Origin: an uncultured Bacillota bacterium
GTDB taxonomy: Bacteria; Bacillota; Dethiobacteria; DTU022; UBA8154
Assembly: GCA_937973635.1 (NCBI GenBank)
Contig: CALJJZ010000047.1
Location: 1-64,000 of the forward strand
Direction: 5' to 3'
Length of the DNA: 64,000 bases
The position numbers and the translations under genes are program-made. Shown here one piece after another: positions 1-64,000 of this stretch. Numbering within the stretch: position 1 is the stretch's first letter; every line of letters begins with the position of its first letter. Below the pieces are notes generated by a model. It saw only the letters and a list, made by a program, of their open reading frames with translations, had not been told where the DNA came from and did no database searches.

Positions 1-400
1 TCTTAGTGTTGAACTCCGTGGTGTTGCCGATACGGTCGATCTCCGTCTTTAGCTGGTCGATCTCCCGCTGGATCTCCATGCGGTCCTGGGAAGTGTTTGT
101 TCCCGTGGCCGCCTGTACAGCCAGCTCCCGCATACGCTGCAGGATGCTGTGGGTCTCGTTTAAGGCCCCTTCCGCCGTCTGGATGAGGCTGATACCGTCC
201 TGGGCGTTGCGGATGGCTTGGGTAAGGCCGCGGATCTGGGAACGCATCTTCTCGCTGATGGCCAGCCCCGCCGCGTCGTCGGCGGCACGGTTGATGCGCA
301 GACCTGAAGAAAGGCGCTCCAAGGACTTATTCAGACGGTTCTCCGTTGCCCCCAAGTTACGGTACGCGTTCATGGCGGCAATATTTTGGTAAATTCTCAT
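1..400 (-). CDS. Flagellin, N-terminal part (3' end beyond window start)
   Basis: Minus-strand reading gives [59 protein letters not shown]..., the classic flagellin D0/D1 N-terminus. SD AAGGAGG precedes the ATG at 398-400. Confidence 0.95.
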
Positions 401-720
401 GGCTTAAATCCTCCTTGATTTTTCTGGCTTCCCTGCCAGGTTGCTTGAACTTCTCCCATTTCCCTCAAAAAACAAACCCCTTCTTGCCACAATTCCGACA
501 CCGACAGTCCTTTTACCTCCCTCCTCCCGGCAAATTATTTTTGCCGCTTCCCTGCGGGCTTAATTTTGGCTTTAGTGTCCAGGCGCTTTTAGCGGTGCCC
601 GGCGGTTACGCTCATTCAGCAACCGCTACCCAGCCCGGTGTATTCTCTCCGGGCCGGGTAGCCATTGCTGAAGGGCAAGCCGGCCCCTGTGGCACGGGGC
701 AGGAGTATACCAGCGCAGGC

Positions 721-972
721 CTAAGCTGTGGGCAGGGGCGGGGCTTTCCTCATGGCCTCTTGGGGGGCTGTTTTAAGCTGCTGCAGGCGCCGGTTTTTTT
801 CCAGCTCCGCGGCCAGAACCTGGCTGAAAGTAAGGTGGCTGCCGCCGAAGGCTGCAGCCACCCCGTGGCCGCCTTCCCGCGCCGCCTCCAGCACTATGCG
901 GGCCAAAGCAAGGCCTATCTCTTGCTGCTGCGGCGTCTCCTTTACGCTAAAGGATGTTGTTTTCGCCTGCAA
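721..972 (-). CDS. Possible small protein (~83 aa) between csrA and flagellin
   Basis: Open frame MQAKTTSFSVKETPQQQEIGLALARIVLEAAREGGHG...; candidate TTG start at 970-972 preceded by AAAAAGGAG at ~8 nt spacing. No family recognised. Confidence 0.35.
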   Translation of the reverse strand: MQAKTTSFSVKETPQQQEIGLALARIVLEAAREGGHGVAAAFGGSHLTFSQVLAAELEKNRRLQQLKTAPQEAMRKAPPLPTA

Positions 973-1211
973 GGCATATCGCTCCTTTTTGTCTTTTTTT
1001 GCTTCAAAAAACAAAGGACGGAACACGGGGCAGCCTTCTTGCAGCCGCACCCTGGCTCCGTCTCTTTTGGCCCTGTACGGTTTTTCAAAAACAAAGCCGC
1101 ACTGTACGTCGTGTACACTACGGCTCCTTCCGTTTAAGGTTTTACAGGGAGCAGGTCATCCGTAACCTGCTGTGATGCAGTTTTTTTTAACCAAAACAAC
1201 CCTCACCGCCT

Positions 1212-1233
1212 ATATCGGCAAAAAGCAGAGGAA
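1212..1233 (-). promoter_or_regulatory. Candidate sigma28 (SigD/FliA)-type promoter
   Basis: Minus strand reads TTAA-N14-GCCGATAT; the -10 box is a perfect match to GCCGATAT, the -35 is 3/4. Confidence 0.5.
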
Positions 1234-1307
1234 TTAAAGGGGAAGAGACAAAAATAACCAAAAAATAACCAAAAGATAAAGGTGCCTCCTGCTCCCGCCC
1301 GGATCGG

Positions 1308-1505
1308 CTAGGCCCCCCAGCCCATCTTTCGCGGGATTTCGCCGTTTTCCTCCAGCATCTTTTTCAGCTCCGTGCGATAAATGGCCATCTCCCGGGGCGC
1401 TTCGATGCCTATTTTGACATTTTCCCCCTCGATGCCGAGGATGCGGATTTTGATATCTTTACCTATTTCGATCCCCTCTTCCACCTGGCGGCGCAGTACC
1501 AGCAT
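1308..1505 (-). CDS. csrA: Carbon storage regulator CsrA (copy 1)
   Basis: [47 protein letters not shown]: CsrA family. SD GGGAGGATGGAGAAA before the ATG; the longer ORF to 1799 is probably not translated as one protein. Confidence 0.93.
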
Positions 1506-1823
1506 TTTCTCCATCCTCCCTGATTGATCTTCCATGCTTCCCTGCGGAAATCTTGACACGGGCCTTAAGGCTTCCACACCCGGCCGGCAAAACGAAAGAG
1601 CCGCCCGGGTAAACTCCGTTTTACCCGTCACGGCTCCATCCTGAAAAGACAGCCACAGGCGCTCCGTCACCTGTGCGGAAAAGGCAGGCTTTCTTCTTTT
1701 ACAGCAGGGCCATTCCCCGATCCTCGCAGCCCGGCCCTGCCACGCCTCCCGCCTCCTGATCTCAGAGGAAAGAGCGGGAAACTGCCTTTTCCGTACCATT
1801 TATATCGTCCAAGGAAAGGGGAT

Positions 1824-2045
1824 TTAAAGGGCCGTCTCAGAATATTGTTCTTCCTCCTTTGTTTTGCCGGTCCCTTTACCGCCTTTGCCGTTATGTTTTT
1901 TTAAGTTTTCCGTGCGGAAGATGCGTATCTCTCTCGGGGCTTCTACGCCCACATTGACGCTTTCGCCGCCGATGGACAGGATCTTGATCTGGATCTTATC
2001 GGCAATGGTGATACTTTCTTCTACTTTGCGCTTGAGCACGAGCAT
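1824..2045 (-). CDS. csrA: Carbon storage regulator CsrA (copy 2)
   Basis: [61 protein letters not shown]. Confidence 0.94.
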
Positions 2046-2113
2046 AACTTCCTCATCCTCCTTGATGTTTTAATGCGGCATCCCTGCCAAAGCGGAAACA
2101 GATCTAAAAACGG

Positions 2114-4444
2114 TTAGCCCAAAAGCTGCAAGATGGCTTGCGGCTTCATGTTGGCTTGGGCCAGCATGGCCGTGCCCGCCTGGAGCAGGATCTGGTTGCG
2201 AGTAAACTCCATCATCTCCTCGGCCATATCTAGATCCCGGATGCGGGACTCAGAGGAGTTGAGGTTTTCGATGGCTACACCCAGGCTGTTTACCGTGTGC
2301 TCCAGCCTGTTCTGGATGGCGCCCAGTTTGGAGCGCTCGCTGGAGACAAGGTCCATGGCCCGATCCAGGGCGTCCATGGCATGGTTGGCTTTAATACGGT
2401 CTGTAACAGATATTCCCTTTACGCCAAGGGCCTGGGAATCGAGGCGGCCGATGGCGGCCCCCACGTCCTGTCCTGGGTTGGGACCGATCTGGAAGACCAT
2501 GGTGCTGTCCTTAACATGAATATGGGTAATAAAAGGGGTGGGAGTAGCCAAGGTGGCAAAGGCTCCTTTAGCATCGAACTCCGTCACCAGACCCACGCCG
2601 GCCAGGGGGTCAAACTCCACGTCGATATAGGGATGGACCACGCCTACCAGCAGATTGCTGGAGATCTGCACATCATCGGCGATCACCTCGCTGGAATCAT
2701 GGGCGTTCACGACCCTTACATTGAAAATCGCTTCGGTGGAACGTTGGATCGTGGCAAAGCCGAGGGCATTGATAATATCGGCATGGCCGAAGATATTCAG
2801 CTCGCCCTGGCGCCCGGGAATAACGCTGCGCACCACCAGGGTCCCTTCGGTGGAGGTGTGAGTCCCCGCTGCTGCTTTATGCCCCGTAACATAGGTAACG
2901 AAATGGTCATGCATATTTTCCTGGAGGTAGCGCCGCTGGTCGAGGCCCTCGGCAATGGCCCTGTTCATCTTGTAGCGCAGGGTGCCCAAGGTATCGTTCA
3001 GGTCAATGGAGAAAAAGGCCCGGGTGCCATCCCCCTGCACAATAGTAATCTTCTGGGGGCTTTCCAAGAGAAAACGCCCGTTGGCATCCCAAAACTCGCG
3101 GATGTCGTAGAGGCGGGTATTGTCGTCAGCCAGCTTGCCCAGCCCGGAGGCGTAAATAAAAGTAGCAGCAGGGTCAGCGTCCCCCAGCTCCTCCACGGTA
3201 AGGGCTACCTCTCCGTCATAGGCCTGGCCGAAAGTAGAGCTCGCCTGGTCCAGATCCAGAGTGAAAAAGCGCAGCGTAGTTGTGCTGTCATTGAGGGCGT
3301 TTTCCGCGAAGGCCCACGTATGGGTAACAGTGGCTATGGCGGTAAGGGTGTGGTTGTAGTCAAGGCGGAAAACGTCGGCGTCGGCGGTGTTACCGCGGAT
3401 ATTTACCACAGCCTTGTCGCCCACCCTGACGCCTGCCGCTGTTCCGGCATTGTCAATGGTGATATTAACAGCACCTATGCTAACGACTGTGGTTGTAGTC
3501 AAGTCCACAACCTGGCCTGTTAGTCTATGGAAACTGTAATTACCATCCGCGTCATACTGGTGGCTGCTAATCCTGTATGTGAGCGTCTCACTAGCAGTAT
3601 TAACACTTGTAACCTCAAAAAGTATAGAAGCATTATATGTTACTCCGGCAGTTAGGGAGATGTTTGCGCCGCCGAAGGTGTCGCTTGCCGTCCCCTGTAA
3701 ATATTCCTGGGCAATGCCAATACTTTGGGCTGGAGCAACACCCGTCTCCGTGCTAAGCCTATAGCGTCCGTACTGCAGGTTCTGGGCGGAAAGGTCGACA
3801 ATGCCGGAGGCTGGATCCAGCTGCAGCTCCTGCAGCGACCCCACGTCGTGCTTGATCATAAAAATATTGCTTTTCTGCACCTCGGCAAGGCCGATCCGCT
3901 GCGCCTGGATCTCGATGCGGTAGTTGCCGCCCCCTTGAAATTTCTGGCCGAACTGATCGATATAGCGCAGGCCGTCCCGCATGTACACATGGGTAGTGAT
4001 ACGGTCAGTGGAGACGATGGCAGCGGCAGAGCCATCTAGCAATTTCTTGGTATTGAACTCTGTAGCGTTGGAGATGCGGTCGATCTCGTCCTTGAGCTGG
4101 TCGATCTCCCGTTGGATCTCCATGCGGTCACCGGAGGTATAGGTCTCGTTGGCGGCCTGCACAGCCAACTCGCGCATGCGCTGCAGCATGGAGTGGACTT
4201 CGTTGATGGCGCCTTCGGCGGTCTGCAGCAGGGAGATCCCGTCCTGGGCGTTGCGCAGGGCCATGCGCAGGCCTTTGATCTGGGCGCGCATCCGCTCGCT
4301 GATGGCCAGGCCGGCGGCGTCGTCGGCGGCGCGATTGATCCTGAGGCCCGAGGAGAGCCTCTCCAGGGAGCGGTTAAGGCGGCCATCGGTGATGCTGAGG
4401 TGGCGGTACGCAGTAAGGGCGGCAATATTCTGGTTGATTCTCAT
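2114..4444 (-). CDS. Giant flagellin (776 aa) with a large central insertion
   Basis: Canonical N-terminal ([16 protein letters not shown]...[29 protein letters not shown]) and C-terminal ([53 protein letters not shown]) flagellin domains, separated by roughly 500 aa. Confidence 0.95.
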
Positions 4445-4812
4445 CTTCTCTCCATCCTCCTTGATGGGTTAAATATACGGCCTCCGTGCCGTCCGAGAGA
4501 AAGGGAAACTTGTTTGCTTCAGTCCGGGTGCTCCCGCCTCCTTTTTGTTTTGTTTTCCGGCGCAGCGCAGCTTTTGGCCGCAGCAGCGGCGCCAAAATAA
4601 AAACGCCGCTTTTCCCGGGGCCGCTGCAGGGGCCTTCACCCCCGGAAGGCCCTTTTTCGGGCCTTCCCCGGCCGCGGTGGACGCGCGACGTCTCTGACAG
4701 ACAAACTACGCAAGGGATATGCCGGGGATAAGCAACCATATCCCTCATCTGCTGTGCTTTTCACCCTCCGTGGTGCAATGCGGCGCGGCGTCCTTGCCTT
4801 GCTTCGCTTATT

Positions 4813-4839
4813 ATATCGGCGGCGGCGGTTGGTTTGTTA
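4813..4839 (-). promoter_or_regulatory. Candidate sigma28 promoter for the giant flagellin
   Basis: Minus strand TAAC-N15-GCCGATAT (consensus TAAA-N15-GCCGATAT). Confidence 0.65.
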
Positions 4840-4857
4840 AGGGCCGCAGGAGGCCTT

Positions 4858-5289
4858 TTACGCCCTGCCGCCGCTTTTTAAGTACTGCAGGACCTGCCCC
4901 GTAAAACGCCTCAGGTCGGGCAGGCTGGTCTGAATAATCCGGTAAAGTTCTTCGTTCGTTACCTGGTGATAAAGGTGGACCATTCTGTTGCGATAGCCGG
5001 CCATCTTCACCAGGGTGTCGCCCAGGGAGGCGTCAACTATTCCCTGCTCCGCAAGGCCCCGGGCTATGCTTTTGTATTCCCTGGACATGGCGATGCCGCC
5101 TGATTTTGCCAGAATATGCCTGCCAATATCAAATACTGCCTCCAGGGAACGGCGCAAAAAGCTCTCCGCGGCCGCAGCGTTGCGCGGCCTTAAAAAATCC
5201 GCTTCCGGCAGTGATTTCAGGGCCTCGAGCTCACGGCAATTTGTTTCAATCAGGACGAGCCTCTGTTTAAGCAGGGTATGATCAATCAT
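4858..5289 (-). CDS. hepT: HepT-like HEPN ribonuclease toxin (DUF86)
   Basis: MIDHTLLKQRLVLIETNCRELEALK...YRNRMVHLYHQV; HEPN motif RNRMVHLY (RX4HXY). Start overlaps the upstream nucleotidyltransferase gene by 8 nt. Confidence 0.85.
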   Translation of the reverse strand: MIDHTLLKQRLVLIETNCRELEALKSLPEADFLRPRNAAAAESFLRRSLEAVFDIGRHILAKSGGIAMSREYKSIARGLAEQGIVDASLGDTLVKMAGYRNRMVHLYHQVTNEELYRIIQTSLPDLRRFTGQVLQYLKSGGRA

Positions 5290-5746
5290 CCCGTTTTTCC
5301 TCCTTGATAGCAACTTCTTCCAGGAACTCGTCCAGGTACCTATCTAAAAAAGGTTTGAAATCGGCTGCCCGGCGCAGGACGTCTTCCTCGTATGCTTCGC
5401 GGAACGGCGGATCGCTGCAGTATATACAGATGCCGCAAATAACTTCCGCCTGAAAAACTGCATGGTTTTCCTGGGCGAAAACAAGGTCCAGGGGCAGGGG
5501 CAAAAAGAGCGCTTCAAGCTCATTATAGAGGTCGGCATAGAGGTCGGGGATAAGTTCTGCCGGAGGCAGCGCAGGCGCAAAGACCAGGCCAAGATCAAGA
5601 TCTGCCAGGGGGTCATCCCCGCTGCAGCCTTTGCCTTCCAGTATGTCCAGGCCCGCCTCGGCCTGCGAGCCAAAAAGATAGGCGAGGGCCACATTATGGC
5701 TGGCGCAGATCTGTTTTAATTTCTCCCTTTTAGGCACATTATGCAA
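5282..5746 (-). CDS. mntA: MntA-like minimal nucleotidyltransferase antitoxin
   Basis: YLFGSQAEAG...DPLADLDLGLVFAPALPP: GS...DxD nucleotidyltransferase motif, with more spacing than the usual X10. Adjacent to hepT. Confidence 0.8.
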   Translation of the reverse strand: MHNVPKREKLKQICASHNVALAYLFGSQAEAGLDILEGKGCSGDDPLADLDLGLVFAPALPPAELIPDLYADLYNELEALFLPLPLDLVFAQENHAVFQAEVICGICIYCSDPPFREAYEEDVLRRAADFKPFLDRYLDEFLEEVAIKEEKRDD

Positions 5747-5862
5747 AGTTGTTCACCGCCCGGTACTTACAGCACTACTTGACCAAAATTATAACACAGG
5801 ATTATGCTAAGTTCAAACAAATAGCGCAATAATTGCTATATTTTCTATTATTAGCCAAAAAT

Positions 5863-5883
5863 AAAACCCGGCGGCCGACCGGG
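5863..5883 (-). terminator. Intrinsic terminator-like hairpin (minus strand)
   Basis: Minus strand CCCGGTCGGCCGCCGGG followed by TTTTATTTTT, ~117 nt upstream of mntA. Confidence 0.5.
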
Positions 5884-6031
5884 CTTTCCCTAAAGGAAAC
5901 GGGGAAAAAATATGGCAGACAAACCACGCTTTGCACCGTTGGTAGCACAATAATTTATTATGTGTTACCGCTGTTTTTTTTATTTCGCCGGCGGCGTTAA
6001 ATATTCCTGCCCGGGACTGCAAATTTTTTGT

Positions 6032-6060
6032 AAAAAAAAACAGGCTTTGGGCAAAGCCTG
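6032..6060 (-). terminator. Strong intrinsic terminator (minus strand)
   Basis: CAGGCTTTGGGCAAAGCCTG perfect inverted repeat followed on the minus strand by nine T. Confidence 0.75.
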
Positions 6061-6224
6061 TGAGAAAGGGTAAAGTTTAAGGAGAACAGGGCCCGTTCTC
6101 TGCGCATAAACAATATCGGCAGCTCCCGGCCCTTTTTAAAGCCCGGCGCCGCGGCCCGGCAGGAGTAAGAAAAAACGCGGCGAAATAAAAAGCGTAGGTC
6201 ATTGCGATGCACCGCGGGGGAGCC

Positions 6225-7385
6225 ATGCGCAGAATACGCATCAAAGATCTAAAGCCCGGCTATATGCTGGCCCTGCCCATCAACCTGCCACGCACCGGAG
6301 TAGCCCTGCTTAAAGAGGGCGTCGAACTGACGCAGAGGCATATCGCCTACCTGCGGCAGTACGGGCTGCAGGAGGAATTCTGTTTTATTTTCGACGGCTC
6401 CGAACAGCGGCAGCCTTCTTTGGAAGACCGCGTAATCCTGCAGCATTTCCGCGCCGATATTTTGCGCAGCATTGAAAATATGGAGCTGCAAAATACCCTC
6501 GTCTCCACTTACATTGCCCTGGAAGACCTGGCGGACAGGATAAAGAGCAACAGCGCCCTAGTGCTCCAGCCCGTCCAAAAGGTATCCGAGAAGCTGATGC
6601 GCCAGGTGCTGGAGCACAACGACGTCATGCTGCAGCTTGCCGCCCTCAAGGCCATACACGAGTACACCTTCTGCCATTCTGTTAACGTAGCCATCTACGT
6701 CGTTTCTTTCGGCAAATTCCTGGGGCTGAGGGAGGGCACCCTGCAGCAGCTGGCCCTGGCCGGGCTGCTGCACGACCTGGGAAAATTAAGCATCCCCGCG
6801 GAGATCCTCGACAAGCCCGGCAGGCTCACCGCGGAAGAGTTCAAACAGGTCAAGGGCCATACCTATGAAGGCTACCGGCGCCTGGCGGAGAAAACGGGCG
6901 TGGGCAACGACGTGCTCCAGGCTGTGCTCATGCACCACGAGCGCTTTGACGGCAGCGGCTACCTCCTGGGCCTGCAGGGCCAAAAAATCCACCCCTGGGC
7001 CAGGATGCTGGCCATCGTGGATATCTACGACGCCCTCACCTCCCGCCGCTGCTACCGGGAGGCCGTGCTCCCCCACGAAACGGTGGACTACCTCATGGCC
7101 CTGAGCACCCAGGGAGCCCTGGATTTTAAGATGCTCAGCGTCTACCTGCGGCATATGCCCGTTTATCCCGGAGGCCTGAAGGTTACTTTGAGCACCGGGG
7201 AAAAGGGGGCCGTGGTGGAGACGACGCCGGGGTTGCCGCTGCGCCCCGTGGTGGAGGTCTCCTCCCTGGCCGGGGGCAAACAGCCCGGCAAAGGGGCCCC
7301 CGCCGAACCGGTGAGCATTAAACGCAAAAGGGTCGACCTTGCGGCCAACCCCACGGTCTTTATCACCAGCATCGACGCCCGCTGA
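6225..7385 (+). CDS. HD-GYP domain cyclic-di-GMP phosphodiesterase-like protein
   Basis: HDLGKLSIPAEILDKPGRLT...HHERFDGSGYLLGLQGQKIHPWARMLAIVDIYDALTSRRCYR; start chosen at the ATG preceded by GGGGGAG. Confidence 0.92.
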   Translation: MRRIRIKDLKPGYMLALPINLPRTGVALLKEGVELTQRHIAYLRQYGLQEEFCFIFDGSEQRQPSLEDRVILQHFRADILRSIENMELQNTLVSTYIALEDLADRIKSNSALVLQPVQKVSEKLMRQVLEHNDVMLQLAALKAIHEYTFCHSVNVAIYVVSFGKFLGLREGTLQQLALAGLLHDLGKLSIPAEILDKPGRLTAEEFKQVKGHTYEGYRRLAEKTGVGNDVLQAVLMHHERFDGSGYLLGLQGQKIHPWARMLAIVDIYDALTSRRCYREAVLPHETVDYLMALSTQGALDFKMLSVYLRHMPVYPGGLKVTLSTGEKGAVVETTPGLPLRPVVEVSSLAGGKQPGKGAPAEPVSIKRKRVDLAANPTVFITSIDAR

Positions 7386-7388
7386 CCC

Positions 7389-7955
7389 TTAGGCTTCTAG
7401 GCCTGGGCCGCCGCCTGGATAAAGGGCCTGGGCCAGGCGGTAGGCCTCTACGCCCCGGCGGTGGTAGTAGCTCACGCTGCCCTCCGCCGCCCGGTCGGGC
7501 AGCCTTGTTTCCACAACTATCCTTAAAGGCCGCCTGCCCGCAAAGGGCTCGGAGACGGGAGCCCGGTGCGCCTCTCCCGGCCCGGGCGGGGCTGCCGTCT
7601 GCCCGGCGGGGCGGCCCTGCCCCAGGAGGATGCGCAGCAGCCGCTCGTACGAGGCGTGGAACTCCTGCGTATTCTCCAGCGCGCTCCCTGTTTCCGGCCG
7701 GCCCTTTTCTTCGGCCCGGCCCATCTCCGTGCGGGGCGGCGCTGTCATATTCGTACGGTTGGCGGCGTTTGCCTCCAGGCGGGTGCGTGGATTAAGGAAT
7801 TCTACGGCATGGCGCGTGTCGGTCTGGGCCTCCACGCGGTTGCGCATCTCCGGCTGCATGGCCGGGTCGGGGGCCGGCGGGGGCGCCTGCTCCCTTTGAA
7901 AGCCGTTGGGGATCAGGCCCGGTTCGCGGATATTGTGCAGGGGCGTAATACGCAA
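7389..7955 (-). CDS. Hypothetical protein (188 aa) in the flagellar operon
   Basis: Long ORF directly after csrA copy 3 on the same strand: MRITPLHNIREPGLIPNGF...VSYYHRRGVEAYRLAQAL. No family recognised. Confidence 0.65.
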   Translation of the reverse strand: MRITPLHNIREPGLIPNGFQREQAPPPAPDPAMQPEMRNRVEAQTDTRHAVEFLNPRTRLEANAANRTNMTAPPRTEMGRAEEKGRPETGSALENTQEFHASYERLLRILLGQGRPAGQTAAPPGPGEAHRAPVSEPFAGRRPLRIVVETRLPDRAAEGSVSYYHRRGVEAYRLAQALYPGGGPGLEA

Positions 7956-7976
7956 GGCAGAAGACCTCCTGGAAAT

Positions 7977-8264
7977 TTACTTTTCTTTATCTTCCACAAA
8001 AGGGGTATCCTTCTCCTGCTTTTTGAGGGAGGGGAGAGGCGTAAATTGCAGCTTTTTAAGCCTGCCCGCCATCTTGGCGGCCGTGCCCGCAGCCCGGATA
8101 TTCTCCTCCAGGATGGCTTCATAGATTTCGCGGCGGTAGATGGAAACATCCCGAGGGGCCCTGATGCCCAGGCGGATGGCGTCGCCGTTGATCTCGACGA
8201 CGCTGATTTCAATGTCATCGCCTACCATAATACTCTGGCCTTTTTTGCGCGTCAGCACCAGCAT
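7977..8264 (-). CDS. csrA: Carbon storage regulator CsrA (copy 3, with C-terminal extension)
   Basis: MLVLTRKKGQSIMVGDDIEISVVEINGDAIRLGIRAPRDVSIYRREIYEAILEEN plus ~35 aa tail; adjacent to fliW. Confidence 0.95.
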   Translation of the reverse strand: MLVLTRKKGQSIMVGDDIEISVVEINGDAIRLGIRAPRDVSIYRREIYEAILEENIRAAGTAAKMAGRLKKLQFTPLPSLKKQEKDTPFVEDKEK

Positions 8265-8411
8265 CCCTGCTACCATCCTTTCGCCGGCAAAAAAACAGGC
8301 ACTCCACCCCAATTTAATTATAGCATAGCCAAAAGAGGGAGGCAATGCCCGCAGGGCCCGCGCCAAAAATTTCCGCCTATTTCCCCGGCTTAAAGGCCCG
8401 TAACTGCTTTT

Positions 8412-8849
8412 TTAAGGCTCGGGCTCCAGGGGCAAAGGAGTGCGCATCTCCCCGATGCGCTCGGGGATAATGAGCTGTTTGGCCAGGCGCCGCGCCACAT
8501 TAACGACAATGGGCGCCGAAAGGTTGGTGGAAAGCTTTCCCTCCCCCAGCACTGTCACCGTGGTAAAAACCAGGGCGTCCTCCTGGCGCTCCAGCTCAAT
8601 TTCTTTTTTGTCCTGCTCGCTTAAATCGACGGCGTAATGGGGGAAACAGGGAAAGGGGTCAATCAAAATCAAGCCCACTTCCGGCTCGTCCAGGGACTGC
8701 AGATAGTAAAAAAGGGGGTTGTCCTCCACCCTGTGCAGGCTAAACCTTTTGTTATGGCCCAGGCCTGGCAAGCCTTTGCGGAAAAAAATAGCCTCTTCTG
8801 TTTTTTCCTCTTGTTCCCGGGTATGCAAATTGGCCAAACTGTCCATCAC
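8412..8849 (-). CDS. fliW: Flagellar assembly factor FliW
   Basis: FRKGLPGLGHNKRFSLHRVEDNPLFYYLQSLDEPEVGLILIDPF...; FliW family, upstream of csrA. Confidence 0.93.
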   Translation of the reverse strand: MMDSLANLHTREQEEKTEEAIFFRKGLPGLGHNKRFSLHRVEDNPLFYYLQSLDEPEVGLILIDPFPCFPHYAVDLSEQDKKEIELERQEDALVFTTVTVLGEGKLSTNLSAPIVVNVARRLAKQLIIPERIGEMRTPLPLEPEP

Positions 8850-8939
8850 AATCCACCTTCAACGGAAGTTGCCCCTTCAGCTGGTAACTCCATTATTTTA
8901 CCATGGTTCGGCGGCAGAGGCTATCCTTTTTTCACAGCC

Positions 8940-11093
8940 CTAGCGCAAAAAGTCCACCAGCGAGGGGTAGATCATGCGCGCTCCCGTAGCCAGGGCCGCC
9001 TGGTAAACAGTCTCCTGGAGCGTAAATTCGGTGATGATCTCCGCCATATCGATGTCTTCCAGCTTGGAGCGCAGCTCCCTCAGAAAAATATGCTCGCTGC
9101 GGTGCTGCTCCTCCGTGACCAGGAAACGCTCCATGCGGGCGCCCAGTTCCGAACGGTGTTTGAGCAGGCTGTGGAAATAGCGGTCGAGCTCCTGCAGGAC
9201 CGGCCCGCCTAGGGCCTCCCGGTCGTTATGCAGGAGGGCCTCGTAGAGCCTGTTTACGGCGCGGAATAACCCCACCCCGTCTTTGCCCTCAAGGTCAAAG
9301 AGATACAGCCCGCTCATATTGGCAGGGACGGCATTGCCGGGGGCAATCTCCAGCAGCCTCTCCCCGCCGTCCCCCAGAAAGTAGGGCTCGCCGGCGGCAA
9401 TGAAATTAAAAATGGCGGCAGGGTAGCTGTCGTATTCCTCGTCCGGGACGCCGTAGCGTAATATCTCTTCCTGGCTGCGGTACTCCTGGGCGGCGGCGGT
9501 GCCAAAGCTGCGGAAGGTAGCCTGGATCGTGCTGGTAATCAGCTTGCCGTTTGTGTGGTCGATGTCAAAGAATTTTAAGGTCGTGTTTTTGGCCTCCGCC
9601 GGCGGGTCGGGGTCAAAGACGCCCCGGGCAAAATACCAGTCCAGGCCGGCGCCGACTGTGGGGCGCCCGCTGGCGTCGGGGCGCCCGTAATCACGGTGCA
9701 GGGTAAAACGGTCAAACTCCTCCGTGGAGCTGTAAGCTGCCGGCGGTTTGAGCTGCAGGACCAGCTTATCCCCCACCAGCGGCAGGTCGTGCTCAAAGGT
9801 TAAAGTTTCCACACTGGAGACCCCAAGGGAAACGTCCCCGCCTCCCGTCTGGAAGGTAATGAGCTGCTCCCCCAGGTACAGGCGGTTAAGGTTGAGATAT
9901 ATATCCTCGTCGCTGCGCTGGCCGTAGGAACCTTCATAATTTCTCCCTTCCACGTCCCGCAGCAGATAACGCACCGCCAGGCGGACAATGCGGTCACCGG
10001 GCTCGCCGTCGATCTGCTCCTGCAGCTCCGCCCTTAAGTCCTGGTGGCGTACCGCTTCCACAATCTCCAGCGCCACGGAACCGCCCAGAGCGGCAGTGCT
10101 GTCGTAGGAGAGCTCCAGCCGGTCGGTGCCGAAAAAGCCCGCCCGGGCCGCCTGCAGGTATTGGGAAACCACGGTTACGGTGGGGCCGGTAAAGCAGTTC
10201 ACCTGGAAAATTTCCGGGTCCGTGGGAGTGACCGCCAGAGAAAAGGGGCCTTCTGGGATATCCGTACGCACAAAGCGCACGCTGTCAAACTCGCTGTCGC
10301 CGGTGGTATCCACGCCCGAGGCCGCAAGATATAAAGACAGCACCGGGTGGGAGGCCACCGCAGCGATGATGTTGGCTATGGCCCCGGGGACGTCGTCGTC
10401 GGCCCCCGCAGCGGTCACGGTATAGGCGTCGCCGTCAACGGTAAACTCAAGGGTAACTTCTGCGGCCTGGCCTCCGGGCCCGGAGGTAACGCGGCCCTGG
10501 ACGTAGCTCAGGCTGGTCCTTTCCGTGCTCACGGCATAGCTGCCTGCCGCCAGGTTTTCCACCTTGAGGCCGATGCCGCCGTCTGCGCCGGCAAGGAGCC
10601 CTCCCGCAGGGTTAAGCCACGTCTGGAGCATGGCCCCTGTCTCCCCGGCAAGGGCAAAAGGCTTCTCGTCCGTGCGGTGCCCGCCAAAGAGATAGAGCCC
10701 GGCCAGCTCCGTGTTGCCGATACTGATGAGGTGTTCCAGCAGCTGCCTGACTTCGGGCGCCACGGCAAGGCGGTCGGCAGCGGTAAAGATTTCGTTGGCG
10801 GCGTAAACGGAGAGCTCCCGCAGGCGCTGCACGGTATCAATGGTTCCTGCCAGGGCATCCTCCGTGGCCGAGAGCCAGGAGATCCCCTCGCCGATATTGC
10901 GGCAGTACTGGGCATTACGGGCCAGGGCAGTCCCGGCAAGACGCATCACTTTATATGTCCCCACAGGGTCCTGGGAGGGCCGGTCAAAGATCCGCCCCGT
11001 AGAAAGCTGGTTTGAGCGGATGCTCAGGTTACGCATATTTTGTTTTAGGTTCCGGGTAACACCGTGGGCCAGCATCCGGTGCGTCACACGCAT
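8940..11093 (-). CDS. flgL: Flagellar hook-associated protein FlgL (about 717 aa, enlarged)
   Basis: MRVTHRMLAHGVTRNLKQNMRNLSIRSNQLSTGRIFDRPSQDPVGTYKVMRL...; C-term DIDMAEIITEFTLQETVYQAALATGARMIYPSLVDFLR. Confidence 0.93.
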   Translation of the reverse strand: MRVTHRMLAHGVTRNLKQNMRNLSIRSNQLSTGRIFDRPSQDPVGTYKVMRLAGTALARNAQYCRNIGEGISWLSATEDALAGTIDTVQRLRELSVYAANEIFTAADRLAVAPEVRQLLEHLISIGNTELAGLYLFGGHRTDEKPFALAGETGAMLQTWLNPAGGLLAGADGGIGLKVENLAAGSYAVSTERTSLSYVQGRVTSGPGGQAAEVTLEFTVDGDAYTVTAAGADDDVPGAIANIIAAVASHPVLSLYLAASGVDTTGDSEFDSVRFVRTDIPEGPFSLAVTPTDPEIFQVNCFTGPTVTVVSQYLQAARAGFFGTDRLELSYDSTAALGGSVALEIVEAVRHQDLRAELQEQIDGEPGDRIVRLAVRYLLRDVEGRNYEGSYGQRSDEDIYLNLNRLYLGEQLITFQTGGGDVSLGVSSVETLTFEHDLPLVGDKLVLQLKPPAAYSSTEEFDRFTLHRDYGRPDASGRPTVGAGLDWYFARGVFDPDPPAEAKNTTLKFFDIDHTNGKLITSTIQATFRSFGTAAAQEYRSQEEILRYGVPDEEYDSYPAAIFNFIAAGEPYFLGDGGERLLEIAPGNAVPANMSGLYLFDLEGKDGVGLFRAVNRLYEALLHNDREALGGPVLQELDRYFHSLLKHRSELGARMERFLVTEEQHRSEHIFLRELRSKLEDIDMAEIITEFTLQETVYQAALATGARMIYPSLVDFLR

Positions 11094-11130
11094 CTCTTTT
11101 AACCTCCCGTCTTTTATGGTTAACGGCCGC

Positions 11131-13269
11131 TTACCTTCCCAGGGTGCCGATGAGCATCTCCAGCATCTGGTCAAAGGTGCTCATATATTTCGCCGCTGCG
11201 TTGTAGGCATGCTGAAACTGGATGAGGTTGAGCATCTCGTCGTCCAGGGATACCCCTGAAACCCCCTCCTGGTGCTCGCGCATATTATAAGCCAAGGCAT
11301 ACATGGCCAGGGCCATGCGCTCGCTCTCCCTGGCCGCCACGCCCAGCTCGGCGATCCTGCCGCGGAAAAAATCGTGGAACGTAGCTTTGCCGCCCTGCAG
11401 CGCTTTTTCTTCCCGCAGGCGGGCGATGGCCAGGGCGCCGGCGCCGTCACCGACCCCCCGGTTGTCTGCGGCAGCGGCAATATGGGCCACGTCCTGCAGG
11501 ATCTCCAGGCTGAGGCGGAAATTTTTGGCGGCACGGTGGATATAGGCGTTAAGATTGCTGGGCTGGTAGGGCCCGACGTTGAAAAGGGCCGCCTCCGTCT
11601 CCGTCTCCAGGGTTCCCAGCGTTACCTGTAAACGTACCTCCCGGTGCGCGCCGCTCTCCGCGTCGAGCTGAAAAAACTGCAAGGTGTTTGTCCGGTTGTC
11701 GAAACCGCCCGGCTCCAAAACCTGGCGGTACAGGTTCCCACCGCCCTGATAGCCGAAAGTGAGGGCCTGGTCATCCACCGCCCTTGCGGCCGTAACCGTG
11801 ACCACAAACTTGTCCCCTGCGGAAAAATTGCCCACCGCCTCCAGGACCAGTTCCAGCTCCAGCTCCAGGCCGTTTTCCGCGGTATAGGCAAGGGTGTTGC
11901 CCACGCCGCCGGTATAGAGCTTTTTAATCCCCTCCCCGTAGCCTGCAGTCCCGTCCTTGTGGGTGTGGTAGAGGTAGTAACGGACGAATACGTGGTCGTC
12001 GCCCACTTTTGTCACTTCAAAAAGCAGGGAGGAGTTCAGCTCCACGCCATCGTCCACCGCCACACCCTGCACGAGGCTGCCCCTGTTCAAGCTGTAGGTG
12101 GCGACAACGTCGGCAGCGGCGTCGGCACCGGCCGAAACAAGCAGGGTATCGAGGGCATAGGCGCCGTCCAGCGGGATATGGGCGAGCTTTTGGTCTATCT
12201 TTACGCCGGTGATATTGTCGGCGCCGCCAAGGTCCAGGGTAAAGGGATCAATGACCAGATCCCCCGGCATCACTTCCCTCCAGGGAGCAAAGAAGTTGAT
12301 GCCGGTGCTCCCCTCCAGGCCGTAACCCTGGCGGTGCAGCGTATTTACCTGCTGCACAAGGCCGTAAACCAGCTCGTCCAGGGCGCGCTGGCAGCCGAAA
12401 AGCTCGTCGTTATAGGACTGGAGCAGCGCCTTTAGTTTGCCGCCCGTAATATTTAAAAGGGAGTCCATCTCGTTATAGATCAGGTAATAATCGCGCAGGT
12501 CCTCCTCGTCCAAAAAATAGCGCCCTTCCAGGGCAAAATAGCGGCCGTCCTGCACCAGGATGCGCCCCCCCGCCAGCACCTCCACGCCGCCGTTGTCTTT
12601 TTTAATGGTGCGGATATTTAGGAGCTCGCTCAATTCCTGCAGGCGTTTGTCCCGCTCGTCCAGCATCTCGTTGGATTTGGTGCCGATGGCCTGCATAAAA
12701 ATGATCTTTTTGTTCAGCTCGCTGATTTCCCGGGCCAGGGCATTCACGTCGTCTAGGGTGGCCTGGAGCTCCTTCTCCAGGTCATGTTTGACTTCATCCA
12801 GGCGGTCATAGACCCCGCCGATCACGCCAATAAGGGTCAAAGCCTGTTCCCGCAGGCTGACGCGGGCGGCATAACTTTCCGGGTTCACGCTCAGCTCCTG
12901 CCAGGCGTCAAAAAAATCGCTGAGGGCCGTATTAATCCCCAGCTCCCCCGGCTCCAGGAAGATCACTTCCATCGTCCCCAGCGTCTCCCCCAGCCGCTCC
13001 CAGTAACTCATCCCCGTAAGGGCGGAGAGCAGCTGGTTGTCGTAAAACTCGCTGCGCAGCCGGTCAATATCCGAGACCTCCACGCCGGTGCCGGGCGGGG
13101 TAACAACCCCCGGCACAGCCGCGGGGATCACCGCCTTCATGTGCTGGATCTGCCGTGTATAACCTTCCGTGTTGGCATTGGCAATATTCTGGCCGGTCAC
13201 CTTGGCCCCGTTTTGCATCACGTGGATAGCCCGGCGGCCGATCTCAAAACTGCCGAAGGTGCTGCTCAT
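11131..13269 (-). CDS. flgK: Flagellar hook-associated protein FlgK (about 712 aa)
   Basis: MSSTFGSFEIGRRAIHVMQNGAKVTGQNIANANTEGYTRQ...; C-term GVSLDDEMLNLIQFQHAYNAAAKYMSTFDQMLEMLIG. Confidence 0.95.
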   Translation of the reverse strand: MSSTFGSFEIGRRAIHVMQNGAKVTGQNIANANTEGYTRQIQHMKAVIPAAVPGVVTPPGTGVEVSDIDRLRSEFYDNQLLSALTGMSYWERLGETLGTMEVIFLEPGELGINTALSDFFDAWQELSVNPESYAARVSLREQALTLIGVIGGVYDRLDEVKHDLEKELQATLDDVNALAREISELNKKIIFMQAIGTKSNEMLDERDKRLQELSELLNIRTIKKDNGGVEVLAGGRILVQDGRYFALEGRYFLDEEDLRDYYLIYNEMDSLLNITGGKLKALLQSYNDELFGCQRALDELVYGLVQQVNTLHRQGYGLEGSTGINFFAPWREVMPGDLVIDPFTLDLGGADNITGVKIDQKLAHIPLDGAYALDTLLVSAGADAAADVVATYSLNRGSLVQGVAVDDGVELNSSLLFEVTKVGDDHVFVRYYLYHTHKDGTAGYGEGIKKLYTGGVGNTLAYTAENGLELELELVLEAVGNFSAGDKFVVTVTAARAVDDQALTFGYQGGGNLYRQVLEPGGFDNRTNTLQFFQLDAESGAHREVRLQVTLGTLETETEAALFNVGPYQPSNLNAYIHRAAKNFRLSLEILQDVAHIAAAADNRGVGDGAGALAIARLREEKALQGGKATFHDFFRGRIAELGVAARESERMALAMYALAYNMREHQEGVSGVSLDDEMLNLIQFQHAYNAAAKYMSTFDQMLEMLIGTLGR

Positions 13270-13340
13270 TCCATACACCTCGCGTTTTAGTATTTAGGCA
13301 ATTCCCCACCCTTAGGAAGTATTGCCAAAGGTTTAAAGGA

Positions 13341-13808
13341 TCAAGCGTTGGAGTCCAGGAGCCCCGCCCGCAGGAACTGACCCTGTATTTTTTCTCCGGC
13401 GGCACAATAAAGGCTCTCCCCGGCATCGGGCGCCAGCAACTGCAGGGCCTGCCGGACAAGACGGCGGTTAAAAAGGAGCAGGCGCCGCGTTATTTTTTGC
13501 TTGTGCTGCAGGGTTCCGTGCAGGGCCAGGATGGACTGGCGGAGCCGCTCCAGCTCGGCCGCGCCGGGGGGATCTTCCCCGGAGAGGTACTCCTTTAAGG
13601 TCAAGCCGGCGGGCATGGCCGCCCGGCGCTCTTCTTCCAGCGCCTCCATGGCCGCTGCCAGCTGCCCCTTTTCCCCGTTAAGTTCTGCCAGGGCTTTGCC
13701 GTCCCGCTCTACGAGGACGGTATAAAATCTGTCTTCCAGCTCCACGGCCTCCTGCAGAACCTTTGCTTCCTTTTCCAGGATCTCCAGTAACTTCAGGCTA
13801 TTGACCAT
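13341..13808 (-). CDS. flgN: Flagellar export chaperone FlgN
   Basis: Helical ~155 aa protein, MVNSLKLLEILEKEAKVLQEAVELEDRFYTVLVERDGKALAELNGEKGQLAAAM..., between flgM and flgK. Confidence 0.85.
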   Translation of the reverse strand: MVNSLKLLEILEKEAKVLQEAVELEDRFYTVLVERDGKALAELNGEKGQLAAAMEALEEERRAAMPAGLTLKEYLSGEDPPGAAELERLRQSILALHGTLQHKQKITRRLLLFNRRLVRQALQLLAPDAGESLYCAAGEKIQGQFLRAGLLDSNA

Positions 13809-13947
13809 AAAAAATCCCGGCTTTCAAACACCAGCGGGCGAAAACCAGGAATTTCCCTCCTTATATGTTATTATTTTACATAAAGTTGGGTAAAGCCCCC
13901 CTGCCCTCTACCCTGACCTTTAACTCTCCATCTTACCGGTTAAAAGC

Positions 13948-14247
13948 TCAGGGCGTACGCCCTTCTTCCATAGCCCGCAGGATGGCCTCGGCCAGCTCCC
14001 CGGCGTCAACCTCGTAGGCGCCGCTTTCTATGAGGCGGGCCAATTCAGCCAGCCTTGCGGCGCGGGAAGGCTCCGTCTCTTCCAGGCGCCCCAGTATTTT
14101 TTTCAAAATCTCGCTGTCAGAAGAGAGCTCCACTCTGTCCCCCCGAGATACGGAAGGCGCGGCGGGAGACTTCTCTTTGCCCCGCACCTGGCCCTGTTTC
14201 ATGATCTTATCCACAAGGCTGATTATTTCCGGGCGGTTTACCTTCAT
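13948..14247 (-). CDS. flgM: Anti-sigma28 factor FlgM
   Basis: MKVNRPEIISLVDKIMKQG...GDRVELSSDSEILKKILGRLEE...RLIESGAYEVDAGELAEAILR. Confidence 0.9.
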   Translation of the reverse strand: MKVNRPEIISLVDKIMKQGQVRGKEKSPAAPSVSRGDRVELSSDSEILKKILGRLEETEPSRAARLAELARLIESGAYEVDAGELAEAILRAMEEGRTP

Positions 14248-14334
14248 CTACCTCACCCTTTACGCTTATCCGGCATGAGGTTCCGGCAGCTGACCTCCAT
14301 GAACCGCATAAAGCTGAGCTTCCTTTCAATTACT

Positions 14335-14360
14335 TTATCGTCCCTGCAAACAAATTTTTA
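14335..14360 (-). promoter_or_regulatory. Candidate sigma28 promoter of the flgM operon
   Basis: Minus strand TAAA-N14-GACGATAA, ~90 nt upstream of flgM. Confidence 0.6.
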
Positions 14361-14369
14361 AAGGGGCGC

Positions 14370-14406
14370 AAAAAAACAATTGAACCTGCTGCGCCAGGCT
14401 CAACTG
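14370..14406 (-). terminator. Intrinsic terminator after the GAPDH gene
   Basis: Minus strand CAGTTGAGCCTG-GCGCAG-CAGGTTCAATTG followed by TTTTTTT. Confidence 0.8.
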
Positions 14407-14490
14407 CTTTACCCTAACCAGACAATATAACCATACAACTTGCTTTAACACAACTTGCTTTAACCTGCTCCGGCTGCCTTGCGCCCTGCT

Positions 14491-15531
14491 TTAACCGCCG
14501 GACCCCGCCCCCACAGCGGCGGCTTTTTCCCTCTCCCGCCCTTTGATATAGAGGGCCAGATCCGCCACGCGGCAGCAGTAGCTCCATTCATTGTCGTACC
14601 AGGTAACCACCCGCACCAGGTTTCCCCCTGTGACCATGGTGCTGAGGCCGTCGACAACGCTGGAATGGGGGCTGCGCCTGTAGTCCACGGAAACCAGGGG
14701 TTCATCGCTGAAGGCCAGCACCCCGGGCATCTCCTTTGCGGCGTTTTTAAGGGCGCCGTTTACTTCCTCCGCCGTCACCTCCCGCTCCAGCAGGGAGACA
14801 ATATCCAGCAGGGAAACGGTGGGCGTGGGGACACGCACGGCAAAGCCGTCGATGCGCCCCTTCAGCTCGGGCAGGACATCGCCCACGGCCCGGGCGGCCC
14901 CGGTGGAGGTGGGGATCAGGGAAAGAAAAGCGGCACGGGCGCGGCGCAGATCCTCGTGGGGGTAATCCAGCAAACGCTGGTCGTTGGTATAGGCATGGGT
15001 CGTATTGATAAGGGCTTTTTGCAGTCCAAAATGATCATGGAGCACCTTTACCACCGGAGCCAGGGCGTTGGTGGTGCAGGAGGCATTGGAGATCACGTAG
15101 TGCTTCTCCGGCTGGAATTCCCCTTCATTAACCCCCATGACAATGGTAATATCCGGGTCTTTCAGCGGTGCCGTAACAATGACGCGGCGCACGCCCCCCT
15201 GCAGGTGCAGGGCCGCCGCCGCGCGGCGGCGGAAAACGCCCGTAGACTCCACGACCAGCTCCACGCCCTCTTCCCCCCAGGGGATACGGTGCGGCTCCTT
15301 CTCTCCAAAAGTGCGCACCTGCTCCCCGTTCACGCGCATAAAACCCTCCCCCGCCTCCACGGTGTAAGGGAGCTTGCCGTACAGGGAATCATAGGTAAGG
15401 AGGTGCGCCAGGGTTTTACTGTCGGCCAGGTCGTTGACGGCCACCACCCGGGCCCCTTCTTTCTCCAGCAGCGCCCGGAAGGTAACGCGGCCCACCCGTC
15501 CAAAGCCATTGATGCCGATCCTTATGGTCAT
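14491..15531 (-). CDS. gap: Type I glyceraldehyde-3-phosphate dehydrogenase
   Basis: MTIRIGINGFGRVGRVTFRALLEK...SNASCTTNALAPV...WYDNEWSYCCRVADLA. Confidence 0.94.
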   Translation of the reverse strand: MTIRIGINGFGRVGRVTFRALLEKEGARVVAVNDLADSKTLAHLLTYDSLYGKLPYTVEAGEGFMRVNGEQVRTFGEKEPHRIPWGEEGVELVVESTGVFRRRAAAALHLQGGVRRVIVTAPLKDPDITIVMGVNEGEFQPEKHYVISNASCTTNALAPVVKVLHDHFGLQKALINTTHAYTNDQRLLDYPHEDLRRARAAFLSLIPTSTGAARAVGDVLPELKGRIDGFAVRVPTPTVSLLDIVSLLEREVTAEEVNGALKNAAKEMPGVLAFSDEPLVSVDYRRSPHSSVVDGLSTMVTGGNLVRVVTWYDNEWSYCCRVADLALYIKGREREKAAAVGAGSGG

Positions 15532-15790
15532 CCCTTTCCCCCTCTTTTTTTTCCCTTTAAGCCCTTTCCCTGTTTGGCCTCTGCCCGGCGGCACCGGCTT
15601 ATTTTCTCCCGGCGCCCTTTTGTTTATCCTTAAGTTGCCCCGCTTTACGGGGATGGATTCTTGACATCTTCTGGTTTTTCTGGGACAATTGTAGCAGTTT
15701 AAGCACCGGGCAGGGGAAAACCTTGCCCACGGCCGCGGTTGCTTTACGGTTTTTTTCTCAAACTGACTGAGCGGGGGTGGGGAGGAAAGT

Positions 15791-16591
15791 ATGGAGAAGA
15801 TTCGTGTGGCCGTTAGCGGGGCCCTGGGACGGATGGGCCGGGAAGTCTGCCGCACCGTGCTGGCCACGGAGGGCCTGGAGCTGGTAGACGCTTATGACAG
15901 CCGCGCTGCAGGGGAGGACCTGGGGCCTGTCCTCGGCACCGCCCCAACAGGCATTGTTGTGCGGGAATTAACGCCGCAGCACTTGCAGCAATACAGCCCC
16001 CAGGTCCTGGTTGATTTTACCACCCCCCTCTCCGTGATGCAGAACATCACCCTCTCCCTGGAAGCCGGGGTGCGGCCCGTCGTAGGGACAACGGGCATTA
16101 CGGGAGCAGACCTCGAACATATCCGGGAGATGGTAAAAAAAAGGGGGATCGGGGCCATTATCGCCCCTAATTTCGCTTTGGGAGCCGTATTGCTGATGAA
16201 ATTCGCCGCCGCGGCCGCCCGCTTTTTCCCTCAGGCGGAAATTATCGAGCTGCACCACGACCAAAAGATCGACGCCCCTTCGGGGACGGCCCTGAAAACG
16301 GCAGAGATGATTGCCGCCGCCCGGCTGCGGCAGCCGCAAAGCAGAGAAGAGCTGATCAAACTGCCGGGGGTAAGGGGCGGGCTGCAGGACGGCATCAATA
16401 TCCATAGCATCCGCCTCAGCGGGCTGGTGGCCCACCAGGAAGTGATCTTTGGCGGAGAAGGCCAGACGCTCTCGCTGCGCCATGACTCCTATGACCGCCG
16501 TTCCTTTATGCCGGGCGTGGTCCTCGCCATTAAAAAGGTTCCCGCCCTGGACGATTTGGTTTACGGGCTGGAAAATATTCTCGACCTCTAG
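15791..16591 (+). CDS. dapB: 4-hydroxy-tetrahydrodipicolinate reductase
   Basis: MEKIRVAVSGALGRMGREVCR...VVGTTG...ELHHDQKIDAPSGTALKTAE. Confidence 0.96.
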   Translation: MEKIRVAVSGALGRMGREVCRTVLATEGLELVDAYDSRAAGEDLGPVLGTAPTGIVVRELTPQHLQQYSPQVLVDFTTPLSVMQNITLSLEAGVRPVVGTTGITGADLEHIREMVKKRGIGAIIAPNFALGAVLLMKFAAAAARFFPQAEIIELHHDQKIDAPSGTALKTAEMIAAARLRQPQSREELIKLPGVRGGLQDGINIHSIRLSGLVAHQEVIFGGEGQTLSLRHDSYDRRSFMPGVVLAIKKVPALDDLVYGLENILDL

Positions 16592-16675
16592 CGCCGCGCC
16601 CCTGACGGCAGCGCTCCCGCACCTTCAGCCGGGCCCCCGCATATCATAAAGGGATCCCCCGGGAGGTGCTTTTTT

Positions 16676-17308
16676 ATGCAGTTTCAAGGGAAAAAAATCG
16701 GCCTCGCCACCACCAGGGCGCAGCTTAAAAATACAGCCGTTTTAAAAGGAGTTTTAAGAGAAATGGAAGGGATGCTCACAGAGGGGGCGGAGCTGCTGGT
16801 GATCCTCCTCGACGCCATGGCGCAAAGGGAGGCGCAGGGGGCAAACAGCTCCTCCCTGGCGGGGCTTCTGCAACGGCTCCGGCCGGCCGCCGGAGGGGAA
16901 AAAGGGGCCGGCACTGCTGCCTCCAGGCCCGGCCCGGGCGGGGCGGGGAGCGGGCCTGTTTCATCCTTGACCCTGGATCTGCTCGTGGTTGTCTCCGGTT
17001 TTGCCGGGGCCCTGGAAGACCTGGCCCGCCTGGCGCCGGAGGACTGCCCCGCCGTCCCGCTCCTTGTGCTCTTCCTCCCCTGTCCGGGGGAGGAGCCGGC
17101 CCTCTCCCGCCTTTCCTCTCTCCTGGGGAAAAAGGGAGTTTATTTTGTCCCCTTCGGGCCGTTAAACGGCGGCCTCCAGCGGGACAGCAAAGGCGGCCCG
17201 CCTCCTTTTTGCAGCCGCATCGACCTGCTCGGGGCGGCCTGCGCCGCCGCCCTGGCAGGTTGCCAGCTGAAGCCTTTTATCTGGGATAACCACTCTTTTC
17301 CCCACTAG
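16676..17308 (+). CDS. Divergent dipicolinate synthase subunit B-like flavoprotein
   Basis: MQFQGKKIGLATT... at the N-terminus and KGVYFVPFGPLN...RIDLLGAACAAALAGCQLKPFIW at the C-terminus resemble SpoVFB/DpaB; the middle is divergent. Follows dapB. Confidence 0.5.
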   Translation: MQFQGKKIGLATTRAQLKNTAVLKGVLREMEGMLTEGAELLVILLDAMAQREAQGANSSSLAGLLQRLRPAAGGEKGAGTAASRPGPGGAGSGPVSSLTLDLLVVVSGFAGALEDLARLAPEDCPAVPLLVLFLPCPGEEPALSRLSSLLGKKGVYFVPFGPLNGGLQRDSKGGPPPFCSRIDLLGAACAAALAGCQLKPFIWDNHSFPH

Positions 17309-17340
17309 GCTTTAGAAGACAGCGGCGGCGCCCCCTTTTC

Positions 17341-18126
17341 TCAAGTACACCTGGCGTTCAGCCAGTCCAGGCCCCTTTTTACGGCGGAAGGGTGGCGGCG
17401 CAGCTGATGGGGGGCAGCGGGGAGGATCACCAGCTCCGCCCCCGCCCCCGCCTGCCGGTACAGCCGGAAAGCATGGCCGAAGTGTATGAGCTCGTCTCTG
17501 CTGCCGTGCATGAGCAAAAGGGGACGGGGCGCCACAGCCCCGATCTTAAAGAGAGGGGAGCTGCCATAGATCCGCCCCATCCATTGCCGGGGGTCCCCGG
17601 GAAAGGAGGGGTCCCGGATAATGCCGCGCTGCCGCAGCGTCTCCAGTATGCGCCCGCAGCTTCCCGGGGGGAAAAGGCTGAAAAATTCCGCCGGGGAGGC
17701 AGCCAGGATTAAACCCTTAACCCTCCCGTCGCCGGCCGCCACAGAGCAGGAGACAGCCGCCCCGGCGCTGAAACCCCAGAGCAAAAAGGCGCCTTCGCCC
17801 CATTCCTTTTCCAGGCCGTCCAGGGCCGCCGCCAGGTCGCGCTGCCAGCCGGCCAGGTCAAAATCGCCCTCGCTTTCCCCTGTACCCCGGAAGTTAAAGT
17901 GAAAAGTGGCATAACCTTCCGCCGCGCAGCGCCGCGCCAAGGCCGGGTAGCCGCCGTCCTCTGCTGCTCCACCCTCCGTCGTTGCCCCTGGCGGCGGCGC
18001 GGCGGGGATGCCGTGGCAGAGGACAAGGAGGGGGCTTTTTTTTCTCCGCTCCGCCGCGGCATACAAATAGCCCTTGAGTTTTAGTCCGTCACACTTAAAC
18101 AGGTATTCTTCTCCCTGCGGGGGCAA
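17341..18126 (-). CDS. Alpha/beta hydrolase
   Basis: LVLCHGIPAAPP...FHFNFRGTGESEGDFDLAGWQRDL...LLWGFSAGAAVS...LLMHGSRDELIHFGHA. Confidence 0.88.
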   Translation of the reverse strand: MPPQGEEYLFKCDGLKLKGYLYAAAERRKKSPLLVLCHGIPAAPPPGATTEGGAAEDGGYPALARRCAAEGYATFHFNFRGTGESEGDFDLAGWQRDLAAALDGLEKEWGEGAFLLWGFSAGAAVSCSVAAGDGRVKGLILAASPAEFFSLFPPGSCGRILETLRQRGIIRDPSFPGDPRQWMGRIYGSSPLFKIGAVAPRPLLLMHGSRDELIHFGHAFRLYRQAGAGAELVILPAAPHQLRRHPSAVKRGLDWLNARCT

Positions 18127-18318
18127 AGAGGCATACCTCCCTGCAGCGTATATTTCCCGGGAAATAACGACAAAACTTTCCCCGTTACATTATAAAGGGC
18201 CTTTACCTTTTTGCAAAGGCAATTATTACCGCAAGCTCTCCTGATTAAAGCCCTTTCCCCGGGGAAACCCTTAACTGTAGGCAGTAAAATCGTTCAGTTC
18301 AAAAAAAGGAGCCCGCGT

Positions 18319-18765
18319 ATGAAATTACCCCTGCCGGCTTTAGCCCTAGCTGCCCTGGCCGGAGCTTTGATGGCGCTCCAGGGCGCCTTAAATTCTGCCC
18401 TGGGGAAAAAAATCGGCCTGCTGGAAGCCACGGCCATTGTTTTGCTTATCGGCACCCTCACCGCCGGGCTGGCCCTCTTTCCCCTGGGTCTTGGCAGGGG
18501 CAGCCTGGGGAGCCTCGGCCACGTCCCCTGGTATTTGTTTACAGGCGGACTGCTCATTGTCCTCATTACCTACGGCGTTGTAGCCAGTATGCCCCGCCTG
18601 GGAGTGGCCAACGCCACCACGCTCATTGTGGCGGCGCAGGTCCTCACCGCGGCATTAATCGACCATTTCGGCCTTTTCGGGCTGCAGGCCATCCCCTTCT
18701 CCTTCTGGAAAGCCGCCGGCCTCGCCCTCATCGCCGCAGGAACACGGCTGATCTTCATGTGTTAA
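18319..18765 (+). CDS. DMT-superfamily DUF606 (YdcZ-like) membrane protein
   Basis: Multi-TM MKLPLPALALAALAGALMALQGALNSALGKKIGLLEATAIVLLIGT.... Confidence 0.8.
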   Translation: MKLPLPALALAALAGALMALQGALNSALGKKIGLLEATAIVLLIGTLTAGLALFPLGLGRGSLGSLGHVPWYLFTGGLLIVLITYGVVASMPRLGVANATTLIVAAQVLTAALIDHFGLFGLQAIPFSFWKAAGLALIAAGTRLIFMC

Positions 18766-18889
18766 ACTGCCGAAAATGATGTCAAAAGAGGTAAAATATG
18801 ATAAAATCTAAGTAACCTTAAGCTTTATCTTGTTTAAAAAAAAGAAAAATGCGCGGGAGGTGCAGGGCCGGATTTATTCCGGAGAAAAG

Positions 18890-19411
18890 ATGGAGACCCT
18901 CAGTGTCATTAAATCCAGGCGCAGCGTACGGCGTTTTCAGAAAACCCCTTTCCCGGAGGAACTTTTAGTCAAGATCCTGGAAGCGGGGCAGGCGGCGCCT
19001 TCAGCGGGCAACGTCCAGCCGTGGCGGTTTTTTGTGGTGCGGAACAGGGAAAAAAAATTAAGGCTGGCCGATGCGGCCCTGGGCCAATCCTGGCTTTTAA
19101 ACGCGCCGGTAATTATCGCCGTATGTGCCGACCTGGACCGCTCCCAGCGTTCCTACGGGCGCCGCGGCAGCGAGCTCTACGCCCTTCAGGACACCGCCGC
19201 CGCCATCCAGAACATGCTCCTTGCCGTAACTTCCCTGGGCCTGGCTGCCTGCTGGATCGGGGCCTTCCGGGAAGACCTGGTGGCACCGCTACTGGGCGTA
19301 GACGGTAAAAAGATGCGGCCTGTGGCCCTGATCCCCATCGGCTATGCGGCAGAGGCCGCCACTGCGCCGCCGAAATTCAAGCTCGATGACGTCGTGGAGT
19401 ACGTGGACTGA
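18890..19411 (+). CDS. Nitroreductase family protein
   Basis: METLSVIKSRRSVRRFQKTPFPEELLVKILEAGQAAPSAGNVQPWRFFVV...GLAACWIGAF. Confidence 0.93.
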   Translation: METLSVIKSRRSVRRFQKTPFPEELLVKILEAGQAAPSAGNVQPWRFFVVRNREKKLRLADAALGQSWLLNAPVIIAVCADLDRSQRSYGRRGSELYALQDTAAAIQNMLLAVTSLGLAACWIGAFREDLVAPLLGVDGKKMRPVALIPIGYAAEAATAPPKFKLDDVVEYVD

Positions 19412-19504
19412 CAGGGCCAAGCAGCGTAAACACCTGAAAAAAGAGGAATGGCAGCCTCGCCCTCTGCCATTCCTTCCCCGGGCCGGGCAGGATGATCTTT
19501 TTTA

Positions 19505-20317
19505 TTACTGCCCTTTTTCCTGCCCTTTTGCCGTAAAAACGTCGAGGAGATGCCGCAACTCCATGGGCAGGGGGAAGGCGATAATATTCCCCTGCTGCCC
19601 GGCAATTTCGGGGACGGTGCGCAGCACGCGCATAAAAAACCCCCCCGGCTGCCGGGCGAGGATCTCCGCCGCTTCCGCCAGTTTTTGCGCCGCCTGCTTT
19701 TCCCCTTCCGCCTGGATCACAATGGCCCGCCGTTCCCTTTCCGCCGCCGCCTGGCGGGCGATGGCCTTCTGCAGCCCCTCGGGGATGACCACATCTTTTA
19801 TCTCCACGGAAGTAACCTTGATGCCCCAGGGGTCGGTGGCATCATCCAGGATCTTCTGGATCTGCTGGTTCAGTTTGTCCCTTTCCGCCAGCAGCTCATC
19901 CAGCTCTGCCTGGCCCGCCACGCTGCGCAGGGTCGTCTGGGCAAGCTGCCCTGTAGCCTCCCGGTAATTTTCCACGTTGACGATGGCGTTGTTGGCATCG
20001 ACGACACGGTAGTAAACCACCGCATTTACGCTGCAGGTTACGTTGTCCCGGGTGATTACCTCCTGCGTGGGCACGTCCAGGGTAATTACCCGCAGGGAGA
20101 CACGCACAAAACGGTCAATGACGGGGATTAAAAAGACCAGCCCCGGCCCCCGGGAGCCAACCAGGTGGCCCAGCCGGAAAACTACCAGCCGCTCGTATTC
20201 CCGCACCACTTTCAGCGCCGAATAGAAAAAGATAAAGATGATAAAAAGCAATGCCAGGATAGCTTCCATACCTGTTCCAGCCAAAGGAAACAACTGGCTC
20301 CATATTTCCTCCAGCAT
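19505..20317 (-). CDS. Slipin / SPFH-domain protein (stomatin-like)
   Basis: VVREYERLVVFRLGHLVGSRGPGLVFLIPVIDRFVRVSLRVITLDVPTQEVITRDNVTCSVNAVVYYRV. Confidence 0.95.
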   Translation of the reverse strand: MLEEIWSQLFPLAGTGMEAILALLFIIFIFFYSALKVVREYERLVVFRLGHLVGSRGPGLVFLIPVIDRFVRVSLRVITLDVPTQEVITRDNVTCSVNAVVYYRVVDANNAIVNVENYREATGQLAQTTLRSVAGQAELDELLAERDKLNQQIQKILDDATDPWGIKVTSVEIKDVVIPEGLQKAIARQAAAERERRAIVIQAEGEKQAAQKLAEAAEILARQPGGFFMRVLRTVPEIAGQQGNIIAFPLPMELRHLLDVFTAKGQEKGQ

Positions 20318-20352
20318 GGATTAACACCTCCTTGCTTTAATAATTATTTTTT

Positions 20353-21792
20353 TCAGCTCTGTTCGTCGTCTCCCTTTGTCCCCGCGTTTGTCCCGGGAAA
20401 CGTCTGTACAATCAAAGTAAGCCCTTCCTGCTTGATTACCTTCACGCTGGACCCTGCTTTTACCGTAGAGCCGTCTTCCGTCCGCGCCTGCCAGAGTTCG
20501 CCCCGCATCCTTACGGTGCCGCGGGGCGCCAGCTCCTGCACCACTTCCGCCTGCGGCGCGGCACGGAAAAAGGCGCCGCTCTCCTTCCAGCTGCGGCGGG
20601 AGCGGAGCAGCACCGTGGCAATGAGGAAAAAGAGCAGGCTTACGGCGATCACCATACCCGCAGCCGTGGCCCGGAAAGAAGCATACCACCCCTCCGCCAT
20701 CAGCGGCTCCTGCGGCAGCAGGATGGCGCCGATTAGAAGGCTGAGCGCCCCGCCGATGCCGAGAATACCAAAACCGGCGGTGAAGATCTCCCCTATAAGG
20801 AGGGCAAAGCCCACCACCAGAAAGATAACACCCATAGTATTCGTATCAAAAAGGCCGATGCCGTAAATACCCAGCAAAAGGGCGATGGCCCCCAGCACCT
20901 CGGGGACAAACGTCCCCGGCATACCCAGGCCGAAATAGATACCCAGGCCGCCGACCATGAGCAGCATAAAGGCGATTTGGGGATTGCTGACCTTGTCTTG
21001 GAAACGTTCCTGCAGGTTCATCTCCGCCTCCAAGATAGGCGCGCCTGCCGTGGCAAGGGTATACTTTTTGCCGCCCTTTTCCCCTTCCCAGCCGTCCAGG
21101 GCCAGCAGCAGGGCTTCCAGGTCAGGGGCCAGCAGGTCGATGACGCCCTGCTCCTTCGCTTCGATGGCATCCAGCGTCAGGTTTTCCGTTACAAAAAGCT
21201 CCGTCAGCTCATAAGGCCGCCCCTTTTCACGGGAGATACTGCGTATATGCCCGGCCAGAAAATTTATGGTCTTATCCTCGGCAGGTTCCGAGCCGCCGGG
21301 GGAGAGGGAGACGGGCATCGCCGCGCCCACCGTCGTGCCCGGCGCCATGGCGGCAATATCGGAACTTACCAGGATGAAGGCTCCCGCCGAAGCGGCAATG
21401 GCGCCGGTGGGGGCCACAAAAACGATTACGGGCACCGGGGCCGCGGCAAAGGCACGGGTCAGGCCCAGGGTGGCCTCCACCAGGCCGCCGGGCGTGTCCA
21501 TATGGATCAAGATTGCCTGGGTCGTCCCGGCATCCAGCGTCTCCAGCTGGCGCTGGATAAAAGCAGCCTGCCCCGCCGTGACCACGCCTTTTAGCTCGAT
21601 GAGCTGGACGCTTTTGCCCCTGGCGTTTTCTGCCCCGGCAGGGCCCGGCCCGGGCAGAAAGAGGCCGAGGCCAAATACTGCCAGCAAGACAAGCAGGTTG
21701 AATAAATTGAATTTTTTTCTCAAGAGATGCCCTCCCCGGCGACCGGGCCGCTGCCACCCAACTTTAAGCTTACCCCATGGTGCGGTGTTCAA
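20353..21792 (-). CDS. NfeD family membrane serine protease (ClpP-class, partner of slipin)
   Basis: IELKGVVTAGQAAFIQRQLETLDAGTTQAILIHMDTPGGLVEAT...GAIAASAGAFILVSSD...; C-terminal NfeD OB-fold. Start uncertain. Confidence 0.93.
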   Translation of the reverse strand: MNTAPWGKLKVGWQRPGRRGGHLLRKKFNLFNLLVLLAVFGLGLFLPGPGPAGAENARGKSVQLIELKGVVTAGQAAFIQRQLETLDAGTTQAILIHMDTPGGLVEATLGLTRAFAAAPVPVIVFVAPTGAIAASAGAFILVSSDIAAMAPGTTVGAAMPVSLSPGGSEPAEDKTINFLAGHIRSISREKGRPYELTELFVTENLTLDAIEAKEQGVIDLLAPDLEALLLALDGWEGEKGGKKYTLATAGAPILEAEMNLQERFQDKVSNPQIAFMLLMVGGLGIYFGLGMPGTFVPEVLGAIALLLGIYGIGLFDTNTMGVIFLVVGFALLIGEIFTAGFGILGIGGALSLLIGAILLPQEPLMAEGWYASFRATAAGMVIAVSLLFFLIATVLLRSRRSWKESGAFFRAAPQAEVVQELAPRGTVRMRGELWQARTEDGSTVKAGSSVKVIKQEGLTLIVQTFPGTNAGTKGDDEQS

Positions 21793-21800
21793 TACAAAGG

Positions 21801-22319
21801 CTAGTGCAGGGTTTTTCCGCCCCGGTCATCGTCTTCGTCTGCAAAATCTTCGTCTTCCTCTGTCGGTTCTTCTCCGTCTGCGTCTGCATATTCGAAAAGA
21901 TCCTCCCCCTCGGCCCGGACCACTTCGGTAAAAGGCAGGGAGTGAGAGGCAACCTTTTCCGTGATATAAAGGGGAGTGCCGCTGGCCAGGGCCAGGGCCA
22001 CGCCGTCGCTGGGACGGGCGTCCACAACTATCTCGTTTTCGTCCTGCTCAAGGTAAATTTGCGCATAATAGGTGCCGTCTCTGACATCGTTGACCACGAT
22101 TTTCAGGATCTTGGCCCCTAGGTGCCCGCAGACAGCCGTCATCAGATCATGGGTAAGGGGACGGGGGAACAGGTACCCTCCCAGTTTAAAAGAAATCACC
22201 TGGGCTTCATTCAGGCCGATGCCGATGGGTAAAACTATCTTTTCTTCCTGATCGGTCAGAAGGAGCAGGGGGTTCCGGGAGAGGTCCAGTCCCACGCCCT
22301 TAACTTTTACAGGTATCAT
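21801..22319 (-). CDS. Bifunctional nuclease (BFN/DUF151) family protein
   Basis: MIPVKVKGVGLDLSRNPLLLLTDQEEKIVLPIGIGLNEAQVI...RPLTHDLMTAV...DARPSDGVALAL. Confidence 0.9.
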   Translation of the reverse strand: MIPVKVKGVGLDLSRNPLLLLTDQEEKIVLPIGIGLNEAQVISFKLGGYLFPRPLTHDLMTAVCGHLGAKILKIVVNDVRDGTYYAQIYLEQDENEIVVDARPSDGVALALASGTPLYITEKVASHSLPFTEVVRAEGEDLFEYADADGEEPTEEDEDFADEDDDRGGKTLH

Positions 22320-22434
22320 CTTCAGCCCGGAAAAGGCCCTGCCCTCTCCGGGATTCACCCCTTTCCCTGTAGCCAGGCATGCTGTTTATTTTATATCTAT
22401 ATTTTATCATAATCTTTCTTTTTAACAATAGAAT

Positions 22435-22467
22435 AAAAAAAAGCGGTTAGTTTCGGCCGCTTTTTAG
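22435..22467 (-). terminator. Hairpin terminator after csaB
   Basis: AAAAAAGCGG...CCGCTTTTTAG inverted repeat flanked by A/T tracts. Confidence 0.55.
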
Positions 22468-23618
22468 TTTCCCGGAAATAATTGCTTTGCCCCGTCGGGC
22501 AGAAGTCCCAGGATGCCCTGCACCGCTTCTTCCAGGGCTTCCTTCTGCCCCTGCACGCGCCTTGAGAGCTCCTCCCGCCAGGCCTCCCGCCCAGCAAGGG
22601 CAAGCTCCAGCCTCTCCAGGAACCGCTCCGCCGTCACGGGGCCGGGAGGGGTTTCCCCTTTACCGCCCATGATCTCAAAAAAGGCCTTTACTTTCTGATC
22701 ATAGGGCAGCCCCACAAAAGGGACGCCGCAGACGGCGGCAAAAATAAGGGAGTGGAGGCGCATCCCCACCAGAAGATCCAGGCCGCCAATGAGGCAGAGC
22801 ATCTCCCGCGGCTTGAGCTTCTCCGTAAAGACCCTGTGCCCGGGACCAAGATCCGCCAGGAGGGAGCGCCCCGGCTCCAGGTCTTCCCTCTGCTGGAAAG
22901 GCAGAAAGAGCAGCTTTGCCCCCTTCTCCCTTTCCAGGTAAAGGCAGGCCTCCCTGGCCAGGCGATATAGGGAAGCGCCGTTTGCCGCCCCGGGCAGCGG
23001 CCTTAAAGAAACGCCCACCAAGGGCCTTTGCCCCTCTTTTTCCCCCAGGCCGTACTTACGCCGGCATGCCGCTATCTCTCCGGGGCCGGGGGGCTGCAGG
23101 GTAAAAACGGGATCGGGGGCCAGGACAATCTCCCTTGTTACTCCCAGTTCCCTGAGCAACGCCAGCGAAGCAGGGTCCCGCACGCTCAGCCAATCCACGC
23201 GGGAGAGCACCCTTTTGACGAGGCGGCGGTTCAGAGCATACTTCAGGGGGCTGATGCCCTGGGCAAAGACGGCAACCCTGGTGCCAAGGCACCGGGCCAG
23301 CTCCATCACCCCCAGGTAATAGGGCACGCTGCGCCGGCCGGTAAGATCCTGCAGCAGCCCGCCCCCGCCGCTGATCAACAGATCGGCCTGCCGCAGGGAG
23401 CGCACTATGGCCCCAATATCAGTCCGGGAGACAGCCCTGACGCCAAAGCAGCGTTGCGTATGGGCCGGATCGGCAGAAAGGACCAGCAGCTCCAGATCGG
23501 GGCGGTAACGGCGCAGTAAAGCCAGGGTCGCTTCCAGGATGGCTTCGTCACCCGTATTGTGAAAACCGTAGTAACCGGAAAGGACAACAAGGCTCAAAGA
23601 GTTCAACCCTTTTTCCAA
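22464..23618 (-). CDS. csaB: Polysaccharide pyruvyl transferase CsaB
   Basis: VVLSGYYGFHNTGDEAILEATLALLRRYRPDLELLVLSADPAHT...LISGGGGLLQDLTGRRSVPYYLGVMELA. Confidence 0.93.
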   Translation of the reverse strand: MEKGLNSLSLVVLSGYYGFHNTGDEAILEATLALLRRYRPDLELLVLSADPAHTQRCFGVRAVSRTDIGAIVRSLRQADLLISGGGGLLQDLTGRRSVPYYLGVMELARCLGTRVAVFAQGISPLKYALNRRLVKRVLSRVDWLSVRDPASLALLRELGVTREIVLAPDPVFTLQPPGPGEIAACRRKYGLGEKEGQRPLVGVSLRPLPGAANGASLYRLAREACLYLEREKGAKLLFLPFQQREDLEPGRSLLADLGPGHRVFTEKLKPREMLCLIGGLDLLVGMRLHSLIFAAVCGVPFVGLPYDQKVKAFFEIMGGKGETPPGPVTAERFLERLELALAGREAWREELSRRVQGQKEALEEAVQGILGLLPDGAKQLFPGN

Positions 23619-23620
23619 GA

Positions 23621-24178
23621 CTAGATAATCCTGTACTTGCTCCTTACGAGGAAAATGGCCTGGGTTTCTGCCACGGCTCCCCGGCCGTCGTCCCGGGGTG
23701 AAAGGTATAGGTTGTCCCGCTGGAGCCTCTCCCCGTCGTTAACGTTTCTTCCTGTGGTAAGATTTACCAGACCCGTCTCCTTAACGGGGACCAGCGCCCG
23801 GGCATTGCCGCTGCGCAGGATAAATTCGGTCCCTTCCCCGGTAAGCAGTTTCTTTCCCGGTTCCACCACCACCACGACGTAGGTCGGGGCCGGCTCCACG
23901 ATCCGTACCGGCTCTGCCGGTACGGCCGGCCCCATAGGCAGGGATTGCCCCTGGGCAAAAGCGCTGAGCCTGGCCTCCACCCAGCTGACCGTTACCAGGG
24001 GGTCCTGTTCTGAGCCGGGGACCAGCCCCGTATTGGCACGGGCGGCCTGCCCCAGAAAAAACCCCGCCAGCAGGAACAGCGCCGCCAGCGCCGCCAGGCT
24101 CAGCAGGCGGCGCTTTGGGGGCAGCAACCGGCGGTACGGCTGCGGCAATTCTCCCTTGACTTTTTCTTTCTCCATCAA
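23621..24178 (-). CDS. Hypothetical membrane-anchored protein
   Basis: One N-terminal TM (LLSLAALAALFLLAGFFLGQ) followed by an extracytoplasmic-like domain; 2 bp upstream of csaB on the same strand. Confidence 0.75.
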   Translation of the reverse strand: MMEKEKVKGELPQPYRRLLPPKRRLLSLAALAALFLLAGFFLGQAARANTGLVPGSEQDPLVTVSWVEARLSAFAQGQSLPMGPAVPAEPVRIVEPAPTYVVVVVEPGKKLLTGEGTEFILRSGNARALVPVKETGLVNLTTGRNVNDGERLQRDNLYLSPRDDGRGAVAETQAIFLVRSKYRII

Positions 24179-24315
24179 CAGCCCTCCTCCCCACTAATCA
24201 GGTATGCAGCATATCAGGCGCCAGGATTCGTGAACCACTTAATTATGCAGCAGGTCTGCTCCGGTTTGGCCGTATTCTACCTGCTTCCCGACTCCCAGGG
24301 CCGTTACCAAGTTAT

Positions 24316-25452
24316 CTAGACAAAACGGGCCATCTGCCTGACGAGGAAATTTTCCAGATCCTCGCCCTGCTCCTGCAGCCTGCGGCGTACCACCTCCACC
24401 TGGGCAAAAAGGTTTTTATCCTCCATATCCCTGAGTTTACGGTAATAACCCAGCCGCCGTCCCAGGCGGAAGTTGGCCCGCCGTTCCGGGGACATCTCCA
24501 GATAAGTATTGACCACGGCCAGCAAACGGGGCATTTCCCAGGGCAGCTGGCCCTCTATCTCCTCCAGGAGGTTGAGTATATGGTCGCTGGCTAGGTAGCT
24601 GGTAACCCTGAGGTTTTCCAGCAGCAGCTTCACTTCCCGGACAGTGCCTTCATCTTCCTGGATCTGGAATTCGCCCCGCTGCACCTTCTCCAGGAGAGGG
24701 ATACCGGGCCGCAGCGCCAGGGTGCGCAGGCGGATAAAATGGGGGTTAATGGCATTGAGCACCGCTACCGTATCCAAGATATGCGCTTCCCAGTCAGCGC
24801 GGCCGCCCAGACCCAGCAACACATATTCGCTCAGCTCCAGGCCCGCCTCTTTTACTTTTTTGCCCCCCTCGATCTGCTCCGCCGCTGTAACACCCTTGCA
24901 CATGGCCTGCAGCAGGGCGTCATTGCCCGTTTCCATACCGATATGCACCCTCGTCAGACCCGCTTCCCGCAGGGCTGTGAGCTGCTCCACGGAACGTTTG
25001 GCCGCCGTTTTGGAACGGGCATAGGTGGTGATGCGATCTATGCTAGGGAACTGTTCTTTGAGAAACTTGAGCACTTCCACCAGTTTGGCGGGCGCCATGG
25101 CCAGCCCGTCGGCGTCCTGCAGGAAAACGTTCCTGCCGCCGCGGTAGAGCCACAGGCCCACCTGGAAAAGTTCCGGCTTGCTCCGGTACAGCAGCTCCAT
25201 CACTTCCGTGGTCACCGCGCCGCCATAACCATGCCTCATGCTCAGCGCCTTAATTTTCAGTTCCGCCTCTTTAAAAGCAAGGATATCCCCTTTTATCTCC
25301 TCCACGCTGCGCCGGGAAAATTTTTTGCCTTTATATACGGGACAAAAGAGGCACTTGTTCCAGGGGCAGTTGCGGCTTATTCTCAGAAGCAGGCTCTCCG
25401 CCTCGCTGGGCGGGCGGATGGGACCCTGTTCAAAAGGCATCTTTTGCTTCAC
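24316..25452 (-). CDS. Radical SAM protein
   Basis: LRISRNCPWNKCLFCPVYKGKKF cluster motif (CX4CX2C), THVGMETG-like RVHIGMETGNDALL. Confidence 0.88.
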   Translation of the reverse strand: MKQKMPFEQGPIRPPSEAESLLLRISRNCPWNKCLFCPVYKGKKFSRRSVEEIKGDILAFKEAELKIKALSMRHGYGGAVTTEVMELLYRSKPELFQVGLWLYRGGRNVFLQDADGLAMAPAKLVEVLKFLKEQFPSIDRITTYARSKTAAKRSVEQLTALREAGLTRVHIGMETGNDALLQAMCKGVTAAEQIEGGKKVKEAGLELSEYVLLGLGGRADWEAHILDTVAVLNAINPHFIRLRTLALRPGIPLLEKVQRGEFQIQEDEGTVREVKLLLENLRVTSYLASDHILNLLEEIEGQLPWEMPRLLAVVNTYLEMSPERRANFRLGRRLGYYRKLRDMEDKNLFAQVEVVRRRLQEQGEDLENFLVRQMARFV

Positions 25453-25538
25453 CTCCAGTTTGTGTTATAATTTTTCACGCAAGAAAACAATAATAGTTTT
25501 TCAGACGCTTATCTTTCAGCAAAGGAGCACCGGCCTCC

Positions 25539-26177
25539 ATGCACGACGACCCCTATACCGCGCTGCGCGAAGAGATGGTAAAGACCCAGCTGCTCCCCCG
25601 GGGAATTACAGACGCGCGGGTATTGGCAGCCTTCCGCCGCGTCCCCCGTCACCTTTTTGTGGAGGTGAGCCAGGCCCACCTCGCCTACGGCGACCATCCC
25701 CTGGCCATCGGCCAGGAGCAGACCATCTCCCAGCCTTACATTGTGGCCCTCATGACCCAGTCCCTACAGCTGCAGGGAAGAGAAAAAGTCCTGGAGATCG
25801 GTACCGGCTCAGGCTACCAGACAGCTATTCTGGCAGAGCTGGCCGGGCACGTTTACACGGTGGAACGGCTGCCCTCCCTCTCCCGGAAGGCCCAGCAGGT
25901 CCTGACTTCGCTGCAATACACCAATATCAGCTTTAAAGTCGGAGACGGCAGTAAGGGCTGGCCCGAACACAGCCCCTTTGACTGCATCCTTGTTACGGCC
26001 GCAGCGGGCGCTCTGCCGCCGACCCTGCCTGCTCAGCTGGCCGCAGGGGGGCGCCTGGTGATCCCCGTGGGCAGCGGCTGGCATCAGGATCTTTATCTCT
26101 ACATTAAAAGGGAGGACGGCCTGGAACGCCATAACTTAGGCGGCTGCCGTTTTGTCCCCCTCATCGAAGAAGGCTAG
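25539..26177 (+). CDS. pcm: Protein-L-isoaspartate O-methyltransferase
   Basis: HLFVEVSQAHLAYGDHPLAIGQEQTISQPYIVALMTQ...KVLEIGTGSGYQTAILAEL. Confidence 0.95.
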   Translation: MHDDPYTALREEMVKTQLLPRGITDARVLAAFRRVPRHLFVEVSQAHLAYGDHPLAIGQEQTISQPYIVALMTQSLQLQGREKVLEIGTGSGYQTAILAELAGHVYTVERLPSLSRKAQQVLTSLQYTNISFKVGDGSKGWPEHSPFDCILVTAAAGALPPTLPAQLAAGGRLVIPVGSGWHQDLYLYIKREDGLERHNLGGCRFVPLIEEG

Positions 26178-26178
26178 T

Positions 26179-26949
26179 TCACCGCTGCCTCAGCTGGAGC
26201 TTGCCGCAGGCGGCAAGCTTATCCCCCAGCACCAGTAGGGCCCCTTCGACCCCCTCTAGGCCCAGGGCAAAGTCCAGAGCCTTTTCCAGGTCCGCAGGGG
26301 TACACACCAGGTTGGCCGTTGCCGTAGCCACCGCGTCGGCAAGGAGGGCATCTTCCGCAAAGATAACGGCCGCATCGGCCTTTCCCTGGCTGTACGAGGG
26401 GCCAACCGTGGCAGAGGAGGTGCAGATCCCCCGCCCCTTTCCCGGGGCCTCCACCTCTATTGACAGCCGGTTGCTGAAAGGCGAAGCCCCGGCATAGACA
26501 CCGACCCTTAGCCTTTGCCGGCAGCAGAAGAAGATATCGCCGCCGTTTTCCACGATAACCTGGGAGGTCTTGCCCTGAAGGAGCCACTCTCCGGCGAGCT
26601 GGGCAAAAGCGCCGGCCACCGCCGCCATGGGGCCCACACCGGCCCGGTTCGCCGCCCGGGCCATACGCACGGCCAGCTCCGGCGCTCCGGGCCGGGCCGG
26701 GTAAGGGGTAAGGGCCCTGCGGAAAGGCAGGTCCTCTTCCAGGTATTTTTCCAGGAGGAGGCGCTGCCGCCAGATATAGTTCTCCAGCTCCGGCACCAGG
26801 GCGGAAGGCTCCACCTCCGCGTCGACGGCCACCCATAAGTCGGTTTCCTTGACCGCAAGGGTAAAGGAGCGCATCCCGGCCGGGCAGAGCTCCCGCCGGT
26901 AGTCCCTTTTAGAGGTGCCGGGAGTTTGTTTTGGCAGGTTTGTGACCAT
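26179..26949 (-). CDS. UPF0280 (COG2122) family protein
   Basis: KRDYRRELCPAGMRSFTLAVKETDLWVAVDAEVE...GPMAAVAGAFAQLAGEWLL...VIVENGGDIFF. Confidence 0.85.
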   Translation of the reverse strand: MVTNLPKQTPGTSKRDYRRELCPAGMRSFTLAVKETDLWVAVDAEVEPSALVPELENYIWRQRLLLEKYLEEDLPFRRALTPYPARPGAPELAVRMARAANRAGVGPMAAVAGAFAQLAGEWLLQGKTSQVIVENGGDIFFCCRQRLRVGVYAGASPFSNRLSIEVEAPGKGRGICTSSATVGPSYSQGKADAAVIFAEDALLADAVATATANLVCTPADLEKALDFALGLEGVEGALLVLGDKLAACGKLQLRQR

Positions 26950-27000
26950 TGGCCTTTCAGGCGCCCCCGCAGCGCAAAAAAGGGGGGCGCGGCTCCTCTT

Positions 27001-27405
27001 TCAGTATCTTGCCTCCATGGCCCGGGAAGGACATGCTTTCAGGCAGTGTTCGCAGACGACACAGCGGTCGCCGTGGAACTCTATCTTCATTGTCGTCCGG
27101 TTCAGCTCCAGGGCATTGACAGGGCAGATTACGCTGCAGGCGCCGCAATGGGTGCAGCGCTCCTCCACCCAGATAATCTCCTGCTCCAGGGGGAACACCT
27201 TGACCCCACGCGCCTGCAGGAAATCAAGGCCGGCGGCAAAATCCGGCTTCTCCCCGCTGATCTCCACTACGATCCGCCCCTCTTTACGGGGGTTGATATC
27301 GGCTTTGAGGATATTGACCATTAAATTAAAGTCTTTGACCAGGTAATAGATAAAAGGCTGCTCTGTGACCGTAGAAGGAAAATAGAGCACCATTTTTTCT
27401 TTCAT
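27001..27405 (-). CDS. NIL domain plus 2x[4Fe-4S] ferredoxin protein
   Basis: VVEISGEKPDFAAGLDFLQARGVKVFPLEQEIIWVEERCTHCGACSVICPVNALEL...GDRCVVCEHCLKACPSRAME. Confidence 0.92.
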   Translation of the reverse strand: MKEKMVLYFPSTVTEQPFIYYLVKDFNLMVNILKADINPRKEGRIVVEISGEKPDFAAGLDFLQARGVKVFPLEQEIIWVEERCTHCGACSVICPVNALELNRTTMKIEFHGDRCVVCEHCLKACPSRAMEARY

Positions 27406-27476
27406 CGGTGGCGATACCCCCTTAAGTTTTCAGGGCGGGATTCCGCGCCCCGTCGGGGCAGATTTCTGCCCCCGTT

Positions 27477-28706
27477 TCAGCCCTCTTGCGGAAAAACCAA
27501 ACGGCCGTAGGCAGGCACCCCCGCCTCCCGGGGAAGGTTAAAAGCCGGCGCCGTCAAGAGGAACTCCCCCTGCAGGATCCAGTCTTTCAGCGTGGCGGCT
27601 ATCTCCCTGGCCCCGTAATAACTGGAAAGGGGGGCCGTGGGAACTTTTTTCCCGTTCACGCTGATCTCGCCGCTGCGCAGCTCGGCATAGCTCACCGTAC
27701 CCAAGACCTGCCCCAGCCCCTGGGGATAAGACTCGCTGTAATCCACCACCGGGGCAAAGATCTCGCTGTCGCTCACCGCAGCGAACCTGACCACTTCTTC
27801 GTCCAGTACCGGCAGGGGGATCCCCAGGCCGACCATCAGGGAAACACCGTAGCCGAGATAGGATATGCCCCTGAGCCAGCGGGGTGACATCTGTTTAAGG
27901 TCGCCGATCACGGCAAGGGTCCCGGCCGGAGAAGTGGGGACCCCGTTGGCGCCGCGCGGCGCCAAGGGGTTATGCTGCGTGCCGTACCAGCTCACAAAAC
28001 CCACGCCGCCGCCCAGGAATATCTTCGTTCCCGGCCCGATCGTCCGGTAATAAGGGTCGTTAAACAACGGAGAGAGCTGGCCCGAGGTGCTGTAATTGGC
28101 ATTGCCGAGGTTGGGCTTGAGAATGCCCATATAGGTATAGAGCGTGCGGTCGGTAAGGTTGACGGCCACATTATAATTCTGGTACGCATTGCGGGGGTTA
28201 AAGAGGAAAGCTTGGGGCAGCTCTTCCAGGCGAATCATCTTCTCCAGCTTCTTGCGCGGGTAACAGTCCGTCCCGTAGGCGTAGGCCTCCAAGAGGACCT
28301 CTTTGCCCGCCACCAGGTCCTCCAGGACATGGCCGCCGCCATAATTAAACTCGCCGGGGAAATTTTTATTTTCCGGGTCTGTCTCCGGGATCTGGGTGGC
28401 GCCCAAATAAGCGTCTACCGCTGCCAGGCCGGCATAAGCTTCCACGCCGTTTAGCAGTACCTTAGACATTTTCATGCGCGGCGCAGGATGGCCCAGGTTT
28501 AAAAAAGCCCCCGAGGAACACATGGGCCCAAACGTCCCCGTGGTAATCACATCGACATGGCGGGCCGTTTCCGTAACCCCCTGTGCCATAACCATGGGAA
28601 TTAACTCCTCGGCTGTGACGACAACAGCCTTTCCGGCTTGAATACGGGCATTAATTTCTGCAATGGTTTTTTTCACCAGGTCTGGCCCCTCCTTTTTACC
28701 GCACAT
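27477..28706 (-). CDS. DUF39 (COG1900) homocysteine biosynthesis protein
   Basis: VKKTIAEINARIQAGKAVVVTAEELIPMV...DVITTGTFGPMCSSGAFLNLGH...GGGVGFVSWYGTQHNP. Start uncertain. Confidence 0.88.
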   Translation of the reverse strand: MCGKKEGPDLVKKTIAEINARIQAGKAVVVTAEELIPMVMAQGVTETARHVDVITTGTFGPMCSSGAFLNLGHPAPRMKMSKVLLNGVEAYAGLAAVDAYLGATQIPETDPENKNFPGEFNYGGGHVLEDLVAGKEVLLEAYAYGTDCYPRKKLEKMIRLEELPQAFLFNPRNAYQNYNVAVNLTDRTLYTYMGILKPNLGNANYSTSGQLSPLFNDPYYRTIGPGTKIFLGGGVGFVSWYGTQHNPLAPRGANGVPTSPAGTLAVIGDLKQMSPRWLRGISYLGYGVSLMVGLGIPLPVLDEEVVRFAAVSDSEIFAPVVDYSESYPQGLGQVLGTVSYAELRSGEISVNGKKVPTAPLSSYYGAREIAATLKDWILQGEFLLTAPAFNLPREAGVPAYGRLVFPQEG

Positions 28707-28799
28707 TGGGTTATAATAAAGAAATAATACCCTGCCTGTCCCAGCGTGTCAAGGGAAGGGAGCTTCCCTTTAAAAAAGCAATCGGGGGAGTGGTAAGCT

Positions 28800-29279
28800 A
28801 TGCAGAAACCCTGGGGTATAACCGCCCGTTATATGGCCCGGGCCGGTATTATTGCCGCCCTTTATGTCGCCGTGACCTTTACCTTCTCCGCCATCAGCTA
28901 CGGCCAAGTCCAGGTCCGCCTGGCAGAGGCGCTGACCCTTTTACCCATGGTCATACCCGAGGCCGTGCTCGGCCTTTTCCTTGGCTGCCTCCTTGCCAAC
29001 CTGCTAGGGCCCTGGGGGACCATTGATATTATTTTCGGCAGCCTGATTACGCTGGTCGCCGCTTTGATCACCTACCGTTTCCGCTATACGCCGGCAGCCT
29101 ATCTCAGCCCCATCCTGTTCAACGCTTTTGGTGTCAGCCTCTACCTTTATGCTTTTTTCCGCCTCCCTTACTGGGTTACGGTTTTTTACATCGGTGCAGG
29201 CCAGGCCGTGGCCGTGCTGGCCCTTGGCCTACCCCTGCTGCGCCTGGTAAAAAAGCATTTCGCTCCAGATGATTGGTAA
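28800..29279 (+). CDS. queT: QueT transporter family protein
   Basis: ARAGIIAALYVAVTFTFSAISYGQVQVRLAEALTLLPMVIPEAVLGLFLGCLLANLLGPWGTIDIIFGSLITL. Confidence 0.9.
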   Translation: MQKPWGITARYMARAGIIAALYVAVTFTFSAISYGQVQVRLAEALTLLPMVIPEAVLGLFLGCLLANLLGPWGTIDIIFGSLITLVAALITYRFRYTPAAYLSPILFNAFGVSLYLYAFFRLPYWVTVFYIGAGQAVAVLALGLPLLRLVKKHFAPDDW

Positions 29280-29427
29280 AAGGAGCGCTAACCGCTGCAG
29301 GGCTATGGACCCGGGAAAGGCGGGGGCGGAAAGGCGGGGCGGATTTAAAAGGAGAAAACCCCGCCTGTAGTTTATACCTGCGGGGTTTAGGGCTCACAAA
29401 GGTTATCTGCTTTACAACCGACCGGGT

Positions 29428-31038
29428 TCAACGCCGGTAATACATGAGGGGGATGAGCAGCTTCTGCCCCGCCATGAGCGGTTCGTCCTCCACCAGCCCG
29501 TTGCTCTCCGCCAGATCGGCGCTCCGGAGGCCGTAATAGCGGGCAATACGCAGCAGGTTGTCACCCTTCTTTACAACATAGACAACCATGCTCGTTCCCG
29601 GCGGTACGCGGGGCGGCACGACGACGGCGACCTCCTCCACCCGGCGCGCCTTTACTTTCAGGGCAAGGCGGCTGATCTGCAAAGTGGCCGCCTCGGCGGG
29701 GGCGTAGGTAGATTTTCCCCCCTTTACACAGAGCAGCACTTCGGCATCCTCCGGCACTCCCGGCAGGTGCAGGTAACTCTGGAACGGCTCCTCCACTTCC
29801 ATGCTGAGGGGCCACCTTCCGCCGTCTCCTTTCCCGGCTGCCGGGCTGTCCGGCTCCCCAGGCCCTTCGTCCTGCCAGAAAATATCCTCCTCCCTCTTTT
29901 GTTCCGGGAGATAATAGATCTTTCGCTTCAGCATCCCCGAAACGGCCACGCCGTCGTCCTCAACCCGCACCTGCACGCTGCGCAGGCGGGGCGCTCCGGC
30001 GGCAAGCTCCTGCGGGTAGGGCAGAGGAAGGCGCTGCACAAGCTCAAGCTCTTCCCCCGCCATTCCGGCAGCACGGGGCAGTAAGAGGGGCTCTTTGTAA
30101 GTGCCGGTCCCTCTGATCTCCAGCAGCACTTCCTGCTGCAGCTGCCGCGTTACGCGCAGGAAAAGATCCACATAAGCCCGCTGCCTGGCCTTTTCGCCCT
30201 TCAGGTCGCAGGCCGCATACTCCACAACGGGGAAAAGGGAAACATGGTCGCCTTTCTGCAGGCCGGGCAGGGCAATCTCCTGTTTAAAGAACTGGCTGTT
30301 CTCGCCAAAACCGCTGCCGTCCTCGCTTTTATAAAAATAGACGGAAACAAGGTTCCCCTGGAGCAGGATCTTTTCTTTCTCCTCTTTCCATTCCAAATCG
30401 GCGAGGTAAGAGGAAAGGATTTTGAAATACTCAAGGGTGCCAGAAAATTCAAGTTCATCGCTTAAGGTCAGGGGTATGGCTTTTTCCAAAAACAGCTCTT
30501 CAAAAACCACGACTTTTCTTTCCAGCTGCTCCGGCAAAAATTTTTTTGCCCCCAGGGCCAGGGTCAGCTGCCGGTTATCCACAACGGAGAGGCAGACCTC
30601 TGTTTCCACGCTGATTTTGTAAAGGAGCTGCCCTTCCGCCTCCAGGGGCGGCCCTTCTTCGCCGAGATAAACTATGCGCCCATGGGCGTTAACCTCCATA
30701 CCCGGTTCGGCCCCGGGCAGAGCCACCTCCTGGAAAAAATCCTTCTCTGCAAAGCTGACTTCTTTAAGACCTGTTTCGCTGTAAAAGTCGGCTTTACCCT
30801 CCACCCTGCCCCTGATGGCTACGCTGTCTTTACCTTCTATCCGCACCTCCAGCAAACGGATCCAGGCCGCCAGGTTGCAAAGGGGCAGGGGCTGACCCCT
30901 TTGCCGTAAAGGCGTTTCCTGCAGGAGCAGCTCGTTTTCGACCAGGCAGCGGGTCATCTTTTCTCCCACCAGGAGCCTGTGGTGAAAATCCGTGGTGATC
31001 AGCTCTAATTTATCCTTCTGCAAAGGCGTCCGTCCCAT
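29428..31038 (-). CDS. SipL-like spore coat protein (DUF3794/SPOCS repeats plus C-terminal LysM)
   Basis: Repeated SPOCS-like segments; C-terminal LysM MVVYVVKKGDNLLRIARYYGLRSADLAESNGLVEDEPLMAGQKLLIPL. Confidence 0.85.
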   Translation of the reverse strand: MGRTPLQKDKLELITTDFHHRLLVGEKMTRCLVENELLLQETPLRQRGQPLPLCNLAAWIRLLEVRIEGKDSVAIRGRVEGKADFYSETGLKEVSFAEKDFFQEVALPGAEPGMEVNAHGRIVYLGEEGPPLEAEGQLLYKISVETEVCLSVVDNRQLTLALGAKKFLPEQLERKVVVFEELFLEKAIPLTLSDELEFSGTLEYFKILSSYLADLEWKEEKEKILLQGNLVSVYFYKSEDGSGFGENSQFFKQEIALPGLQKGDHVSLFPVVEYAACDLKGEKARQRAYVDLFLRVTRQLQQEVLLEIRGTGTYKEPLLLPRAAGMAGEELELVQRLPLPYPQELAAGAPRLRSVQVRVEDDGVAVSGMLKRKIYYLPEQKREEDIFWQDEGPGEPDSPAAGKGDGGRWPLSMEVEEPFQSYLHLPGVPEDAEVLLCVKGGKSTYAPAEAATLQISRLALKVKARRVEEVAVVVPPRVPPGTSMVVYVVKKGDNLLRIARYYGLRSADLAESNGLVEDEPLMAGQKLLIPLMYYRR

Positions 31039-31121
31039 CTTTATACCTCCTTGGCAAAGCCCTTCTCCATTTATAGATATTAAGGGGGGGGACAGATTAT
31101 GACAGGGAGCCGGAAGGCCAT

Positions 31122-31151
31122 AAAAAAAACCCGTCACTGCAAGAGCACGGG
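31122..31151 (-). terminator. Intrinsic terminator downstream of veg
   Basis: Minus strand CCCGT-N12-ACGGG followed by TTTTTTTT. Confidence 0.65.
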
Positions 31152-31212
31152 ATAAAGGTAAAAATTTTGCCGTTTCAATAATAATCCTGCTTGCTATTAT
31201 TATTATTATTGA

Positions 31213-31488
31213 TTACTCGCCCACGGCACAGACATTTATCTTCCTGTTGCCGCTGCAAAGGCTCAATTCCACTGTTTCTGTAAGTACGTCGGCATAACTG
31301 AAGGAAAACCGCTGATGGTAGGTCTTTTCATCCACCAGGACAACAAAAATCGAGGGATAGGTGCTTTCCAGGACCCCTACTTTTTCGAAGGCTTTACGCC
31401 TGCCCCGGTTCGCCCGCAGCCTGATCTGCTCCCCCACATGGCTCTCCAGTTCCTTCCTTATTTGAACCAGGGAATTTTTTTCCGCCAT
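31213..31488 (-). CDS. veg: Veg family protein
   Basis: LVQIRKELESHVGEQIRLRANRGRRKAFEKVGVLESTYPSIFVVLVDEKTYHQRFSFSYADVLTETVEL. Confidence 0.93.
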   Translation of the reverse strand: MAEKNSLVQIRKELESHVGEQIRLRANRGRRKAFEKVGVLESTYPSIFVVLVDEKTYHQRFSFSYADVLTETVELSLCSGNRKINVCAVGE

Positions 31489-31600
31489 GCTGCATCACCT
31501 CAAAACTAATTTTAAGATAAAAAAAGAGATTTGTCAAGTAAAACGGCGATTTATTCCCTTTAAAACCTTACTTTCCCGCATTTTCGCTTGTTTTTACCCC

Positions 31601-32083
31601 TTACTTTGTATATTTATCTGCAACCTTGCTCGCCCCATAGGATTCAGGCTTAATGCGGGCATCAAAACCGCTGCCGATGACCATGCCCACCACTTCGCGG
31701 ATCAGCTCCTTCGTATCCCCCGCTTCTCCCACATCCAGGTGGATCTCCACATTTAGCTGGGCGTGGCCGTTTTCTGAGAGCAGCGCGGAAAAACGGCCGG
31801 CTACATCAAGGCTCAAGGAGGCTTCAAAAAAGATACGCTGTCTCAGGCTTTCCAGGAAGCGCCTTTTTTCCCGGTAAAAAAAATAACGGCCGCCTTTACC
31901 CACACGATGGATGATGACGGCCGTCACAAAAGTAGTCTCTGCCTCATGGTGCGTCTGCGAATCGGTGCCGATAATCAGCTTGTATTGATCGCCCGGTTGT
32001 TCCCGGATGAAAGCGACAATATCGTTGAAAGTTTCCTGCAAAGTCATCTTCCCTTTACTGGGGCTGGTGAAAAGCATGGGCAA
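31601..32083 (-). CDS. DUF458 / YkuK RNase H-like protein
   Basis: YKLIIGTDSQTHHEAETTFVTAVIIHRVGKGGRYFFYREK...VEIHLDVGEAGDTKELIREVVGMVIGSGF. Confidence 0.85.
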   Translation of the reverse strand: MPMLFTSPSKGKMTLQETFNDIVAFIREQPGDQYKLIIGTDSQTHHEAETTFVTAVIIHRVGKGGRYFFYREKRRFLESLRQRIFFEASLSLDVAGRFSALLSENGHAQLNVEIHLDVGEAGDTKELIREVVGMVIGSGFDARIKPESYGASKVADKYTK

Positions 32084-32174
32084 AAAGCCTTCTTCCTACT
32101 AAAGATAAGACAAAAGATCTTATAACATGGACCACCTGAAATTGCTGCCCCAAAACCCGGCTGCTTGCTTCTTT

Positions 32175-33131
32175 TTACTTATAATTATAAATTATTTCGC
32201 CCAGCTTTGCAAATTCGGCGAGGGAAAGGGTCTCTCCCCTGCGTCCGGGGTCGACGCCGGCCTGCGCCAGTATGGCGGCCCAATCATGCCGGCCGCCTCC
32301 GCCGACTCCCTGCAGCGCGTTTAAGAGCGTTTTTCTCCTCTTTTGAAAAACGGCGCGGACCAGCGACCAGAATAGGGGCTCATGGGGGACAGAGACGGCA
32401 GGGCGGGGAAGGGTCTCCAGCAGGACTACGGCCGAATCCACGGCCGGGCGGGGGTAGAAGACCTGGCGCGACACCTTAAAGAGCAGACTGCAGCGGCAGT
32501 AGTAACGGCAAAGGACCGTCAGGGCGCCGTAGTCTTTGCTCCCCGGTTCCGCCAGCATACGCCTCGCCACCTCCAGCTGCACCATGAGGACCAGCAACGC
32601 CGGGCGGCAGTTGCCCTGCAGGATCTGGAAAAGGAGCGGCGTCGTCAGGTAATAGGGAAGGTTTGCCACTACCTTTACCTCCTCCCGGGTAAGCGGCGCG
32701 GCCAAGCTTTCCTGCTCCGCCGCTGCGCCGGGCCCACAGAAAAATATATCCAAGTTCAGGCGCCGCACGTCCGCCTCCACAACACGGAGATTGGTCAGCC
32801 CCCTGAGCAGGGCCTGCTCCCGTAAAAAAGCGGCCAAACCCCGGTCCTGTTCAATGGCAACCACACTGGAAACGCGCTCTGCCGCCGTCAGGGAGATAGC
32901 CCCCGGGCCGGCGCCGATATCCACGACCCGGTCCTGCGGTTTTAACGCCGCCGCCTCCATAATTTTTTCCAGGATATTCTCGTCCACAAGAAAGTGCTGG
33001 CCCTGGGTACGGCGGGGCTGCAGGCCGCGGGCGCGCAGCAGCTCCCGCAGAACAGAAGGAGAGGTTATCTTTGGCGCGGCCCGGCCCCGTCCCGTCGTCT
33101 TTTGCTCCCTGTTTTCCTCCCGCTCTTCCAT
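32175..33131 (-). CDS. rsmA: 16S rRNA (adenine1518/1519-N6) dimethyltransferase
   Basis: QHFLVDENILEKIMEAAALKPQDRVVDIGAGPGAISLTAAERV...VVANLPYYLTTPLLFQIL. Confidence 0.96.
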   Translation of the reverse strand: MEEREENREQKTTGRGRAAPKITSPSVLRELLRARGLQPRRTQGQHFLVDENILEKIMEAAALKPQDRVVDIGAGPGAISLTAAERVSSVVAIEQDRGLAAFLREQALLRGLTNLRVVEADVRRLNLDIFFCGPGAAAEQESLAAPLTREEVKVVANLPYYLTTPLLFQILQGNCRPALLVLMVQLEVARRMLAEPGSKDYGALTVLCRYYCRCSLLFKVSRQVFYPRPAVDSAVVLLETLPRPAVSVPHEPLFWSLVRAVFQKRRKTLLNALQGVGGGGRHDWAAILAQAGVDPGRRGETLSLAEFAKLGEIIYNYK

Positions 33132-33298
33132 GAAGCCCTTCCTTTCCCCTTTACCGCCTGCCCGGTTGGTCCTTTACGGCAGAACCTTTTGCCCTTCCGT
33201 CAGCAGAATTTTCCCCTATATTAAAGACAAAAGCTATTGCTTATACTAAGAAGGGCATGTTAAGATTATTTTACGCCAAATAACGGGAGAAAATAAAG

Positions 33299-33979
33299 AT
33301 GATACCCCTCAGGGACAGCGTCCGGCCCCGCCGTACCCCCTATGTAAATATTTCCCTCATTCTCCTGAACATAGGGGTCTTTTTGTTCACCCTTAATTTA
33401 TCCCCGGGCGAACTGCTCCGGCTCTTTAACGAGTACGGCGTGATCCCCCGCGCCTTTGTCCTCTCCCTGCTGCAGGGCGCCTCCCCGGAGCAGACCTTTT
33501 TGCCCTTTGTTACTTCCATCTTCCTGCACGGCGGCTGGCTGCACCTGCTGGGCAATATGCTTTACCTGTGGGTCTTCGGCGACAATGTGGAAGACCGCCT
33601 GGGACACGGGGGCTACCTCCTCTTTTACCTGGCTGCCGGGGCCGCGGGCAGCTTTGCCCATATCGCCGCCAACATCCAGTCCGAGATCCCCACCATCGGC
33701 GCCAGCGGCGCCATCGCCGGGGTGCTGGGAGCGTACCTGATCTTTTTCCCCCGGGCCCGGGTGCTTACCCTTATCCCCATCGGCTTTTTCCTTACTACGG
33801 CGCGCCTGCCCGCGCCTTTGTTCCTTTTTATCTGGTTCATCCTGCAGCTCCTCAATGCTTCCCTGGCCGGCCTGGTTTCAGGGGCCCAGACCGTGGCCTG
33901 GTGGGCGCATATCGGCGGTTTCCTCGCCGGCTTTGGCCTCGCCCTCGGGTTATCCCTCTATAAAAGGCTCTTTACCTAG
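33299..33979 (+). CDS. Rhomboid family intramembrane serine protease
   Basis: FLHGGWLHLLGNMLYLWVFGDNVEDRLGHGGYLLFYL...PTIGASGAIAGVLGAYL...WWAHIGGFLAGF. Confidence 0.95.
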   Translation: MIPLRDSVRPRRTPYVNISLILLNIGVFLFTLNLSPGELLRLFNEYGVIPRAFVLSLLQGASPEQTFLPFVTSIFLHGGWLHLLGNMLYLWVFGDNVEDRLGHGGYLLFYLAAGAAGSFAHIAANIQSEIPTIGASGAIAGVLGAYLIFFPRARVLTLIPIGFFLTTARLPAPLFLFIWFILQLLNASLAGLVSGAQTVAWWAHIGGFLAGFGLALGLSLYKRLFT

Positions 33980-34006
33980 CCGTTTCCGTATCTCTATTTC
34001 TGCCGC

Positions 34007-34804
34007 TCAGCGGGCAACTACGGCCAGACTGACAGAACTCCAGCCTGCCTGCCGGAGCGCCAGGCAGGCGGCATGGGCCGTAGCGCCGGAAGTCAGGATG
34101 TCGTCCACCAGCAGCAGGCGTTTTAGGCCCGTCCCCTTATCCCCACCGCTATCCCCACCGCCGGGCTGAGCGTCGCAGCAAAAAGCCCCTTGCATATTCT
34201 CCAGGCGTCCCTGACGGTCTAGCCCCGTCTGGCTTTTTGTCTCCCGGTTACGCCTGAGCATGGCCCTGACGGGGATCCCCAGCTCACGACCCGCCGCTAC
34301 CGCCAGCAGGGCTGCCTGGTTATAGCCCCGCTCCCGCTGACGTCGGGGGTGCAGGGGTACGGGCACCAGCGCCTCCACCTCGCCGAGCCAGGGCATGGCG
34401 GAGAGACGTGCCGCCAGGAGCCGTCCCAGGGGCACGGCCAGCCCCCTGGCACCGTTGTACTTAAAACGGTGCAGGGCCTCCCGCAGAGCCCCTGTATAGC
34501 TCCCCAGGGCGCAGCAATGGTCAAAGGCGGGAGGAGCGGCGCGGCAGCGGCGGCACTCCTGCACCTTTTCCGCTTCCGGCAGGGGCCGGGCACAACGGGG
34601 GCAACAGTTTTCCAGCCAAGGCAGCCCGGCCGCACAGCCTGCGCAGAGAATACCTCCCTCCCCAAAGCCGGGCAGAGCCGAGGGCAGTTTTTCCCCCGTC
34701 CCCCCCGGCGAAGCTGCCGCCCCGGCGCCGGTGGCAAGGATTTTGCCGCAAAAGGGGCAGGCGGGAGGGAAGAAAAGATCTAGTATTGCCTGCAACAGGG
34801 ACAT
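34007..34804 (-). CDS. ComF/ComFC family phosphoribosyltransferase-like protein
   Basis: FFPPACPFCGK...CAGC...CPRCARPLPEAEKVQECRRC...LVPVPLHPRRQRERGYNQAALLA...LLVDDILTSGATAHA. Confidence 0.93.
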   Translation of the reverse strand: MSLLQAILDLFFPPACPFCGKILATGAGAAASPGGTGEKLPSALPGFGEGGILCAGCAAGLPWLENCCPRCARPLPEAEKVQECRRCRAAPPAFDHCCALGSYTGALREALHRFKYNGARGLAVPLGRLLAARLSAMPWLGEVEALVPVPLHPRRQRERGYNQAALLAVAAGRELGIPVRAMLRRNRETKSQTGLDRQGRLENMQGAFCCDAQPGGGDSGGDKGTGLKRLLLVDDILTSGATAHAACLALRQAGWSSVSLAVVAR

Positions 34805-34985
34805 GCCGAGCGCTCCGTTCCCCCTTTAAAAAGTAAGGATAAGCGTGCAGATCTTGCTCAAATTAAGTTAAAATTATCGTTGCTAAAAGATACAAATTTG
34901 GTTATAATTTGATATATTTAAACTAATTGCCTTAAATGTAGAATAAATGCCAGCAGTCAGCAACGGCAAAGAAAGGAAGCAGAGG

Positions 34986-35150
34986 ATGGAAAAGGAAAAA
35001 GCTCTCCAAGAAATAAACCGTCTGCGCGAGCAGCTGCACCAGCTTTACCTGCGGGACAACGGCATTACGGAAGCGGTACTACATACATCGGTTTTGTTGG
35101 ACAGGTCTATCTACGCTTACCTTAAAGCGGGCAGCGAAACCTTAAATTAA
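34986..35150 (+). CDS. Spo0E-like aspartyl-phosphate phosphatase family protein
   Basis: ~54 aa with EINRLREQLHQLYLRDNGITEAVLHTSVLLDRSIYAYLKA, resembling the Spo0E I..L...L......(S)..LD..I..Y pattern. Confidence 0.6.
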   Translation: MEKEKALQEINRLREQLHQLYLRDNGITEAVLHTSVLLDRSIYAYLKAGSETLN

Positions 35151-35167
35151 GGTAAGGGAGCAGGGGC

Positions 35168-37534
35168 TTAACTGCCACGCTGCTGCAGGCGCAGGGCCAG
35201 GTTGCTGTAGCGCTGCACCACCCTGTTGTTGTTTACAGCAATGGCAATGGCGCGGCGCGAACCCACCAGCACCACCAGGCGGCGGGCCCTGGTAATGGCC
35301 GTATAAAGCAGGTTGCGCTGGAGCATGACATAGTGCTGCGTGATTACAGGCATTACCACCACGGGGTACTCGCTGCCCTGGCTTTTATGCACGGAAACGG
35401 CGTACGCCAGGACCAGTTCGTCAAGGCCCGAGGAATCATAGACGACCTCCCGGCCGGCGAGCTGGTCCGGGTAAGTCACCACCAGCTCCCCTTCTTCCCG
35501 GTCCAAGGCCGTAATACGCCCTATATCCCCGTTAAAAACTTCTTTTTCATAGTTGTTGCGGATCTGCATTACCTTGTCCCCAAGGCGGAAAGTAAAGCCG
35601 CCGTAGCTCAGCTCGCCCTTGTGGCGGGCCGCAGGGTTTAGCTCTTCCTGCAGCAGTTTGTTCAGGAGCTCCACCCCGGCCCTGGTGCGGCGCATGGGGG
35701 TCAGCACCTGGATCTCTTCCACGGGGTCAAAGGAACCGAAACGGGGCAGCCTTTCCCGGCAGAGCTCCACGATGATCTCCGTAACCCGCTCCGGGTTTTC
35801 TTCAGGGATAAAGAAAAAATCTTTCTCCCGCCTGTTTAAATAGGGAAACTCCCCTTTATTGATCTGGTGCGCGTTGACAACGATCATGCTCTCGCGGGCC
35901 TGGCGGAAGATGGTCTGCAGGCGGACACTGGGCACTGCTCCCGAGGCCAGCACGTCCCGCAGGACATTGCCCGCCCCCACGGAAGGCAGCTGGTCCACAT
36001 CCCCCACCAGGATCAAGCGGCACCCGTCAGGCAGGGCTTTGAGCAGGTTGTAAAAAAGGATCAGGTCCACCATAGAAACCTCGTCCACGATCACGACCTG
36101 GGCAGGGAGGGGGTTGTCTTCGTTGCGCTGGTAACGAAAACCCTGGCTTTCTGTATAGGAATACTCCAGGAGCCTGTGGATCGTCCTGGCCTCCATCCCC
36201 GTGGCTTCAGCCATACGCCGGGCGGCGCGCCCCGTGGGCGCGGCCAGCATGATTTTCAGCTTCAGGCGCTGAAAGAGCCGGATTAAGGTCCTGATGGTGG
36301 TCGTCTTTCCGGTGCCGGGGCCGCCCGTAATCACCATGACGCCGTTTTCGCAGGCCCCCCGGACCGCCTCTACCTGCTCCGCCGCCAATTTTATTTTTTC
36401 CTCCTGCAGGACAGCCTGCAGGACGTCTCCCTCCCGGGGGAGAAAAAGGATGAGCTGTTTCTGCAAAAGGGCCAGGAGCTTCTGGGCGGCGCCTTTTTCC
36501 GCAAAGTAAAAGGGCGCGGCGTAGATAATCGGCTCCCCGCTTGCGTCCTGCTCCTGGAAAAGGAGGCGTTCCCGCAGCAGGCCCTGCAGCTGTTCCAGGA
36601 CCAGCCCTTCCGAGAGCCGGAGGGCGGGGTCTTGTTCCGGCTTTGCCGCCGCCGTTTCTGCTGCGGCCCCTTTATTCGTGCCCTTTGCCTCTCCCCCCGT
36701 ATCCCCGTCGGCCTCTCCGTCGGCCTCTCCGTCCGCCCCGCCGCTCCCTTCTTTTCCCGGCCGGCAGAGGATATCCACAACGCGGCGGCAGAGCTCCTCC
36801 CGGGGCAAGTACACGTGCCCTTCGTCGGCGGCCTGGTTTAAGAGGAAAAGAAAAGCAGCCCTGACCCGCTGGGGGGCGTTAAAGGGCAGCCCCAGTTTGC
36901 GGGCTATTTTATCCGCCGTAATAAAGCCGATACCGTAAACTTCCTCCGCCAGGCGGTAGGGGTTCTCTTTAAGCAGGGGGATACTCTCTTTGCCGTAATG
37001 CTTGAAGATGCGCACCGCCAGAGAAGGGCTCACCCCATAATGCTGGAGGAAAAGCATCACTTCCCGGATCTCCTGCTGCTGCAGATAGCTTTGTTGGATC
37101 AGGGCGGCCTTTTTGGGGCCGATACCGGGCACCTCCGTGAGCCGCGCCGGTTCCGTGGCGATCACCTCCAGGACCTCCATGCCGAAATGTTTGAGCAGCA
37201 GGCGGGCCAGGTGCGTACCCACGCCTTTGATCAGGCCGGAGGCGAGGAAACGCTCCAAACCCTTCCTGCTGGTGGGGATGACCATCTCCCATTCCCGGGC
37301 CAGAAACTGCCGCCCGTAACGGGCATGGACCGTCCATTCGCCGCGCAAAAGGAGACTCTCCCCCTCCTGCAAAGGGGGAAAATAGCCCACAATGGTGACA
37401 TTTTCCCTGCCTTTGCAGCTGAGGCGGCCGACCATATACGACGTTTCGCTGCTATAAAAGGTAATCCTCTCCAGGATCCCCTCCAGGCTCTCCAATAACA
37501 GGGCCTCCCCCGTGGCAAAAATCCAAAAAACCAA
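35168..37534 (-). CDS. recD2: RecD2-type ATP-dependent DNA helicase
   Basis: VMVITGGPGTGKTTTIRTLIRLFQRLKLKIMLAAPTGRAARRMAEATG...VIVDEVSMVDL...YAVSVHKSQGSEYPVVVMP. Confidence 0.95.
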   Translation of the reverse strand: MVFWIFATGEALLLESLEGILERITFYSSETSYMVGRLSCKGRENVTIVGYFPPLQEGESLLLRGEWTVHARYGRQFLAREWEMVIPTSRKGLERFLASGLIKGVGTHLARLLLKHFGMEVLEVIATEPARLTEVPGIGPKKAALIQQSYLQQQEIREVMLFLQHYGVSPSLAVRIFKHYGKESIPLLKENPYRLAEEVYGIGFITADKIARKLGLPFNAPQRVRAAFLFLLNQAADEGHVYLPREELCRRVVDILCRPGKEGSGGADGEADGEADGDTGGEAKGTNKGAAAETAAAKPEQDPALRLSEGLVLEQLQGLLRERLLFQEQDASGEPIIYAAPFYFAEKGAAQKLLALLQKQLILFLPREGDVLQAVLQEEKIKLAAEQVEAVRGACENGVMVITGGPGTGKTTTIRTLIRLFQRLKLKIMLAAPTGRAARRMAEATGMEARTIHRLLEYSYTESQGFRYQRNEDNPLPAQVVIVDEVSMVDLILFYNLLKALPDGCRLILVGDVDQLPSVGAGNVLRDVLASGAVPSVRLQTIFRQARESMIVVNAHQINKGEFPYLNRREKDFFFIPEENPERVTEIIVELCRERLPRFGSFDPVEEIQVLTPMRRTRAGVELLNKLLQEELNPAARHKGELSYGGFTFRLGDKVMQIRNNYEKEVFNGDIGRITALDREEGELVVTYPDQLAGREVVYDSSGLDELVLAYAVSVHKSQGSEYPVVVMPVITQHYVMLQRNLLYTAITRARRLVVLVGSRRAIAIAVNNNRVVQRYSNLALRLQQRGS

Positions 37535-37580
37535 AGGGCGGCCGCGCCGGCATCCTGCCGCCCGCCGTTAATCCCCTGCC

Positions 37581-38777
37581 TTAAATCCCTGCCTCCTTGC
37601 GCAGCAGCTCCGCCCTGTCCGTTCTTTCCCAGGGCAGATCCAGGTCTTTGCGGCCAAAATGGCCATAGGCAGCTATCTGCTTGTAGATGGGCCGGCGCAG
37701 CTTCAGGTAGTCAATAATCGCGCCGGGGCGGAGGTCAAAATTTTCCCGGATAAGCTGCTCTATTTTTTGTACCGCCACCTTCTCCGTGCCAAAGGTCTCC
37801 ACAAAAACGGAGAGAGGCCGGGCCACGCCGATAGCATAGGCAAGCTCCAGCTCGCACTTGTCGGCCAGTCCCGCCGCCACAACGTTCTTGGCCACATAGC
37901 GGGCCATATAGCTGGCGGACCTGTCTACTTTGGTGGGGTCCTTGCCGGAGAAACAGCCGCCGCCGTGACGGGAATAACCGCCGTATGTATCCACAATAAT
38001 CTTGCGCCCGGTCAGACCCGTATCGCCCAGGGGGCCGCCCACGACAAAGCGCCCTGTGGCATTGATATAGTACTTGGTCCCCTCCAGCAGTTCCCCGGGG
38101 ATGACTTCCTTGATAACCAGCTCAACCAGCTCCTGCCGCAGCTGTTCAAGGGATACTTCGTCGCTGTGCTGGGCCGCCAGGACTACGGTGGAGACGCGGG
38201 ACGGTTTCCTGTTGCGGTATTCCACTGTAACCTGGGACTTGCCGTCGGGCCGCAGGTAATCTACAATCCTCTCCTTGCGCACCTGGGCCAAGCGCCTGGC
38301 CAGCCCGTGGGCCAGGGCAATGGGCAGGGGCATAAGCTCCGGCGTCTCATTGCAGGCGAAACCGAAAATAATGCCCTGATCCCCGGCCCCGATGGTGCTG
38401 TAAGCGTTCTCCTTTTCCGCGCCGGTCTTTAATTCCCAGGACTGGTTTACTCCGAGGGCAATATCGGCGGACTGCTCGTCGATGGAAGTAATTACGGCGC
38501 AGGTGTCCCCGTCAAAACCGTATTTGGCCCGCGTATATCCTATCTCCTTGACCGTATCCCTGGCAATACGGGGAATATCTACATAACACTGGGTGGTGAT
38601 CTCCCCCGCCACCAGCACCAGCCCGGTGGTTACAAGGGTCTCTACCGCTACCCGGCCCTGCGGGTCTTCTGCCATGATGGCATCCAGAATGGCGTCGGAG
38701 ATCTGGTCCGATACCTTGTCCGGATGCCCTTCCGTTACCGACTCGGAAGTAAAATAAACAACACCGTCATGATTCAC
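37581..38777 (-). CDS. metK: S-adenosylmethionine synthetase
   Basis: [27 protein letters not shown]...[28 protein letters not shown]...[32 protein letters not shown]. Confidence 0.98.
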
Positions 38778-38909
38778 TTTGCACTGCCTCCTTTACTCTT
38801 TTGCTCCTCTTTGCTCTTTGCTTTGCTGCCTCTATTTTGTCCCGGGAGTCTCCCCCCGCTTGTTTCTTCAGATTTCTTTGCCTTGTTTGCTTTTGCTTTC
38901 TGCTACTAT

Positions 38910-39395
38910 TTACTCGGCGCTTCTACTGTCCAGGCCGCCCCGTTCCGCCAGGGCAAAGACCAGCTCTCCGGAAGCGACAACTTTGCCGAACAGGCGGGCA
39001 CGGGCACGGCCCCGGCCTGCCACCCCTTTTAGCGCTGTCAGCGTTACCTCCAGTTCCAGGGTGCTCCCCGGGCGCACTACCCCCCGAAATTTAAAATTGT
39101 CGATGCCGCGAAAGAGGGCCAGTTTCCCCCTGTTTTCTTCTTTACTGAGCAGGGCCACGGCGCCCACCTGGGCCAGAGCTTCCACAATGAGTACGCCCGG
39201 CATCACAGGCTCCCCGGGGAAATGCCCTTTAAAATAAGGTTCCTCGGCCTGTACATCCTTGATACCCCGAGCTTTCTCCCCTGGGACCAGCTCGGTGATA
39301 CGGTCCACCAGCAAAAAAGGGGGCCGGTGAGGAATTATCTCCTCGATCTCACGCCTGGAATATTCTGCAGCCACAGTTACCGCTCCTTCTCGCAA
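38910..39395 (-). CDS. fabZ: 3-hydroxyacyl-ACP dehydratase FabZ
   Basis: IEEIIPHRPPFLLVDRITELVPGEKARGIKDVQAEEPYFKGHFPGEPVMPGVLIVEALAQVGAV. Confidence 0.96.
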   Translation of the reverse strand: MREGAVTVAAEYSRREIEEIIPHRPPFLLVDRITELVPGEKARGIKDVQAEEPYFKGHFPGEPVMPGVLIVEALAQVGAVALLSKEENRGKLALFRGIDNFKFRGVVRPGSTLELEVTLTALKGVAGRGRARARLFGKVVASGELVFALAERGGLDSRSAE

Positions 39396-39416
39396 TTATG
39401 CGCTTTTATCTTTATT

Positions 39417-41105
39417 TTACCCCGCATCGTCAAGCAGCAGCGGGGGAGGGTTTCCTACCCCCGTTGTTGCTGCTGGAGAAAAAAGACGGGGACGGCTTTC
39501 CATCATACTGCCCTCTTGCTCTAAAAGGCCGCCGACCATCCTGATCCGCTCCTCCAGGGCCTGGAGCCGTTGCAGGTCCTGCTCCGCCTCCAGGTAAGGA
39601 GAAAGCCTTGCCTGGAAAGCAGCGCTGTACTCCTCCCAGAGGTTGAGGATCTGCTGCGCCTTTAAGCGGGCGGAGAGAGCGGAAGAAGATTCATGTTCGC
39701 GTTCCAGGGGGAAAAGGGAGATCTCTTCCAGGTAAGAGGGGATATAGACCGGCAAGGCGTATCTTTCCTGCAGGGCCGCGGCCAGGCTCTCCTGGGCCTG
39801 CTGCTCGCCGTGGACGAGGATGACCTGTTTGGGCTTTTTGATGAATTTGCCCACCCACTTGAGCAGCTCCTCCCGGTCGGCGTGGGCGGAAAAGCCCTCC
39901 AGGGAAACGATGCGAGCCCGCACGGCGATCTCTTCTCCAAAAAGGGTAACCTGCTTGGCCCCCTCCAGCAGGCGGCGTCCCAGGCTCCCCTCCGCCTGGT
40001 AGCCCACAAAAATAACCGTGCTCTCCCTGCGCCAGAGATTATGCTTGAGGTGGTGCTTGATCCTCCCAGCGTCGCACATACCGCTAGCAGAGATAATCAT
40101 CGCCCCGCCCGTGATTTCATTGAGGGCCTTAGACTCCTCCAGGGAAGAAGTAAAGGTTGCCTCGGGAAAATGGAGGGGGCTCTCACCCCGGGCCACAGCA
40201 GCGCGCATCTTGAGGTCGAAACACTCGCTGTGCAGCATGAACATATCCGTGGTGCGGACCGCCATGGGGCTGTCCAGGTAAATAGGCAGGGGAGGTATCT
40301 CTCCCCTGTCAATGAGCCTGTTCAGGGTATAGAGCAGTTCCTGGGTGCGCCCCACAGCAAAGGCAGGGACAATAATATTGCCGCCGCGTCCCAAGGTCTC
40401 GTTAATGATATCCACCAGCAGCTTTTCTTTTTCCTCTTCCCCTTCATGGCGGCGCAGGCCGTAAGTAGATTCCATAATAAGGAAATCGGTCTCCTCGATC
40501 ACAGCCGGGTCGCAGATAATGGGCTGGTTTTCCCGGCCCAGGTCCCCGGTAAATACAAATTTTTGCCTCTCCTCCCCGTCAAAGATCCAGAGTTCAAGCA
40601 AGGTAGAACCGAGAATATGGCCGGCGTTGCTCAGCCGGAAGGACAACCGGGGAGAGATGGTGATAAGTTCATCGCACTCCACCCCCTGGAAATAGTTTAA
40701 AGCTTGCAGCGCTTCTTCCACCGTATAAAGGGGAGACGTCTCTTCCCGCCCGGCCCGCCTGGCCTTACGGTTTTCCCATTCCGCTTCCATTTCATGGATA
40801 TGGCCGCTGTCCGGCAACATGATGGAGCAGAGATCCACGGTGGCGCGGGAAGCGTATATCCTGCCGCGGAAACCGTCCCGCACGAGCTTAGGCAAAAGCC
40901 CGCTGTGGTCAATATGGGCATGGGTGAGAAAAACCGCATCCAGGGCGGCGGGATCGAAGGGAAAATCATAATAATTCCTGCGCCTGAGCGCTTTGCCTCC
41001 CTGGAACATGCCGCAGTCAACGAGCACCTGGTTTGTGCCGTAACGCAGGAGAAAACAGGATCCCGTGACCGTCCCTGCACCCCCGCAAAATTTGATTGTC
41101 ACCAC
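39417..41105 (-). CDS. MBL-fold / beta-CASP RNA-metabolising hydrolase
   Basis: [35 protein letters not shown]...[19 protein letters not shown]...[24 protein letters not shown]-like segment. Confidence 0.93.
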   Translation of the reverse strand: [562 protein letters not shown]

Positions 41106-41171
41106 TTAATTTCTCCCTTCCTCCCCCAAGATACCTGTACTTGCCGCCGCCATATTATTTTCAGGACCTTA

Positions 41172-41933
41172 TCAGAGGGCCAGGCGCCTCATTATTTCCT
41201 TTACTGCCTGCATGGCCGGCGTATCCCCAGGCAGCTGGAAAAGGGGCTTGCCCTGCAGGTCGAATTCAACGACCAGCTCATCCATGGGCACCGTGCCCAA
41301 AAGCTCCAGGCCCGTCTTCTCAATCTCCCCGGCCAGCACCTGGGCTGTATCTTCCCCAGCACGGCTGATCAGGAGATATACTTCTTTGACTTTAATTCCT
41401 AGCGTGCGTACAATCTCGTAAACACGGCCGGCGGAGCGGATCCCCCGGGCCGTAGCGTCGCTGGTAATGACCAGCAGGTCAAGGTCGTCAATGATGCGCC
41501 GGCTTAAGTGCTCCAGGCCCGCCTCGTTGTCTACCACCACGTAGTCGTAGTTTACACGCAGCTTTTCCAGGAATTTTTTCAGCAGGTCGTTGGGGTAGCA
41601 ATAACAGCCGGGACCGTGGGGGTTCCCCATTACGAGGAGATCTATGTGCTCCGTCTCCACCAGGGCCTGGTTAACGCGCATCTCCATAAACATATCTTTA
41701 GTCATGCCCTGGGGGACTTTACGAAAATCCTTTATCTCATCCAAAGCCATGGAGATGGTCTCCTTTACCTCCAGGCCAAGGGCTTCGTTTAAGTTGGCGT
41801 TGGCGTCGGCGTCTACAGCCAGGATAGCTTTGCCTTTATTCTTTTCCACCAGGCAACGCAACATCAGGGCCGTAAAGGTAGTTTTCCCTGTCCCGCCTTT
41901 GCCGGCAACGGCGACCAGCTTCTCTTTTCCCAT
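41172..41933 (-). CDS. cooC: CooC-type CODH nickel-insertion accessory ATPase
   Basis: LVAVAGKGGTGKTTFTALMLRCLVEKNKGKAILAVDADANANLNEALGL...GNPHGPGCYCYPNDLLKKFLEKL (CXC motif). Confidence 0.9.
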   Translation of the reverse strand: MGKEKLVAVAGKGGTGKTTFTALMLRCLVEKNKGKAILAVDADANANLNEALGLEVKETISMALDEIKDFRKVPQGMTKDMFMEMRVNQALVETEHIDLLVMGNPHGPGCYCYPNDLLKKFLEKLRVNYDYVVVDNEAGLEHLSRRIIDDLDLLVITSDATARGIRSAGRVYEIVRTLGIKVKEVYLLISRAGEDTAQVLAGEIEKTGLELLGTVPMDELVVEFDLQGKPLFQLPGDTPAMQAVKEIMRRLAL

Positions 41934-42104
41934 TTAATGCACCTCTCCTTGTCCTTTATTTACCGGGGAAAAGGGCAAAACCCGCGGTCAGACCGGGTAA
42001 AAACGCCGGCACCGGGACCTTCACCTTTCGCACCCGCATTAACTCCCTGAAGGCCAATACCCATATTATACAATATATGAAAAAAAAAACCACCCGGGAG
42101 GAGA

Positions 42105-42467
42105 TTATAAGCTGCCATCACCAGCCAGCTTCGCCCAGACGCACTGCTGGGCGTGGCCGGCCAGCTCGTCTTTAATCATCCTATGTACCCCCGAGATCTC
42201 CTCTACAGTACGGTTGAAGATCTTGTTGCACCCTTCATCCAGGTCTAAGGCAATCCCCTGCTGGGCCACGTCCAGCGCTTCTGCAAGCAGAGCAAGGAGC
42301 CGCGTGTACTTTTCCCGGACAAGGAGGGCCTCCCGCATCAACTCCGTCTCCTCCTCATCCAGTAAAATAAACTTTTCCCGGGGAGTACCGCATTTGGGGC
42401 AAAATGTGGGGGGCACCTCATCCTCATACAGGAAACCACAAAGATCACAGCGCCACATCCCTGGCAT
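42105..42467 (-). CDS. Rubredoxin-domain protein (rubrerythrin-like)
   Basis: MWRCDLCGFLYEDEVPPTFCPKCGTPREKFILL followed by a helical domain. Confidence 0.8.
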   Translation of the reverse strand: MPGMWRCDLCGFLYEDEVPPTFCPKCGTPREKFILLDEEETELMREALLVREKYTRLLALLAEALDVAQQGIALDLDEGCNKIFNRTVEEISGVHRMIKDELAGHAQQCVWAKLAGDGSL

Positions 42468-42803
42468 CTCTTAACACCTCCGTGGGGAAAATAATTTTGC
42501 CATCATAAAAATTATTAAGCCTGCCAGCTTATTTTAGCGCAGCAGAACATAAATGGCAATAGCCGCAGTCTGCTGCGCCCCTAAAAACCTTGCTTGCCTT
42601 GCGAGGGACGAAGATACTGCCAGAGCGCCGCTAAATAAGGGAAGATTGCCAAGTAGGAGGAGCTTGCCAGAAAAGAGGCTGGTAAGGGGAATTGTGGGCA
42701 TAAATATGGTATAATTACTGTACTGGCTCAGCCATGCTGTTTCCCGTGCGGCACCGACTGGGCAGGGAGTAACTACCCATATTTTGCTGGTGAGGTGTTT
42801 CAG

Positions 42804-43472
42804 ATGCCAAGATTGGTTTATTTGGGCCATGCTTGCTTTTTGCTAGAAAGCGAAGGGAAGGAAACGCTGCTCCTTGACCCTTTCCTCAGCGAAAACCCCC
42901 ACGCGCCGCTGCTGCCGGAGCAGGTAACAGCCGATTACCTGCTCATCTCCCATGCCCACTTTGACCACCTGGGGGACGCCTATGCCATCGCCCGCAGGCA
43001 GGGTACGATTATCTCCACATCAGACATCGCCAAGGACGCAGCAGCCCAGGGCCTTGCCTCCCACGGCCTGAACATCGGCGGCAAATACCCTTTCCCCTTT
43101 GGGTGGGTAAAATGCACCCCGGCCCTGCACAGCGCAGGCATGAGCGGGGGGATAGCCTGCGGCTTCATCATAAACTACTACGGCCAAAACATCTATTTTG
43201 CCGGGGACACAGGCCTCTTTGGCGACATGAAGCTGCTAGGGGAACTTACCCCCCTGGAGATCGCCCTCTTGCCCATCGGGGACAACTTCACTATGGGCAT
43301 CGACGACGCCGTGGTCGCCGCCTCTTTCCTCCAGGCAGAGACCGTTATCCCTTACCACTACAATACTTGGCCCCTCATCGCTGCCGACCCGCAGGAGTTC
43401 AAAAGCAAGGTAGAGACCAAAACAAAGAGCCGCTGTATCGTCATCTCCCCAGGAGAAAGCCATAATTTTTAA
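42804..43472 (+). CDS. UPF0173-type metal-dependent hydrolase (MBL fold)
   Basis: MPRLVYLGHACFLLESEGKETLLLDPFLSENPHAPL...DYLLISHAHFDHLGDAYAIARR...YFAGDTGLFGDMKLLGEL. Confidence 0.93.
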   Translation: MPRLVYLGHACFLLESEGKETLLLDPFLSENPHAPLLPEQVTADYLLISHAHFDHLGDAYAIARRQGTIISTSDIAKDAAAQGLASHGLNIGGKYPFPFGWVKCTPALHSAGMSGGIACGFIINYYGQNIYFAGDTGLFGDMKLLGELTPLEIALLPIGDNFTMGIDDAVVAASFLQAETVIPYHYNTWPLIAADPQEFKSKVETKTKSRCIVISPGESHNF

Positions 43473-43559
43473 GACAAATTAAAACAAAGGCCGCAACATC
43501 CCCCAAAAAGGGCTGCCCCCTTGTTTTTTGCAAGGTTTGTGCTATAATAGGAACTGCGC

Positions 43560-43634
43560 GCCGGCGTAGCTCAGCGGCAGAGCAGCGCACTCGTAATGCG
43601 CAGGCCATGGGTTCAAGTCCCATCGCCGGCTCCA
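43560..43634 (+). tRNA. tRNA-Thr (anticodon CGT)
   Basis: GCCGGCG-TA-GCTC...GAGC-A-GCGCA-CTCGTAA-TGCGC-AGGCC-ATGGG-TTCAAGT-CCCAT-CGCCGGC-T-CCA folds as a cloverleaf with encoded CCA. Confidence 0.95.
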
Positions 43635-43648
43635 GGTTATAAGCCTTA

Positions 43649-43692
43649 GAACCATCCTGTTTTAGTCACTTTGTGAGGGATGGTTCTTTTTT
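43649..43692 (+). terminator. Intrinsic terminator after tRNA-Thr
   Basis: GAACCATCC...GGATGGTTC followed by TTTTTT. Confidence 0.8.
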
Positions 43693-43720
43693 ACCTACCT
43701 GTTACAGCTTAATTTCTTGA

Positions 43721-45424
43721 TCAATGGCTGTGCCCAAAGGCCGCGGCCAGCAGCTCCCTGGTATGGCAGCAGCAGGGCTGAGTGAAAATGCGGTGGGACG
43801 AACCCTGCTCCAAGACGGCGCCGTGCTGCATCACCACGATGCGGTCCGCCACCTTGCGCGCCAGGTCAAGGTCATGGGTAATAAAGAGCATGGCAAACCC
43901 CTCTTCATTCTGCAGCCCTTTTAATAGGCGCAGCAGGTTGGCCTGGGTGGAAGGGTCGAGCATGGAGGTAATCTCGTCGGCCAGCAGCAGGGCCGGCCGC
44001 ATCACCAGGGCCCGGGCAATGGCCAGGCGCTGCCTTTGCCCGCCGCTCAGCTCAAAACAATAACGCCGCAGGAATTTTTCGTCTGCGGGCAACTGGACGC
44101 GGGATAGGGCCTCCAGGAGGCGCCGCTGCCTCTCTCCCCTGCCGCCCACTTTATTGATCTCCAACGGTTCCCGCAGGGTCTGCTCCACCGTAAAACGGTG
44201 GCTGGTAGAGGCAAAGGGGTCTTGCATGACCAGCTGGATCCCCTTTTCCCGGCGGGTTGCCCCGGCGTTAAAAGGCCTGCCCTGGAAAAGAATCTGCCCG
44301 GCAGTAGGCTTGAGCAGCCCCCCCAACAGCTGGGCCACTGTGGATTTGCCTGAGCCCGTTTCCCCCACCAGCCCCAGCACCTCGCCGTGTTTGATCTCCA
44401 AATCAACGTCCCTTACCGCCTGCACAACCTTTTTTTTCAAGCGGTATTCCTTGCAAAGCCCCCTCGCTGCCAGCAGGGCCGTAATCCCACCTTGGTTGCA
44501 GGCGACCTGCCTCCCGGGGGATATATGCCGCAAGGAGGGTGTGTCAGTGCCGCACCGCTCCAGGGACTGGACACAACGGGGAGCAAAGGCGCAGCCTACC
44601 GTCCCACCGCCGGCCGGTTCGCCGGGGATGCCCCAGAGATCACGGAAAGCAAAGAAGTTGGGTGAAGCATTAATCAGGCCCCGTGTATAAGGGTGGAGGG
44701 GATCTTCCATAATTTCCTCCGTCAGCCCTGTCTCCACTACCCTGCCCCCGTACAGCACCAGCAGGCGGCGCGCCAGGCGGGCGATGCAGGCCAGGTCATG
44801 GGAAATAAGCACAAGAGAAAAACCATCTTCCCTTTGCAGCCTCTCCAGCAGCTCCATTACCTCCCTGCGGGCGATAGGGTCGAGGGAGGTAGTGGGCTCA
44901 TCCACCAGGAGCAGCTCGGGGCGGCAAGAGAGGGCCATGGCCAGCAGCACCCGCTGGCGCATCCCCCCGGAAAGCTGGTGAGGAAAAGCTGTTTTCCAGG
45001 ATGGATCCAGGCCCACTAGGCCCAGCAGCTCGTCAACCCGTGCCTCCAACCCTTTGCCCTTCATCCCTAGATGCCTGGCCAAGGGCTCAGCTACCTGCTC
45101 CTCCACGCTGAGTACCGGATTTAATACTTCCAGGGAGTTCTGGAAAACCATGGCAATGCGCTTCCAACGGTAGGTATGGCGCTTCGCCTCAGGGAGAGAG
45201 AGCAGCTCGGAGCCCCCGTAATGCACCTTCCCCTCTACCCTCTCCCCTTTCTCCAACAAGCCCATGAGGGCCAGGGCTAAGGTCGTCTTGCCGCTCCCCG
45301 ACTCGCCGATAACCCCCAGCGTCTCCCCCGGAGCCAGGGTAAAAGAAACGCCTTCCAAGGCTCGCACGGCCCGGCCGGTAGAGTTGTAGGTTACGCCTAA
45401 ACCTTTTACCTCAAGGGTTGACAT
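43721..45424 (-). CDS. Fused two-domain ABC transporter ATPase (Dpp/Opp/Nik DF type)
   Basis: Two ABC cassettes: GVIGESGSGKTTLALALMG...LSGGMRQRVLLAMAL...LLVDEPTTSLD and GLVGETGSGKSTVAQLLGG...LSGGQRQRLAIARAL...LLADEITSMLD. Confidence 0.95.
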   Translation of the reverse strand: MSTLEVKGLGVTYNSTGRAVRALEGVSFTLAPGETLGVIGESGSGKTTLALALMGLLEKGERVEGKVHYGGSELLSLPEAKRHTYRWKRIAMVFQNSLEVLNPVLSVEEQVAEPLARHLGMKGKGLEARVDELLGLVGLDPSWKTAFPHQLSGGMRQRVLLAMALSCRPELLLVDEPTTSLDPIARREVMELLERLQREDGFSLVLISHDLACIARLARRLLVLYGGRVVETGLTEEIMEDPLHPYTRGLINASPNFFAFRDLWGIPGEPAGGGTVGCAFAPRCVQSLERCGTDTPSLRHISPGRQVACNQGGITALLAARGLCKEYRLKKKVVQAVRDVDLEIKHGEVLGLVGETGSGKSTVAQLLGGLLKPTAGQILFQGRPFNAGATRREKGIQLVMQDPFASTSHRFTVEQTLREPLEINKVGGRGERQRRLLEALSRVQLPADEKFLRRYCFELSGGQRQRLAIARALVMRPALLLADEITSMLDPSTQANLLRLLKGLQNEEGFAMLFITHDLDLARKVADRIVVMQHGAVLEQGSSHRIFTQPCCCHTRELLAAAFGHSH

Positions 45425-45470
45425 GGGCATGACCTCCTGCATAAGGCAAAAAATACCGCGGAAACGGCTG

Positions 45471-46325
45471 CTACCCTTTGGCCACCCGGGGGTCGGCAAT
45501 ACGTTCCAGGTCCCGGCCCAAAAGGGCCAGGGAGCTGACGAGCAGGGTTAAAAACACCCAGGGGTAAAGGAGCCACCATTTCCAATACGGCGTAAAATAG
45601 ATACCGCGAAAATTTAAGGCATGGTTGATGATCAACCCCCAACTACGGGAGGTAGGATCCCCCAGGCCCAGGAAAGCGAGGCTCGCTTCGGTGACAATGG
45701 CCATCCCGGCAAGGCGGATCATGCTCACTGCTAGGATGGGTAAAAGTTCGGGTAAAAGATGCCGAAAAATAATATATAACGCGCCTGCCCCGTAGCTACG
45801 GGCTATTTTGACATAAGCCTGTTCCTTCAGGGCCAGCACCTGGGCCCGCACAATACGCGCCGGGTAGGACCAAGAAAAAAGGGCCAGCACCAGGATAATA
45901 TTACGCAGGCTAGAGCCAAAAAAAGCGGCTAAAACCACCATCACAGGCAGGTCTGGCATAACGATCATAATATCGATGAGCCGCATGAGCGCCCGTTCGC
46001 TCCACCCGCCGCGGTACCCGGCAAAGGTGCCCACGATACCACCACCCAGGCCGGCCAGCAGGGCTGTCCCCAGCCCCACGATCAGGCTGACCCGCGCCCC
46101 GTAGCAGATCTGGGCCCAGAGGTCTACCCCCAGTTCGTCTGTGCCCAAAAGGTGGGCGCCCCCTGGCGGCGCCAGGGATGGTCCCGAGGAGGCATGGTGG
46201 GGCTGCCAGGTTAGATAGGGGGCGGCTATCGCCATAAAGATCAGCAACACCAGAATAAGAAGGCCAACCCTGCCGAAAACAGTTAGTCCCCGCCACATTT
46301 TGTTTATGGGTTTAAGCAGGAACAT
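45471..46325 (-). CDS. ABC transporter permease (DppC/NikC type)
   Basis: MFLLKPINKMWRGLTVFGRVGLLILVLLIFMAIAAPYL...HLLGTDELGVDLWAQICYGARVSLIVGLGTALLAGLGGGIVG.... Confidence 0.93.
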   Translation of the reverse strand: MFLLKPINKMWRGLTVFGRVGLLILVLLIFMAIAAPYLTWQPHHASSGPSLAPPGGAHLLGTDELGVDLWAQICYGARVSLIVGLGTALLAGLGGGIVGTFAGYRGGWSERALMRLIDIMIVMPDLPVMVVLAAFFGSSLRNIILVLALFSWSYPARIVRAQVLALKEQAYVKIARSYGAGALYIIFRHLLPELLPILAVSMIRLAGMAIVTEASLAFLGLGDPTSRSWGLIINHALNFRGIYFTPYWKWWLLYPWVFLTLLVSSLALLGRDLERIADPRVAKG

Positions 46326-47382
46326 GGCTCCTCTCCTTCTGTTCGGTTTTTGCTGCCTTCTGTTTCCCGTATGTCTCTCCTTCCCGCGTCCGGGGATCCA
46401 GGGTCCGGTAGAGCAGATCCGCCAGCAGGTTGGCTGCCAGCACACCAAAGGCCAGCACCAGGAAGATCCCCTGCAGCAAGGGGTAATCGCGCACGAAAAC
46501 GGCCTCCCGCATGAGCCGGCCCAGGCCCGGATAGGCGAAAACGTTCTCCACAAGCACAGCACCGCCCACCATACCTCCAAGCTGCAGGGCCACCCGGGTC
46601 ACCAGGGGCAGAAGGGCGTTTCTTAGGGCGTGGCGGTAGCGGATACGCTGCTCCCTGAGACCCTTGGCCCGGGCGGTACGCATATAGTCTTTCCCCAGGA
46701 CAGTGGTGAGGGTATTGCGCACCAGCAAATAAATCCCCCCCGTCCGGGCCAGGGAGAGGGTAAGCACGGGCAGGGCAGCGTGGTGGAGCACGTCTTCTAT
46801 TTTTTCCCAGCCGGTGTAGCTGGCAAAGTGGGTCATGGCTCCTGCCAGGGGGAAAAGGCCCAGCCCTCCAGCAAAAACGATTAAAAGCATGCTCCCCAGC
46901 AAGAAAGCAGGAATCTCGGAGAAGACAACCATGAAAAGGTAGGTAACCTTATCCTGCCAGGAATCACGGCGCCAGGCGGAAAAGCTGCCCAGCAAGATCC
47001 CCAGGAGCAAACTGAGGAACGTCGCCGCCGTGACCATGAGGAGGGTCCAGGGCAGCCGCCCCAAGATAATGGCAGCCACATCATTTTTGTAATAATAGCT
47101 GAATCCCAGGTTCCCCCGCATCAACCCGGCCAGGTAGCGGAAATACTGCTCCCGCAGGGGCCGGTCCAAGCCGTAGTACACGGTAAAATATTCCCGTTGC
47201 TCTCTAGTAAAAGCTGCGATCTCCTCCCCCGCCTCCCCGGAGAGGTGCACAAAAGGGTCGCCGGGCATGAGGCGGGGGAGGAAAAAGTTCATGGTCAGGA
47301 TGACAAGAAAGGTAACCAGGTATTCCATCAAGGTCAGGCCTTTTTTCTTCATAGCGCTTGGCAATTGCCTTTCCTCTTGCAT
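46312..47382 (-). CDS. ABC transporter permease (DppB/NikB type)
   Basis: MEYLVTFLVILTMNFFLPRLMPGDPFVHLS...YGLDRPLREQYFRYLAGLMRGNLGFSYYYKNDVAAIILGRLPWTLL. Confidence 0.93.
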   Translation of the reverse strand: MQEERQLPSAMKKKGLTLMEYLVTFLVILTMNFFLPRLMPGDPFVHLSGEAGEEIAAFTREQREYFTVYYGLDRPLREQYFRYLAGLMRGNLGFSYYYKNDVAAIILGRLPWTLLMVTAATFLSLLLGILLGSFSAWRRDSWQDKVTYLFMVVFSEIPAFLLGSMLLIVFAGGLGLFPLAGAMTHFASYTGWEKIEDVLHHAALPVLTLSLARTGGIYLLVRNTLTTVLGKDYMRTARAKGLREQRIRYRHALRNALLPLVTRVALQLGGMVGGAVLVENVFAYPGLGRLMREAVFVRDYPLLQGIFLVLAFGVLAANLLADLLYRTLDPRTREGETYGKQKAAKTEQKERSHVPA

Positions 47383-47411
47383 TTATCCCCGGGCAGCTCA
47401 ACCCCGCCTTG

Positions 47412-48032
47412 TTAACTGCCGGCCCCCCAGCCCCGGTCATAATTATCGGCGCAGGGGATGCAGACCGGCTGGCCATCTCTAAAGCGGGCCCGAGGTTCCA
47501 TCACCCCTTCGCCGCAGCTAGAACAGGTTACGGAGGGGAAGATGCGGGCCTTCTCCGGCACAGCATAGGGGACTTCTTTTACCACACAGACCTCTGCCAG
47601 CGGTTTGACAAGATACTCTTCCATGAGCTTGCCAGTAAGCTCTTTAAAACGGGCTTTCTCCTCCGCAGAGGCGGTTTTGCCGAACACCTTCCGGCGCAAA
47701 GACTGGAATTCGTCCTGCATTAACCCTTCTGGCCACTTTGCCGTAATGCGCACCGCTTTCTTCTTCTCCCGCAGGGCAAAAGTGTAACCCTGCTTGCCGT
47801 AATCACGTACGATCAGATTCCCCTTGCCAACCGTACACCCCGTAAGCACCTGGATGGCATCCACGGCGCAGCTGTCATTTTCTACGATGGCGACTATCTC
47901 TTCGTCCACATCCCGCTCGCTTCCCAGAGACTCCCTCGCCGCCTCGGCTACGCGGACCCCCATGGCCAACCCCATGCAGCTATGGCCGTGGAATTCCACT
48001 GCCCGTTCCCATGGTGTTTTTGCCATACACAT
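47412..48032 (-). CDS. FmdE family protein with C-terminal zinc finger
   Basis: VEFHGHSCMGLAMGVRVAEAARESLG...AIVENDSCAVDAIQVLTGCTVGKGNLIVRDYGKQGYTF...CSSCGEGVMEPRARFRDGQPVCIPC. Confidence 0.93.
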   Translation of the reverse strand: MCMAKTPWERAVEFHGHSCMGLAMGVRVAEAARESLGSERDVDEEIVAIVENDSCAVDAIQVLTGCTVGKGNLIVRDYGKQGYTFALREKKKAVRITAKWPEGLMQDEFQSLRRKVFGKTASAEEKARFKELTGKLMEEYLVKPLAEVCVVKEVPYAVPEKARIFPSVTCSSCGEGVMEPRARFRDGQPVCIPCADNYDRGWGAGS

Positions 48033-48122
48033 TTTGAACCCTCCAGCCGTATCATTAAAACCAATATTGTGTTACCAAGGAAATTATTCGCTTCAAAGCG
48101 TCATATCTCCCGCTGGACCGCC

Positions 48123-49769
48123 TTATTTCCAGTCAAGGTAAGAGAGCTTGCTATGGGAGAGGGCATGGTGGTCAAACATGTACATCCAGCCGTCGTACTT
48201 GGCGGGCCGATAGACGCTATAGCCGGTAGTATTGTAAAGGGGTATTTCAGGCACATCCAGCGCCAGCTCCTGCTGCAGCTGGAAGATCAACGCCCGGCGT
48301 TTATTTTCGTCCGTCTCCAGGATTTGCCGCCGGGCCAGCTCGTCCACCCGGGAGTTATGGTAACCGGGCGTACCGCTGTACCAGTCGCTCAGGCCGCTGG
48401 CAAAGCGGGTGCGCAGGTAGTCGGGATCACCTCCCCAGCCCCCGTGCCCCACCAGGGCAATTTCATATTGCCCCTCCCTAATGCGGGCATCCCGGGACTT
48501 CATATCCACAGACTCCACCTGTATTTGAATACCGGCCCTGGCCAGCTGCTCTTTTAACAATTCCCCAATCCTGACTTCCCGGTCCTGGCCCACCAGCAGG
48601 GTAAAGGAAAGGCCCGCGAGCCTTTGCTGCTGCAGTATTTGCCTGGCCCGCTCCGGATCATAGGCATATTCGGGAACTGAAGGGTTATACCAGACGTGGT
48701 GCCGGGAGAGGATGCCGGGATTGCCGGGGATAGCCGCACCCCGGCCGATCTTCTCCACCAGCTCCTGGCGGTTGATGGCGTAGGCCAGGGCCTGGCGCAG
48801 CTCTCTGTTCTGAAACAATTTGTTGCGTTCATAGTTAAAAATAAGGCGATAACCCCAGAAGCCGGGGTTTTCCTTTATGGCAAACTCAGGGTTGTTTTGG
48901 AAGCGGGGCAGCAGATCCGCAGGGACCTCCGTAAGGTCGATCTCCCCCTTTTCAAAGGCGAGGACGTTGTCGCTGACAGGCACAAATTCAATTATATCCA
49001 CCCTGGGCTTAGGTCCCCAGTAAGCTTCAAAGGCCTCGAAACGGTAAGTGCCATGTTCCTTGCTGTAGCCCGTCAAGCGGTAGGGACCGCAGCCCATCAC
49101 CGCTTCCGCCTCCAGGTATTCCTGGGGGTTGTCCACATGCTCCCAGATATGCTTGGGAATGATGCGGGCCAGGCCTGCAGCGGGCAGGAAGGTAGCATTG
49201 GGCCCGGCCGTAACAAAGCGTACCTGGTACTTGGAGACAGCGGTTACCTCCAACAAGTATTCAGGGTCCCGCAGGACATCTCCAAAAAAGATGGAGACAG
49301 GGGGATGTTCCTGGTAATAGTTGATGGAAAAGACCACGTCATCTGCGGTCATCTCCCTGCTGTCATGCCATTTCACACCCTGCCGCAAGTTGAACAAGTA
49401 CGTTTTCCCATCGTTCTGGACCTCCCAGCTCTCGGCCAGCCAGGGGATATAGCCATCTTCGCCCCGCTCCAGGAGAGAGTCAAAGATAAGCTGCATTTTA
49501 AAGATACCAGGGCCCCTTGGGTAGTGGGTAAAGGGAGAACAGTAGCCCCAGTCGCCCCCCTCCAGCCTGATCACCAGCGGTTCGCGGGGCGCTGCTTTTC
49601 CTTCCGCAACTTCACCCGGTGGCGGCGTTGCCGGTGCAGGCACAGCAGCTCCCAGCGCCGGCTCAGGCTTGCCGCCGCAGCCCGCTGCCCCTGCGAGCAA
49701 GGACAAAAACAAAGCAAAAACCAAAGCAACATGCCAACAATTTTTTTTCTTTACCCCCTTTACAAGCAT
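48123..49769 (-). CDS. ABC transporter substrate-binding lipoprotein (Dpp/Nik family 5)
   Basis: Lipoprotein-like signal LLAGAAGCGGK; DSLLERGEDGYIPWLAESWEVQNDGKTYLFNLRQGVKWHDSREMTADDVVFSINYY. Confidence 0.93.
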   Translation of the reverse strand: MLVKGVKKKNCWHVALVFALFLSLLAGAAGCGGKPEPALGAAVPAPATPPPGEVAEGKAAPREPLVIRLEGGDWGYCSPFTHYPRGPGIFKMQLIFDSLLERGEDGYIPWLAESWEVQNDGKTYLFNLRQGVKWHDSREMTADDVVFSINYYQEHPPVSIFFGDVLRDPEYLLEVTAVSKYQVRFVTAGPNATFLPAAGLARIIPKHIWEHVDNPQEYLEAEAVMGCGPYRLTGYSKEHGTYRFEAFEAYWGPKPRVDIIEFVPVSDNVLAFEKGEIDLTEVPADLLPRFQNNPEFAIKENPGFWGYRLIFNYERNKLFQNRELRQALAYAINRQELVEKIGRGAAIPGNPGILSRHHVWYNPSVPEYAYDPERARQILQQQRLAGLSFTLLVGQDREVRIGELLKEQLARAGIQIQVESVDMKSRDARIREGQYEIALVGHGGWGGDPDYLRTRFASGLSDWYSGTPGYHNSRVDELARRQILETDENKRRALIFQLQQELALDVPEIPLYNTTGYSVYRPAKYDGWMYMFDHHALSHSKLSYLDWK

Positions 49770-49791
49770 AGACCTTCTCCTCCCTTAAAAA

Positions 49792-50676
49792 TTATTTTTT
49801 TATCTTTGCCAGGATCTGCCCCAAGCGTGTTACGCTTTCCTGGCGCCACCCCTCCCGGGTATGGGTATTTATAAAATCAGCCAGTTTGTCTTCAGGGTAG
49901 GGAGGTTCCTTGCCGTAGATATGCAGTTCTTCCAGGATAATGGCGGTGGCTCGCTGCGGAGACAGCTCCAAACTGCTCCGTTCTTCCCAGACTTCAAAAG
50001 TTAGCTGGTGCCCCAGGGCATAGAGGAGGTTGAGCACAAAGATTGACTGGTCGGGCCAAGGAGGGAGCTCCTCGCCGTAGAGCAGCCGCCAGAGCTTTGG
50101 CATCAACTCGCTTTCCCGCCGCCCGGCAAAGCTGCTGTAATAGAAGTACCCTTTAGAACAGGCAAAGGCCTTCTCTATAGTTTCAAGGTTGTTGATACCA
50201 GGACTCATGGAAGCAAATACCAGGTCAAAAGCACCTTTAAGCCCCTCCCTTTCCAGATCAACTTCTTCCCAGGTTTCTTGGATAACCCGCACATTTTGCA
50301 AAGCGCTGCTTTTAATCTCTGCGTTAAGGTACTCCACCATCACCTCAGCAGGCTCAAGGGCTACCACCTCCCGACAGCGCTGCGCCATTGCCAGGGTAAA
50401 GGCGCCGGGGCCGGCACCGATATCCAAAACCCGTTTTCCTGTAAGTTCCACCCCCTGCTTTTCCAGCCATCTTAACACCCTATTTACCCGCTTGTCGCCC
50501 TTTTCCCCCATCACGTTCTTCTGGAAGTTGTCCGCCCGCCTGTTCCAGAAGTTGACCGTGTCCTTAAGCGTCTTCCTCCCGCGACGAAAGAGGGAATTTT
50601 CCCGGTCTTTGCGCCAGGCTTTTTCCCAAAACACAGGGTCCTTTATCTGCTTTAGATCTGCTACCTTCCCCACCAC
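49792..50676 (-). CDS. Class I SAM-dependent methyltransferase
   Basis: LTGKRVLDIGAGPGAFTLAMAQRCREVVALEPAEVMVEYLN...FDLVFASMSPGINNLETIEKAF. First gene of the ABC/FmdE operon; GTG start in the track. Confidence 0.9.
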   Translation of the reverse strand: MVGKVADLKQIKDPVFWEKAWRKDRENSLFRRGRKTLKDTVNFWNRRADNFQKNVMGEKGDKRVNRVLRWLEKQGVELTGKRVLDIGAGPGAFTLAMAQRCREVVALEPAEVMVEYLNAEIKSSALQNVRVIQETWEEVDLEREGLKGAFDLVFASMSPGINNLETIEKAFACSKGYFYYSSFAGRRESELMPKLWRLLYGEELPPWPDQSIFVLNLLYALGHQLTFEVWEERSSLELSPQRATAIILEELHIYGKEPPYPEDKLADFINTHTREGWRQESVTRLGQILAKIKK

Positions 50677-50956
50677 CCCATAGTTAGTGCTATTTTTTTA
50701 ATAAACATGCTACTTAAAGGGTAAAAAAAACACCAGCAGCATACGCACCACGCCACGCGTATTACCAACTTGTATCCAGTGTTACTATTTAATAATTCTT
50801 GCTACAGATCTTTATTCCTGCCTCAAACAAAAATTTATATATTCAAATATTTTTACCCCATGCCGACATACTCCTACCGCCTGCGCTAAAGCTTTATTGT
50901 TATCATCATTATTGCCGGATTGCCGGGCAGGCCGGACCGGCAGAGCAGGGAGAGTA

Positions 50957-51817
50957 TCAGTAAGGGGAAAGGGAGACGCTTAAACCCTCACGGGCGGCGA
51001 TACAGTCAGGGAGGGTTTTTTGCGCTTCCTCCTCTATAGAGGCCAGCTCCCTGTCGCCGCGCAAGGGATCATGGTGAAAGAGGACAAGTTTCCCTACCCC
51101 AGCAGCCTCAGCGAGCCTGATCCCTTCCTGCCAGGTGGAGTGCCCCCAGCCAGCGCGGGAGCGGCCACCGTCTGTTCCCAGGTACTGGGCATCGGTATAG
51201 TTTGCATCGTAGATCAGCAGGTCTGTCTCCCTGACGAACTCCCGCAGAACCGCGTCTACGCGGCCAGGATAGTGCTCTGTGTCGGTGCAGTAGCAGCAGG
51301 ACTTCCCTGCATATTCGATACGGAAAGAGAGGCAGCCTCCAGGATGGTTGTTGCGGGCTGTTTTAACGGTTAAGCCTGCCGCCAGCTCCAGGGCCTGGCC
51401 GGGTTTAATCTCCCGGAGATCTTTGCGTGCAGGCAGCCCGTCGAAGGGAAGGGGGAAATAAGGGGCGGACATTAACCCGCCCAGGAGAGAAGCGAAGCTC
51501 GCCTGTCCCTTTGCTTCCCCGTACAACAGCAGACGGTTGTCCCTGTTGTAGGCAGGCAAGAAAAAAGGAAAGCCCTGGATATGATCCCAGTGGAAATGGG
51601 AGAAAAAAAGATGCAGCTCCAGGGGCTTTGCGCTCTCCGCCGCCAGCTGCATACCGAGGTTTGCCAGTCCGGTTCCCCCGTCCAGGATAAGCACCGTTTC
51701 TCCTGCCTGGACTTGGACACAAGAGGTATTGCCGCCATAGATGAGCGTATCTTCCCCAGGCACAGCCCGGGTTCCCCGCACTCCCCAAAAGATCACTTTA
51801 AAGTCCAAATCGGGCAA
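50957..51817 (-). CDS. MBL-fold metallohydrolase
   Basis: FWGVRGTRAVPGEDTLIYGGNTSCVQVQAGETVLILDGGTGLANLG...FFSHFHWDHIQGFPFFLPAY. Confidence 0.92.
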   Translation of the reverse strand: MPDLDFKVIFWGVRGTRAVPGEDTLIYGGNTSCVQVQAGETVLILDGGTGLANLGMQLAAESAKPLELHLFFSHFHWDHIQGFPFFLPAYNRDNRLLLYGEAKGQASFASLLGGLMSAPYFPLPFDGLPARKDLREIKPGQALELAAGLTVKTARNNHPGGCLSFRIEYAGKSCCYCTDTEHYPGRVDAVLREFVRETDLLIYDANYTDAQYLGTDGGRSRAGWGHSTWQEGIRLAEAAGVGKLVLFHHDPLRGDRELASIEEEAQKTLPDCIAAREGLSVSLSPY

Positions 51818-51834
51818 ATTATTTCATCCCCCTT

Positions 51835-52770
51835 CTAATGCATTTTGGCCGTACCCGTTTTATCTCCGGAGCGCCTTTCCAGGATGAAGGCGCCAATTAA
51901 GAGCAACAGGCCGCCCAGGGCAAAAACAAGGGGAGCGGTAAAGCTCCTGGCCAGGGTATATCTGATGGCGGCGGCAAAGAGCTCCGTGCTGAAGGGCAAA
52001 AAACTGCGGGGAGGGGTAATGAGGGAAGACAATAATGCCGCCTGCAGCAGCAGCAAGAAGGTAAAAAAAGTGGTGCCGGCAACAAAAAATGCCGTGCCGA
52101 ACCACTTTAAGCCGGGGAAAAGCCCGGCCAGACGGTAGTAAAAAAATAAAAACAACAGAAAGAGGAAAAAGGGAGCGTACAGGGAGGACCAACGGTATTT
52201 TCGCAGCAAAGATGCCGCCGTTTCCAGCTTCCCCGGCACTCCTTCCTTCCCCAGCAGCGCGGGCAGCAGGAGCTGATCGGGCAGGTTTACAGCCCTGAGC
52301 ACCCTTTGCACCGTTGGCCCAATCTCCCCCTCGTCGATCCCCAACGTTTCAAGCCTTGAAGCCGGAAGCCGGGAGAGCAGGGCAAAGAGCTCCCCTTCAT
52401 AGCGTGCCTTGCCTTCCCGTAGGTCCACAACGGCAGAGAGGTTTTTCTGCCGACCCTTTGCCAAGGCCAGAAAATCCTGCGCCGCAATTAAATACTGTTC
52501 CTCAAACCATGTTTCGGGGAAAGCCCGGGCCAGCTCCCTGACCATCATTTCCCGCAGCTCCGCGGGCAGGTCCCGGGGCAGGCGGTTATAGACGCTCTCT
52601 TCAAAGGCCGTATAGAGAAAAGAGGCCATGCCTGTCCTCTGGCCCAAACCTTTGTAGTAAGCCGGGCTGAGGGCCGTCCTCTCCACCGCCAGGGCCGCCA
52701 GGCAAACCCATCCTGTAAGTACCAGAGCAGCGAAAATTAAAACCAGCAAGCATGTCTTCAAGAACTGCAC
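51835..52770 (-). CDS. Hypothetical membrane protein
   Basis: 311-aa ORF with one N-terminal and several C-terminal TM segments. Confidence 0.75.
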   Translation of the reverse strand: MQFLKTCLLVLIFAALVLTGWVCLAALAVERTALSPAYYKGLGQRTGMASFLYTAFEESVYNRLPRDLPAELREMMVRELARAFPETWFEEQYLIAAQDFLALAKGRQKNLSAVVDLREGKARYEGELFALLSRLPASRLETLGIDEGEIGPTVQRVLRAVNLPDQLLLPALLGKEGVPGKLETAASLLRKYRWSSLYAPFFLFLLFLFFYYRLAGLFPGLKWFGTAFFVAGTTFFTFLLLLQAALLSSLITPPRSFLPFSTELFAAAIRYTLARSFTAPLVFALGGLLLLIGAFILERRSGDKTGTAKMH

Positions 52771-52807
52771 AAAAACCTTCCCCCGTCTCCACGGTGTTTA
52801 ACAGCAC

Positions 52808-53683
52808 TTAATAGTCTCTAATAAGATCCGGCCGGCGCGTGAGGGGCTGCGAGGTGTCAATATGGCCCAAAATGGCAGGTTGCGGCACATTCTCCAGGAG
52901 AAAAAACACGCTGTTGATCCCGGACAGCTCCGTCAAGGAATTAACGATGGAATAGAGGGCCATCTGTTCAAAAGCAGAGCCCCCGGTATAGTTTTCACGG
53001 AACTGGGCGCTTAAATTAAGCTGGGCTATCTCCCGGAACATGATCAGGGAACGCAACCTGGTGCCTGCAGGTATGGTAGGCAAAAGATCAGGGCGTCGCG
53101 GCCCGGCTAGCAGCTCGTCGAAAACCAGCTCCGCCAGGCTGGGCTTGCTCAAGGGCACCTCCCGCCTTTCCGCCACCAGATACTGGGCCTGGCTATCGGC
53201 AAAATAGAGCGTAACGGTGGCCAGCGCCGGAGGCGGCTGGGGCTCTGCCGGCGTGGAAGTGATATAGACGGTCTTCAACCGGCCGTCCCAGCTGACCTGA
53301 GCGCCAAAGGTCTCGCTGATGAAGCGCAGCGGCACCATGGTCCTGCCCTCTACAATTTCCGCTGCCGTGTCAAAGGCCACTCTCTGGCCATTAACATGGG
53401 CAAAGGTGTTTCCGATTACCAGGACAATGGTTTTGCCTCTCTGTCCGATGCTTACCGTCCGCGCTGGCCCGTCCCAGTGCACACTGGCCCCCAGCTCGTT
53501 GCTGATAAAGCGGATGGGGACCATTGTCCTTAAGTCTTTGTTGATGAAAGGCCTGCTATCGGAAAAATCTACCAGCTTATTATTGACAATAACCCGTATG
53601 TCCTGGTCTGGCTGGGCAAAAGAGGGCGCTACCAGAATGGCCAGGAAAAACAACAGCACTAGCACAAAAATAGCTTTTTTCAT
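52808..53683 (-). CDS. Secreted protein: copper-amine-oxidase-N-like (stalk) repeats plus GerMN domain
   Basis: Signal peptide; IRVIVNNKLVDFSDSRPFINKDLRTMVPIRFISNELGASVHWDGPARTVSI and VEGRTMVPLRFISETFGAQVSWDGRLKTVYI; GerMN-like C-term VTLYFADSQAQYLVAERREVP...LVFDELLAGP. Confidence 0.88.
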   Translation of the reverse strand: MKKAIFVLVLLFFLAILVAPSFAQPDQDIRVIVNNKLVDFSDSRPFINKDLRTMVPIRFISNELGASVHWDGPARTVSIGQRGKTIVLVIGNTFAHVNGQRVAFDTAAEIVEGRTMVPLRFISETFGAQVSWDGRLKTVYITSTPAEPQPPPALATVTLYFADSQAQYLVAERREVPLSKPSLAELVFDELLAGPRRPDLLPTIPAGTRLRSLIMFREIAQLNLSAQFRENYTGGSAFEQMALYSIVNSLTELSGINSVFFLLENVPQPAILGHIDTSQPLTRRPDLIRDY

Positions 53684-53867
53684 TTTTACTTATCCCTCCT
53701 GTATTTAATATTTTTTTCTTTTCTCCTGAATTCCTTCAGCCATTCCAGCCAGAAGGAAAATAAATCTGCTTTGTTTATAATATTTTCAATATTGACTGCT
53801 TTCTTAATGTTTAGTAATATAAAAAGGAAGGATTTTATTTATGTTTAAAGAAAGGAGGTCCTTAATG

Positions 53868-54071
53868 ATGGAAAGCGTCTATAAGATTATTGAAATCGTG
53901 GGAACCAGCGAGAAATCCTGGGAGGACGCAGCCCGGGTGGCTGTGGAGACAGCATCTCAGAGCCTCCGGGATCTGCGTGTAGCCGAAGTCAAAGAGATGG
54001 ACATAAAGGTCGAAGGAGGCAGCCTGATCTACCGGGTCAAACTTAACGTCTCCTTCAAATATGAAACATAA
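53868..54071 (+). CDS. Dodecin family protein
   Basis: MESVYKIIEIVGTSEKSWEDAARVAVETASQSLRDLRVAEVKEMDIKVEGGSLIYRVKLNVSFKYE; SD AAAGGAGG. Confidence 0.95.
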   Translation: MESVYKIIEIVGTSEKSWEDAARVAVETASQSLRDLRVAEVKEMDIKVEGGSLIYRVKLNVSFKYET

Positions 54072-54092
54072 ACATAAAAAAACCCGAGGCTA

Positions 54093-54130
54093 AAAACAGG
54101 GGGATAAGCGATTCCCCCCTGTTTTTTTTA
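54093..54130 (+). terminator. Terminator after the dodecin gene (possibly bidirectional)
   Basis: AAAACAGGGGG-ATAAGCGATT-CCCCCCTGTTTTTTTT. Confidence 0.8.
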
Positions 54131-55540
54131 GAAAGGGGTGGGCGGCCCGGCTGCGGGGGGCAGCTCTTCCACCCTCCGCAGCTTCCTTTCAATACTGCGC
54201 GTCTTTTGCGTGGCCGTTTCAATATTACTGCTCGCTTCCCGCAGTTTTTTCTGTGTTTTCTCCAGGATAGCGCCGAACTTGCCAAACTCGCTTTTCACGC
54301 TGCCAAGCAAAGACCAGACTTCACCGGAGCGCTTTTCGATGGCCAGGGTGCGGAAACCCAGCTGCAGGCTGTTTAAAAAAGCCGCCAGGGTGGTAGGGCC
54401 GGTAACAGCCACACGGTAGTCCCGCATTAACGTTTCAAAAAGCCCTGTCCGGCGCAGCACCTCGGCGTAAAGGCCTTCCACAGGCAAAAACATGATGCCG
54501 AAATCGGTGGTATGGGGCGGCTCCAGGTACTTTTCCTTAATGGTTTTGGCACATAGCTTCACCCTGGCCTCCAGCTGTTTTGCCGCCTCCTCCACCAGGG
54601 CTGGATCTGCAGCGTCATAGGCATCAAGGAGCTTCTGGTAGTCTTCCAGGGGAAATTTGGCATCGAGGGGTAGCAGCACGGGGTGATCTGCCTGGCCAGG
54701 CATCTTGACAGCAAACTCTACCCGCTCGCCGCTGTCTTTGCATGTGGCCACATTGACCAGGTACTGTTCCCTGGTCAAGATCTGCTCCAGGATATTGCCC
54801 AGCTGCACCTCGCCCAGGGTCCCCCTGGTCTTGACGTTGAGCAGGGCCTTTTTGAGATCGCCCACGCCAGCAGCCAGGCTCTGCATCTCCCCCAGCCCTT
54901 GATGCACCAGCTCTAAACGCTCGCTCACCAGCTGGAAGGAGTCGCCGAGCCTTTTTTCCAGGGTTTCATGGAGCTTCTCGTCCACTGTAGCCCTGATGGA
55001 TTCCAGTTTCTGGCTGTTTTCTTGCTGCAGGGCGTGCAGCTTTTGCTCCACCGTATCGCGCAGCTTCTCTAGCTTGGTTTCGGTGCCCTGCACCAGCCGG
55101 TTCATCTCTGCCGTCACGGCGTCAAATTTCTGCCGCTGCAGCTCGTTGAATTCTCCCACGCTGGCCCGGAAGTTTTCCTCAAAGGATTTAAGGGAACGGC
55201 TCAGCTCCTCCCTGTTTTGCCCAGCATCGTCCCTTATCTGCCGTTGCAGCAGAGTCAGCTTCCCTTCCACCGTGTCCCTGAAGCTCCCCATGGAAAGGCT
55301 GAGCTCTTCCCGCGCCTGCTTGAAAGCGGTGCCAATCTCGCTGCGGTGGCTCGCCAGCTCTTCCCGCACGGCACGCTCGGTGCTCTGCCAGACCAACACT
55401 AGCTGGTCGAGCTTTGCACCCATTTCCGGCATTTTATCCCTGCCTTTGAGCAGCATGATTAAAATTAAAATCAGGATCACCGCTAAAAAACCAGCCGTTA
55501 CTACCTGCCAGAAAAGCACAGGAAACAGACCCCCCGCCAT
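54128..55540 (-). CDS. rmuC: DNA recombination protein RmuC
   Basis: Coiled-coil N-term; VKTRGTLGEVQLGNILEQIL...VEFAVKMPGQ...PLDAKFPLEDYQKLL...FGIMFLPVEGLYAEVLRRTGLFE. Confidence 0.95.
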   Translation of the reverse strand: MAGGLFPVLFWQVVTAGFLAVILILILIMLLKGRDKMPEMGAKLDQLVLVWQSTERAVREELASHRSEIGTAFKQAREELSLSMGSFRDTVEGKLTLLQRQIRDDAGQNREELSRSLKSFEENFRASVGEFNELQRQKFDAVTAEMNRLVQGTETKLEKLRDTVEQKLHALQQENSQKLESIRATVDEKLHETLEKRLGDSFQLVSERLELVHQGLGEMQSLAAGVGDLKKALLNVKTRGTLGEVQLGNILEQILTREQYLVNVATCKDSGERVEFAVKMPGQADHPVLLPLDAKFPLEDYQKLLDAYDAADPALVEEAAKQLEARVKLCAKTIKEKYLEPPHTTDFGIMFLPVEGLYAEVLRRTGLFETLMRDYRVAVTGPTTLAAFLNSLQLGFRTLAIEKRSGEVWSLLGSVKSEFGKFGAILEKTQKKLREASSNIETATQKTRSIERKLRRVEELPPAAGPPTPF

Positions 55541-55912
55541 TTTATGGTAAACAATTCCATTATACCTGCTCTGCCCCTAAGAAGCAAGGGGCTGCTGCTG
55601 CCAGTTCGGAGTGAAGGGTTTTATCTCCTTAAAGGGTCAGCCGTATAATCTTTCCGTATTAAAATTATGACGATAATAAGGGGGAAGAAATCATCCTCCT
55701 GGCTTACAGCACCAGGCCGGGTAAGACCAGCTGAAAATTTTCCAGCAAAACCCTCGTCAGGACCCGCACAGGGAGCCGTGCCGGCGGGTTTTAGTTTTTT
55801 TTTACAAACCCGCCTTTTTCTTTGAGGAAAAATCCGGGGCAAAGCAGGAATTAAGCCTCCCTGGCCAGAATATTTTATGATGAAAGACATCATTATTAGA
55901 GGAGGTATTTTT

Positions 55913-57658
55913 ATGGCAAAGGTAATTAGGGTTAATATGGCGGAAAAGACCGTTACCGTTGGACCTGTACCAGAGCAATATGCCGCCTTCGGAGGGCGTG
56001 CTCTCACCTCCCGCGTTGTCTATGAAGAAGTGCCGGCAAACTGCCATCCCCTCGGGCCCTTCAACAAGATCGTCATCGCCCCGGGAGTACTGGCCGGCAC
56101 CGCTGCCCCCAGTTCGGGGCGTATCTCCGTAGGCGGCAAATCGCCGCTGACCGGGGGGATTAAGGAATCAAATGCGGGCACGCCGGTGGCTCAAAAGCTC
56201 GGCCGTCTCCAGATTAAAATGATCGTTATTGAGGGACAGGCCCCCGAAGGGTCTTACTTACTTAAAGTGGACAAAGACGGTGCGGAGCTTTTACCTGCAG
56301 ATGACCTCAAAGGGAAATCAACCAGGGAAATCAATAAAGCTCTCTTTGCAAAGTACGGGAAAAAAGTAGGAATCATGACCACCGGCGTGGCAGGAGATTA
56401 CAAAATGAGCATGGCTGGCATCTGCTTCAACGATACGGAAGGGCGGGCCAGCCGCTACTCCGGGCGGGGCGGTCTCGGCGCCGTGCTGGGGAGCAAAGGG
56501 TTAAAAGCCATGGTAGTGGACGATGAAGGGGCACCGGGCGTAGCGATTAAAGACCTGGAGCTCTTCAAACGGGGACAGAAAAAAGTGGTGGAGGCCATCC
56601 GTAGCCACGATGTGACTAAGCCGGGCGGGGCCCTAAACACCTTCGGCACCGCCGTCCTGGTAAATATCCTCAACGAAGCGGGGGGCTACCCTACGCGTAA
56701 CTTTAGCAGCGGGCAATTTGAAGGAGCGAGCAAGACCGGCGGCGAGGCCATCCTGGAGGCCGTCAAGACACGAAACGGCGGTATGACCGGGCATGGCTGC
56801 CATCCCGGCTGCATTATCCGCTGCTCCAACGTTTATCCTAACCCTGATGGCAGCGAGCTTACCTCTTGCGTCGAGTACGAATCCACCTGGGCCCTCGGCG
56901 CCAACTGCGGTATTGACAACCTGGACACCATCGCTAAACTGGTGGACCAGTGCAACGAAATCGGGCTGGACACCATCGAAGCGGGCGTGACCATCGGTGT
57001 AGCCATGGAAGCCGGCATCATCCCCTTTGGCGACGGCGCGGGGGCAATCCGCCTCTTGGAAGAAATCCGGCAGGGCACGCCCCTGGGACGGATCCTGGGC
57101 AACGGGGCCTGGTTTACAGGCAAGGCTTACGGGCTGACCCGCGTGCCCGTGGTCAAGCGCCAGGGTATGCCCGCCTATGAGCCCCGGGCCGTCAAAGGCA
57201 TCGGCGTCACCTATATTACCAGCCCCATGGGGGCAGACCATACGGCAGGTTATACCATCGCGCCGGAGATCCTCGCTGTAGGCGGCAAAGCCGACCCCCT
57301 TTCTCCTGCAGGCAAAGTAGACCTTTCCCGGTCTTTCCAGGCAGCCACCGCCTTTATCGACGCCACCGGTTATTGCCTCTTTATCGCCTTCCCCGTCCTG
57401 GATATTCCCGCGGGCATGGAAGGCATGGTAGAGACAATGAACGGCGTGCTGGGAACAAACTGGACCACAGACGATGTAGGTAAGCTCGGTCTGGAGACGC
57501 TCAAACTGGAGTGGCAGTTCAATAAAAAGGCTGGCTTTACCCGGGAAGACGACCGGCCACCCGAATATATGCGCTACGAAAAGCTGCCGCCCCACAACCA
57601 GGTCTTTGACATCCCCGATGAGGAGCTGGATAAGATCTGGGCCGGGTTTGAGGCTTAG
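55913..57658 (+). CDS. Aldehyde:ferredoxin oxidoreductase family tungstoenzyme
   Basis: MAKVIRVNMAEKTV...FGGRALTSRVVYEEVPANCHPLGPFNKIVIAPGVLAGT...SGRGGLGAVLGSKGLKAMVV...GCHPGCIIRCSN; SD GAGG upstream. Confidence 0.95.
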   Translation: MAKVIRVNMAEKTVTVGPVPEQYAAFGGRALTSRVVYEEVPANCHPLGPFNKIVIAPGVLAGTAAPSSGRISVGGKSPLTGGIKESNAGTPVAQKLGRLQIKMIVIEGQAPEGSYLLKVDKDGAELLPADDLKGKSTREINKALFAKYGKKVGIMTTGVAGDYKMSMAGICFNDTEGRASRYSGRGGLGAVLGSKGLKAMVVDDEGAPGVAIKDLELFKRGQKKVVEAIRSHDVTKPGGALNTFGTAVLVNILNEAGGYPTRNFSSGQFEGASKTGGEAILEAVKTRNGGMTGHGCHPGCIIRCSNVYPNPDGSELTSCVEYESTWALGANCGIDNLDTIAKLVDQCNEIGLDTIEAGVTIGVAMEAGIIPFGDGAGAIRLLEEIRQGTPLGRILGNGAWFTGKAYGLTRVPVVKRQGMPAYEPRAVKGIGVTYITSPMGADHTAGYTIAPEILAVGGKADPLSPAGKVDLSRSFQAATAFIDATGYCLFIAFPVLDIPAGMEGMVETMNGVLGTNWTTDDVGKLGLETLKLEWQFNKKAGFTREDDRPPEYMRYEKLPPHNQVFDIPDEELDKIWAGFEA

Positions 57659-57700
57659 TTCCCCCGCCGCAGGGACGCGCACCTAGACCTGCGCCATAGA

Positions 57701-57740
57701 CCAGGGGGCGCCTGTTATGGCCGCCCCCTGGATCTTCTTT
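57701..57740 (+). terminator. Intrinsic terminator between AOR and YqeC-MocA genes
   Basis: CCAGGGGGCG-N11-CGCCCCCTGG followed by ATCTTCTTTATTTT. Confidence 0.6.
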
Positions 57741-59169
57741 ATTTTAGCTTTGTCATCTTTTTCCCCAAGGCACCGCGGAGCAGTCGCTCATAGTCTTCCG
57801 GCGTATCAATATCCTGCATAATACCCGGTATGCCTGTCTCTACCTGGCTTATCTCTGCTTCTGGCACGCAGGAAAGCAACTCCCGCCCGCCCGTATCCCC
57901 TTTAAGTTCCATCAGCCTGGGCCAGAGGCGCCGGTCAAAGAGGACAGGGTTACCCCGTTTACCCCGGTAGAGGGGCAGCGTAACCAAATCCCAGTGCCGC
58001 TGGTAGCTGTCGGTGAGGAGATCAAAAACCGCAGCCGGAACAAAGGGCTGATCGCCGAGGGCAAAGAGCACCGCCTGACTAGCCGGGTCAACTGCGGCCA
58101 GGCCTGCCTGCAGCGAAGAGGCCATCCCCTCCCGGTGACGGGGATTGACAACGATACGCACATTTTTGCCCCGGAAAAGCTCCGCCACTTTTTTTCTGTT
58201 CCGGGGACGGGTTACCAGGATTACCTCACGGACTGCCTCTGCCTGCAAAGCATGGTCAACGGCATGTTCTAGGACCGTTTTGGGGCCTAGGGGCAGCAAA
58301 AGTTTGTCCCTCCCCATCCGCTCACTCTTTCCCGCTGCCAGGACAACGCAGGCCACAGACGGCTCCCCGCCGGGGGGTAAAATAAACTTAACCGCCGCCG
58401 TTTCCTTTGCGCCGGTAAAAATTAAGGGGGCGACGCTTTTTAGGTCGGCGCTTTCCCGCAGAGCGAGGGCCGCGGCGCGGAAAAAAGCCCCGTCTCCCTG
58501 CAGGCGGTCCAGCTTATTCAGCACAGGGACGATACGGGCAGCGGGGGCAAGGCTGCCGCCCCGGGCAAGCATAAATTCCAGGTACTGCTTCAATATGGCC
58601 ACGTCCAGGAACTCTTTATCTTTCCCCCCGCTTTGCCGCGCAAAAAGCTCCGGACGATGTACCGTCTCCGCATCCAGCCGCGCCCCTAAGCCGTCCAGCC
58701 CGATCACGGCTATGACCAGGCCCGCAGCCGCCGGGATCACCGGCTCATAAGGGGCAAAGCCCTTGAGCGGCCGGCCCCTGGCTCCGTCTGCTTCTACCAG
58801 GTAGTGGGAATAGCCTCCCTGTCTGTAAAGTTTTTCCAGCAGGTCCGGCTCCACCCCCAGCAGCTTTCCCTCCGGCAGCAGAGCACTGCCCAGGGCCACG
58901 GCAGGATGGTGCGGCAGCAGCCCTTTGAGTTGCCTGGTTATCTCCCGGGGCGCAGCGCTTACAATCAGGGGCAACCCCCGGGGCGGATAAATTTTCGTGG
59001 TTGTGGTCAGGACTACCCTGCCTCCCGCCGCCGTAATCTCCCGGGCTAAAAGGCCCAGCAGGGTGGTCTTTCCCCCGCCGCCATAGGCGGCGACCATCTC
59101 CCTTTTTCCTATACCCAGTGCCCCTGCCAGGGTCACAGGGTGCCATTTACGGACCATCTTTCGCACCAC
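57739..59169 (-). CDS. Fused YqeC-like and MocA/MobA-like nucleotidyltransferase protein (Mo-hydroxylase maturation)
   Basis: N-term AAYGGGGKTTLLGLLAREITAAGGRVVLTTTTKIYPP...LVEADGARGRPLKGFAPYEPVIP (YqeC); C-term VACVVLAAGKSERMGRDKLLLPLGPKTVLEHAVD...FALGDQPFVPAAVFDLL (MocA). Confidence 0.92.
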   Translation of the reverse strand: MVRKMVRKWHPVTLAGALGIGKREMVAAYGGGGKTTLLGLLAREITAAGGRVVLTTTTKIYPPRGLPLIVSAAPREITRQLKGLLPHHPAVALGSALLPEGKLLGVEPDLLEKLYRQGGYSHYLVEADGARGRPLKGFAPYEPVIPAAAGLVIAVIGLDGLGARLDAETVHRPELFARQSGGKDKEFLDVAILKQYLEFMLARGGSLAPAARIVPVLNKLDRLQGDGAFFRAAALALRESADLKSVAPLIFTGAKETAAVKFILPPGGEPSVACVVLAAGKSERMGRDKLLLPLGPKTVLEHAVDHALQAEAVREVILVTRPRNRKKVAELFRGKNVRIVVNPRHREGMASSLQAGLAAVDPASQAVLFALGDQPFVPAAVFDLLTDSYQRHWDLVTLPLYRGKRGNPVLFDRRLWPRLMELKGDTGGRELLSCVPEAEISQVETGIPGIMQDIDTPEDYERLLRGALGKKMTKLK

Positions 59170-59186
59170 GCCTTTGGCTCCAGCTT

Positions 59187-59885
59187 TTAAAAGCCCCGCA
59201 GTTCAAAGATCTGCACATACTTACGGCAACGGAAAGCCAGGTCTTCCATCTCCTCCAGCTGCGGGGTCCAGACAGATTTAAGGGCGGGATCGATGAGGGT
59301 GTCAGACGGTTGAAACTTCTGTAAAACATAGTGGGAACAACCGGCAAGCTCCGCAGCAATGGCCAGGATATCCGCCGCCTGCAGCAGGCCGGGGACAAAA
59401 GTAGTGCGAAATTCGTGTTCCACGCTGCTGTGGCGTAAAAGGGTTACCGTGGAGAGCACCTCTGTATAGTCTACGGGCACACCGCAGAGCTCGGCATATT
59501 TGTTGCGGGGGGCCTTAATATCCACCGCCACATAGTCCAGGAGCTCCGCTGTAAGGAGGAGCTCCAGCATCCGGGGCTGTGTCCCGTTTGTATCGAGCTT
59601 TACCTTCAGGCCCGTCTCCCTCACCCTGACGATAAAGGCGGGCAGGTCTTGCTGCAGGGTCGGTTCCCCGCCGCTGATACAGACGGCATCGAGCTGCCTG
59701 GCCCTGCGTTTTAAAAAATCCAGGATCTCCGTCTCTCCATAAGCAGGAAGGGTTTCCCCCGCCAGCACTAGATCCCGGTTAAAACAAAAAGGACAGCGCA
59801 GATTACAACCGGCGGTAAAAAGGGTGGCACAGATCTCACCGGGGTAATCGACCAAGCTGGTTTTGACCAGGCCGCGAATATCCAG
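59187..59885 (-). CDS. nrdG: Anaerobic ribonucleotide reductase activating protein-like radical SAM protein (NrdG type), proposed CTG start
   Basis: (L/M)DIRGLVKTSLVDYPGEICATLFTAGCNLRCPFCFNRDLV...; conserved N-terminus lies upstream of the TTG start in the track; no ATG/GTG/TTG between it and the in-frame stop TGA at 59892-59894. Confidence 0.85.
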   Translation of the reverse strand: MDIRGLVKTSLVDYPGEICATLFTAGCNLRCPFCFNRDLVLAGETLPAYGETEILDFLKRRARQLDAVCISGGEPTLQQDLPAFIVRVRETGLKVKLDTNGTQPRMLELLLTAELLDYVAVDIKAPRNKYAELCGVPVDYTEVLSTVTLLRHSSVEHEFRTTFVPGLLQAADILAIAAELAGCSHYVLQKFQPSDTLIDPALKSVWTPQLEEMEDLAFRCRKYVQIFELRGF

Positions 59886-59927
59886 GGCAGTTCATCTCCT
59901 CGCTGGAAAACTTTGCTCCACAGGGGT

Positions 59928-61613
59928 TTATGGTTCCCTTTCCCAGAGCACTGCCCGGGCAAAGGTCCGCCCCGCCTCCTTAATCACTACCTGCACTTCT
60001 TCCCCCACCATAGCCCCGGCCCCTTCAATATCAAGGACATAACCGTGCATGCGCGCGATCCCGTGCTCCGGGTGGGAGGCGTGGGTTCCCTCTACTTTGA
60101 CGCGGTAGATACCCCCTTCCTCCACAGGGAGGGCAAAGCGCTCCACCTCGTTGAGTTTGCCCATCATCAGGATCTTGTACTTCTCCAGGTGCATATTGTC
60201 GGAGCCGCGGATGAAGATATTCTTCCCTGTGGCCGCCTCCAGCTTTTTTAAGTAAAGGCCGCCGCTGCCGATGAGCAGAGCAGCGACTTCGCTGTTCATC
60301 TCCACCAGCACCGCCTCCACGTCTTTGCGCTGCAGGACCTTTTTTAATTCCCGTTCCACTTTGCCGCTGACCGCTTCCGGAGAGAGAATGCGCCCTTTGC
60401 CCTGGCAATAACTGCAGGGCTGCTGCAGGACCGCAGCAAGACCCTGGCGCACTTTTTTACGAGCTATCTCCACCAGGCCCAGGGAGGTTATCCCCAGCAC
60501 GTGGTTTTTGGTGCGGTCATGGGCCATGCTCTCTTTAAGTTTATCCAGGATGCGCTGGCGGTTTTCCTGGGAGCTCATATCAATAAAATCGACGATAATA
60601 ATCCCGCCGATATCACGCAGCCGGATCTGCCGCGAGATCTCCACCGCCGCTTCCAAGTTCGTTTTAAAGATCGTTTCTTCAAGGTTGTTTTTGCCCGTGT
60701 ATTTGCCCGTATTTACATCAATGACGGTAAGGGCCTCCGTTTCGTCAAAAACGAGATAGCCGCCGCAGTTCAGCCAGACCACCCGGTTGAGGGAACGCTC
60801 TATCTCGCTTTCGATGCCAAAATATTCAAAAATAGGGACTTTGTGGCAATAGAGGTTGACCCTTTTTTTCAAGGCCGGCGAGAGGCAGTCCAGCAGCTCT
60901 TTTATTTTGTGGTATTCCTGTTCATTGTCGATATGAAATTCATCAATACTGTCATTGAAAAGATCGCGGACGATGCGAAAGATCAGGGCTACATCCTTGT
61001 AAAGGAGGGCCGGGGACTTTTCCTTCCGGTAAAGGTTAAGGATGTTTTCCCAGAGGCCGTTTAGAAAATGCAGGTCGTGGTGCAGGGTCTCAGGCTCCAC
61101 CCCTTCCGCAGCCGTGCGGACAATTACGCCCACATCGGCGGGCCTGACGGCTTCCAGCTCCTTTTTCAGCCTTTCCCTTTCCTCCTGGTTAGCGATACGC
61201 CGGGAAACACCCACATAATTTAAGCCGGGCATCAGCACCAGGTAACGGCCGGGCAGGGTTATATGCCCCGTCAGGCGGGCCCCTTTGCTGCCAAAGGGTT
61301 CTTTCATCACCTGGACAAGGACTTCTTCCCCCACACGCAGCAGCCGCTGTATGGGCATACGCCCTCCTGGGGTATCGTTCCCCCGGGGCTGGGGGATCTC
61401 ATCCACATAGAGGAAGGCGTTGCGCTCCTCGCCGATATTGACAAAGGCAGCCTGCATGCCGGGAAGCACATTTTCCACCACGCCCTTGTAGACATTGCCC
61501 ACAAGACGCTGGCTAAGGGGCCGCTCAATGTAAATCTCCGCCACTTTACCGTTTTCAAGCAGCGCTACCCGTGTTTCCCTTTGCTCGTAGTTAACGATGA
61601 TTTTCTGCTCCAT
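59928..61613 (-). CDS. rng: Ribonuclease E/G
   Basis: IYIERPLSQRLVGNVYKGVVENVLPGMQAAFVNIGEERNAFLYVDEI...GGYLVFDETEALTVIDVNTGKYTGKNNLEETIFKTNLEAA...DIGGIIIVDFIDM. Confidence 0.97.
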   Translation of the reverse strand: MEQKIIVNYEQRETRVALLENGKVAEIYIERPLSQRLVGNVYKGVVENVLPGMQAAFVNIGEERNAFLYVDEIPQPRGNDTPGGRMPIQRLLRVGEEVLVQVMKEPFGSKGARLTGHITLPGRYLVLMPGLNYVGVSRRIANQEERERLKKELEAVRPADVGVIVRTAAEGVEPETLHHDLHFLNGLWENILNLYRKEKSPALLYKDVALIFRIVRDLFNDSIDEFHIDNEQEYHKIKELLDCLSPALKKRVNLYCHKVPIFEYFGIESEIERSLNRVVWLNCGGYLVFDETEALTVIDVNTGKYTGKNNLEETIFKTNLEAAVEISRQIRLRDIGGIIIVDFIDMSSQENRQRILDKLKESMAHDRTKNHVLGITSLGLVEIARKKVRQGLAAVLQQPCSYCQGKGRILSPEAVSGKVERELKKVLQRKDVEAVLVEMNSEVAALLIGSGGLYLKKLEAATGKNIFIRGSDNMHLEKYKILMMGKLNEVERFALPVEEGGIYRVKVEGTHASHPEHGIARMHGYVLDIEGAGAMVGEEVQVVIKEAGRTFARAVLWEREP

Positions 61614-61646
61614 TAAAAGCTACTCCGGATTAATTTTTCCAATTTT

Positions 61647-62345
61647 TTAATGCTCCTTACACCCGCAGAAAGCGGAGAGGGTTTCCCCCAGGGGCGTCTG
61701 GTAACCCGCCGCGTCCCTGACGAATACGGCCAGGCGCCGCACCTGTTTTAAGTTGTACTCCGGCGGCAGGAGGCTCAACACCTCGTCGGGGCGGGCACCG
61801 CCCTTATTGCCGGTAGCCAGAAACATGAAAAGTTTACCCTCTTTGCCAGTATTTTGCAAGCACAAATTATAGATAAACGGCCTGATATTGACCCGTCTAC
61901 TTGCATTTTTTCCTTTCCTTTCCACCTCAAGCACCGCCGCAGCCTGCAGCGCCTGCACAGCCCCGGCCAGGCCCGTTAAAGGGCCGGCAAAAACAGCCAT
62001 GTACAGCGCCCCTTCCACTAGGCTGGTAAGGAAAGGGGCCCGGGGGTCCGTTTCCTGCAGGCTGCGCACCGCCAGCTCCGGGGGAAGCTGCCGGTTTAGG
62101 GCCGCCAGGAGCTCCTCGCTGTCCTCCTGCCGGGTCAGTTCAAATTCCAGATATTCCCCGTCACTTTCTATGCCCAGGGCAAGGGGTGCGGCAAAACTCA
62201 GGCGCGGCTGGGGGTTAAATCCTTGGCTGTAAGCCAGGGGCAGGCCGGCCCGGCGCAGGGCCCGGATCAGGGTCCGCTGCAAGTCCAGGTGGGATAAAAA
62301 GGTAAATTCTCCCTGTTTGATCAAGACGGCTCGGTAACGGTACAT
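61647..62345 (-). CDS. TIGR03936 / DUF2344 radical SAM-linked protein
   Basis: MYRYRAVLIKQGEFTFLSHLDLQRTLIRALRRAGLPLAYSQGFNPQPRLSFAAPLALGIESDGEYLEFEL. Confidence 0.93.
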   Translation of the reverse strand: MYRYRAVLIKQGEFTFLSHLDLQRTLIRALRRAGLPLAYSQGFNPQPRLSFAAPLALGIESDGEYLEFELTRQEDSEELLAALNRQLPPELAVRSLQETDPRAPFLTSLVEGALYMAVFAGPLTGLAGAVQALQAAAVLEVERKGKNASRRVNIRPFIYNLCLQNTGKEGKLFMFLATGNKGGARPDEVLSLLPPEYNLKQVRRLAVFVRDAAGYQTPLGETLSAFCGCKEH

Positions 62346-62374
62346 AAAGTCAGCACCACCCCGAAAATATATTT

Positions 62375-64000
62375 TTAGCGGCCCTCCCCCGCCCCCTGCG
62401 GCAGTGGGCATTCTTCCAGGCCGCAGCCGGCACAGCTGCCGCTGCGGCAATCGGGCGTAATTTTTCCTTTTAACGCCCTTTGGTGTTCCCTGATAAGGTA
62501 GTCTTTGCTTATCCCCGTGTCAATATGGTCCCAGGGCAGGGGGTCTGTATAAGCGGGAGCCCAGCAGGCATACCGGGCGGCGCTCAGGCCCTCCCCGGCA
62601 AAGGCTTCCTCCCAGCGGGAGAGGGAAAAAGCATCGCCCCAAGCATCGAGGCGACTGCCCAGAGCGTAAGCCCTTTCTAGGACCGGGGCCAGCCTTCTGT
62701 CCCCTCGGGCCAGGGCCGCTTCGAGCAGGCTCATGGAGGGATCGTGCCAGGAAAAGCTTACGCCCTTGACCCTGCGCAATTCCCGGCGTAAAAAATCCTG
62801 CCGCTTTAAGATCTCCCCCATTTCCAGCTGGGGCTCCCACTGAAAAGGGGTATGGGCTTTGGGGACAAAAACAGAGACGCTGACATTGAGGGGAGACGGC
62901 CCTTTTTTGCGCCCGCCGCTGCGCCCCAGAGAGCTGATCTTCCTCACCAGCTCCACCATACCCTCCAGGTCGGCCATGGTTTCCGTGGGCAGCCCCAGCA
63001 TAAAATAGAGCTTGAGATGGCTCTGCCACTCCTTAAGCGCCACTGCAGCCGCTTCCAGGATCTCCTCCTCCGTCACCTTTTTATTGATAACATCCCGCAG
63101 CCTTTGCGTCCCCGCTTCGGGGGCGATGGTCACTCCGGCGGCCCTGCCTTTATGCAGGCTGCCGGCCAGGCGTACGGCGGAAGCAGCGGCACGTAAAGAA
63201 GGGAGGGAAAGGGTCAGATGCCTGCCGAAAAAATCGGCCTCCAGCGTCCCGATCAGCTCTCCGATGGCAGGATAATCGCTGCTACTAAGGGAAGAGAGGG
63301 ATAGCTCGGAAAAGCCCGTATTTTCCACAATGCGGCCCGCCTGGGCGCGCAGCTTGGCCACAGAACGTTCCCGTACGGGCCGGTAAACATAACCCGCCTG
63401 ACAGAAACGGCACCCCTGGGAGCAGCCGCGGAACAGCTCCAGCACCCCCCGATCATGGACGATCTCCATATAGGGAACGACAAAACATTCCGGGAAAACA
63501 GCCCCTTCCAGATCCCGGAGCACGCGCCGGCGCACCGGCAGCCGCGCCTCCGGCGCCAGAGCCTCCACGCCGGCGAACCTGCCCTCGCCGTCGTAATTAT
63601 CACAGTATAACGAGGGGACATAGATACCGGGAAGTTGCGCCGCCTCCCGCAGGAAGTCCTCCCGCGCCTGCCCGCCCTTTCTTTTCCATTCCCGGTAGAG
63701 GTCAAGGAGTTCGGGCAGGGCTTCCTCGCCGTCGCCGATGACCAGGAGATCAAAGAAAGGAGCCAGCGGCTCAGGATTATAGGCCAGCGGCCCTCCGCCC
63801 AGCACAAAGGGGTGCCCTCTCTCCCTCCGGCTGCTGTACAGGGGGATACGACCGCAATCCAGCATCATAAGCAGGGCTGTATAGTTCAGCTCATACTGCA
63901 GCGTGAAGCCCACCAGGTCAAAACGGTGCAGGGGGGTCCGGCTCTCCAGGGAAAAAAGGGGGACCCCCCGCTCCCGTAAAAGCCCCTCCAGATCGGCGGC
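62375..64000 (-). CDS. TIGR03960 family B12-binding/radical SAM protein (5' end beyond window)
   Basis: VLELFRGCSQGCRFCQAGYVYRPVRERSVAKL...SLSSSDYPAI...TIAPEAGTQRLRDVINKKVTEEEIL; frame open to the window edge. Confidence 0.95.
   Translation of the reverse strand, partial: AADLEGLLRERGVPLFSLESRTPLHRFDLVGFTLQYELNYTALLMMLDCGRIPLYSSRRERGHPFVLGGGPLAYNPEPLAPFFDLLVIGDGEEALPELLDLYREWKRKGGQAREDFLREAAQLPGIYVPSLYCDNYDGEGRFAGVEALAPEARLPVRRRVLRDLEGAVFPECFVVPYMEIVHDRGVLELFRGCSQGCRFCQAGYVYRPVRERSVAKLRAQAGRIVENTGFSELSLSSLSSSDYPAIGELIGTLEADFFGRHLTLSLPSLRAAASAVRLAGSLHKGRAAGVTIAPEAGTQRLRDVINKKVTEEEILEAAAVALKEWQSHLKLYFMLGLPTETMADLEGMVELVRKISSLGRSGGRKKGPSPLNVSVSVFVPKAHTPFQWEPQLEMGEILKRQDFLRRELRRVKGVSFSWHDPSMSLLEAALARGDRRLAPVLERAYALGSRLDAWGDAFSLSRWEEAFAGEGLSAARYACWAPAYTDPLPWDHIDTGISKDYLIREHQRALKGKITPDCRSGSCAGCGLEECPLPQGAGEGR

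Follow-up and report, generated by a model that had tools for sequence, protein, structure and literature searches.

The window analysed here is a 64,000-nucleotide stretch of a contig from an uncultured, Dethiobacter-like Bacillota bacterium. It encodes a flagellin (FliC) and the junction proteins FlgL and FlgK, all on the reverse strand. Each protein carries an insert, termed domain A; that of FlgL has another module, domain B, nested within it. The features are as follows.

2114..4444, reverse strand: flagellin gene (P0001) with domain A (Pfam Flagellin_N 5e-47, Flagellin_C 2e-28)
3128..3805, reverse strand: domain A in flagellin (P0001), aa ~214-439 (profile match 1e-65, the copy itself being in the profile)
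8940..11093, reverse strand: FlgL gene with domains A and B, insert aa ~153-571 (NCBIfam flagell_flgL 2e-65)
9489..10169, reverse strand: remainder of domain A in FlgL (P0002), aa ~309-535 (6e-4 with a profile free of window-type FlgL; hhalign to FliC and f3 FlgL)
10170..10511, reverse strand: domain B, nested within FlgL domain A, aa ~195-308 (1e-7 with a flagellin/FlgL domain B profile from other genomes)
10512..10580, reverse strand: first part of domain A in FlgL, aa ~172-194, 'VENLAAGSYAVSTERTS' (alignment to the uninterrupted FlgL domain A of G017/G020/G011)
11131..13278, reverse strand: FlgK gene with domain A (NCBIfam flgK_ends 6e-92)
11572..12204, reverse strand: domain A in FlgK (P0003), aa ~359-569 (2.5e-17 with a FlgK-free profile, first round)

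The initial annotation had proposed that one insert domain, marked by an ordered series of motifs, is common to flagellin, FlgL and FlgK. All of the quoted motifs were found where they had been placed: motifs A, B, C and D start at aa 271, 288, 341 and 387 in flagellin, at aa 337, 372, 440 and 503 in FlgL, and at aa 415, 430, 487 and 530 in FlgK. The upstream block described for flagellin and FlgL is also present (starting at aa 221 and aa 179, respectively) but is not a separate element, being the first part of domain A itself. In flagellin, domain A lies between Flagellin_N and Flagellin_C. The count of three axial proteins proved too low, as the hook protein FlgE, encoded outside the window in the same genome, carries a fourth copy. 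A scan of the genome's contigs gave four loci.

In single-sequence blastp searches, flagellin and FlgK matched with an E-value of 0.004, colinearly over ~140 aa, and the FlgL pairs were not significant (E = 0.066). Profile-profile comparisons were carried out using hhalign between protein-specific alignments, with one profile per host protein. The FliC and FlgK profiles matched with an E-value of 7e-21, and the window-type FlgL profile matched those of FliC (7.6e-12, 206 columns), FlgK (2.4e-6) and f3 FlgL (8.5e-11). The weakest pair, FlgE and window-type FlgL (E = 0.0015, 65 columns), is linked via FliC, FlgK and f3 FlgL. Decoys taken from the same proteins reached at most 18 bits (P at least 0.08) and column-shuffled controls at most 25 bits. 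The FlgL insert of the window was recovered at 6e-4 by a profile lacking any window-type FlgL sequence. Iterated HMM searches recruit FlgL strongly, but from the second round on they become circular; the results counted are therefore those of the first round, of the cross-family comparisons and of the decoys. The significant and colinear matches between the FliC, FlgE, FlgK and FlgL profiles, set against the decoys and shuffles, argue for one domain family and, at the level of sequence, confirm the flagellin, FlgL and FlgK inserts as homologous copies of a domain of ~215 aa. All proteins matched by the domain A profile were classified as flagellar axial proteins.

A Pfam-A scan of 17 domain A copies returned no credible family at the curated cut-off. 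Within a genome, copies from different host proteins are 24-37% identical. Over all copies the invariant columns are G and D, with G, Y and S nearly invariant, and Ser+Thr content is ordinary (11-24%). Every copy examined is acidic; those of the source genome have a net charge of -5 to -8 per 100 aa, compared with +0.6 for the ORFs of the window, a background that may include non-coding ORFs. A conserved-column search for a common ligand-binding signature found none across the copies. Nor was there direct evidence of shared ligand or glycan binding: the positions conserved throughout are mostly Gly and Asp.

The AlphaFold2 model of flagellin domain A (pLDDT 91.7) is all-beta, with 15 strands. 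The AlphaFold model of the FlgL insert was poor (pLDDT 44) and was therefore left out of the fold search; the flagellin copy was the only query against the PDB (Foldseek). A single significant match was obtained, to 9AU6, the outer domain of the Geovibrio thiophilus flagellin (E = 2e-6, probability 1.0, TMq 0.58, rmsd 7.7). The modelled flagellin copy is likely related to it in topology, with a fit that is not close. At the sequence level, the FliC profile aligned to the corresponding region of 9AU6 at 8e-5 (181 columns, 36 bits; shuffled maximum 20), and the whole-family profile aligned over 33 columns only. No match was found in hmmsearch and PDB sequence searches with the domain A profile, and a Foldseek search against viral structures returned nothing significant. 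The surface exposure of the insert put forward in the initial annotation is predicted by the insertion site together with the 9AU6 fold match.

In relatives without domain A, the flanks of the insertion site abut in FlgE, FlgK and FlgL, separated by few residues or none. Compared with L016 FlgK, whose flanks abut, the FlgK insertion falls within aa ~332 to ~578, and the short FlgL proteins of relatives (302-335 aa) align with the window FlgL solely over aa 1-152 and ~572-717. Nested inserts of different kinds, either domain B or a second domain A, occur at one site inside FlgL domain A; domain B is missing from the FlgL of G017, G020 and G011. Other, unrelated FlgE inserts are present in f3 relatives.

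A check of related genomes for joint presence, also suggested at the outset, revealed domain A in one, two, three or four axial proteins. FlgE carries it in one genus only, that of the window. Dethiobacter alkaliphilus has copies in FlgK, FlgL and flagellin. In genus g8 it is missing from FlgE (440-443 aa) but present in FlgK, FlgL and flagellin, and in several genomes it is confined to a single protein type, flagellin-only genomes included. Sharing between FlgK and FlgL (and FliC) recurs in another order. The cap protein FliD and the rod proteins appear to be without domain A. An arrangement of one clade per host protein was rejected by the AU test (p = 5e-52 for FliC and 4e-75 for FlgL), although within f1 the FlgK, FlgL (_d) and FlgE copies each cluster by host protein. 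Between the flagellins of G000 and G004, identity is 92/91% in the flanks and only 27% in domain A, and the domain A of G000 flagellin is 59% identical to that of G017, from another genus. These identities indicate that the cassette is swapped between flagellins of two genera. The homology, the clean insertion sites and the mixed-copy trees support the earlier suggestion that a single domain was duplicated and passed between subunits of filament and junction, and this extends to the hook.

We consider domain A to be, quite probably, an acidic all-beta outer-domain cassette of FliC, FlgL, FlgK and FlgE that gives them a common, negatively charged outer layer. The cassette would be inserted at the outward-facing D1 end of flagellin, FlgL and FlgK, and of FlgE in the genus of the window, and would have been duplicated, nested and recombined between host proteins and species. 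As the four proteins form the extracellular axis with a single 11-protofilament lattice, all subunits along it, hook to filament, would present a domain of this kind; 11-subunit layers of FlgK and of FlgL lie between hook and filament (PMC11839096). A continuous acidic coat would probably cover hook, junction and filament. Its neighbour contacts would be compatible, and its most likely role would be to stiffen and shield the flagellum. Outer-domain networks are needed for motility in Pseudomonas (PMC10256154). We infer the surface position of domain A in the assembled flagellum, its lateral contacts, the stiffening or shielding and any Maf/nonulosonate glycosylation. The g8 FlgE and the genomes with a single protein type suggest that a complete coat is not obligatory, and given the 24-37% identity between proteins within a genome, contacts, if any, would not be tightly co-conserved. 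A stricter, matched arrangement, in which all axial layers present domain A with homotypic contacts across their boundaries and the cassette is kept and exchanged as a unit, is possible but doubtful.

Rather unlikely, in our view, is a neutral spread of the cassette, with a D1-end loop that tolerates big inserts, recombination among flagellin-family genes and no benefit from sharing. The patchy copies (FlgE in one genus, flagellin-only genomes), the differing nested inserts at one FlgL site, the exchange of flagellin cassettes between genera and the unrelated FlgE inserts of f3 relatives are all consistent with such spread. However, every occurrence of domain A that was found lies in an axial protein of the extracellular lattice, FlgK and FlgL carry it jointly in repeated cases and in two orders, and its acidity is kept in every copy. 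The FlgK and FlgL genes are adjacent, so joint inheritance accounts for part of their co-occurrence.

It is improbable that domain A is a shared glycan acceptor, a target of a Maf-type glycosyltransferase bearing nonulosonic acids on all axial proteins. In the source genome, a Maf gene (PF01973 8e-40, Maf_flag10_N 2e-13) and NeuB-, NeuC- and NeuA-like genes adjoin the second flagellin gene and fliD, and in G004 a Maf-like gene and pseudaminate-type genes are located near a flagellin gene. In favour of this explanation, D2/D3 glycans confer negative charge on H. pylori filaments (PMC12880188). Against it, the copies are without a conserved Ser/Thr patch, as seen in their invariant and nearly invariant columns, and their Ser+Thr content is ordinary. 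Maf systems also glycosylate flagellins without domain A, which weakens the explanation further.

Ancient vertical inheritance, from an ancestral axial protein whose descendants mostly lost domain A, is very improbable. It would fit the grouping of the f1 FlgK, FlgL (_d) and FlgE copies by host protein, but neither the FliC nor the FlgL copies form a single clade, FlgE has the domain in one genus only, the closest relatives are joined cleanly with no remnants, and FlgE D1 and flagellin D1 are different folds (PMC6155364). Chance or compositional likeness of beta-rich, low-conservation inserts, to which the low raw pairwise identities (24-37%) and the non-significant FlgL blastp could be attributed, has a negligible probability given the profile-profile significance, the clean decoys and shuffles and the full-length colinearity of the motifs, and for FliC, FlgE and FlgK it is refuted by profile-profile scores versus decoys and shuffles.

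Flagellar outer domains are usually studied singly for each protein, mostly in flagellin; here one recognisable domain is common to hook, junction and filament. The natural series of genomes with domain A in one, two, three or four proteins makes it testable whether neighbouring outer domains must match, and also bears on the hook-filament coupling contributed by outer domains. Here, hypervariable regions would arise through cassettes moving from one flagellar gene to another, and not through exchange between flagellin alleles alone. Domain A defines a family that was unannotated, and together with the nested domain B it would account for many oversized FlgK, FlgL, FlgE and flagellin proteins in the phylum.

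That axial proteins can have outer domains in common is known at the level of fold; we found no description of a sequence-level cassette spanning hook to filament in the literature that could be searched. Like the 9AU6 type, domain A sits between two halves of the D0/D1 axial core, and the window flagellin can be aligned with that of Geovibrio thiophilus over its full length. The 9AU6 outer domain, in contrast, is known from flagellin only, and sequence likeness at the domain level is marginal. The D2 beta-sandwich of Xanthomonas FlgL and Burkholderia FlgK is likewise an outer domain on D1, common to two junction proteins, for which quasi-homotypic contacts were proposed (Hong 2018, PMC6155364). 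That sharing is at the fold level and involves two proteins, whereas domain A also reaches flagellin and hook, and the PDB fold search with the flagellin copy retrieved no chain of this type (4UT1 / xcFlgL) at E <= 0.001. FlgE_D2 (PF07559) also forms the outer part of an axial protein, the hook protein, but the source FlgE keeps its own PF07559 at 418-531 beside the insert, and profile/decoy comparison of domain A with FlgE_D2 showed no significant similarity. The head domains of FliD resemble FlgK and FliC at 14-17% identity, one being a loop insertion in the other (Postel 2016, PMC5072837). This is again a sharing of outer folds, with a loop insertion that parallels domain B within domain A, although FliD here appears to be without domain A. 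Flagellin central regions are swapped between strains while the ends are conserved (Hu and Reeves 2020, PMC7018530); the flagellins of G000, G004, G017 and G011 exchange their centres in the same manner, but here the cassettes are also found in FlgL, FlgK and FlgE.

Domain A, an acidic insert of ~215 aa that is all beta in its modelled flagellin copy, is carried by three flagellar axial proteins encoded in the window, flagellin, FlgL and FlgK, all with clear core domains. The initial annotation had proposed an insert common to these three, and every motif that it quoted was found at its place in each of them. A search of the window's own genome with the window flagellin identified a fourth carrier, the hook protein FlgE.

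Window 2114-4444, minus strand: flagellin, 776 aa
Window 8940-11093, minus strand: FlgL, 717 aa
Window 11131-13278, minus strand: FlgK, 715 aa
C23 (another contig of this genome) 42667-43497, minus strand: domain A insert of FlgE
Window 2-400, minus strand: second flagellin, truncated by the contig end to its N-terminal 133 aa

The FlgE insert matches flagellin aa 206-499 (33% identity, E 1.3e-19), and the Pfam domains proper to FlgE, D1 and FlgE_D2, are retained around it. FliD (513 aa), FlgB, FlgC and the FlgF/FlgG-type proteins of this genome are of ordinary size. A domain A profile searched against the genome gave no matches beyond flagellin, FlgK and FlgE; the divergent FlgL copy fell below detection there and was recognised by closer comparison. 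A flagellin C-terminus on contig C96 (5-166; 87% identity to the first flagellin) probably belongs to the second flagellin. The middle of this protein would then fall in an assembly gap, and it may carry domain A too.

The window has two csrA genes, one (1308-1799, minus) adjoining flagellin and the other (7977-8366, minus) adjoining fliW (8412-8849, minus). Two small overlapping ORFs (4858-5746, minus), judged by eye to be a candidate nucleotidyltransferase/HEPN pair, sit between flagellin and an HD-GYP-like gene (6207-7385, plus).

When the isolated inserts were compared using blastp, the flagellin-FlgK match was suggestive (E 0.004), but that of FlgL was too weak (0.066), so profiles were required to test the claim. 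A profile seeded with flagellin, FlgE and FlgL copies from several genomes, and no FlgK, recovered the window FlgK at 2.5e-17 in the first search round. The window FlgL insert was recovered at 6e-4 by a profile lacking any window-type FlgL sequence; this profile matched the FlgL of some relatives as two colinear pieces. Alignments specific to each host protein were then compared using hhalign. The profile-profile check proposed for the three original inserts returned significant scores: E 7e-21 for FliC-FlgK of family f1, 7.6e-12 (206 columns) for FliC-window-type FlgL and 2.4e-6 for FlgK-window-type FlgL. FliC also matched FlgE (7e-35) and FlgL of family f3 (9.6e-31), and the two FlgL types matched each other (8.5e-11, 201 columns); the weakest pair was FlgE-window-type FlgL (0.0015, 65 columns). 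Other regions of these proteins, used as decoys (flagellin C-terminal outer half, FlgE D2, domain B, D1 domains and an f3 FlgE insert), reached at most 18 bits, and column-shuffled alignments at most 25 bits.

In members of the family without domain A, the matching FlgK, FlgL and FlgE flanks adjoin. The flanks end and resume at 332 and 578 in FlgK (327 and 329 in the domain-free relative L016), at 152 and 572 in FlgL (170 and 173 in L013), and at 208 and 427 in FlgE (202 and 203 in L128). Oversized f3 FlgE proteins (L139, L133 and L131; 537-657 aa) have other inserts at the same place, and those of L139 and L133 showed no match to domain A.

AlphaFold gave a confident, all-beta model for the flagellin copy (pLDDT 91.7, pTM 0.88); for the window FlgL insert the pLDDT was 44. 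The sole significant PDB match of the flagellin-copy model was 9AU6, the Geovibrio thiophilus flagellin filament (E 2e-6, TMq 0.58). The window flagellin aligned end to end with the 9AU6 protein, and a flagellin-only domain A profile matched the Geovibrio region taken from that alignment (8e-5, 181 columns). No Pfam family matches domain A.

Domain A is unbroken in the FlgL of the relatives G017, G020 and G011. That of the window FlgL is interrupted between 'VENLAAGSYAVSTERTS' and 'VSQYLQAARAGFFG' by domain B, a second module (aa ~195-308; domain B profile match at 1e-7). The upstream block that the initial annotation described is thus present in flagellin and FlgL, but it is the start of domain A rather than a separate block. 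Domain B (~115 aa) lacks annotation, is common to flagellins and FlgL, and usually lies just ahead of domain A, as in the flagellins of G004 and G011 and the FlgL of G051 and G067.

Window 10170-10511, minus strand: domain B in FlgL
L039, FliC aa 215-329: domain B
L047, FlgL aa 161-277: domain B

The FlgL of G004, from the same genus as the window, has a whole second domain A at the point where the window has domain B. FlgL seems to be a hot spot for nested inserts. In six further genomes (G227, G395, G501, G507, G520 and G522) an additional insert interrupts domain A of FlgL; in several of them it lies at profile position ~72, which differs from the window FlgL site.

The window's lineage is Dethiobacter-like, and its FlgL form is found in Dethiobacter sp. 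and Dethiobacter alkaliphilus. Domain A occurs in 13 of 71 genomes of the window's order; none of 98 genomes from the rest of the class has it, and in a sample of 398 genomes from the phylum 9 do. In the order of G111 it occurs in 15 of 63 genomes, 11 of which have both FlgK and FlgL copies (three of these also a flagellin copy), although this joint occurrence is partly joint inheritance as flgK and flgL adjoin. All matched proteins were classified as FliC, FlgL, FlgK or FlgE. The FlgE copy is restricted to the window's genus (G000, the window's genome, G002, G003 and G004); the FlgE proteins of G011, G017 and G020 (440-443 aa) are without it. Giant flagellins from L043/L044 (G020), L103 (G240) and L171 (G522), of 1387, 1693, 1848 and 1743 aa, contain domain A among other outer modules.

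An unrooted tree of 38 copies supported FlgK of f1, FlgE and window-type FlgL as groups, with flagellin and FlgL copies overall dispersed and intermixed. AU tests rejected a single group of all FliC (p 5e-52) or all FlgL copies (p 4e-75), and a constraint grouping one genome's copies together was also rejected. The G000 and G004 flagellins have flanks with 92% and 91% identity but only 27% identity in domain A, which is closer to copies from another genus (59% for G000-G017, 55% for G004-G011). Judged from these sequences, domain A is swapped as a cassette.

FlgE, FlgK, FlgL and flagellin follow one another along one continuous structure (PMC6155364), and the junction joining hook to filament has 11 subunits each of FlgK and FlgL (PMC11839096). 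Inserted where D1 faces outwards in all four proteins, domain A would be displayed along the whole axis, hook through filament. It is acidic in every copy examined; the net charge per 100 aa is -5 to -8 in the window genome's copies versus +0.6 for long window ORFs. In Pseudomonas, both motility and stability depend on outer-domain networks (PMC10256154), and negatively charged D2/D3 glycans stabilise H. pylori filaments (PMC12880188). Given the axis order, the acidity and these precedents, we favour a common acidic outer layer, probably with a stabilising role by analogy. Glycosylation of domain A is no more than a possibility. A Maf-type glycosyltransferase gene followed by NeuB-, NeuC- and NeuA-like genes (L119, on C96 of G000, 319-5229) lies between the second flagellin and flaG-fliD-fliS, and is likely a flagellar nonulosonate glycosylation island.

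A literature search with partial coverage turned up no account of a single outer domain, recognisable by sequence, that flagellin, FlgK, FlgL and the hook protein have in common. Sharing of outer domains has been reported at fold level, between FlgL D2 and FlgK D2 (PMC6155364); FliD heads likewise resemble FlgK and FliC at fold level (PMC5072837), and exchange of flagellin central regions has already been described (PMC7018530).
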